A stretch of 30,368 bases of DNA from a virus: positions 1-30,368 of IMG/VR virus record IMGVR_UViG_3300017956_000078; one strand, written 5' to 3'. Shown here piece by piece: positions 1-30,368 of the stretch. The notes beneath the pieces are model-generated. The model searched no databases, was not told where the DNA came from, and was given only the letters and a program-made list of their open reading frames with translations. The translations under genes were made by a program, and so were the position numbers. The first letter of the stretch is position 1. Each line of letters starts with the position of its first letter.

Positions 1-508
1 GCTTCATAACCTTGCGAACGTTGAACCCGATTGAAGCCATGCGAATCGCGTTGCCGAATACCAAGTTCGCAACGTCTTCAACAATTTGAATCCCCTGATT
101 GAAATAAACTTTTGAAATCGCTTTCGTCGAATTCATCCGGAGTTCAACCGGCGAACCCTTATCTTTTTGCGCCATGCCCATCGGGATCGGCGTAACGTGT
201 CCATGCTCAAAAAGAACAACGGGATTCATTGCGTATTGATCGACAAGCAAACCCCCGCCGTATTTGTTTTCTTTGATTTGAACTTTGTTGCCGTGTCGGT
301 TTTCCTCTTTGCCGCGAGTGACAACGACAAACGTTGCAGATCCTTCCGCTTCGCTTTTTTCCTGAATGGTTGCTTTTTGTTCGACCGAACAAACTTCGCC
401 GCGCGGTGTTATGATTCCCGGTTGTTTTTCCGCAATATCGGCAAGCGCCGCTTGACCGATTAACGGTTCATTCGATTCATACTGTTCATCGAAATTTCGT
501 TTTACCAT
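1..508 (-). CDS. Prohead serine protease, HK97/U35-like (3' end outside window)
   Basis: The frame is open to the window edge, so only the first 169 residues are visible. The segment NPVVLFEHGH (residues 95-104) followed by the segment ending MASIGF (157-162) matches the HK97-type caudovirus prohead protease layout, where a His and a later Ser form the catalytic pair. Here the candidates are H102 and S159. Such proteases mature the capsid by cleaving scaffold and major capsid protein. The gene follows portal and minor head genes in transcription order, as expected, although four small genes intervene. The ATG at 508 follows AAGGGTTC, a modest SD. The N-terminal 60 residues are charged and do not resemble the family core. 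The scaffold and major capsid genes probably lie just beyond the left edge. Confidence 0.82.
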   Translation of the reverse strand, partial: MVKRNFDEQYESNEPLIGQAALADIAEKQPGIITPRGEVCSVEQKATIQEKSEAEGSATFVVVTRGKEENRHGNKVQIKENKYGGGLLVDQYAMNPVVLFEHGHVTPIPMGMAQKDKGSPVELRMNSTKAISKVYFNQGIQIVEDVANLVFGNAIRMASIGFNVRKVMK

Positions 509-571
509 TTTTGAACCCTTTTGCCGCTTGGCGAAGTTTTGATTCGGTTGAATGTTTTCAGTTGGGATTGA

Positions 572-856
572 TCACTTCCCGGAATTGCCGCCGGTATTAT
601 CGCCCGTTTTGCTCTTGTCGGTTTCGGTTTTGGTTTCGGTTTCTTTTTCGGATTGCTTTTCCGGAACGGTGTATTCGTCTGAAAAGATAATATCGGATTC
701 TTTGCAGCCGTATTGGTCAGCCGCGATTGATCGAATTTCTTTTTTGTTTGCAGCCGAAAGTTTTTCGCCGTCATATTTCGAGCTAATGCCGTCAAAGTTT
801 TTGATCTTTGTCGGGCCGCCTTTCACTTTGAACGCGACTTTGTTGATTCGTGACAT
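572..856 (-). CDS. Small charged protein between head genes, unknown function
   Basis: This encodes 94 residues with the SD GAAAGGCG about 8 bases before ATG. The N-terminal half (MSRINKVAFKVKGGPTKI) looks like a compact beta/alpha fold. Residues 65-94 form a low-complexity Lys/Glu/Thr/Gly tail. It sits just upstream of the prohead protease and downstream of a strong terminator at 962-988, so it probably starts the protease transcript. A small head or head-tail connector protein is possible from position alone. I do not recognise the family. Confidence 0.72.
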   Translation of the reverse strand: MSRINKVAFKVKGGPTKIKNFDGISSKYDGEKLSAANKKEIRSIAADQYGCKESDIIFSDEYTVPEKQSEKETETKTETDKSKTGDNTGGNSGK

Positions 857-961
857 CGTAAACGCCTTTCAGAATTGAAAAAGTTGAAACGGTTTTTTTG
901 CCGAACTGAAAACAATGTAAGCCGCTTCCGCAATTTTTCGCAACCCGAAACGCCCGCGCAT

Positions 962-988
962 AAAAAAAGGCGCTTCGTGAGAAGCGCC
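962..988 (-). terminator. Rho-independent terminator
   Basis: A perfect 8-bp stem (969-976 pairs with 981-988, arm GGCGCTTC) with a 4-base loop is followed on the minus strand by seven T residues (962-968). It lies 24 bases after the stop of the 1013-1363 gene and would end the transcript from the promoter near 1938. Confidence 0.85.
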
Positions 989-1012
989 AGTTTCGCCCGT
1001 ATCGGCCTCAAA

Positions 1013-1363
1013 TCATGCCGGGCCAATATAACCCGGATGATTCGGTTGATACGTTCCCGGCCCATATTCGGCTTCAACATCGGCTTTCGCAAGTTGCCCT
1101 TCGCCGTTGTTCGCTTCAAACGCCGTTGAACCGTAAACATCAAACCCGCGAATCCAATAATCCGACGATTCCGGTTTGATCAACTTGCCCGCGAATTCAA
1201 TTCGTTCTTTCAGCCGTTCGGCATCTTCCAGCCGATCAAACAGTTTGAAATGATGATATCGCCGCCCGTCATAGTAAACGGCTTCAACGTGAAATTTCGT
1301 TGCCGTAAACGGCCCATCTTCGCCCAACTCTTGAACATAATCCGGAGAAACATAAATTTCCAT
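1013..1363 (-). CDS. Hypothetical protein, 116 aa
   Basis: The frame continues upstream of the chosen ATG, but that part runs through the terminator at 1390-1417. The ATG at 1363 has the SD AAAGGCAAGG directly before it and gives the plausible start MEIYVSPDYV. The first ~75 residues alternate short beta strands with a charged helix (DRLEDAERLKERIEFAG). The tail is rich in Gly, Pro and Tyr and resembles a flexible end. I see no known motif. It is the second gene of a short unit inserted between the minor head and protease genes and is bracketed by terminators on both sides. Confidence 0.75.
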   Translation of the reverse strand: MEIYVSPDYVQELGEDGPFTATKFHVEAVYYDGRRYHHFKLFDRLEDAERLKERIEFAGKLIKPESSDYWIRGFDVYGSTAFEANNGEGQLAKADVEAEYGPGTYQPNHPGYIGPA

Positions 1364-1389
1364 TGCCTTGCCTTTCGAGTGAATGAGAG

Positions 1390-1417
1390 AAAAAAACGGG
1401 CCGCCTTTCGACGGCCC
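1390..1417 (-). terminator. Rho-independent terminator after the 1426-1881 gene
   Basis: An 8- to 9-bp GC-rich stem with one wobble pair (arms 1397-1405 and 1409-1417) is followed on the minus strand by seven T residues. It is nearly the same sequence as the hairpin at 30277-30298. It lies between two genes only 62 bases apart, so the downstream gene depends on readthrough. Confidence 0.8.
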
Positions 1418-1425
1418 CGGTTGAA

Positions 1426-1881
1426 TCAAACCAGCTTTGCCAATGCTTCGCGAACTTCATTCGCTTCGCGACCAACGCCCCGCTTTGCAACGCGAACCCA
1501 TTGTTTTTCATGCCGTTCCCATTTAAAGCCAAGCGATTTGATTGCGTCTTTGATCGGAAAAGTATTGCCCGAAACAACAACCCGGCGAACGTAATGGCAT
1601 GTTGCGTTTTTCAGATGCCCGCCCCAAACGGTTTCGATGTTCGTCATCTTCGCAAGATGCCGTTCGGTTTTGATTTCAACCCCGGCGTTTTCAAGCTTTT
1701 CATTGATTCGCAAATTTTCTTCGTAATCGGTTGCGAATTTGTTTTTCTTTTCATCCGACCAATCGGCGAAAAGTTCGTCAAGTTCCATTTCGCCGCGAAG
1801 CCGTTTCACTTCCGCATCAACGGTAAGAACACAACAGGGATTCAAGATTTCCAAAGCTTCGTTTGTTTCGAGAGTCATCAT
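1426..1881 (-). CDS. Hypothetical protein with DUF5710-like C-terminus
   Basis: This encodes 151 residues starting at ATGATG after the SD GAAAGGCGCGGAACT. Residues 109-129 (IKDAIKSLGFKWERHEKQWVR) follow the pattern seen in small DUF5710-like domains, where a residue run such as 'aK.lGfkWd...k.W' forms a short alpha/beta unit found in phage and plasmid replication-associated proteins. The N-terminal part is a charged, mostly helical region without recognised motifs. The gene is first in the unit driven by the promoter at 1938-1975 and carries a strong terminator after it. Its function is unknown and the domain match is by eye. Confidence 0.75.
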   Translation of the reverse strand: MMTLETNEALEILNPCCVLTVDAEVKRLRGEMELDELFADWSDEKKNKFATDYEENLRINEKLENAGVEIKTERHLAKMTNIETVWGGHLKNATCHYVRRVVVSGNTFPIKDAIKSLGFKWERHEKQWVRVAKRGVGREANEVREALAKLV

Positions 1882-1912
1882 AGTTCCGCGCCTTTCAAAA
1901 AAGTTTGATTTG

Positions 1913-1933
1913 TTGTTGCCTTGCCTTCAACAA
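1913..1933 (-). promoter_or_regulatory. 5' leader hairpin with AAGGCAAGG loop (unit 1)
   Basis: In the transcript, TTGTTG (1933-1928) pairs perfectly with CAACAA (1918-1913) and presents the 9-base loop AAGGCAAGG. The same loop occurs in the leader at 17060-17078 on an unrelated stem. The hairpin lies between the promoter and the SD of the 1426-1881 gene. Confidence 0.5.
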
Positions 1934-1937
1934 TTGT

Positions 1938-1975
1938 ATGATATCACTTATCGGCGTTCGGTCAATGTGATATCA
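1938..1975 (-). promoter_or_regulatory. Phage promoter 1 with paired palindromes
   Basis: On the minus strand: -35 TTGACC (1965-1960), 16-base spacer, -10 TATCAT (1943-1938) preceded by TG (extended -10). The palindrome TGATATCA (1939-1946) overlaps the -10. A second TGATATCA (1968-1975) lies two bases upstream of the -35. The two centres are 29 bases apart. The same design recurs at 15769, 17088 and 29831. The pair of palindromes looks like an operator for a dimeric regulator. Confidence 0.75.
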
Positions 1976-1983
1976 CAAGAAAA

Positions 1984-2220
1984 TCAAAAAATTCTTGAAA
2001 TAATCTTTTTCCGCGAATCGGCTACCTTTGCCGGGATTTCCAGCCGCGAAACCAATTGATTCGCGATGAACAAACCCGGATCCCCTTCCGCCGGATGAAC
2101 CGGAAGCAATGGTTCGGTTGCTTCATTCAAAAGTTCGGCAAGCGTTTCATTCGTCGAAAGCCAAACCAAATCGGCGTTCAACCTTGCCAACGTTTCCTTC
2201 CCGCGTTTCAGCCGTATCAT
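1984..2220 (-). CDS. Hypothetical protein coupled to minor head gene
   Basis: This encodes 78 residues. The start ATG overlaps the stop of the minor head gene as ATGA, indicating translational coupling. The sequence has a basic N-terminus, a helical middle (LVWLSTNETLAELLNEA) and a basic C-terminus. It ends just upstream of promoter 1, so it is the last gene of the packaging/head operon before the inserted unit. I do not recognise the family. A small head-associated protein is possible from position only. Confidence 0.7.
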   Translation of the reverse strand: MIRLKRGKETLARLNADLVWLSTNETLAELLNEATEPLLPVHPAEGDPGLFIANQLVSRLEIPAKVADSRKKIISRIF

Positions 2221-4124
2221 AAAACGCCCCTCAAAACTCCAACGATGAAATCAAAGAATTCCGGATCTGTTTTCGCGAACGTAACCGGATCGGCATAAAG
2301 AAATTCAACGCCCATTGATAAAACTTCGGTCGCTTCAAGCCGCATTCCGGTTTCGTATGTTTTGCCAATATAGTACGCGTGGGAATCGCTTCGCCCCATT
2401 TCGCGAACCAACGTTTCAAAGCCGTCTTTGTTTCCGATTTCCTTATAACTGTAACCGCTTTCCGGGAAAACTTTTTTCAATCGTTCGCTTTGCGTTCCCG
2501 CCTTTTTGATTCGATACCGAATAAATTCTTCGCATGAATCGAGAACGCCCGGCGAACGCATTTCAATCGTATGCGCCATTTCATGCGCGTAAGTTCCAAG
2601 ATCATCATGGATCGTCAAATGAACTCGCGAACTTTGCTTTCGGCCCGTCGCATATGCGCGTTGATTCTTTCGCAATTGCTTGAAGTTCATAACATGATCT
2701 TCGGGCAAGTTTGATCGGTCAACGATCTTTTCCAGAAAATCAACCGATTCGTTTGCCTTGCGAACCGTCGTTTTGTTTTTGATGTTCGTCAAATCGATAT
2801 TCAGCGAACCGCGCCGGTTTTGCGGAACGGCAATTTCGGAAAACATTTTTTGCGATTGTTGGTATGAAAGTTCGTCAGCCGCCGCCGCTTGCTTTTTGAT
2901 TTCAACATAACGATCAATCGCCGCATTCCGTTCATTGCGCGCCGCAAGAATATCTTCCGGATCCGCCTTATCGACTGTCAGCCGAATGGCCTTTTTATTC
3001 GCTTCGTAATAATCGTCAATTGCCTTGCGTTTCGCTTTGTTCGCTTCGGCGTTCAACGATTTATAGTTTGCGGTAATCTGTTCGCGCAATTCTCGCAACG
3101 CCGCTTCATTTTTAATTCGATCCTCAATCGGAACGTTCCGATTAACCGGGCCTTTCGGAATCAAACGGCTTTGCGGAGTTCCGGCATTGATCGGCGCAAC
3201 GGGCCGGGCCTTGCGCCGTGTCGGCTTATCGTCGAAATGAGACAACCCGGAACATCGGCAATTGATAACGTTGCCAGCCGAACCGCGTGAATCGCCCGGA
3301 AACATCAACGGTTCATTCGAGACAATAAACGGTTCATCATTAAACTGAACTTGCCGATGCGCCTTCCAATGGTTGAATTCGGATTTTGGCGGTTGCCGAA
3401 CCTTTACATCTTGCCGCATGATCCAAATCTTTTTTTCAATACCAAGTTCTTTGCGTTCAAGATATTGGCCGTTATTGATTGCCCCGGTTGTTTCCGTTCT
3501 GGCAACCCGCCGCGCTTGCGCCCGCGTGTAACCGGCAAGATCGGCCCGCAACAAATCCGCCATTTCGTTGAACTTCAAACCGTCGCGAATGCCTTTGTTG
3601 ATCGAACGCCGAATTCGGGCCTTTGTTGTTTCGCCTATCCGGTTCCAAACGCCAACCGCCCGGCCCCGCAACCAAGTTCGGATCCGGGCCTTTGTAACTT
3701 CATCCGGTTCAACATAAATCGAGGGCGGTGGATCCCCTTCCAAAAGAATGCGTTCGGCTTCCGGATCCAGCCGTTGACGTTCCGAATCTTCCCCATCGCC
3801 AAACGCCGCTTCAATGTAATCGGCTTCAAATTTGACGCCCGTCCAAATCGTTTGATTCCATAACGGAAGCATGAAAGAATTGAATTCATCGCGCCACGAT
3901 TCACCACGAAACAAATCTTCGATTGATGCGTTGCCGCGCGAATCTTCAAACCGGCGAACAACATTCTTTTCAACTTGCCGAAAGAATCGAACGTTTGCGT
4001 TGAATGTTATTCGCTCTTGCCGGGAATGAATCAATTGCCAACGTTGCATTTGCTTCGTTCGGTTTGCCCGTTGTTCCGCCCGGCGGTTTCTCGCAAGCAA
4101 ACCAAACGGCAAATCATTCATCAT
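2217..4124 (-). CDS. Mu gpF-like minor head protein fused to an HExxH metallopeptidase-like domain
   Basis: About 635 residues. The start is near 4121-4130, where several in-frame ATGs overlap the portal stop; the longer upstream frame is only a shadow of the portal's acidic tail. The middle part has the Phage_Mu_F / SPP1 gp7 pattern: YTRAQARRVARTETTGAINNG, then IWIMRQDVKVR, then EPLMFPGDSRG and the family's hallmark NCRC. A long charged helical region follows. The C-terminal ~125 residues carry HEMAH (about 514-518) and a later E near 600 (ATEVLSMGVE), the layout of gluzincin-type zinc peptidases. The first part is expected to join portal and capsid; the peptidase part may process capsid or host protein. 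The fusion is discussed as a finding. Confidence 0.85.
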   Translation of the reverse strand: MMNDLPFGLLARNRRAEQRANRTKQMQRWQLIHSRQERITFNANVRFFRQVEKNVVRRFEDSRGNASIEDLFRGESWRDEFNSFMLPLWNQTIWTGVKFEADYIEAAFGDGEDSERQRLDPEAERILLEGDPPPSIYVEPDEVTKARIRTWLRGRAVGVWNRIGETTKARIRRSINKGIRDGLKFNEMADLLRADLAGYTRAQARRVARTETTGAINNGQYLERKELGIEKKIWIMRQDVKVRQPPKSEFNHWKAHRQVQFNDEPFIVSNEPLMFPGDSRGSAGNVINCRCSGLSHFDDKPTRRKARPVAPINAGTPQSRLIPKGPVNRNVPIEDRIKNEAALRELREQITANYKSLNAEANKAKRKAIDDYYEANKKAIRLTVDKADPEDILAARNERNAAIDRYVEIKKQAAAADELSYQQSQKMFSEIAVPQNRRGSLNIDLTNIKNKTTVRKANESVDFLEKIVDRSNLPEDHVMNFKQLRKNQRAYATGRKQSSRVHLTIHDDLGTYAHEMAHTIEMRSPGVLDSCEEFIRYRIKKAGTQSERLKKVFPESGYSYKEIGNKDGFETLVREMGRSDSHAYYIGKTYETGMRLEATEVLSMGVEFLYADPVTFAKTDPEFFDFIVGVLRGVL

Positions 4125-4260
4125 CTTCATCCGTTTCATCTTCGGCATCATCGCCGTCATCCGGTTCATCGTCGGCATCGTCTTCATCATCTTCCGATTC
4201 ATCCGGTTCGTCGTCTTCATCATCTTCCGGTTCATCTTCCAACGGTTCAACGATGCCCGC
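4114..4260 (-). repeat. Low-complexity Asp/Glu codon repeat in the portal 3' end
   Basis: GAT/GAC/GAA codons run almost uninterrupted, giving an imperfect trinucleotide repeat. On the other strand it yields meaningless Ser- and His-rich frames. Such tracts are prone to slippage, so tail length may differ between related phages. Confidence 0.7.
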
Positions 4261-5634
4261 CATTGAAACGGGAATTCGCCCGCTTCCCATATAACCAGTT
4301 TCGTATTCTTCGGATTTCATCGGTTCAAGATTCAAGAACATTCTGAATTCATCCAACGTAACGGCCCCGGTATCAACGCCCGCCCGCATTCGCTGAAATG
4401 CCTGTTCCGCATTTTCCGGCGTACAATCATCGAACCAAACAACGATTCGCGGATCCCATCGGTTTGCCAATTCTTGCAGAACTTCTGCCCATTCGTTCAA
4501 TTCAGGGTTTGCCGAGATCTCGCAAAAAACGGCCCATGCCGCTTCGGATGTTGCCCGATTATAATCCGTTGACAAACCGGCGATGATATGATGAACGCCA
4601 TAAAGCGCAAGAATGTTATCGCGCATCGCGTTCGCCGAACTCGGATAATCCATTTCTTGCGGAGTCAAAGACCACGGCGAAATCGTGACGCCCGGCGGTT
4701 GCACCAATGGATCCCCATGCCGTTCGATGCCGCGCGTTCGTTGCCTGAAACGGCCTTTAATGCGTTCAATCAATTCATCTTTTGAAAGATGCGTTTCCGC
4801 GCCTTTGAACTTTTCTTCATCCAGCGAAACGATAACATCCGGATTTCGCCCGTTGATGAATGATGCCCGTCGGCTTTTTTCGATATCTTCCGCGTTTTCA
4901 ATCCAACGCGCCCCGGCCTGAACTTCGCTTTGCCCGTTCAACTTATCGACCGGATGAACGTTGACTTGTTTAATGATATCTTCCGGCGGAATCTTCATCA
5001 TTCGCCGCGTGTCGCCTTCCGGAGTAACAACGTAGTATTTCAGCGTTCCATTGCTTGAAAATTGCGGTGTTACCCATTCCGTCGGAACAACATGAAGTTC
5101 CGCCGGTAAGCCTTGCGGGGAAAATTCGGTTCGCAACCGGTTCGGAATGACCCAAATATATGCCCGGCCCGTCATTCGTTTGTTGTATGTGAACTCTTGC
5201 GCCAACATCGAATAATTCGCGTATTCGTTCGGGTTAGACAACAACGAAATCATTTGATGATCTTCGGGAATCGGTTTCAATTCCTGAACATCGATTGCGC
5301 CTTGAATGACGCGTTGACTGTAATTGCGTTTCAGCCAATTCATCGATTGCCGTTGATAAAATCGTTGATTCCCGCCGCGCCCAATCGACTTCGCCGCGTT
5401 CGGTTGAAATGAAAGATTCGGGAAAAAGTTTGAACAATACTTTGCAATTCTCGAAAGCGCAACATAATTCCAGTATCGGAAATAAAGCGTTTGTTCTTTC
5501 GCCGTTCGATTGTCGCCGCTTCGATCCATCTTCATTGAATCGGTAACGATCAAATCAGCGATTGCCCCGATTGACTTGCCGGAAACGGCTTGCGTGTCGA
5601 TTGTCGGAACGGCGGTTTCTTCAAGCCAACTCAT
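4114..5634 (-). CDS. Portal protein, HK97-like, with extreme acidic tail
   Basis: This encodes 506 residues and starts at ATG 5634 after AAGGGAATGATTGA. The protein has the usual order of a phage portal: an N-terminal beta-rich wing (ELHVVPTEWVTPQFSS), a central helical crown including SSANAMRDNILALYGVHHIIAGL near residue 360, and the conserved RATSEAAWAVF region that follows. It forms the dodecameric DNA channel at the capsid vertex and binds the terminase. Its position between terminase and the Mu gpF-like protein agrees. The last ~45 residues are almost all Asp and Glu; this tail is unusual and may bind a basic partner or mimic DNA. The stop overlaps the start of the minor head gene. Confidence 0.88.
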   Translation of the reverse strand: MSWLEETAVPTIDTQAVSGKSIGAIADLIVTDSMKMDRSGDNRTAKEQTLYFRYWNYVALSRIAKYCSNFFPNLSFQPNAAKSIGRGGNQRFYQRQSMNWLKRNYSQRVIQGAIDVQELKPIPEDHQMISLLSNPNEYANYSMLAQEFTYNKRMTGRAYIWVIPNRLRTEFSPQGLPAELHVVPTEWVTPQFSSNGTLKYYVVTPEGDTRRMMKIPPEDIIKQVNVHPVDKLNGQSEVQAGARWIENAEDIEKSRRASFINGRNPDVIVSLDEEKFKGAETHLSKDELIERIKGRFRQRTRGIERHGDPLVQPPGVTISPWSLTPQEMDYPSSANAMRDNILALYGVHHIIAGLSTDYNRATSEAAWAVFCEISANPELNEWAEVLQELANRWDPRIVVWFDDCTPENAEQAFQRMRAGVDTGAVTLDEFRMFLNLEPMKSEEYETGYMGSGRIPVSMAGIVEPLEDEPEDDEDDEPDESEDDEDDADDEPDDGDDAEDETDEDDE

Positions 5635-5650
5635 TCAATCATTCCCTTTT

Positions 5651-5947
5651 TCATTGCCGGGAATGTTTAAGTTCCTTTTCCCCGGCCTTGCGGATTGTTT
5701 CGGCAATCATTTTTTGTTCGGCCCCGGTTGCGCGTTGTTGCCAGCCGAAAGCTTGAACGAAATCGGTAAAAGTTTCAATCTGAATCCGCAAACCCGCGTT
5801 TTCCTGTTGTTGCAGCCGAAGCGCGTTTTCAGCCGCCCGCCGCTTTGCTTCGGCCTTTCGGAGTCGATGCCGCAACATCGCTTTCGGTTCAAGCCATGCC
5901 CGCAACAATTCTTTGAAACTAAACTTTTTCTTCCGTCGTCGCGCCAT
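5651..5947 (-). CDS. Basic coiled-coil protein upstream of portal
   Basis: This encodes 98 residues. The ATG at 5947 has GGGGAACC just before it, and I prefer it to a TTG 15 bases upstream. The N-terminus is strongly basic (MARRRKKKFSFKELL). Residues ~25-65 are a charged helix rich in Arg, Ala, Glu and Gln, probably coiled coil. It lies between a zinc-finger protein and the portal. Small basic helical proteins here can be scaffold-like or DNA-binding, but I cannot assign a function. Confidence 0.75.
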   Translation of the reverse strand: MARRRKKKFSFKELLRAWLEPKAMLRHRLRKAEAKRRAAENALRLQQQENAGLRIQIETFTDFVQAFGWQQRATGAEQKMIAETIRKAGEKELKHSRQ

Positions 5948-5958
5948 TGGTTCCCCGT

Positions 5959-6603
5959 TCAATTCTTTAATTCAAAACCAAGTTCATCGCAAAGCATTCC
6001 GCAAGTTCGGATGATTTGAATCAACGCCAATTCATCATAACGCCGATCCAAAAGCAAAACGCAAGCGTTCATCATTGGAACATCAATCGTTTCTTTTTTG
6101 AACTCGGTTGCGATTCTCGAAACGTCTTCAACCGATTTCCGCCCGGCAAGAATGTCGGAATAAAAAACGGTTGCATCGTCGATAACCGGAACATCAATTT
6201 CTTTTTTCGCGACATACGCAACATGATCCGGGAACGTCAGAACTTCGATAACGCCGCGAACCGGCCCGGAAACATGCCCGCGATTTTGCAACGAACATTT
6301 CGAGTTTCGGCAGAATGAAAGATTCGGATCAACGCGCTCTTCGGCTTGCCCGCATTCCGGGCAAAGAATCGTTTCTTTGAATCGCGACGGTTGATAAATT
6401 TCCGGCTTGTAAAAATCATTTTCCGAATCTTCAAGCCTATCTTTCGTCATATGAACCCGCAAGAATTGCCCGGCAAGTTGTTCGGGCATTGGTTCGCGAA
6501 ACGCAATGTAAACATGATTTTCGCGTTTTTCTTTCGGAAGATATTTTTGGAATTTCAGCCAATCGCGATTTGATGAAGTGATTTCAGGAAACTTTTGATT
6601 CAT
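5959..6603 (-). CDS. Hypothetical protein with a four-cysteine zinc site
   Basis: This encodes 214 residues with the SD GAAAGGCGCAAAAAG before ATG. Residues 81-103 hold CPECG and CRNSKC, a CxxC...CxxxxC treble-clef or zinc-ribbon pattern. The parts before and after look alpha/beta with no recognised motif. It is in the packaging operon between other Cys-rich genes and the portal. It could be a DNA- or RNA-contacting accessory protein; no function is assigned. Confidence 0.78.
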   Translation of the reverse strand: MNQKFPEITSSNRDWLKFQKYLPKEKRENHVYIAFREPMPEQLAGQFLRVHMTKDRLEDSENDFYKPEIYQPSRFKETILCPECGQAEERVDPNLSFCRNSKCSLQNRGHVSGPVRGVIEVLTFPDHVAYVAKKEIDVPVIDDATVFYSDILAGRKSVEDVSRIATEFKKETIDVPMMNACVLLLDRRYDELALIQIIRTCGMLCDELGFELKN

Positions 6604-6630
6604 CTTTTTGCGCCTTTCGTTTTGTTGAGT

Positions 6631-6957
6631 CTATCCCGGCCCGCCCGAAGTTGTACCGTCAACCAATCGTTTCGGGATTCCGTAACGCCGATAAAATTCT
6701 TGTTTCGTCTTTTCGATAATTTGCGATGAACTCAAATGCGAACGCCCGCAATACTGGCAATCGCCTGAATCAATCGGAGCGCCGCAACCGATGCAATTAT
6801 GCGGTTTGCCCAACGGTTGAAAATTGATCTTTCGAGTTGGAGGTTGCGGATTTCTGCCCATTTCTTTTTCCTTGCATTGATAACAACGCCCCGAATGAAG
6901 TGTTTGCGTTCGCTTGCATTTGTCGCATGCGCCTTTGATTTCAATTCCCACATTCAT
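6631..6957 (-). CDS. Double zinc-ribbon small protein
   Basis: This encodes 108 residues. The ATG at 6957 overlaps the upstream stop as ATGA, so I prefer it to an ATG further upstream. Two separate zinc-ribbon-like units are visible: CDKCKRTQTLHSGRCYQC near residues 12-29 and CIGCGAPIDSGDCQYCG near 55-71. The C-terminus is a short helix with a Gly/Thr-rich end. Two CxxC pairs in each unit are typical of short nucleic-acid or protein-binding zinc ribbons. Its packaging-operon location gives no further clue. Confidence 0.8.
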   Translation of the reverse strand: MNVGIEIKGACDKCKRTQTLHSGRCYQCKEKEMGRNPQPPTRKINFQPLGKPHNCIGCGAPIDSGDCQYCGRSHLSSSQIIEKTKQEFYRRYGIPKRLVDGTTSGGPG

Positions 6958-7238
6958 AACCTTTGAAATTCGCCGTTGCGAAGCCAACCATGCCAGCCGC
7001 AACCGCCAAGTTTCGTATCGTGATGAATCGACGGTGTTAATTCAATCGGATCTTCATTCAATAAATTCCATTCTTCCGAATGAATCCCCGAACGGAACGG
7101 AAGAAATGAAACTTCCCGGCATCCCGGACAACGTAAGATCAATCCAACCTTGCCGCCGTCTTGACCATATGAAAATTGATAAACGCCCGCCCGTTCATCT
7201 GAAACCGCATCTTCCGAAAGCTTTGCTTTGATCGTCAT
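6954..7238 (-). CDS. Small CxxC / CGWHG protein, DUF6527-like
   Basis: This encodes 94 residues, with the start overlapping the sulfotransferase stop as ATGA. It has CPGC near residue 37, a middle containing LTPSI and a C-terminal CGWHGWLRNGEF. The order 'C.GC ... W.L ... TPSI ... CGwHg.i.nG' resembles the DUF6527 family of small phage and accessory proteins with a zinc site. The assignment is by pattern. Its role is unknown. Confidence 0.75.
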   Translation of the reverse strand: MTIKAKLSEDAVSDERAGVYQFSYGQDGGKVGLILRCPGCREVSFLPFRSGIHSEEWNLLNEDPIELTPSIHHDTKLGGCGWHGWLRNGEFQRL

Positions 7239-7900
7239 TGCATTTTTTCGAGTTGTTGTTGCCGCAATTTCATTGCGTATTCATAAAGTTGATAATCAAT
7301 TGCGTGATATTCCGCAAACTTTTCTTTCAGCCCGGTATCGACTTCGGCCCCAACCGATTTATTGCGATGAAGGCATTGCAGTTCGGCTCCGATGAATTGC
7401 CGGGAAAAGCGTTGCAGATCTTCGGCGTAATGCTCCAAACATCCGATGAAATCAAAATTGTGCATCGGGAAAAAACAAAGATATTGCGAAAGAAAATTGC
7501 GATATCGATCTTGAAAACAAAATTCTTCAAACGTCAAATCGCTTTCGGCGAACTCGCGAACATGCGGTTCAACCGGGTTTTTGATCATCTTCCAAAACCG
7601 ATAATGCGAAGCCATGCGTTCAAACGGATCCCGCAACCAAACCGAAAAGTTCACATCAACTTTTTTCGAGAACGGCAAGAATACGAACGGCCTGAAATGC
7701 CCATGAATCGCCCCGTATGACGCAAAGCGTTCCGGGTAATCGAAAGCATCGATTGCCCGTTGCAAATCGCTCTTGCAGCGCTTGCCGCGTTCCTGAATCA
7801 ATCCATCGCCATACCGAAGAAACGATTCGCCGAAATGATCTTTCAACGCCTTGCCAAAACTTGAACCGCCCGTTTTCGGAACGTGAACCGATATAATCAT
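7235..7900 (-). CDS. Sulfotransferase-like protein (Sulfotransfer_2 type)
   Basis: This encodes 221 residues; the ATG at 7900 has AGGGAAAA upstream, 12 bases after the terminase stop. HVPKTGGSSF (6-15) is the 5'-phosphosulfate-binding loop of PAPS-dependent sulfotransferases. HGHF (66-69) and WLRDPFERMASHY (88-100) match the catalytic-His region and the 3'-phosphate-binding R..S motif of the Sulfotransfer_2 group. The reaction would move a sulfuryl group from PAPS to a sugar or similar acceptor. There is no signal peptide, so it would act in the cytoplasm. Its place between terminase and portal is unusual for such an enzyme. The acceptor cannot be told. Confidence 0.86.
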   Translation of the reverse strand: MIISVHVPKTGGSSFGKALKDHFGESFLRYGDGLIQERGKRCKSDLQRAIDAFDYPERFASYGAIHGHFRPFVFLPFSKKVDVNFSVWLRDPFERMASHYRFWKMIKNPVEPHVREFAESDLTFEEFCFQDRYRNFLSQYLCFFPMHNFDFIGCLEHYAEDLQRFSRQFIGAELQCLHRNKSVGAEVDTGLKEKFAEYHAIDYQLYEYAMKLRQQQLEKMQ

Positions 7901-7911
7901 TTTCGTTTTCC

Positions 7912-9699
7912 CTAAAATGCCCCGGCATCCAACCAATCGTTGATTGATTCTTTTGCAAACCGGTTCGCGTGAAACAAGTAACTTGCCGAATCCCCATCGT
8001 CGGGAGATCTGCCAAGCCGTTTTTCAATTGATTCAATCTTTTCTTCATGCCCCGGCGCGGTTCGCTTCGGAGTCAAATTGAACTTGAACGCATCGGAATC
8101 ATAAAGCTTTTCGAGAACCGCCAAATCTTCAAACAAACGTTGCGTTTCCGGAATGAGGAAAACCGGCATTCGCTTCAACGGAACATCATCATCAATCGAT
8201 TCGGAAAGCCCGATTTCGTCAAGCAAATCTTCGCTTGCTTCGCTTTGCATCATCGCGTTCGGATCCAACCGGTTCGCAAATTCGGCATATGCTTCAACGC
8301 GAAGATTTTTATATTTCTTGGGATTCAGTTCGCTTGTCGCATTCGGAACGAACTTGACAACGAACGCGCCCAATTCTTCCAGCCTATCGCCAACGCCCCG
8401 CCCGTATCCCCCGCCGTAATCAATGCAAATCGGGTAATCGCCGTCGGTAATTTCAACGCCGTATTCTTCGCGAATCGTTTTGATAACCCAAGCCGTTGTT
8501 TTCATTACGTTCGCTTTTTGCGTTCGATGTTGTTCCCGGATGCCATTCTTCCCGCCCGCCGTTAATACGCTCCAATCGCCTTTCAATTCGCTTGCCGCAA
8601 CATCCAGCCCGAACGCATCGACCGGCAACCGCTTATTCAACAACCAATCGCGAACGGCTTCATGCCCGTTCGCTTCGGCCCGTTCAAGCAATCGACGAAA
8701 CCGCGAATGTTGTTGTTGCGCGTATGCGATCCATTTGCGAAGAAAAAGTTGAACTTCCGCATCGGATTCCGGAAACCTTCCATGCGCATAACAGGCAACG
8801 AAATCGGGATCCGGATTGTTGAGAAGCGCAAGAAATTCATCGAAACAAGTTTGCCCCGGTATGATCGGCGAAACCTTTTTGAAATCTTCCGGTTCGACAT
8901 CTTCCCCGGCTTTGTATTCGGTTCCGTCGATGATGATTCCGCCCATCGGAGCGATTGAACGTTTCAGGCATTTCCTACGAACGTTCAAACAATCTTTTCC
9001 GTCAACGGTAATGCAACGCCGCCTTCCGTTCGGCCCGTTGAACGTATGCGTTTCGTTTTCCCGGCCTTTCGGAAATGCCCGGTAAAATTCCCCGCTTGTA
9101 ACGCGCGGGTTTCCCATCGCCAAAAATGAAGTTGCTTGCGTTGAACTCAACTTGTATCGCGGTTGCAGAACATCGGCGGTTGCTTCGTCGTAAACGTGCA
9201 AAACATGCGGAGAGTGAACCCCTTGAAAACCTTCCGGCGATTTCGGGTTTGCGATTGCTATGTAATGCCCTTCGCGGTTGTTCGGATCGTATGCGCCGTC
9301 ATTCAAAAGAACGGCATCGCAAAGATTGAACCGCATTCGTTTCCACCATGTTTTGACTTCGCCGTATAAAACGCGCTTCGCCGTTTCATGCTTATCGCGA
9401 GTCAATACAATTCGGGCATCGTGAAAAACTTGAAAGTAAAGACAAACGGCAATTCCGGCAATCGCGGTTTTTCCGCAACCCGTATTTCCTTTGATGAAGA
9501 CTTCCCGGATCTTCGGATCGAACAACGAACGAATCGCATCAACCTGAAATTCATCCAAGCGAACGCCGGGCCAAAGTTCACGAATCAACGGCAAAGGATC
9601 CCCGGCCCGGCATTTATTGATTGCAGGCGCTAGGCGAATCGCGGTGAGTATATCGGCGCTGAATGGTTCCGATAAAGATTCAATTGAATCCGTTTCCAT
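7912..9699 (-). CDS. Terminase large subunit
   Basis: This encodes 595 residues and starts with ATG three bases after the upstream stop, with GGAAGGGTAGAG as SD. The ATPase part has a Walker A GNTGCGKT (71-78), a Walker B ending HVYDEA (171-172 DE) and a coupling motif around LAMGNP (193-198). The nuclease part starts with GLDVAASELKGDWSV (Asp near 366), has a second acidic strand CIDYGG (near 430) and ends with an acidic cluster DDGDSASY (near 568), fitting an RNase H-like fold. The protein packages DNA into proheads using the portal. It is intact. Confidence 0.92.
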   Translation of the reverse strand: METDSIESLSEPFSADILTAIRLAPAINKCRAGDPLPLIRELWPGVRLDEFQVDAIRSLFDPKIREVFIKGNTGCGKTAIAGIAVCLYFQVFHDARIVLTRDKHETAKRVLYGEVKTWWKRMRFNLCDAVLLNDGAYDPNNREGHYIAIANPKSPEGFQGVHSPHVLHVYDEATADVLQPRYKLSSTQATSFLAMGNPRVTSGEFYRAFPKGRENETHTFNGPNGRRRCITVDGKDCLNVRRKCLKRSIAPMGGIIIDGTEYKAGEDVEPEDFKKVSPIIPGQTCFDEFLALLNNPDPDFVACYAHGRFPESDAEVQLFLRKWIAYAQQQHSRFRRLLERAEANGHEAVRDWLLNKRLPVDAFGLDVAASELKGDWSVLTAGGKNGIREQHRTQKANVMKTTAWVIKTIREEYGVEITDGDYPICIDYGGGYGRGVGDRLEELGAFVVKFVPNATSELNPKKYKNLRVEAYAEFANRLDPNAMMQSEASEDLLDEIGLSESIDDDVPLKRMPVFLIPETQRLFEDLAVLEKLYDSDAFKFNLTPKRTAPGHEEKIESIEKRLGRSPDDGDSASYLFHANRFAKESINDWLDAGAF

Positions 9700-9702
9700 T
9701 CT

Positions 9703-10170
9703 CTACCCTTCCGCGTTTGATTCGATTTTCGCCCTTTCAGAATTCGCCGCATGATCTTGAAGCTTTTGCATCAATGCGGCAGCCTGTTCAAGAATGTTGC
9801 GTTCATCTTCCGGCAATTCCGAAACCAATGATATCGCAACTTTCAAATCAACGTCAGCCCGAATTTGCGGAACATCATCTTCGGCTTGCTCAATCGATGC
9901 CCGCCCGTTTCGATGTTTGCCCCGATTAACGGCATCCATTTCGAGCAAAACGCCCATCATTCGCCGTATCGATGAAGCGCTTGCCGGTTTGCCGTTCGGC
10001 CCCTTCCATTTGCCCGAAAGCATATCTTGAACGATTTGCCAAACCTTGCGCGGAGCATCGCTATAGAATTCATCGGGCAAGTCAAATCGAGGATCTGAAA
10101 CCGCCCGCAACAATTGCGTTGCATCGCGGGATCCTTCGACTTCAACCAAATCATCAATGATTTCGTTCAT
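9703..10170 (-). CDS. Possible terminase small subunit
   Basis: This encodes 155 residues, with the start overlapping the previous stop as ATGA. It lies directly before the large terminase, the usual place of the small subunit. The sequence is largely helical: KVWQIVQDML, then ASSIRRMMGVLLEMDAV, and a C-terminal helix rich in Glu, Leu and Ala suited to oligomers. I see no clear helix-turn-helix, so the role is inferred from position only. Confidence 0.72.
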   Translation of the reverse strand: MNEIIDDLVEVEGSRDATQLLRAVSDPRFDLPDEFYSDAPRKVWQIVQDMLSGKWKGPNGKPASASSIRRMMGVLLEMDAVNRGKHRNGRASIEQAEDDVPQIRADVDLKVAISLVSELPEDERNILEQAAALMQKLQDHAANSERAKIESNAEG

Positions 10171-10460
10171 TGCTCAATTCGCGGTTCGCCAGATTGAAAG
10201 ATTTTCGAAACGTCGGTTCCGGTTTCATCCAATGCCGCACATTCCGGAACAACCATATTCAACATGATTCCGCGCGAGTATGGAACGCCGTTTTCAAAAT
10301 CAAAGAAATGCCCGCATTCAACGCACCAAATTGAAACGTTCGCATGAATGACTTCCGCCGGGCCTTCATCTTCACATCGGGTAACATTCACATTCGCGTT
10401 CACTCGAAACGCCGGATGTTTGCATTCGTGAACGTGTTTAAGTTTCTTTTCTTCCGCCAT
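10167..10460 (-). CDS. Small Cys/His-containing protein
   Basis: This encodes 97 residues. The SD AAAGGCGC precedes ATG, and the start overlaps the upstream membrane-protein gene by 23 bases. HVHECKHPAF near the N-terminus and WCVECGHFFDF near residues 48-58 suggest one zinc site built from Cys and His. The middle alternates short beta strands (VNANVNVTRC). It precedes the possible small terminase. No family is recognised. Confidence 0.75.
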   Translation of the reverse strand: MAEEKKLKHVHECKHPAFRVNANVNVTRCEDEGPAEVIHANVSIWCVECGHFFDFENGVPYSRGIMLNMVVPECAALDETGTDVSKIFQSGEPRIEQ

Positions 10461-10719
10461 TTGTTTGCGCCTTTTTGAGTTCAGTTAAAAAAGTTCGTAT
10501 GAAAAGTTTGCCAACGTACAACGTCAACGCACCGCCAACAACAACAACGATCAACCCGGCTTCAATGATCATGTTGGAAGCGAACAACCAAAAGCCGCCA
10601 AAATCGCCGAACATCGCCTTTGATATCCGAGTTGCCAGAAACCAAAAGCCAACCGTCAAGCCATTAACCAGAATCGCGACAAACGCCGCAAACGACAAAT
10701 ATAAAACCGGCTTCATCAT
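10438..10719 (-). CDS. Two-helix membrane protein, holin-like shape
   Basis: This encodes 93 residues with the SD GAAAGGCGCAGAA before ATGATG. Two hydrophobic segments are visible at about 5-30 and 46-72, separated by a short loop, followed by a positively charged C-terminal tail (KLFIRTFLTELKKAQ). Size and topology suit a small class II-type holin. It sits before the packaging genes rather than beside the hydrolases at 18-21 kb, so the holin idea is only a possibility. Confidence 0.75.
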   Translation of the reverse strand: MMKPVLYLSFAAFVAILVNGLTVGFWFLATRISKAMFGDFGGFWLFASNMIIEAGLIVVVVGGALTLYVGKLFIRTFLTELKKAQTNGGRKET

Positions 10720-10743
10720 TTCTGCGCCTTTCAGAAACAGATC

Positions 10744-10782
10744 CCGCCGGGCCGAAGCGCTCTAATTCAACAAACCCGGCGG
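10744..10782 (-). terminator. Weak hairpin after methyltransferase gene
   Basis: An 8-bp perfect stem (arms 10744-10751 and 10775-10782, CCGCCGGG type) has a 23-base loop. No T run follows, so termination would be weak or Rho-assisted. It lies between the 10805-11446 gene and the membrane protein gene. Confidence 0.35.
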
Positions 10783-10804
10783 AATCAAACCCGCTGTTCA
10801 AAGC

Positions 10805-11446
10805 TTAATCCAAACCAGCCGCCGCCCGCAATTCCGATTCGGAAAGTTTGCCCGGATTGAAATCGCAACGGTTGAAAGTCGTCAACCCGTTGTCATTCGT
10901 TGCGTGTTTGAAGATCTCCCATTCCGCATGATAGTCAATCAGGAAATCGCCGATTGCGAGTTTCAAGCCGTTGCCCGGCCCTTTCGTTTCGCCGTTGATG
11001 CCGAAAGTTTCGGTATCGTGCATGATGATCGTTTGATTGACTTTCAGTTGATGCCGTCGCAATTCGATCATCGCAAGATCCGCATCATGCCGCGTATCGA
11101 TGAACAACGTATTGCATCGATCAATTTCGATTTCGGATGAATCCCCGATTTCAAACTTGAAATCAACGCCCGGCGGAATCATCTTTTCAACCGCCTCTTG
11201 CGCGTGCCATTGGTTCAAGTCATAAGAACGCAACTTTCCATTGCCACGGCAAGCCAAGCCATGCAAAAAACAAATCGTTGAAACGCCGCCGCGAACGCCA
11301 AGTTCAACAACATCGCCGGAATTCATCGCCGCGTTCGATAGGTATTCCATATGCCCGCGAATGTCCGATTGTTGATCAACCAAAAGCCAAAACAAATCGG
11401 CAAGATCAACGGCTTCATTCTCTGCCAACCGATGAACGGTTTCCAT
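10805..11446 (-). CDS. Class I SAM-dependent methyltransferase (Methyltransf_24/CmcI-like)
   Basis: This encodes 213 residues with the SD GAAAGGCGCAGAAA. Motif I is VVELGVRGGVS (46-56), followed by an acidic strand end SYDL (74-77). FIDTRHD (115-121) and TIIMHDTETFG (139-149) complete a pattern seen in the Methyltransf_24 and CmcI-like groups, which often act on sugars or small molecules. No signal peptide is present. Together with the sulfotransferase downstream it could serve carbohydrate modification, but that link is inferred. The 5' end overlaps the previous gene by 32 bases. Confidence 0.8.
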   Translation of the reverse strand: METVHRLAENEAVDLADLFWLLVDQQSDIRGHMEYLSNAAMNSGDVVELGVRGGVSTICFLHGLACRGNGKLRSYDLNQWHAQEAVEKMIPPGVDFKFEIGDSSEIEIDRCNTLFIDTRHDADLAMIELRRHQLKVNQTIIMHDTETFGINGETKGPGNGLKLAIGDFLIDYHAEWEIFKHATNDNGLTTFNRCDFNPGKLSESELRAAAGLD

Positions 11447-11618
11447 TTTCTGCGCCTTTCATTTGATTAAGAATATTACCCAACGAACCCGGCAACGTTC
11501 CCGAATTCATTCTTTTCAATTCCGTTTGTTTATCTCGCAAGCGTTCCATCGCATCGCGCAAAAGCTTCGCTTGTTCAACCGAAAGTTTTGGTTTCGTCGG
11601 TTCGGTTGTTTCCGTCAT
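11415..11618 (-). CDS. Small helical protein
   Basis: This encodes 67 residues, with ATG overlapping the previous stop as ATGA. A charged helix covers residues ~13-38 (SVEQAKLLRDAMERLRDK), probably coiled coil. The last ~11 codons overlap the methyltransferase start and its SD; the phrase QMKGAENG in the protein comes from that SD. No function can be given. Confidence 0.65.
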   Translation of the reverse strand: MTETTEPTKPKLSVEQAKLLRDAMERLRDKQTELKRMNSGTLPGSLGNILNQMKGAENGNRSSVGRE

Positions 11619-11923
11619 AAGTAGGGATTCACTCTCAAAATGTATTCATGCCAGTTGATTGCCCGGTTGAAGGCATCGCCGCCGCAAAAGCGATAAACGC
11701 CCCGTTGCAACGCAATGTTCCACGCGTGCCGCGCGGTTGCCCCATTCTGAAAAAGACAATACCGGAAATCGAGGTTTGCCCGAAACGAATTTTGTTGAAA
11801 CAATTCGGCCCGAATCAAAGGATCCGGAAAAGGCAACGGCCCCGGCAAGTATTTGCCGTCAGTCAACAAACATGATTCAATAATTTCCGCCGTTCGGCGA
11901 ACGCGTTTTTCCGTTTCATTCAT
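11615..11923 (-). CDS. Hypothetical protein, 102 aa
   Basis: The SD GAAAGGCGCGGACA precedes ATG. The sequence is mixed alpha/beta, with a Pro-rich segment (PGPLPFPDPL) and several aromatic residues. There are three cysteines without a CxxC pair, so a zinc site is not obvious. The stop is coupled to the next gene. No family is recognised. Confidence 0.68.
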   Translation of the reverse strand: MNETEKRVRRTAEIIESCLLTDGKYLPGPLPFPDPLIRAELFQQNSFRANLDFRYCLFQNGATARHAWNIALQRGVYRFCGGDAFNRAINWHEYILRVNPYL

Positions 11924-12083
11924 TGTCCGCGCCTTTCATTTCTTCCGGCCTGTAAACTAAGCGAACAATGCGTTCATTTCGATTGCGGATTTGCATTATC
12001 AATTCCGCTTCGATCCAATCGCGCGCTTCGATTTCGCTTTGTTTGCCGTCAGCCGTTTCAATCAAATATCGCCGTAAGTGCAT
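11916..12083 (-). CDS. Small protein, 55 aa
   Basis: The ATG at 12083 (MHLRRYLIETADGKQ) follows a G-rich stretch with GGGGGCGG and is preferred over an in-frame ATG 21 bases upstream. The pattern of a beta hairpin, a helix (EARDWIEAELIMQI) and a final strand resembles small phage proteins of unknown use. Its last residues overlap the SD and start of the next gene. Confidence 0.6.
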   Translation of the reverse strand: MHLRRYLIETADGKQSEIEARDWIEAELIMQIRNRNERIVRLVYRPEEMKGADNE

Positions 12084-12158
12084 ATTCCGCCCCCATTCCC
12101 CCAAAGAGAGAATCAGAACGGGAAATGTTTGCCCGCTAATCTATCTGAACAACGTTCA

Positions 12159-12986
12159 TCATTTCAAGTTCAATTCCGCCCGGCCCCGGTAAGCTTCAAG
12201 AATGCGTTCGCAAAGATTCCGAACTTTGGCTTCGTATGTCGATGAATCTTTTTTGACGTTCGACGCAATAAACGGTTCCGTTAAGAAATGCCAAAACAGA
12301 TCAACAAAAGCGAATTGCAAAGATTCGACCGATGCGAAAACTTCGGCTTTGTTTTTGATTTCGCCGGTTCGGTCTTCAACGGCATAAATCCCGCCGCAAC
12401 TGAAACAAGTCAAGAAATCATGCGGGAACAACGCAAACGATTTCCGTTCATATTCCGGTTCGGGTTTCGCCTTTGTTATCTCCCGAATCGATATCGGTTG
12501 CCCGCCGTCGAAATTATCTTTTTCGCAAAACGGGCATTTCGTTCGGAATGCGTTGATTGCGGTTGCCGGTTCGCTTGGCATACTCGGAACAACGGATTCG
12601 ATTGCCGGTTCGCTTCCCTCTTGCGTTCCATACGGAAGAACGCCTTCCGGTGATTTCGCTTTTCCCAATCGCAACGGCTTCGTTCCCAGTTGAAACGTTC
12701 CCGGTATCGGTTTCATTTCGTTCAACATTTCCGATTTGCCGTCAGAAGCCACAGAATCGCCCGTAACGGCTTCCGTTTCATTTTCGGCATTTGTATCGCC
12801 CGGCCCCGTCGAAACGTCGCCTTGCCCCGTTTCATGAGTTTTGGCGATGATATCCGCTTTCAGATATGACCAACCCGATAAGAAATCGGCGAAATGTTCG
12901 TTCATCGCCATTTTTTCTTTCAACAGGTAATTCGCCGCGATTCTCGCAACTTCGCCTTCAACTTCGTTCAAAAAATCCTGAATCAT
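12159..12986 (-). CDS. Hypothetical protein with central disorder and zinc site
   Basis: This encodes 275 residues. The ATG at 12986 follows GAAAGGCTGAAAAAG. Residues 1-60 form amphipathic helices. Residues ~62-145 are low-complexity (Gly, Thr, Glu, Ser, Pro) and probably disordered. Around 152 a CPFC and near 193 a CFSCGG form a probable four-Cys zinc site. The C-terminal ~70 residues are helical. It could be a multi-domain adaptor; I do not recognise it. Confidence 0.75.
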   Translation of the reverse strand: MIQDFLNEVEGEVARIAANYLLKEKMAMNEHFADFLSGWSYLKADIIAKTHETGQGDVSTGPGDTNAENETEAVTGDSVASDGKSEMLNEMKPIPGTFQLGTKPLRLGKAKSPEGVLPYGTQEGSEPAIESVVPSMPSEPATAINAFRTKCPFCEKDNFDGGQPISIREITKAKPEPEYERKSFALFPHDFLTCFSCGGIYAVEDRTGEIKNKAEVFASVESLQFAFVDLFWHFLTEPFIASNVKKDSSTYEAKVRNLCERILEAYRGRAELNLK

Positions 12987-13013
12987 CTTTTTCAGCCTTT
13001 CGATCAAAACAAT

Positions 13014-13042
13014 AAAAAATGCGGGCCAACCGCGCGGGCCGC
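13014..13042 (-). terminator. GC hairpin followed by T run
   Basis: An imperfect GC-rich stem (GCGGCC with GGCCCGC) is followed on the minus strand by T6ATT. It lies between the stop at 13101 and the start at 12986. Confidence 0.55.
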
Positions 13043-13100
13043 CTTTGCCTTTGACTCCATTCCCGCGCCTAGGGATCCAACTTTGCCAGCCGCGCCCGCA

Positions 13101-13523
13101 TTATTTCCAAGCCGATGTTCGCCCGAAATACGGGCCGGGATCAATCGCGGAAGGTGTTGCAACATCCCGAAAGATTATAGGGTTTGTCGAATGAAACAAA
13201 CCTTGAAACCATAACGGAACAACCCCTTTATGAATTCGTGCATCGCCCGGATACGCTCGCGCATAAACCGCGAACAACCCGCCCGGAAAAATCAAACTCG
13301 TATGATTCGGAATTTCGTATTGAACGCCGTCGGGATCCGGGCAAACCATGAATGTAAAATAATTATGATCATCCCGCGTAACAAAATCGAACCGATCTAA
13401 CGGGCCGCCAACAAACCAAATCGGCGGAAATAAACCCGCGTTGCGTTTCGATTCTTCGATAACATGCCCGATTGCTTGTTGAACAAGATTCGTTTGAATC
13501 TTCATGCCGGGATAAACCATCAT
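13101..13523 (-). CDS. Hypothetical protein, about 140 aa
   Basis: Two starts are possible. ATG 13523 overlaps the upstream stop as ATGA and starts MMVYPGMKIQTN; ATG 13580 would add 19 residues and overlap the upstream gene by 61 bases. Neither has a clear SD, and I prefer the coupled one. The sequence looks beta-rich with many Pro, Gly and aromatic residues (FPPIWFVGGPLDRFDFV, then YARAYPGDARIHKG). It may be a compact beta-barrel-like protein, but no family is recognised. Confidence 0.65.
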   Translation of the reverse strand: MMVYPGMKIQTNLVQQAIGHVIEESKRNAGLFPPIWFVGGPLDRFDFVTRDDHNYFTFMVCPDPDGVQYEIPNHTSLIFPGGLFAVYARAYPGDARIHKGVVPLWFQGLFHSTNPIIFRDVATPSAIDPGPYFGRTSAWK

Positions 13524-13837
13524 TTGTCTGAATGCGGTTCGTTCGATGAACGGTTGGTATCGTTCTTTTCCAGTTTGCATTGATGCGCCGTTTCGTCAGC
13601 CGCTTCAATCCGTTCGATTTCCTTCATCAAACATTTCATTGCTTCATCGGAAAGATCCGACGGATTGAAGACAATTTTGAAATAAGTTGTTCCGGTAATG
13701 CGAGAAAATTCTTCATGCGGTTCGGCCCGCCGTCGGAGTTGCCAAACCCGAAACCAGTAAACCGCCAAAAGATTCGCAACCGTAAAAAACGAACCCGCGA
13801 AAAACCAAATGATTGCGTTCATAAAAATATCGTTCAT
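13520..13837 (-). CDS. Single-pass membrane protein with charged cytoplasmic tail
   Basis: This encodes 105 residues. A hydrophobic segment spans about residues 8-28 (WFFAGSFFTVANLLAVYWF), followed by an Arg-rich stop-transfer end (RVWQLRRRAEPHEE) and a mainly helical tail. GGAAAG lies nine bases before the ATG. Topology would place the tail inside. It is not adjacent to the hydrolase module, so no lysis role is proposed. Confidence 0.7.
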   Translation of the reverse strand: MNDIFMNAIIWFFAGSFFTVANLLAVYWFRVWQLRRRAEPHEEFSRITGTTYFKIVFNPSDLSDEAMKCLMKEIERIEAADETAHQCKLEKNDTNRSSNEPHSDK

Positions 13838-13902
13838 CCCTGAAAACTTTCCATTCCGAGCAAATCAAAGCGTTTGAATTCGACAATGAAAAGCGAAAGA
13901 AA

Positions 13903-14274
13903 TCAATGCCGTTTCTTTTCGGTCGTTGCCAATCCAGCCGCAACCATTGCTTCCGAGAGATCCGCGCCGTTGACTTCAACGAACGCCAAAACCCTACCGA
14001 ATGACATTGATTCCCCAAACCGCGCCGCGCCTTCAATCGGAACAAAAACTTTCGCATTGTTTCCAAGCGCAATTTCCGTAAGAAACTTTTTCGCTTCCAT
14101 GCCTTTCGCCTTTTCTTCCGGATCCGTTGTCCGGGTTTCAGCCGCCCAACAATCGAGAAGCCGAACGCGAACGCGCCGCCGAACTTCAACTTCGATTGTA
14201 TCGCCGTCCAAAACTTTGACGATTTCGCCGCCGAACTGGATGCCGAACCCTTCGCCAGTTTCTTTCGAGTTCAT
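13903..14274 (-). CDS. Staphylococcal nuclease-like (SNase/thermonuclease) protein
   Basis: This encodes 123 residues with the SD GAAAGGCG before ATG. The OB-type core is recognisable: GGEIVKVLDGDTIEVEV (15-31) with the DGDT calcium-site Asp residues at 23 and 25, VRVRLLDCWAAET (35-47) giving R38, D41 and E46, and GRVLAFV (93-99) with R94. These correspond to the catalytic Arg, Asp and Glu set of SNase. It would cut DNA or RNA in a calcium-dependent way. There is no signal peptide, unlike many bacterial thermonucleases, so it probably acts inside the cell, for example on host DNA. It is short but complete for the core. Confidence 0.85.
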   Translation of the reverse strand: MNSKETGEGFGIQFGGEIVKVLDGDTIEVEVRRRVRVRLLDCWAAETRTTDPEEKAKGMEAKKFLTEIALGNNAKVFVPIEGAARFGESMSFGRVLAFVEVNGADLSEAMVAAGLATTEKKRH

Positions 14275-14314
14275 TTGATTTTACGCCTTTCGTGCGATGC
14301 CATAAAGTTCGGTT

Positions 14315-14575
14315 TCAGTTCCCAACGGTAAACCCGCAAAACGTTCCATCGCAAAGAAAATTGATTTCGTCGCGACGGCCTTCCAAATCGTAATAAAACA
14401 ACCGGCGTTCGGGATTCTTTTCGCCGATTGCGCCCGATGCGATCAAATAGCAAACAACGGCTTCAACATCGTTTGTAACCGTCGGAACGGCCCGCCCGTT
14501 GCCTGTGTCGCGAATAACGAATTGTTCGCCGTCGCATTCTTCATCAACGATTTCAAAACAACATCGAACGTTCAT
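14315..14575 (-). CDS. Hypothetical protein, 86 aa
   Basis: ATG 14575 overlaps the stop of the preceding small gene as ATGA. It contains several Cys (CCFEIVDEECDG and FLCDGTFCGF) but no standard CxxC pair except near the end. The order of strands and one helix (DVEAVVCYLIASGAI) suggests a small alpha/beta fold. No function is assigned. Confidence 0.68.
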   Translation of the reverse strand: MNVRCCFEIVDEECDGEQFVIRDTGNGRAVPTVTNDVEAVVCYLIASGAIGEKNPERRLFYYDLEGRRDEINFLCDGTFCGFTVGN

Positions 14576-14745
14576 CCGTTCAAGTTCCCTTCAATGGTTG
14601 CCAAGTTGTTAATCACTAGATGCGCCGTTTGTTCAAACCTTCGCCGCCCGGATTCGTCGGTTTCGAGTTGTTCAGACAAAACCAAAAGTTCGTTTGAAGC
14701 TTCAACCAATCGGCCCAACAATTCAGCAATTTCAGAATGATCAAT
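14572..14745 (-). CDS. Small coiled-coil protein with non-standard start or A8 slippage
   Basis: The frame encodes DHSEIAELLGRLVEASN and continues as a helical protein rich in Glu, Leu and Ala. It ends with an ATGA overlap onto the 14315-14575 gene, so it looks real. No ATG, GTG or TTG lies at its beginning. The first possible start is ATT at 14745. Just upstream are a TTG, then AATACGGAC and eight A residues, in a different frame; a one-base change in the A run would fuse TTG-AAT-ACG to this frame. Either a rare ATT start, slippage or an indel in the sequence is possible. About 57 residues. Confidence 0.5.
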   Translation of the reverse strand: MDHSEIAELLGRLVEASNELLVLSEQLETDESGRRRFEQTAHLVINNLATIEGNLNG

Positions 14746-14766
14746 TTTTTTTGTCCGTATTCAAGT

Positions 14767-14800
14767 AAAAAAAGAAACGGCCCGGCAACATGCCGGGCCG
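14767..14800 (-). terminator. Strong rho-independent terminator after DUF932 gene
   Basis: A 10-bp perfect stem (arms 14778-14787 and 14791-14800, CGGCCCGGCA type) has a 3-base loop and is followed by TTTCTTTTTTT. Much of it matches the hairpin at 29500-29522. It closes the unit started by promoter 2. Confidence 0.88.
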
Positions 14801-14807
14801 CGTTGAA

Positions 14808-15701
14808 TTAACTTGCCAGAACAAGCCGTTCAACATCGCGAACGGAATCTTCCGCCGCCGCCAGAACCGCCCGTTCAAAATCCGACGGTTTCGAGTTTCG
14901 ACGGCGTTCGTGTTGTTCCCAACCTTGAACCGCGTTGAAGACTTCCCAACCGGTTGCGATATCTTTGCCCAGATCGGCCCGGCCCAAACGGTCGCGTTCA
15001 TCGAACAACCGATTCACAATCGCTTCGGTTCGGTCGTGATGATTCTTCGCGACGGTATTTGATGCGCCTTCCGGAACATCGCCATAAACCGCCCTGAGAA
15101 TTTCCGAAACGCGAACTTCGCGTTCGTCCATTTCTCGCGCTTCCGCGACGATTCCATCCCATCCGGCCCGCATTCGGCGGAATCGGGCATTCAATTCTTC
15201 CAAGCGATCCGGCAAGCTTTTTGTATGGCGAATTTTGACGGTTGTTCCTGAAACTAATTTCGGGAACATCAAATTTGTGCAAGCTTCGCGGAACATGCCA
15301 AGCGTTGCTTCAAAACAACTTCCATCGTAACCGGCCCGAATTGAAAGCTTCGGATAAACCGAATCATTGCGAGCGATTTCCCGGCGGAAATCAACGCCCG
15401 GCATAACGTTCACAATATGCCCGTCATTCCAAAAGCATTCAAATTCAAATTCGGTTTCGCCTTCAACATCGGCGAACGCCGCTTTTGACGATTCAACCAG
15501 TGCCGCAACGTCTTCAAGCGAATGAGGAACATAGCCTTCGCCAACCGAAGTTTTGCCAACCGGAACGCCGTCAGATCGGAGCAAACCGAAAAACGGCGCT
15601 TTGATGTTATCGGGAAAGCTTATAGGAAACTTATCAACCGAAAACGGAAAAGCTTGTTCCAGAACTTCGCGAGTCTCATTCTTAATTTGTGAAAAAATCA
15701 T
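14808..15701 (-). CDS. DUF932 family protein
   Basis: This encodes 297 residues; ATG 15701 follows GAAAGGCGCGGAAGA. The N-terminal half has FFGLLRSDGVPVGKTSVGEGYVP in segments as in DUF932 proteins ('R.d.g..lG.vs..Y.p'), and near residue 145 a segment with GSCFEATLGMFREACTN resembles the family's 'R..CtNgl' signature. DUF932 proteins occur in plasmids and phages, often near recombination genes; no biochemical role is firmly known. The C-terminal 100 residues are charged helices. It is the only gene of the unit behind promoter 2 before a strong terminator. Confidence 0.8.
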   Translation of the reverse strand: MIFSQIKNETREVLEQAFPFSVDKFPISFPDNIKAPFFGLLRSDGVPVGKTSVGEGYVPHSLEDVAALVESSKAAFADVEGETEFEFECFWNDGHIVNVMPGVDFRREIARNDSVYPKLSIRAGYDGSCFEATLGMFREACTNLMFPKLVSGTTVKIRHTKSLPDRLEELNARFRRMRAGWDGIVAEAREMDEREVRVSEILRAVYGDVPEGASNTVAKNHHDRTEAIVNRLFDERDRLGRADLGKDIATGWEVFNAVQGWEQHERRRNSKPSDFERAVLAAAEDSVRDVERLVLAS

Positions 15702-15734
15702 TCTTCCGCGCCTTTCAAAAAAGTTTTGATTGTT

Positions 15735-15757
15735 GGCGAATCGCCTTGCCGTTCGCC
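15735..15757 (-). promoter_or_regulatory. 5' leader hairpin with GGCAAGGC loop (unit 2)
   Basis: In the transcript GGCGAA (15757-15752) pairs perfectly with TTCGCC (15740-15735). The 11-base loop contains GGCAAGGC, as in units 1 and 3, while the stem sequence differs. It lies between promoter 2 and the SD of the DUF932 gene. Confidence 0.5.
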
Positions 15758-15768
15758 CTACATTTTTA

Positions 15769-15806
15769 ATGATATCATTCATCGGCTTCGCGTCAATGTG
15801 AATTCA
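15769..15806 (-). promoter_or_regulatory. Phage promoter 2 with paired palindromes
   Basis: -35 TTGACG (15796-15791), 16-base spacer, -10 TATCAT (15774-15769). TGATATCA (15770-15777) overlaps the -10 and TGAATTCA (15799-15806) lies two bases upstream of the -35; centres are 29 bases apart as in promoters 1 and 4. It drives the DUF932 gene. Confidence 0.75.
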
Positions 15807-15845
15807 GTATTTTTATCAAAAAAAACTGAAATCATTTTTTGCCCC

Positions 15846-16058
15846 TTAAAAATCAGGGTATCCATTTCCGTAAGCTTCGATTTCCGCCCGCGCCGCTTCG
15901 GCTGATTTGACTTCAGCGCCTTCCGGAACACACGCCGAACAAATCCACATGACTTCACACACGCGGCCGGTTGCGCCCGTTGCCAGAATTCCAACCGTTG
16001 CCGGTTTCGTGTCGCACATATCACACACGCCCCGCGCCGCTTCGCTGTTGATATACAT
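15846..16058 (-). CDS. Small zinc-ribbon-like protein, 70 aa
   Basis: ATG 16058 has GAAAGGCGCGGAA directly upstream; the longer frame starting MKGAEM only translates the SD. CDMCDTKPATVG near residue 12 and CSACVPEGAE near 45 form a CxxC...CxxC zinc site. Codon choice (GTG, CTG, GGC and GCG more often) differs from the neighbours to the left and right. It is the last gene behind promoter 3, followed by promoter 2. Confidence 0.75.
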   Translation of the reverse strand: MYINSEAARGVCDMCDTKPATVGILATGATGRVCEVMWICSACVPEGAEVKSAEAARAEIEAYGNGYPDF

Positions 16059-16089
16059 TTCCGCGCCTTTCATTGAATGCGGAAGGTGA

Positions 16090-16110
16090 GCCGCCGGAAC
16101 GCCCGGCGGC
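16090..16110 (-). terminator. GC hairpin without T run
   Basis: An 8-bp perfect stem (arms GCCGCCGG 16090-16097 and CCGGCGGC 16103-16110) with a 5-base loop. It nearly duplicates the hairpin at 16777-16797. No T run follows, so it may stabilise mRNA ends or terminate with Rho. Confidence 0.5.
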
Positions 16111-16131
16111 CGCCTTTCCCGTTTGCCTGAA

Positions 16132-16743
16132 TCAGAATCCGTTTCCGCGTCGGAACCATTGCTTGACGGTTTCCACTTGGCTTTTCAGCCATTCGATTTG
16201 ATCAGCGTTGGCGTTGCTGCAACCCAACCGGCCGAAAACGATCACGTTAGCGAACACGCCCGAAAACCCGTGAACCCCACGGATCGATTCAACAATCGCG
16301 GTTCCGTCCATCCGATCCGCAATGATCCGCAAGCCAACCCGCTTGTCATCATTCGCAATGATCATCCGCGTTGGCGATTTCTCGGATTCAAGTTCACGGA
16401 ACCGAATGTTGCGGTTCGGCGCTTCAAGGATTTCACACACAACGCCGTTTATGTGGATCCGATCCCCGATGTTCACACGCAACAACAAGCCTTCCGCGTG
16501 AAGCCTTTTCATTTCGGCGGCCGTTCCGCCGTAACAGTCAATCACGCTTGCAATCCCGTAAGCGTAATTATACGGCCCGGGAATCAACGCGCCGCCGTGT
16601 TCACGCCGCCCCATTTCATGCCGCTTTACGCGGCCAACTCCGAATCCGGCCCCGCCCCAACCGTTCACAACGATTCGGATTTGTTCAATCTGATTGTCAA
16701 AAATGAAGTGTTCAACCGGGTTTGTTTGTGTGTCAGTTGTCAT
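16132..16743 (-). CDS. Hypothetical protein with atypical codon use
   Basis: This encodes 203 residues after the SD GAAAGGCGCGGAACA. Gly-rich N-terminal part (VNGWGGAGFGVGRVKR), then YGIASVIDCYGG and beta strands RVNIGDRIHINGVVCEI. The C-terminus contains a helix with WLKSQVETVKQWF. It uses CAC, GAC, GTG and AGC more than flanking genes, which favour CAT, GAT and GTT. It is bracketed by two nearly identical hairpins. This suggests recent arrival. No family is recognised. Confidence 0.75.
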   Translation of the reverse strand: MTTDTQTNPVEHFIFDNQIEQIRIVVNGWGGAGFGVGRVKRHEMGRREHGGALIPGPYNYAYGIASVIDCYGGTAAEMKRLHAEGLLLRVNIGDRIHINGVVCEILEAPNRNIRFRELESEKSPTRMIIANDDKRVGLRIIADRMDGTAIVESIRGVHGFSGVFANVIVFGRLGCSNANADQIEWLKSQVETVKQWFRRGNGF

Positions 16744-16776
16744 TGTTCCGCGCCTTTCAAATCTTGAGAAGATGAA

Positions 16777-16797
16777 GCCGCCGGAACACCCGGCGGC
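16777..16797 (-). terminator. GC hairpin without T run, twin of 16090-16110
   Basis: Arms GCCGCCGG (16777-16784) and CCGGCGGC (16790-16797) with a 5-base loop differing at one base from its twin. It follows the 16812-17027 gene. Confidence 0.5.
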
Positions 16798-16811
16798 CGT
16801 GTTGCCTTGCC

Positions 16812-17027
16812 CTAGTGAAAAACTGGTTGTTTGCCAGTCAAATCAACTTTGAGTTCAAACCCTTCCGGCGTTCCGAAATCCGCCGCCGTTGCAATCATTT
16901 CATCGGTGATTTCGTCATGATCGTCGTTCCCGCAAATCACAAAGCGATCAGCGTTCATCTGATCATCAAAGATGATTGTAAGATCCAAATCTTTTGAAAC
17001 GTGTTTGTAGATAAGTTTTGGTTTCAT
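16812..17027 (-). CDS. Small acidic protein, 71 aa
   Basis: ATG 17027 is preceded by GAAAGGCGCGGAA; the apparent MKGAE extension is the SD. The protein is Asp-rich (CGNDDHDEITDEM) with beta strands at both ends. It is the first gene behind promoter 3. No function is recognised. Confidence 0.72.
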   Translation of the reverse strand: MKPKLIYKHVSKDLDLTIIFDDQMNADRFVICGNDDHDEITDEMIATAADFGTPEGFELKVDLTGKQPVFH

Positions 17028-17059
17028 TTCCGCGCCTTTCAAATTTTGGTTTTGTTGTT

Positions 17060-17078
17060 GACGGCCTTGCCTTCCGTC
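17060..17078 (-). promoter_or_regulatory. 5' leader hairpin with AAGGCAAGG loop (unit 3)
   Basis: GACGG (17078-17074) pairs perfectly with CCGTC (17064-17060) and presents the loop AAGGCAAGG, identical to unit 1 although the stem is unrelated. Confidence 0.5.
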
Positions 17079-17087
17079 GATGTTTTA

Positions 17088-17126
17088 ATGATATCACTTA
17101 TCGGATTTTGTTCAAGCTTGAATTCA
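17088..17126 (-). promoter_or_regulatory. Phage promoter 3 with paired palindromes
   Basis: -35 TTGAAC (17115-17110), 16-base spacer, -10 TATCAT (17093-17088). TGATATCA (17089-17096) overlaps the -10; TGAATTCA (17119-17126) lies three bases upstream of the -35, one base more than in the other copies. The -35 and upstream palindrome are inside the end of the 17098-17475 coding region. Confidence 0.7.
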
Positions 17127-17475
17127 ACATTTTTATGGTTTTTTCTGAAATTATTTTTTCCGACGGCGAACCCGGCATTATTCCGCCGAAATGCCGATTT
17201 ATTTGTTGAATGTGTTCCAACGCCGAACCCGGCGGAAATCGCCAATCAGGAGCGATGCCCGGCCCCGGCGCTTTTCTTCCTGCTTGAACCGTGATTTCGT
17301 AAGAATGCCGCCCGATTGATTCATCATCGAAACGAATGCAAGCATTGCCACAATCGATCTTACCCGATTGCACTTGCTTCGCAAACTGAAACATATCAAC
17401 GCCCGGAGGAACTTGAACGTTTTGCGATTCGATTGTTTCAGCAATTTGCGCCGGAAGATTATTTTCGTTCGTCAA
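17098..17475 (-). CDS. Hypothetical protein, about 125 aa
   Basis: I prefer TTG 17475, which overlaps the upstream stop and has GAAGGCTG nine bases before it. ATG 17493 would add six residues but has no SD. The sequence includes VPPGVDMFQFAKQVQSG, then DCGNACIRFDDESIGRHSY, and a Pro-rich part. It ends in promoter 3. No family is recognised. Confidence 0.65.
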   Translation of the reverse strand: MTNENNLPAQIAETIESQNVQVPPGVDMFQFAKQVQSGKIDCGNACIRFDDESIGRHSYEITVQAGRKAPGPGIAPDWRFPPGSALEHIQQINRHFGGIMPGSPSEKIISEKTIKMLNSSLNKIR

Positions 17476-17729
17476 TTTTTGCAGCCTTCGCATTCAATCG
17501 TTTCATCTTTGAATTGCTTGAAGTTTTCGTTGTCCAAAACAACGGCCCGGCATTTCCGGCAAACTCCAATAAACTCCCATTTCGTTGAAACCTCAAGAAT
17601 AACGGATCCCGGATAAATCTTTTGCGCGGTATGAACTGCGCGGTTCGGCGTTTGTTCGTCAATCGTTTCTTGAATGCCGCCGTTGGTTGTTGCAACGGAA
17701 ACAACGTATTTCCTGTTTTTTGAACTCAT
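17472..17729 (-). CDS. Small zinc-ribbon protein, 85 aa
   Basis: The SD GAAAGGCGGAAGG precedes ATG. CRKCRAVVLDNEN near residue 57 and the C-terminal CEGCKN provide two CxxC pairs for one zinc ion. The first 50 residues look like beta strands (KYVVSVATTNGGIQETI). Similar ribbons recur in this genome. No specific role is assigned. Confidence 0.75.
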   Translation of the reverse strand: MSSKNRKYVVSVATTNGGIQETIDEQTPNRAVHTAQKIYPGSVILEVSTKWEFIGVCRKCRAVVLDNENFKQFKDETIECEGCKN

Positions 17730-17752
17730 CCGGGATCCTTCCGCCTTTCAAA

Positions 17753-18190
17753 TCATAGCAAACCGAAATCAACATCGGGAATTGATTCGCCGTCAACGTA
17801 ATCGATCAACGATGAAAGATCTTTAACGTCGGCTTCGGCGGTTGTTTTCATAAACGCCTGATAAACGCCTTCTCCATCCATCGACTCAAAGCGTTTGTTC
17901 CCCCCGTACAACTCGCGTTTCATTCGCCGCCGCAAAAGCATTCGTTGCCAGATTGAAGGCGCTTTCATCGATTGAATCATTTCCGATTTCGACCGTTGCG
18001 AAATGCAGCCTTCCAAAACCGACATCAACAATTCAATCATCAACGCAATTAAATCTTGCCCGAACAACATTGACGGCCCGGAGTATTCAACCGCGTTCAA
18101 ATTTTGGTCAAGCCTTTTCGCGAACTCGGAAACAATCGGATCGTTGTTTTGAATGATTTCGCCCCGGTTCAAATAAAACTTTCGATTCAT
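17753..18190 (-). CDS. Helical hypothetical protein, 145 aa
   Basis: ATG 18190 follows GGAAGGCGCGAAAAG; the upstream extension of the frame crosses a terminator hairpin and is not used. The protein is largely helical with a hydrophobic stretch DLIALMIELLMSVL near residue 48 and a basic region MLLRRRMKRELYGG near 85. It is the first gene after the envelope module. No family is recognised. Confidence 0.72.
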   Translation of the reverse strand: MNRKFYLNRGEIIQNNDPIVSEFAKRLDQNLNAVEYSGPSMLFGQDLIALMIELLMSVLEGCISQRSKSEMIQSMKAPSIWQRMLLRRRMKRELYGGNKRFESMDGEGVYQAFMKTTAEADVKDLSSLIDYVDGESIPDVDFGLL

Positions 18191-18220
18191 CTTTTCGCGC
18201 CTTCCGATTCTTGGAAAATG

Positions 18221-18254
18221 AAAAAACGACGGAACGCCCAACGCGCCCGCCGTT
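18221..18254 (-). terminator. Rho-independent terminator ending the envelope module
   Basis: Arms 18225-18232 and 18247-18254 pair over 8 bases with one wobble; six T residues follow on the minus strand. It lies 33 bases after the stop of the exported methyltransferase gene. Confidence 0.6.
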
Positions 18255-18286
18255 CATATGAAACAGGATTTCAAGATTGTTTGCAA

Positions 18287-19096
18287 TTAAGTTCCGGGAA
18301 TCCAAACCCGTCGGCAAACTTTTCCGTTGCAATAATAGGTTTTCCAGTAACCGCCGGAACTTTGTTTTTTCGGTTCCGGTTCGGTTGTTTTCGACCGGGC
18401 CGCCATGTTCGCGCGGATTTTATTGCACATAGAACAATTCGCTTTGTTGCAAACGGGCCGCTGATATCCGGAGTATTCCGGGAACGGAATCGAAACGGTT
18501 TGAACCGCCGCAATTTCTTTCGGCCTTTCCCAAAAGAACGAATCGCCGGATGCCGCCATTTCCAAACCCGGAACGCGATGTTGAATAGATGCGAACCGAT
18601 CCAAGTTTTCAAGTTTTGGTTTCAGCTTTTCGAGAACATTGGGCCAAAGATACGCAACGCCAACATCGGCATCCACATCAACCGCCGTCGCATCGCCTTC
18701 AATGATTTCAACCTTATCGGTCAAGCCAAGTTCGCGAACCCGCCGCCGGGCCGATGCCGCCCGTTCCGGATCGATTTCAATCCCGATTGAATCGCAACCA
18801 TAAATCGAACTTGCCGCGATGCAAAACCGGGCATCGTGCCCGCAACCGAAATCAACGAACGTTTCGTTCGGCTTCGGATTCAGTTCAAATAAAACCCGGT
18901 GAACTTCGGCAAAGCTTGTCGGTTGCGCTTCCGCCGGAAGATCTTCAACTTTCAATTCGGCAATCGGTTCAAAGCTTTCCAAGCTTCCAAAGTCAACATC
19001 AACCAAACTTCCGAATTCCATTGCCGAAGAAATCGAACAAGTCAAAAAGATCGATGCCGCAAGAATCCAACGCGTATCAACAAAAAACCATTTCAT
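18287..19096 (-). CDS. SAM-dependent methyltransferase-like protein with signal peptide
   Basis: This encodes 269 residues. The N-terminus has a positive end (KWFFVDTR), a hydrophobic core ILAASIFLTC and a likely signal peptidase site after SSA near residue 25. The fold is a class I methyltransferase: FVDFGCGHDARFCIAAS (80-96) as motif I, GIEIDPERAASARRRV (105-120), IIEGDATAVDV (131-141) and YLWPNVLEKLKPKL (149-162). The C-terminus has clustered Cys (VCNKANCSMCNKI and YYCNGKVCRR). Secreted relatives of this group exist in some bacteria, but SAM outside the cytoplasm is scarce. It is tightly linked (ATG two bases before the previous stop end) to the metalloprotease gene. Confidence 0.82.
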   Translation of the reverse strand: MKWFFVDTRWILAASIFLTCSISSAMEFGSLVDVDFGSLESFEPIAELKVEDLPAEAQPTSFAEVHRVLFELNPKPNETFVDFGCGHDARFCIAASSIYGCDSIGIEIDPERAASARRRVRELGLTDKVEIIEGDATAVDVDADVGVAYLWPNVLEKLKPKLENLDRFASIQHRVPGLEMAASGDSFFWERPKEIAAVQTVSIPFPEYSGYQRPVCNKANCSMCNKIRANMAARSKTTEPEPKKQSSGGYWKTYYCNGKVCRRVWIPGT

Positions 19097-19097
19097 T

Positions 19098-19991
19098 TCA
19101 TAAACTCCCTTTATCGGTAACAGAAACCATTTTGATCGGATACGAAGCGCCGCCGATCATAACTGTAACAACTCCCGAAGCCGTCGGATTATTCGGATCC
19201 GTCGGTTCCGTCGGTTCATCCGGTTTGCCTTGCGGCTCGCCGTAGTAATTGACGGCCCGCGCAATATCGAATTTTTGCGGAACATAAATTCCGCGTTGAT
19301 ATGACGGCCAAAGAATGCTTTCCCGCGTATTCGCGTGGTTCCATCCGAGCGCATGCCCAAGTTCGTGAACGGCAACGCCCAAAAGAAAAAGTTCGCTCCA
19401 ATTCTCGCGCGTGTCATATCGTTGTTGAAGTTGTTGATTCGGTGAGTTTTGGCATGGCAAATAAGACCATGCGAGCGTTCCGCCGCGTTGATCGATTCGC
19501 GCGGTTTCCGCGTTGATGTTTGCGGTTCCGTATCGGTTTGAAAACGTCAAACCAATGTTACAAACCTTATTCCATTCGTCAGCCGCGCGTTGAAAGATTC
19601 GCGTTGCTTCCGCCGTCGAAAGATTCAGTTCATCAAAGTTGCAGGAATACGAAACGCCGTTCATTTTTTCGATAGGCCAACGGCATTTTCCCGCGCCTTC
19701 CGCGCCCGCCGGTATGATATCCGGGCAACCGCATCGCGGTTCCATCATCGCCCGTTGAGTTTGCGGGCCGGGATCAGCATCGACCGTAAGCGAATAAAAA
19801 TCTTGAAAGCGTTTGATTGCTTCTTTGAATTCCGGCATTTGTTTTCGGATGAAGGCAACAACGTCTTCAAACGATTTGTTTTTCAATCCGTCAATGATTC
19901 CGTTGAAATATCCGTATCGATATAAAAACCGGATCATATTGAAAAGCGAAATTTCGGCATCGGTTTCTTTGATGATTTGTTCGATTGACAC
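19098..19991 (-). CDS. Matrixin (matrix-metalloproteinase-like) protease with cysteine switch
   Basis: This encodes 297 residues from GTG 19991, with AAAAGGCGG four bases before. Domains in order: helices (1-50); a PG_binding_1-like segment IKRFQDFYSLTVDADPGPQT (59-78); the cysteine switch PRCGCPD (85-91), nearly the PRCGxPD of MMP prodomains; then a catalytic domain with GGTLAWSYLP (170-179) and YDTRENWSELFLLGV, and the zinc site HELGHALGWNH (209-219; H209, H213, H219 and catalytic E210). The Met-turn reads SILWP instead of the usual alMYP, so the Met is Leu. The His residues that hold the structural zinc in MMPs are Trp and Arg here. A Pro/Glu/Thr linker and a short beta domain end the protein. 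No signal peptide is seen. Probably cleaves an extracellular or envelope protein. Confidence 0.88.
   Translation of the reverse strand: MSIEQIIKETDAEISLFNMIRFLYRYGYFNGIIDGLKNKSFEDVVAFIRKQMPEFKEAIKRFQDFYSLTVDADPGPQTQRAMMEPRCGCPDIIPAGAEGAGKCRWPIEKMNGVSYSCNFDELNLSTAEATRIFQRAADEWNKVCNIGLTFSNRYGTANINAETARIDQRGGTLAWSYLPCQNSPNQQLQQRYDTRENWSELFLLGVAVHELGHALGWNHANTRESILWPSYQRGIYVPQKFDIARAVNYYGEPQGKPDEPTEPTDPNNPTASGVVTVMIGGASYPIKMVSVTDKGSL
19195..19228 (-). repeat. Pro/Glu/Thr-linker DNA repeat, copy in protease gene
   Basis: The DNA encoding PDEPTEPTDP near the protease C-terminus closely matches that encoding the linker of the upstream gene at about 20327-20400 (GGTTCCGTCGGTTC blocks on the plus strand). 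Homologous repeats of this kind can mediate domain exchange. Confidence 0.55.
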
Positions 19992-20002
19992 AATACCGCC
20001 TT

Positions 20003-20872
20003 TTAGTTGATAAGTTCCAAGCCGTTCGCAATTTCGTTCCATGCGGTTGCAAACTGTTCCGGCGAATTCATTTTTCCGCCCGCTTCAAGTTTATCCAAGC
20101 GTTCCGCAATTGTCGCATACCAATCGCGCCACGCGTTCACATCGGCCCCAAGCGTTGAACGTAAACCGCCCAACGTTTCCGCAACGGTCTTTTGAACGTC
20201 GGAATGCCCGGCGTTTGCAACGGCCCGAAAAACTCCCGCAACATCATCGGCCCGCCCGCGTGCCTGTTGTTCAATCTTTCGCGCTTCTTTCAACGCGAAT
20301 TCCGACAAACCATATTCGCCCGGCTTCGGCTTGTCCGGTTCATTCGGTTTCGTCGGTTCATCCGGTTCCGTCGGTTCCGTCGGTTCATCGGGTTTCGGCG
20401 GTTCCGGAAAATCGCCGCCGATTTTGATTGAATGCGTTGCCTTGCTGAAAATCGGTTTGCCGTCTTTGCAGTTCGATGCCCAAAGCCTGAATTCGTAAAT
20501 GCCCGGCCTGTTGATTGTGCAAATTAAATCCCGTCCGCAAATTCTGAAATCCGTAGGATTTGGCAAGTTAATCGGATCCCATTGAACCGAATCGCCGATT
20601 GAATCGTTTGCGCTGAGAGTGATTAAACGGCCCGCATCGGCTTCCGTCGGGCCTTCAATGATTGCTTGCGGTTGCGCCCATTCATCCGGAGTTTCAACCG
20701 CTTCCAGCGTTCCGAAGTATTGTTGCGGATTGCTGGAAACTTCAACGGCCCCGCCGCCCGCAATCGCCCCGGCAATTAACACGCCGATTCGCTTTGACCA
20801 TTTTTTCAGATATTCCCGGATCAATTTTTTCTGTTCCATCGGATCAACCGATTGAAAAGCTTCATGCGCCAT
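20003..20872 (-). CDS. Membrane-anchored protein with PKD-like domain and P/E/T linker
   Basis: About 289 residues from ATG 20872; ATG 20878 (two residues earlier, ATGA overlap with the previous stop) is also possible, but the SD AGAGGA suits 20872 better. A short basic N-terminus is followed by a transmembrane segment at about 29-46 (IGVLIAGAIAGGGAV). Residues ~70-155 are beta-rich and Ig/PKD-like (GRLITLSANDSIGDSVQW, then GIYEFRLWASN). A linker of PEPTEP-type repeats spans ~157-185, then ~100 residues of helices. It would be held in the membrane with the bulk outside the cytoplasm. It may bring the following protease to the envelope, as both share the linker type. Confidence 0.78.
   Translation of the reverse strand: MAHEAFQSVDPMEQKKLIREYLKKWSKRIGVLIAGAIAGGGAVEVSSNPQQYFGTLEAVETPDEWAQPQAIIEGPTEADAGRLITLSANDSIGDSVQWDPINLPNPTDFRICGRDLICTINRPGIYEFRLWASNCKDGKPIFSKATHSIKIGGDFPEPPKPDEPTEPTEPDEPTKPNEPDKPKPGEYGLSEFALKEARKIEQQARGRADDVAGVFRAVANAGHSDVQKTVAETLGGLRSTLGADVNAWRDWYATIAERLDKLEAGGKMNSPEQFATAWNEIANGLELIN
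20327..20400 (-). repeat. Pro/Glu/Thr-linker DNA repeat, copy in anchored protein gene
   Basis: Tandem short units coding for EPTEPTEPDEPTKPNEPD. It is the longer copy of the repeat at 19195-19228. Confidence 0.6.
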
Positions 20873-20874
20873 TT

Positions 20875-21504
20875 TCATTTCCTCTTTTTTTGAACTGTGA
20901 ATTCGTAATTGAAGCAATGCGAGTTTGTAAGATGCGACGGTTCGACCAAGTATGCCGGAAGCCTTAAAACCGGATCCACATTTCCGCCAAGTTGCATTGC
21001 AAAGGCAATCGCGTGAGAACAAAACGGCCTTACGTTTTTAAGTTCATTCGGATTCAAAACGTCGGTAATGTCAACTGGAAAGAATCGCCAGATAAAAGGC
21101 AAATGCCGAAGGGCAAGCGCCGCAACGTTGTCATATCCATAACCGCGCGTAACCAAATCGCGCATCACTTCAATTGTTCCGTTCGCATCGTATTCCGGAA
21201 ATCGATCTTTGTTGATCGAAAAAACATCCATTCGCCCGCCGAACTTTTCAACGTGATATTCAAACGGAAGCGAACGCCCGCCGCGAAACTCTCGCATTTC
21301 CAAAACGTTGACGTTTTTTTTTCCGTTCTCGAAAACGTGGGCAAGCGCTGAATGCGTATGCGGTTGCCCGGATGATGCCCATCTAATCGCGTTTGAAACA
21401 ATCCCCGCCGCGCCCCGATATTGAATCAACCAGCCGTTTTGAATTTCATTCGCCGCCGCTTCCGGCGTAATGCTGCGCATTTCATCGAACGTAAAATGTT
21501 TCAT
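20875..21504 (-). CDS. Permuted papain-like hydrolase (YiiX / NlpC-P60-like)
   Basis: This encodes 209 residues, ATG overlapping the previous stop as ATGA. The order of motifs is circularly permuted compared with classic NlpC/P60 enzymes: GQPHTHSALA (46-55) supplies the catalytic His (H51 or H49), VLEMREFRGG an acidic residue near 69, YGYDNVAAL (122-130) the family's 'Y.y' site and FCSHAIAFAM (161-170) the nucleophile C162. Members act on peptide or amide bonds, such as in cell-wall peptides or lipids. With the coiled-coil membrane protein before and the protease after, an envelope-degrading role is likely. No signal peptide is present. Confidence 0.83.
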   Translation of the reverse strand: MKHFTFDEMRSITPEAAANEIQNGWLIQYRGAAGIVSNAIRWASSGQPHTHSALAHVFENGKKNVNVLEMREFRGGRSLPFEYHVEKFGGRMDVFSINKDRFPEYDANGTIEVMRDLVTRGYGYDNVAALALRHLPFIWRFFPVDITDVLNPNELKNVRPFCSHAIAFAMQLGGNVDPVLRLPAYLVEPSHLTNSHCFNYEFTVQKKRK

Positions 21505-21770
21505 GATTCCAAACGGGTAATCCGTTCCGCATTCGTATTAACTTTTTCGTGAAGTTGCGCCGTTTGTTCTTTTACTTCGGTTTTCAGGTTTGACAATTCG
21601 AGTTTCAGAAATGGCATATCTTCGTTTTTGATTGTTTCGATTTTTGTATTGATAGTTGCCAGCCGCCAAACCGCCGCAAGTCCAACGGCAAGAATCGAAA
21701 CCAAGCTTGCAAAGATTCCAACAACAACCGCGATTTGCGAATAATTCGTTTCGGCAAGAATTGCGAACAT
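21501..21770 (-). CDS. Membrane coiled-coil protein at the head of the envelope module
   Basis: This encodes 89 residues after the SD GAAAGGG. One transmembrane segment at about 13-36 (IAVVVGIFASLVSILAVGLAAVW) is followed by a charged helix to the end with heptad-like Leu/Val spacing (LKLELSNLKTEVKEQTAQLHEKV). Topology suits a holin-like or spanin-like helper, or a phage DUF1640/hemolysin-XhlA-like protein. It is coupled to the hydrolase gene by ATGA. A lysis role is inferred from this pairing. Confidence 0.75.
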   Translation of the reverse strand: MFAILAETNYSQIAVVVGIFASLVSILAVGLAAVWRLATINTKIETIKNEDMPFLKLELSNLKTEVKEQTAQLHEKVNTNAERITRLES

Positions 21771-21784
21771 GAAAAAACCCTTTC

Positions 21785-21812
21785 AAAAAAAGATTCCGTA
21801 TCAACGGAAATC
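21785..21812 (-). terminator. Rho-independent terminator overlapping a promoter start
   Basis: Arms TTCCGT (minus 21809-21804) and ACGGAA (21799-21794) with loop TGAT, extended by GAT/ATC with a bulge, are followed by seven T residues (21791-21785). It ends the recombination and replication transcript just before the envelope module. Confidence 0.7.
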
Positions 21813-21838
21813 ATAGTTTTGAAGGGTACAGTTTTTAA
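21810..21838 (-). promoter_or_regulatory. Candidate promoter for the envelope module
   Basis: -35 TTAAAA (21838-21833), 17-base spacer, -10 TATGAT (21815-21810). The expected transcript start near 21803 falls at the end of the 5' arm of the terminator 21785-21812, so transcripts from here would not form it. It differs from the four repeated promoters. Confidence 0.5.
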
Positions 21839-21865
21839 GCGTTTTAAGATAGAGGAAATTTAGGA

Positions 21866-22027
21866 TCAATCAAAAAGCGATTGTTGCCCGCCGTTCGCGA
21901 GTTCCTTATCAACTTCGCGTTCAAACTTTTTTGACAAGTTCAACCAATTGCGTTCGCGAGTTTGAAAATACTGTTTTTGAGCGTTCCGCATTCGCCGAAC
22001 AAGATCCCGGAATTCTTCACCGTTCAT
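21866..22027 (-). CDS. Small helical protein, 53 aa
   Basis: ATG 22027 overlaps the end of the upstream gene and is preceded by GGAGATGAAG. The protein (MNGEEFRDLVRRMRNAQKQY and a further helix, ending QQSLFD) is a charged two-helix type commonly seen in phages and annotated as unknown. A QSLFD-like end resembles clamp-binding peptides (QxLF), so a sliding-clamp contact is a possibility. Confidence 0.7.
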   Translation of the reverse strand: MNGEEFRDLVRRMRNAQKQYFQTRERNWLNLSKKFEREVDKELANGGQQSLFD

Positions 22028-22667
22028 CGTCTTCATCTCCTTCATTGTAGTTCGGAAGTTCCATTGATTCCTTCAAAGCCGCCGCCGCTTCAACAACGCC
22101 TTCATCAAATTCTTGCCCGGTTGCAACGGAAAGATTCAGTTGTTCAAGCAAATCTTCCGCCGCCTGAATCATGCGAACCGTTCGCGTTTTCTCGCGATTC
22201 AACGCCATGTTGGAAACTGCAAATCTTCCCTGATGAAGAAACGGCAAAACAATTTCATCAAAAAGATCGTTGCCGTATTCGCAAGTCAATTCCAGCCGAT
22301 CCGCAACCGCGTTCAACTGTTGTTGTTCGCCAATGTCTTTAGGCTTTTCGTTCGATGCGAAATAGTAAACCGCCGCCGAATATGCCCGGAGCAAACCGGC
22401 AAGTTCGCCCGTTAGCGTTGTAAGCGCTTCATGCAATTGCGTTTTTTCTTGAAGTTCTCGCGCAACGGTTGCCGCTTCATATTCCGAACGGCATTTGCAA
22501 AGTTCGATTTCTTCAAGCTTTCCCGGTATCGAATAAAAGATTCGGGATCCTTCCAAGCGAATGCCCGCCGGTTTCAACCCGGCTTCAACAATTGCCCGCA
22601 TCGCTTCCGACTCTGCCAAGCCGCGAAAGTATCGGCCTAAAACAATTTGTTCAATGGTTCCCGTCAT
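22017..22667 (-). CDS. Hypothetical helical protein, 216 aa
   Basis: The SD GGGAGA precedes ATG, which overlaps the RuvC-like gene's stop as ATGA. The N-terminal part is a possible small HTH-like region (FRGLAESEAMRAIVEAG), then a long helical region (ELAGLLRAYSAAVYYF) and an acidic end. Co-transcribed with the recombination genes. No family is recognised. Confidence 0.72.
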   Translation of the reverse strand: MTGTIEQIVLGRYFRGLAESEAMRAIVEAGLKPAGIRLEGSRIFYSIPGKLEEIELCKCRSEYEAATVARELQEKTQLHEALTTLTGELAGLLRAYSAAVYYFASNEKPKDIGEQQQLNAVADRLELTCEYGNDLFDEIVLPFLHQGRFAVSNMALNREKTRTVRMIQAAEDLLEQLNLSVATGQEFDEGVVEAAAALKESMELPNYNEGDEDDER

Positions 22668-23200
22668 TCTCCCAACCTTTCCTTGAATGATTCAACCGAA
22701 TCTTTTTCGTATGCGAGCGCATCTGGAACGGCTTCATTGAAAACCAAACCGAACCGCCATAAACAGAACGCATCGGTTTCGTCGTCTGAATCGAAAACCA
22801 AACCGAATTTTTTGCCGACGGCCCCGGCGATTGCGTGTTTTTTTCCCTTGCCTTTTCCCGTCGCAAATTTCTTTAACGTTGTCGGCGCAACTTCAAAAAT
22901 GTTCGGCGTAACTTCCAACAAAAGCATTCGGAGAATTCCGCCGTATTCCGCAAGCTTCTCGCGATTGTTTTGCGATCCATACGAATAAGCTTCAATGAAA
23001 ATCGAATCTTCGCCTTCCGCGTTTCTCGCGATTTCCGATTGAACCAACAACGCAAGATCCGTAACCCGTTCGATTCGACCGGGCAAAAGCGAACCGCGCG
23101 ATTCGTTCCCCAAAAGTTTCATTTCAAGTTTTCCGGGATTCGGATCGTTGCCGAAGCAAATTGCCGTTGCCGTCAAACTCGGATCGATGCCAAAAATCAT
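22664..23200 (-). CDS. RuvC-like Holliday-junction resolvase
   Basis: This encodes 178 residues; ATG 23200 has GAAAGGCGCGGAA directly upstream (the MADKKGAE extension is the SD region). An RNase H-like fold is clear: IFGIDPSLTATAICF (2-16) with D6, IFIEAYSYGSQ (67-77) with E70 and DSDDETDAFCLW (137-148) with D140/D143. AYGG-type and KKHAI segments between them agree with phage RuvC-like resolvases. It would cut branched DNA before packaging or in recombination, working with the exonuclease/RecT pair. Confidence 0.86.
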   Translation of the reverse strand: MIFGIDPSLTATAICFGNDPNPGKLEMKLLGNESRGSLLPGRIERVTDLALLVQSEIARNAEGEDSIFIEAYSYGSQNNREKLAEYGGILRMLLLEVTPNIFEVAPTTLKKFATGKGKGKKHAIAGAVGKKFGLVFDSDDETDAFCLWRFGLVFNEAVPDALAYEKDSVESFKERLGE

Positions 23201-23222
23201 TTCCGCGCCTTTCTTGTCAGCC

Positions 23223-23250
23223 AAAATAAAAACCCGGCTTCATGCCGGGC
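23223..23250 (-). terminator. Rho-independent terminator
   Basis: Arms CCCGGC and GCCGGG (23233-23238 and 23244-23249), 5-base loop, followed by T5ATTTT on the minus strand. It lies between the HhH-like gene (stop 23298) and the RuvC-like gene. Confidence 0.75.
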
Positions 23251-23297
23251 CGGAGCGCCGATCACAACGCCCCTGAATCGCTTCCATTGCGATTGTA

Positions 23298-23810
23298 TTA
23301 AATTTGATCTTCCCGCCATAAGTCAAGTTTGCGAGCGATGCGCGTTGCCTGTTGTTTGTTCAGACCGGTAATTTGTTCAAACCAGTTCGCCGAACCTTCG
23401 ATTCGTTCGCCAAGTTCCGAAGCCGTGTTTATTCCCGCATCTTGCAACGGCTTCATTTGCGAATCGGTTAAACCGATTTCCTTAATTTCAACATCGGGAA
23501 TTGATGCAATTTGTTCAACGGTGAAACCTTGCCCTTTGCCGTTTGACTTCCGAAGCTTTGGTTTCAGATCTTCCGGTTTCTTGTAATTGATTTTATCAGT
23601 AACTTCATGTTCAAGAAACTTTTCGCCGTTGGGAATTTTAACCCGTTCAACGCAGTGTTCTTCCATTGCTTCCAACAACTTCGTTTTCGCGTTGTTGAAT
23701 TGCTTCGCAGCTTTGGCCTTCGCTTTATGCGCCGCATCGTATTCTTCAGCCGCTTGCTTTACTTCATCCGGAACGGTTTCTTCCATACCTTCAAACTGTT
23801 TTTGATTCAT
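23298..23810 (-). CDS. Coiled-coil protein with HhH-like C-terminus
   Basis: This encodes 170 residues with the SD GGAAGG. The N-terminal ~50 residues are a charged coiled coil (EEYDAAHKAKAKAAKQFNNA). The C-terminal ~55 residues, LTDSQMKPLQDAGINTASEL then ITGLNKQQATRIARKL, resemble a pair of helix-hairpin-helix units that bind DNA without sequence specificity. A DNA-structure-binding role with the recombination genes is inferred. The 5' end overlaps the upstream gene by 20 bases. Confidence 0.75.
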   Translation of the reverse strand: MNQKQFEGMEETVPDEVKQAAEEYDAAHKAKAKAAKQFNNAKTKLLEAMEEHCVERVKIPNGEKFLEHEVTDKINYKKPEDLKPKLRKSNGKGQGFTVEQIASIPDVEIKEIGLTDSQMKPLQDAGINTASELGERIEGSANWFEQITGLNKQQATRIARKLDLWREDQI

Positions 23811-24441
23811 CGCTTAAATCCTTCCCTTTTCTTTCAATTCGATTTTGTTGCGCCTGAGAATAGCCCGGCGGTTTCATAAGCCGTTCGCGTTTCATTTCAA
23901 GCGATTCTTCCCAAAGTTTCAAGAATTGCTTTTGCGAATTTTTTAATTCCTTCCAGCCGATCAACCCGATAATTCGCGTCAATTCCGGATCAACCTTTTG
24001 TTTCATGAACTGAATGAACTCTTTGCGGTAATTTTCGGAGCGCCAACCGTCGTATTCATTCCAGAATTTTTTTCGTTGTTGCAGATAATGAAGCGCATGT
24101 TGCCAAGCCAACAATGAAGGCATATCTTCGCCAACCATGTATTCAACGCATTTCGCGCGAATGTTCCCCGCCGTCGGAAGCTTCGGATATTGATGCGAAC
24201 CCGCCAATTCATAAACGGCCCAACGAAACGCATCATCGGGAATGTCGCGAAGAATAATTTCGTAAGCCGCGATTTGCCCCGGCGGAATTTCGGTTTCGCC
24301 GTTGGAGTCAATTAAGCCAAGCGATTGAGCAAGAAACTTCATGCCCGTTTTGAATGCAACCGGCGAAAGCTTTCGGTATTGATCGTCAGCCGAATACTTC
24401 GCTTGCGTTGATTCGTTTTGTGTCTGCCTTGCAAGATTCAT
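23791..24441 (-). CDS. Helicase-loader-like protein (G39P/DnaI N-domain-like)
   Basis: This encodes 216 residues; ATG 24441 follows GAGGGGCGC. The segment from PPGQIAAYEIILRDIPDDAF to HQYPKLPTAGNIRAKC (about 55-95) is a helical motif seen in phage helicase loaders of the G39P type ('Y...L.dip.e.f..Av..l....yPkfPt...I'). The rest is helical and charged. It would bring a replicative helicase to the origin. No ATPase motif is present, as for G39P. The pairing with the winged-helix-like gene upstream supports replication start. Confidence 0.68.
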   Translation of the reverse strand: MNLARQTQNESTQAKYSADDQYRKLSPVAFKTGMKFLAQSLGLIDSNGETEIPPGQIAAYEIILRDIPDDAFRWAVYELAGSHQYPKLPTAGNIRAKCVEYMVGEDMPSLLAWQHALHYLQQRKKFWNEYDGWRSENYRKEFIQFMKQKVDPELTRIIGLIGWKELKNSQKQFLKLWEESLEMKRERLMKPPGYSQAQQNRIERKGKDLSDESKTV

Positions 24442-24997
24442 ATGCGCCCCTCAAAAGTTCAGCCAAAATAAAACAACCGGTTTTGTTTTTCCCGCCAAAA
24501 AGCTTTTCCAAACAAAACCATTTTTCGCGACAAAAATCCGAATTACGAATTGCCGATTCTATTTCGTCGCGCCTTGCCAATAGTTCCATCAATTCCGATG
24601 AACGTTGAACCCGCCGCCATGCGTTGCGAATCCCGCTTGAAACTTTGTTCGTTCGATATGACGAATGAACAACGCCTTCATCGTGCAACCGGTTCCACCA
24701 TTCAAGCCATTCGCGGAGTTCGCCAACCGGCGATTCAGGAAAGCAAACTTCCGCATCGATCAAACCGCGCTGAATTTGAATCAACCCGTTTTTCTCCAAT
24801 GATTCAATTGCCCGTTCCCAATAAAGTTCGATTGATCGTTGATCGGAAATTCGTTGTTGAATCATCGATTCGGTAATGATACCCGAACCGTTCATCAAAT
24901 CGCCAGCCGCCAAAATATCGATCATCAAACCGCGAACGCCCGCCGGTTCGCTGGAAGTGATATCAAACCAGATCTTCGCATCGATCATCAAAGCCAT
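24386..24997 (-). CDS. Probable replication initiator-like winged-helix protein
   Basis: This encodes 203 residues. ATG 24997 (MALMIDAKIW) follows GAAAGGCGG; an ATG further upstream would overlap recT. The region LMIDILAAGDLMNGSGIITESM..., then RSIELYWERAIESLEKNGLIQIQRG, has the recognition-helix-plus-wing pattern common in phage replisome organisers. The C-terminal 80 residues are charged and helical. The protein would bind origin DNA and the loader. No origin repeats were noticed in the gene. Overlaps the next gene by 56 bases. Confidence 0.65.
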   Translation of the reverse strand: MALMIDAKIWFDITSSEPAGVRGLMIDILAAGDLMNGSGIITESMIQQRISDQRSIELYWERAIESLEKNGLIQIQRGLIDAEVCFPESPVGELREWLEWWNRLHDEGVVHSSYRTNKVSSGIRNAWRRVQRSSELMELLARRDEIESAIRNSDFCREKWFCLEKLFGGKNKTGCFILAELLRGAYESCKADTKRINASEVFG

Positions 24998-25013
24998 TTG
25001 CGAACGCCGCCTT

Positions 25014-26198
25014 TCAATCGAGTTTAATTGACAGTTGCGAAAAAAGTTCAACTAGAATTCCGAATTCGCCGTTCGGCAATTCCCCGGAAGAAACCAATTC
25101 GCCAGCTTCATCATTCAACGCATCGATTTCGCGAACCGATGTTGCGCATTCGGCTTTTTCTTTCAGCCGTTGAAAATGCCCGCGTTCGTCTTTGTTTTGC
25201 GGTTTCGGTTCCGGTTCCGGTTGCGTCATTTGTTCCAGCGCTTCCGGTTCCGGTTGCGGTTGCGTCATTTGTTCCGGCGCTTCCGGTTCCGTCTCCATCG
25301 CTTCGGAATCATCCGGTTCCGGTTCCGCATTGCGCTGATTGTTTTGGTTGCGATTCGCCAAAAAATCGGCCCGGCTTTTCGGTTCGTCATTCGATTCTTT
25401 TTTGCGTTCAATCTGATTTGCGGTTGTATCAACAATTCGGTTCGGATCGTTGCCAAGTTGCTGATCTTCGTGCCGGTTCAATTCTTCCATGCGACGCGCC
25501 AACATCGGATCCATCGGAACAACCCGCCGCGCGTATGCGTTGCGATAAAGAGTTTTCATACACATTTCAAAAAACCAAGCGTTCCAGATCTTCACCGTTT
25601 CGGCGCAACCCATCGCCTTTCGGATTGTCTCGCATGTAACGAAATGATATTTGTCGTCGCGATTGGGATCTTTGTATTCAACAACAACATACCCGCCGCG
25701 AACGTCTTTGAAATCCTTCCAAGTTCGCGATTCGTCAAACGGATCAAAAGCATGTTCAACGATTCGTTGCTTGACTGGATCGTATTTGTATTCATCCAAC
25801 TGGTGAACCAAAACCGCGCGAACGTCTTTAACGTCCGGATGCCGCAACATTAAGGATTGATAGCCTTGCCATTGAACCGTTACGCGAACTTCGGTTTTGA
25901 CAACAACGCCGTTTTCGCGAACCTTTGAAGCAATCAACGCAACATGATTCAACGACGGTAACAACTGCAACGTTGCGCATTTCAGAACCGCCGCAAACTT
26001 GCTTTCGGGAGTGCATCGCGCCAAAGCTTCGGAATTGATATCAACCAGAATTTGCGCTTTGAATTGTTCGGCGGAGATCCAACCGGTGAGCGAAGATTCG
26101 AGATCTTCAAGAACTTCCGGCTTGTTCAACCATTTGCGCAAACTCATTCCGCGTTGAGCATCGATTTGATCTTGTGTCAGTAATTGATTGTTCGCCAT
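25014..26198 (-). CDS. recT: RecT family single-strand annealing protein
   Basis: This encodes 394 residues; the SD GAAAGGCTGAC precedes ATG. The family core is clear: PESKFAAVLKCATLQLLPSLN (78-98), then a beta region with VQWQGYQSLMLRHPDVKDVRA (129-149), and KDVRGGYVVVEYKDPN (about 192-207). The helix MCMKTLYRNAYARRVVPMD closes the core near 255. It anneals complementary strands after exonuclease resection. The C-terminal ~110 residues are a Pro/Glu/Gln-rich tail with a tandem repeat and a final acidic helix, longer than typical RecT. The exonuclease gene just upstream is its usual partner. Confidence 0.93.
   Translation of the reverse strand: MANNQLLTQDQIDAQRGMSLRKWLNKPEVLEDLESSLTGWISAEQFKAQILVDINSEALARCTPESKFAAVLKCATLQLLPSLNHVALIASKVRENGVVVKTEVRVTVQWQGYQSLMLRHPDVKDVRAVLVHQLDEYKYDPVKQRIVEHAFDPFDESRTWKDFKDVRGGYVVVEYKDPNRDDKYHFVTCETIRKAMGCAETVKIWNAWFFEMCMKTLYRNAYARRVVPMDPMLARRMEELNRHEDQQLGNDPNRIVDTTANQIERKKESNDEPKSRADFLANRNQNNQRNAEPEPDDSEAMETEPEAPEQMTQPQPEPEALEQMTQPEPEPKPQNKDERGHFQRLKEKAECATSVREIDALNDEAGELVSSGELPNGEFGILVELFSQLSIKLD
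25209..25293 (-). repeat. Tandem 39-base repeat in recT tail
   Basis: Two copies of a 39-base unit code for a 13-residue repeat, EQMTQPQPEPEAL and EQMTQPEPEPKPQ. The repeated TTGCGTCATTTGTTCC blocks start at 25221 and 25260 on the plus strand. Confidence 0.75.
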
Positions 26199-26222
26199 TT
26201 GTCAGCCTTTCAAAGAGTTGAG

Positions 26223-26265
26223 TAAAACAAACGCGCCGCCCGTACAGGGAAACCCGAACGGCGCG
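26223..26265 (-). terminator. GC hairpin between exonuclease and recT
   Basis: Arms CGCGCCG (26232-26238) and CGGCGCG (26259-26265), 20-base loop with an inner GGG/CCC pair, followed by TTTGTTTTA. A partial terminator or processing site that could set recT level relative to the exonuclease. Confidence 0.5.
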
Positions 26266-26280
26266 CCGAGAAATGATCAC

Positions 26281-27291
26281 CTATCCTTTCGCTTTTGATT
26301 TCGTCAAACGAACATGCCCGGAACGTTTGACTTCGCCAATCACTATATTGCGAACGTCTTTTTCAGTCCAATAAGAATCGGCAACAATCGTTCGCTTCAA
26401 CTGAAAATTCCGGCCCGGAAATTTTGCAATCTCGAAATCGCCCATTTTTGAAAGCATTTCGTTTTTGATTCTCCTTTTTTCCGATTCAAGATTTTTTATT
26501 TCTTCGGCGATTTCCATTTGACGAAACCAAAGCGCTTCATCGTCAGCCGTCAATTCAACAACGGATCCAACATTAACGCCGTAAAGTTCTTTCAAAAGCT
26601 TCGCGGTTCCCGCGTGTTCAAAGTTCGGTTCCGGCGGTTTGCCGTCGATGATTCGTTGAACAAGTTCCGCTTCGGCTTCAACGATTTGTTCAATCAACGC
26701 ATCGTTGCGATCAACTTTGTAAACCAACATTTCGTTCCCGTTTTTCAAAACAGGAAATTCAACCCGATTCAATCCGAGAACTTTCATTTGTTGTTGCGCC
26801 TGAAACATCGCAATCGCCGGAACTTCGTCAGTTCCCGCCCGCCCGTATTTGTGTTCGTCTTCTCCCGATGAATCGAACATTCGCCAATTCGAGTTTTTCG
26901 CTTCCAGTTCCCAAATGTCGGAAGCTTTTTTTGCAATGCCGTCGGGAGTTGCGCCCATGTATTCAACGTCAGTTGAAAGGAACATCGGAAGATCTGTTTG
27001 AACTTCGCATTCGTTTTTTGATTTGTATTCGTCAATTAAAATTTCTTCCATGCGATGCCCGAAGCGCATGCGTTCGGCCTGTTCATCATCCGGTTGCCAA
27101 GCTTCCATTTCGCCGCGCTTCGTCAAGTACAGTTCAAGCGCCGACGAATAGGGCGATGCGTTGCAAGCCGCCGCCGCTTCGCTTGCGGTAATCACAACGG
27201 GCCTTTCGCGTTCCGGATCATATGACCGGATTTGATACCATTCCGGCGAATGCGCCGCCGGGCCTTCAATCGCAAACTTTGAATCAATCAT
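26281..27291 (-). CDS. YqaJ / lambda exonuclease-type recombinase nuclease
   Basis: This encodes 336 residues with the SD GAAAGGCTGACAC. PD-(D/E)XK motifs are in order: ITASEAAAACNASPY (34-48), RFGHRMEEILIDEY (76-89) with E82, YMGATPDG (111-118) with D117, WELEAKN (127-133) with E130-x-K132, and FQAQQQMKVLG (163-173) holding the conserved Gln. Together they define the YqaJ-like viral recombinase fold. It resects 5' ends so that RecT can anneal the 3' strands. The C-terminal 120 residues are charged helices. It is complete and has its partner downstream. Confidence 0.92.
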   Translation of the reverse strand: MIDSKFAIEGPAAHSPEWYQIRSYDPERERPVVITASEAAAACNASPYSSALELYLTKRGEMEAWQPDDEQAERMRFGHRMEEILIDEYKSKNECEVQTDLPMFLSTDVEYMGATPDGIAKKASDIWELEAKNSNWRMFDSSGEDEHKYGRAGTDEVPAIAMFQAQQQMKVLGLNRVEFPVLKNGNEMLVYKVDRNDALIEQIVEAEAELVQRIIDGKPPEPNFEHAGTAKLLKELYGVNVGSVVELTADDEALWFRQMEIAEEIKNLESEKRRIKNEMLSKMGDFEIAKFPGRNFQLKRTIVADSYWTEKDVRNIVIGEVKRSGHVRLTKSKAKG

Positions 27292-27313
27292 TGTGTCAGC
27301 CTTTCGTTTCGAG

Positions 27314-27360
27314 TAAGAAAACGCCCGGCATCGCTTCCCGTTCCATCCTATGCGATGCCG
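27314..27360 (-). terminator. Hairpin between coiled-coil ATPase and exonuclease genes
   Basis: A 9-bp perfect stem (arms 27326-27334 and 27352-27360), 17-base loop, followed on the minus strand by GGCGTTTTCTT. Probably a partial terminator. Confidence 0.5.
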
Positions 27361-27369
27361 AGCGCGGAA

Positions 27370-28929
27370 CTATTCTAATTCTTCGGCCCGGAGTTCGCCA
27401 ACGTCAGCTAACGCCGTCAGCAAAACAACGCCAGAACCTTTCAACATTTCTTGAACGGCTTTGCGATTGTCCGGATCCAAAGCTTCCCAAGATTCTTGCG
27501 GAGAAATCAACAACGGCGGTTTTCCGTTTTCTTCCGCCGCCCGCTTGACGATATCGATTGCAACTTGAATCGCAATCTTCCAGCGTTCGCCATGCGAAAG
27601 TTCATGAAACAACGTTGTTCCGCGTTTCGTTTCAGTAACCAGCCGCCCGCGTTCGATGCGAAGATCCGCCGTAGTAATTCCGCCAACAGCTTGCGAAAGA
27701 ACTTCATCAGTTGAATAACCGATTTCGCGAAGCGATTCCGCCTGTTCATTCAAACGTTCGGCTTCGGCCTTCAACGCCTTTCCGCTTTCGTATCGCTCGC
27801 GAAAACGTTCCGCGCCTTTCAACGCCGCAACCTTATCAGTCAAACCGTCAACCGTTTGTTTGACCGATTCAAGTTCGTCGCGAAGTTCGCTTTCAGATTC
27901 GCCCGGTTGTTCGGCAAGAATCGCTTCAAGCTTTTCGATTTCCTGTTGATCTTCAATCGCTTTATCTTTGACGTTGCAAGCTTGCTTGTAATCGCGTTGC
28001 GCATCCGTCAATTCGGTTTCAGCTTCGGCAAGTTTCTTTTGAAGCTTTTCGATTTCAGATTGTAAGCCTTCAACCTTATCGCGACATTCGGCAACAATAT
28101 CGGCTTTCGCATCGGCAAGCGTTTCAAGCTTTTCGGGATCTCCCGCCGCTTCGCGAAGCCTTTCAATTTGTTCTTTCGCTTCGGCCCGTTGCTTCGCTGA
28201 GTTTTCGAGCGTTTCAATTTTCGTTTCAAGCCGCGATTGTTCCCGAATCGAACCGTTCAATTCGGCTTGTTCGTCTTCAAGATTTCCTTCCGGGATTTTT
28301 TCAAGTTCCGGTTCGGTTGCATCAATGATGCCTTGCCCTTCCGTTTCTTTTTTCCCGGCTTGCGATTCAAGCTTGCGGGCCGCGCTTTCGCATTGCCGCT
28401 TGACCTTGCCCGCCATTTCAACCATTGACGAAAGATCTTGAAGTTCATCGCCAACGATTTCTTTGAACTGTTCATCGGATTCAAACAATTCTTTGAAATC
28501 GGATTCTTCCGCCGTCATTCCGGCAAGTTGAATCAATGCTTTGACTCGCGCCGCATCCGAAGTATCGGGATCCTTAAATCCCGGATCGACAAGATCCGAA
28601 ACGGAAAATTTGCCGATGATCGATACAACTTCCAGTTCGCCCGCCTTGCGCGTTGTTCGCCCAACCCGGAGAACGGCCCCAAAACCATCGATCAACCCCG
28701 CTTCGGCCCCGTCAGAAGCCGAGAGAAGCCGAGCATTGCCCGAAACCAGTGCTTCCGTTGCTTCAAGCGTTTTCGTTTTCCCGGCCCCGTTCGGCCCCTT
28801 CAAAACGACAACGCCGCCGTTTTCCGGAATCGGAATATGTATTTGATCAACCGGGCCGATTGATTCGATATCAATTCCATCTAACGCCGATTTGTTCTTT
28901 GCCCGTTTCGGCGTTTTTGTTTTCGCCAT
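27370..28929 (-). CDS. SMC/SbcC-like coiled-coil ATPase
   Basis: This encodes 519 residues; the SD GAAAGGCTGGC precedes ATG. The Walker A is GPNGAGKT (45-52). Residues ~160-390 form a long coiled coil (for example ELEKIPEGNLEDEQAELNGS, then QKKLAEAETELTDAQRDY). Near 444 comes an ABC-type signature LSHGER. The Walker B region LLISPQESWEALD (473-485) lacks the usual Asp-Glu pair. The layout resembles SbcC/RecF-like ATPases that act in DNA-end processing with a nuclease; the exonuclease and RecT genes follow directly. Whether it hydrolyses ATP is uncertain because of the Walker B. Confidence 0.85.
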   Translation of the reverse strand: MAKTKTPKRAKNKSALDGIDIESIGPVDQIHIPIPENGGVVVLKGPNGAGKTKTLEATEALVSGNARLLSASDGAEAGLIDGFGAVLRVGRTTRKAGELEVVSIIGKFSVSDLVDPGFKDPDTSDAARVKALIQLAGMTAEESDFKELFESDEQFKEIVGDELQDLSSMVEMAGKVKRQCESAARKLESQAGKKETEGQGIIDATEPELEKIPEGNLEDEQAELNGSIREQSRLETKIETLENSAKQRAEAKEQIERLREAAGDPEKLETLADAKADIVAECRDKVEGLQSEIEKLQKKLAEAETELTDAQRDYKQACNVKDKAIEDQQEIEKLEAILAEQPGESESELRDELESVKQTVDGLTDKVAALKGAERFRERYESGKALKAEAERLNEQAESLREIGYSTDEVLSQAVGGITTADLRIERGRLVTETKRGTTLFHELSHGERWKIAIQVAIDIVKRAAEENGKPPLLISPQESWEALDPDNRKAVQEMLKGSGVVLLTALADVGELRAEELE

Positions 28930-28964
28930 TTAGCCAGCCTTTCAAAAAGTTTCGTTTCAGTTTT

Positions 28965-29168
28965 TTACAGTTCAACGTCCCGCAAACATTTTTCAAATCC
29001 GTTTTGCCCATCGTCGCCAGTATTTCGGAGTTCATCGCGAACGACCTTCATTGATTCCGGCGCTTTGATGCCAAGACGAACCCGTTTGCCTTTGACAGAC
29101 ACAACGACAAGTTCAACATTATCGCCGATGAAAATTCTTTCGTTCGCTAATCGTGATAAAATCAACAT
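28965..29168 (-). CDS. csrA: CsrA-family RNA-binding translational regulator
   Basis: This encodes 67 residues with the SD GAAAGGG 7-8 bases before ATG. The sequence MLILSRLANERIFIGDNVEL, then VVVSVKGKRVRLGIKAPESM and KVVRDEL, matches CsrA over its entire core, including the RNA-binding ends (L4, R6) and R44. The C-terminal ~20 residues are an added acidic tail (NTGDDGQNGFEKCLRD). CsrA dimers bind GGA motifs near SD sites and alter translation or mRNA stability. In a phage it can act on host or phage mRNAs. Just after the ribbon-helix-helix-like gene. Confidence 0.92.
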   Translation of the reverse strand: MLILSRLANERIFIGDNVELVVVSVKGKRVRLGIKAPESMKVVRDELRNTGDDGQNGFEKCLRDVEL

Positions 29169-29216
29169 TTGAAATCCCTTTCGTCAAATTAAAAAATCCG
29201 TTTGTTCAAACTCGCA

Positions 29217-29468
29217 TCAAACCTTTTTCGCCCGGCCCCGCGTCAACGGTTCCGGATAACTCTTTAATCGTTTCCGATCCGTTTTTTCGATTCCAATAAT
29301 TTCGCCTTCATCGTCGCGAACAACTTGAAAGCGTTCCGTGAGTAGCAACCAAAGAATGCGTTGAATGAATGCGCCCCGGCTTTCGCCTTTGATCAAAAGA
29401 TTTTCATCAACGGCTTTCAAATACCCTTCCGGCGTATGAATCGTCGTTGTATCCCTGCCCTTTGCCAT
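29217..29468 (-). CDS. Ribbon-helix-helix-like small protein
   Basis: This encodes 83 residues from ATG 29468, which follows GGAAAGGC; an in-frame ATG upstream lies across the terminator and is not used. The N-terminal ~50 residues, TTTIHTPEGYLKAVDENLLI then GESRGAFIQRILWLLLTE, follow the strand-helix-turn-helix pattern of MetJ/Arc-type DNA-binding proteins ('vDe...g.sRs.fI...l'). The C-terminal tail is basic. As a dimeric regulator it could bind the 8-bp palindromes found at the four promoters, but nothing in the sequence proves this. Confidence 0.68.
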   Translation of the reverse strand: MAKGRDTTTIHTPEGYLKAVDENLLIKGESRGAFIQRILWLLLTERFQVVRDDEGEIIGIEKTDRKRLKSYPEPLTRGRAKKV

Positions 29469-29485
29469 TGCTTTGCCTTTCCATA

Positions 29486-29522
29486 AAAAACAAAAAGATC
29501 GGCCCGGCAACAAACCGGGCCG
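29486..29522 (-). terminator. Rho-independent terminator after the 29529-29786 gene
   Basis: Arms CGGCCCGG (29500-29507) and CCGGGCCG (29515-29522), 7-base loop, followed by ATCT5GT6 on the minus strand. It is nearly the same sequence as the terminator at 14778-14800. Confidence 0.85.
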
Positions 29523-29528
29523 CCTGAA

Positions 29529-29786
29529 TCATTCGGTTTCAAAATCGTTTTGAAGCCGTGTCGGGTAAGTGACATAGTGAACGCCCAAGTTTTCCGAGTA
29601 ACCGGAAGCAACTTTTTCGGAATCATTCAGCTTGTAAGCGATTCGCCATTTGAAAACCCGAAGTGTTTCAACTTCGCTTCCGAAAACTGTAATCCAGCCG
29701 CCTTGAATGCGAACCCGAACTTCGCCCAATGCGAACAACCGGATTTCATGAACCATTTGTTGAAGTTGATTGTTTGAAGCTTTCAT
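29529..29786 (-). CDS. Small protein, 85 aa, single gene of unit 4
   Basis: ATG 29786 is preceded by GAAAGGCGCGGAA; the extension MKGAE is the SD. The protein is mostly beta with alternating charged and hydrophobic residues (ALGEVRVRIQGGWITVFGSE). It is the only gene between promoter 4 and the terminator at 29486. No function is recognised. Confidence 0.75.
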   Translation of the reverse strand: MKASNNQLQQMVHEIRLFALGEVRVRIQGGWITVFGSEVETLRVFKWRIAYKLNDSEKVASGYSENLGVHYVTYPTRLQNDFETE

Positions 29787-29812
29787 TTCCGCGCCTTTCA
29801 AAAAGTTGTTTG

Positions 29813-29821
29813 CCTTGCCTT
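29813..29821 (-). promoter_or_regulatory. Leader AAGGCAAGG motif without local stem (unit 4)
   Basis: The same 9-base motif as the loops in units 1 and 3 lies at the same place between promoter and SD. No short pairing flanks it, only a possible A/T-rich long-range stem. It is the exception to the hairpin rule. Confidence 0.4.
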
Positions 29822-29830
29822 ATGTTTTTA

Positions 29831-29868
29831 ATGATATCATTTATCGGCACGCCGTCAATGTGAATTCA
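29831..29868 (-). promoter_or_regulatory. Phage promoter 4 with paired palindromes
   Basis: -35 TTGACG (29858-29853), 16-base spacer, -10 TATCAT (29836-29831). TGATATCA (29832-29839) overlaps the -10; TGAATTCA (29861-29868) lies two bases upstream of the -35; centres are 29 bases apart. Confidence 0.75.
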
Positions 29869-29887
29869 ATCTTTTTTGTGAATTCAG

Positions 29888-29916
29888 AAAAAAAAACGGC
29901 CCGCCGAAACGGGCCG
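29888..29916 (-). terminator. Strong rho-independent terminator
   Basis: Arms CGGCCCG (29897-29903) and CGGGCCG (29910-29916), 6-base loop, followed by nine T residues (29896-29888). It ends the unit of the 29934-30245 gene just upstream of promoter 4. Confidence 0.85.
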
Positions 29917-29933
29917 CCCAAACGCCAGCCGAA

Positions 29934-30245
29934 TCATTTTGCTTTTTTCAACATCCCTTCAATATGCCAAACGTTCAAAATAACCCATGCCCGCCGAAAC
30001 GCCTGTTCCGACGAATCGCGAACGTGCGACCAATCAAAGCATTGTTCCGCTGCGAACTGTTCGTTGATGATTCCGAAGCCGTCAAACGTCATGTAAAGCG
30101 TTCGCCATTGCTTGTCGGTAATGCTCCAACGATCTTCGCCGTCTCGCGCCATGTAACGCATAACGGCATTCCGAACGGTTTCAAAATCCATTTTCGCAAC
30201 TTCGGTTTCAATCTTTGAAGAAACTTTTTTTTGTGTCGTAAACAT
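29934..30245 (-). CDS. Hypothetical protein, 103 aa
   Basis: ATG 30245 has GAAAGGCGCGGAA upstream. The protein is helical with many aromatic residues (DRWSITDKQWRTLYMTFDGF, then RRAWVILNVWHIEGM). It sits between two terminators and may be a single-gene unit whose promoter would lie beyond the small stretch at the right edge or is supplied by readthrough. No family is recognised. Confidence 0.74.
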   Translation of the reverse strand: MFTTQKKVSSKIETEVAKMDFETVRNAVMRYMARDGEDRWSITDKQWRTLYMTFDGFGIINEQFAAEQCFDWSHVRDSSEQAFRRAWVILNVWHIEGMLKKAK

Positions 30246-30266
30246 TTCCGCGCCTTTCGATTTCGA

Positions 30267-30298
30267 GAGAAAAGAACGGGCCGCCGATTGACGGCCCG
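30267..30298 (-). terminator. GC hairpin at the right edge
   Basis: Arms 30277-30285 and 30290-30298 pair over 9 bases with one wobble; TTCTTTTCTC follows on the minus strand. It is nearly identical to the hairpin at 1397-1417. It closes the partial gene at the right edge. Confidence 0.65.
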
Positions 30299-30310
30299 CG
30301 TTGCCAGTTT

Positions 30311-30368
30311 TCAGAATGAGAGAAACAAACCGGTTCGGCCTTCGATCAACTCTTGCAGTTGATCGGCA
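30311..30368 (-). CDS. C-terminal fragment of a gene cut by the window edge
   Basis: The open frame encodes ADQLQELIEGRTGLFLSF before a TGA. The helical fragment, followed at the right spacing by a terminator, looks like the end of a real gene, but it is too short to identify. Confidence 0.5.
   Translation of the reverse strand, partial: ADQLQELIEGRTGLFLSF

Follow-up and report, generated by a model that had tools for sequence, protein, structure and literature searches.

The IMG/VR virus record IMGVR_UViG_3300017956_000078 carries a gene for a matrixin that is very probably a zymogen of the matrix metalloproteinase (MMP) type. Latency through a cysteine switch and a complete MMP prodomain is known from animals as textbook biology. 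The record was analysed over its whole length of 30,368 bases, which we call the window. So far as sequence and a predicted structure can tell, the protein would behave as an MMP zymogen, and dozens of related genes were found in other phages, which are represented by metagenome sequences only.

The gene and its motifs

The gene lies on the minus strand at positions 19098 to 19991 (read from 19991 to 19098) and encodes 297 amino acids; the preliminary description had these coordinates right and left the strand unsaid. The GTG start codon is preceded by AAAGGCGG. GTG is the sole start that the window gene has in common with its 77% identical homologue in a sister phage, and in the sister gene a stop codon is located just upstream of this shared start. 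The protein has no transmembrane (TM) segment, and by inspection no signal peptide was found.

All features of the protein are encoded on the minus strand. An MMP/PG-binding-like prodomain covers residues 19-82 (19746..19937), as identified by a PG_binding_1 match and by comparison of a family profile with pro-MMPs, and the stretch LYRYGY in the prodomain is common to the window protein and pro-MMP-9. The cysteine switch PRCGCPD follows at residues 85-91 (19719..19739), with P85, C87 and D91. The catalytic zinc site HELGHALGWNH was located at residues 209-219 (19335..19367) and the Met-turn SILWPSY at residues 225-231 (19299..19319), with Leu227 replacing Met. The two structural-zinc His positions are occupied by W175 (19467..19469; GGTLAW175SYLP, aligned to LAHAF of pro-MMP-1) and R191 (19419..19421; QQR191YD, aligned to DAHFD of pro-MMP-1). 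Two further cysteines, C103 (19683..19685) and C180 (19452..19454), are proposed disulfide partners, as their positions covary across the family. All motifs named in the preliminary description (PRCGCPD, GGTLAWSYLP, HELGHALGWNH, the Leu of the Met-turn and the Trp and Arg at the structural-zinc positions) were present, and the sister gene retains every motif.

Family assignment and predicted structure

The HMM search proposed in the preliminary description was run against Pfam, and both expected families exceeded their curated cut-offs. Peptidase_M10 (PF00413) matched residues 112-232 at 1.9e-14 (54.3 bits, cut-off 24) and PG_binding_1 matched residues 53-82 at 1.2e-7 (32.3 bits, cut-off 23). 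With phmmer the top match in the PDB was the zymogen pro-MMP-1 (5.7e-16), in an alignment that spans the prodomain and PRCGxPD and reaches the Met-turn. The family profile matched pro-MMP-1 at 1.6e-40 and pro-MMP-9 at 6.4e-35.

The structure was predicted without templates from an alignment of 55 sequences (pLDDT 85, pTM 0.78). In the structure comparison, which had also been proposed, the model overlaid whole human pro-MMP-3, -9 and -10 including the prodomain, with best TM scores of 0.77-0.82 and an rmsd of 2.7-3.4 Å over approximately 230-250 columns. The catalytic fold was that of MMPs (TMt 0.82-0.84 against MMP-1 catalytic domains). An earlier model from 25 sequences had left the switch unresolved, with an rmsd of about 8 Å to the zymogens, and the deeper alignment resolved it. 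As the model agrees with the zymogens across both domains, it implies that Cys87 would be placed at the catalytic zinc and that the prodomain would be docked as in a zymogen. The MMP-type order of prodomain, switch and catalytic part, which had been read from the sequence, was thus borne out by Pfam, by the PDB alignments and by the predicted model.

Relatives in phages

The window belongs to a tailed phage. Its annotatable genes are all on the minus strand and encode a terminase large subunit, a portal protein, a head morphogenesis protein, RecE- and RecT-like recombination proteins and a RuvC-like resolvase. A Sulfotransferase_2 match (5.8e-7) was also found at 7235-7936 on the minus strand, and the sister phage likewise has a Sulfotransfer_1 protein. 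Two other contigs carry the matrixin at 100% identity. The sister contig (59 kb, 77% identity) also encodes a phage capsid protein and a tape measure protein.

IMG/VR was scanned for the motif pair CGxPD and HExGHxxG, in this order and at their native distance. The scan gave 80 loci, 79 of which encode an in-frame cysteine-switch matrixin (three of these are the window's own group again), and approximately 51 non-redundant phage genes were left once sequences more than 90% identical had been removed. The preliminary description, which knew of no typical phage gene with such a latency device, has to be corrected on this point. The TGC form of the scan gave 69 matches at the native 335-365 nt, none at 304-334 nt and six at 366-396 nt, five of them real. 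A chance motif was ruled out by the empty shorter control spacing and by the sister gene with its full set of motifs. Contamination of the phage assembly with a lone eukaryotic gene was likewise ruled out by the two contigs at 100%, the sister at 77% and the family of 79 loci.

Most of the loci belong to a lineage of approximately 204-kb phages in which the genes surrounding M10 have one fixed order. An RNA-polymerase-like gene lies close by; its match to Pfam Rpb2 domain 2 falls below the cut-off. The window's group consists of smaller, diverse phages. Each of 12 records checked had exactly one M10 gene. The window protein had no significant match in INPHARED or in PHROGs, and no PHROG covers it. 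Searches of the open-licence literature found no phage protein described with an MMP cysteine switch. A few phage proteins with the M10 fold are present in BFVD, some of them already named matrixin or Zn protease.

In the alignment of 55 sequences C87, G88, P90 and D91 were invariant, which is partly due to selection, as the relatives were collected through the CGxPD pattern. H209, E210, H213, G216 and H219 were invariant as well, and the third His, H219, is the only zinc-site His outside the fetch pattern. The relatives L054 and L080 lack the prodomain and retain CGxPD.

Met-turn, structural zinc and cysteines

Two deviations from MMPs had been pointed out in the preliminary description and both are real, but they differ in reach. 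The Met of the Met-turn is found in 49 of the 51 representatives and is missing only in the window protein and its sister L003. The structural-zinc His, in contrast, are absent across the family, with no His at the first position in the 51 representatives. Without the Met of the Met-turn and without the structural zinc, the phage protein is a divergent variant of the matrixin family and not a canonical member.

The cysteine before a conserved WP (C103) co-occurs with the cysteine after LP (C180). Both are shifted in six proteins (WPxxC with NxC) and both are absent in four, and L141 has the first only. The pattern in the sequences suggests that a C103-C180 disulfide may stand in for the structural zinc; the covariation comprises two to three independent changes, too few for significance in a phylogenetically corrected test.

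A TM scan found no TM-like stretch in any of the 51 representatives, and the family members are without signal peptides. L138, which has a Tat-type leader, is the sole exception and falls outside the main group. In the phage matrixins L138 and L140 the Tat-type leader directly precedes CGVPD and the PG-like prodomain is lacking.

Cellular relatives and host

In the tree, 29 of 32 phage proteins were separated from the bacterial and animal MMPs by a 94/99 branch; a single phage clade was neither demonstrated nor rejected (p-AU 0.33). The nearest cellular locus, L088, is a 20-kb contig in a Planctomycetaceae MAG. Terminase and portal genes (by eye) adjoin its matrixin, and L088 may therefore be either a prophage or phage DNA that was binned into the MAG. 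Among 392 Planctomycetota genomes a strong match was obtained in the L088 genome only. No match at 1e-27 was found in 289 genomes of the phylum of a Puniceicoccaceae bacterium or in 399 of the phylum of a Rhodoferax. Two matches were detected in 297 genomes of the phylum of a Chitinophaga, and these are bacterial proteins that combine a prodomain with a Cys-Gly switch motif. The matrixins L120, L122 and L124 of Planctomycetota have a PG-like N-terminal region and lack both a signal peptide and CGxPD. L128, from the Bacteroidota search, has a matrixin with PRCGFPD to which long C-terminal repeats are fused and which keeps the structural-zinc His.

One link, a single contig, points to a planctomycete host. 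The methyltransferase-like neighbour of the matrixin was tried as a host clue and proved weak, with nearly equal frequencies in Planctomycetota (3/246) and in a comparison phylum (2/249). Planctomycetes were long believed to have protein walls and were later shown to have peptidoglycan (PMC4432640); they would be fitting hosts.

Gene neighbourhood

The matrixin gene is the fourth of a tight operon, all on the minus strand. The first gene (21501..21770) encodes an 89-aa protein with a TM segment and a coiled coil, holin- or spanin-like in shape and without a significant family match. The second (20875..21504) encodes a 209-aa protein that is permuted-papain/NlpC-like by eye (HTHS...FCSHA), 78% identical in the sister phage and without anything significant in Pfam. 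The third (20003..20878) is the upstream partner, with an N-terminal hydrophobic anchor and an Ig/PKD-like middle (both by eye) and a conserved C-terminal domain from which a profile was made. The matrixin is followed by a SAM methyltransferase-like protein (18287..19096) with a signal-peptide-like N-terminus by eye; Methyltransf_11 matched just over the cut-off (1.5e-4) and Methyltransf_25 just under it (2.3e-5). The first three genes overlap by four bases each, and short gaps follow thereafter, including one of 11 bp.

With the profile of its C-terminal domain, the partner family was found beside M10 in seven divergent phages; in six of these its gene immediately precedes that of the matrixin. 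The N-termini of this family are signal-peptide- or TM-like (TM scan, partly by eye). The +2 gene of the jumbo phages was considered as a homologue of the partner family and was not supported (hhalign probability 6%). The approximately 204-kb phages encode TM proteins on both sides of M10, in a fixed order. In the sister phage the cassette sits between recombination genes and the terminase.

Other genes recur close to the matrixin. Clustered homologues of the methyltransferase-like gene are present in L003, after M10, and in L082, two genes on. The gene just downstream of the matrixin in L028 and L082 encodes a secreted protein that by eye resembles thioredoxin, with CPPC in L028, and that is possibly a redox partner for the cysteine switch. 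A 341-aa papain-like protein (L008 4080-5105 and homologues; by eye DCVSWS, WAHA, QNSWG) is encoded a few genes after M10 in large phages. L088, L021 and L037 have a homologous gene near the matrixin, with a CxxCH motif in L088 that is cytochrome-c-like by eye.

No endolysin, lysozyme or amidase Pfam family was detected in the 51 ORFs of the 59-kb sister phage. As its contig may be incomplete and many ORFs are without assignment, an endolysin may have escaped recognition there; the 209-aa papain-like protein would be one candidate. In two relatives the prodomain matched a C-terminal region of endolysin PHROGs, as a weak domain match.

Proposed role

We give about an even chance to the protein being a latent protease of the envelope or of lysis that is released late. 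The zymogen would be synthesised in the cytoplasm of the infected cell, where, judging from homology and the predicted structure, the PG-binding-like prodomain would bring Cys87 of the PRCGCPD switch to the catalytic zinc and thereby hold the enzyme latent. At the end of infection it would leave the cytoplasm, probably through a holin-like lesion made by the neighbouring small membrane proteins. Outside, it would be activated by cleavage of the prodomain or by a redox change at the cysteines, and the active enzyme would cut an envelope protein of the host, perhaps the upstream partner with its membrane anchor, and so aid lysis. Activation after release or lysis is plausible; location, late timing, substrate and the part in envelope breakdown are, like activation, what we infer. 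The phage context points in this direction, as do a protein without signal peptide in an operon with a small TM protein, the secreted or anchored partner in seven divergent phages, the sister phage without a Pfam endolysin and the prodomain match to endolysin PHROGs. Against it stand the endolysin that may have gone unrecognised in the sister phage, the TM neighbours, which have no significant holin-family match, and the missing Met of the Met-turn.

It is unlikely that the protein is a true endolysin, with an N-terminal domain that binds peptidoglycan, an M10 domain that cleaves wall peptides and a cysteine motif of secondary importance. Such an enzyme would explain why the N-terminal domain matches PG_binding_1 and, in relatives, a part of endolysin PHROGs, and why no other endolysin was recognised in the sister phage. 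However, the match to MMP zymogens (1.6e-40) takes in the N-terminal domain, the switch and the catalytic part as a single unit, and the domain is predicted to dock as in a zymogen. L054 and L080 keep CGxPD without this domain. M10 enzymes also cleave protein chains and not D-amino-acid crosslinks.

Somewhat less probable is a protease of the virion or of its maturation, with capsid or tail proteins as substrates or with a role in entry. Phages do use proteases for maturation, and the role needs no signal peptide, but the gene lies outside the head and tail module and shares its operon with genes for membrane and secreted proteins, and the partners are secreted or anchored. An early cytoplasmic protease directed against host regulators or defence proteins is improbable: the lack of an export signal and the presence in large phages and a possible prophage would suit it, but no early-gene setting was seen, and a means of latency, like the secretion of the partners, accords with an enzyme that has to be kept off in the cytoplasm. 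We think still less of a moron gene that supplies a lysogen with an exoprotease for nutrition or competition. L088, next to terminase and portal genes in a planctomycete MAG, may be a prophage and there are neighbours with signal peptides, yet the M10 protein itself has none and the gene is fixed in the approximately 204-kb phages of one lineage. Finally, a dead enzyme, inactive because it has lost the structural zinc and the Met of the Met-turn, is very improbable, for although Leu replaces Met in the window and sister pair only and both zinc-2 His are replaced, all catalytic residues are retained, these His are missing family-wide, the 77% identical sister keeps every motif, and MMP-2 with Leu at the Met-turn Met was reported to be only slightly impaired (PMC1266349).

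Comparison with known proteases

The latent lysis protease proposed here can be set beside several known systems. Animal pro-MMPs (MMP-1, -3, -9 and -10; M10A) share with the phage protein the prodomain, the PRCGxPD switch, the catalytic fold and HExxHxxGxxH. The phage protein differs from them by the lack of a signal peptide and of the structural-zinc His, by Leu in the Met-turn and by a short C-terminal segment of its own instead of hemopexin, and the identity over the structural alignments is approximately 22-27%. Karilysin, an MMP of Tannerella forsythia, is another prokaryotic M10 catalytic domain, whose latency is due to an aspartate switch in a propeptide of 14 residues (PMC6949598), whereas the phage protein has a full MMP-type prodomain with Cys. 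The bacterial promyroilysin and promirolysin are also metzincins with a cysteine switch, but they belong to the astacin and pappalysin families, have short propeptides and are not MMPs (PMC6949598). The Bacteroidota matrixins L128 (PRCGFPD) and L129 (DRCGTLD) have a PG-like prodomain and a switch; both fall on the bacterial and animal side of the tree, and L128 differs in its structural-zinc His and C-terminal repeats.

Among viruses, the insect-virus matrixins of granuloviruses, ascoviruses, entomopoxviruses and iridescent viruses also have the M10 fold, but these are eukaryotic DNA viruses and the identity in structural alignments is 13-24%. Named phage matrixins or Zn proteases (Maribacter phage Colly_1, Lactobacillus phage 3-521, Caudovirales A0A6J5P205) and the uncharacterised A0A6J5RTD2 have an M10-like fold as well; compared by fold, they are weaker matches with 14-18% identity. 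In Listeria, the phage-derived metzincin Mtz and its TIMP-like lipoprotein partner Tim sensitise cells to phage lysis (PMC8235301). By its arrangement this phage-linked metzincin with an anchored partner may serve as a precedent for a protease that eases lysis, although the Listeria metzincin is secreted and the phage protein has no signal peptide.

Significance

The full-prodomain cysteine switch recurs in dozens of phages, in a group that is, with three exceptions, apart from the bacterial and animal enzymes. We put forward, tentatively, that phages hold their own MMP branch in which a full animal-style cysteine-switch zymogen would serve as a protease-based lysis device, released by a holin, with a disulfide for the structural zinc and a dedicated extracytoplasmic partner, and suited to hosts whose envelopes are rich in protein, for example planctomycetes. 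The protein offers a natural MMP scaffold without structural zinc and data on the origin of MMP zymogens. It is a candidate, open to testing, for the means by which protein-rich envelopes of little-known bacteria are breached by their phages, and possibly a new class of lysis enzyme.
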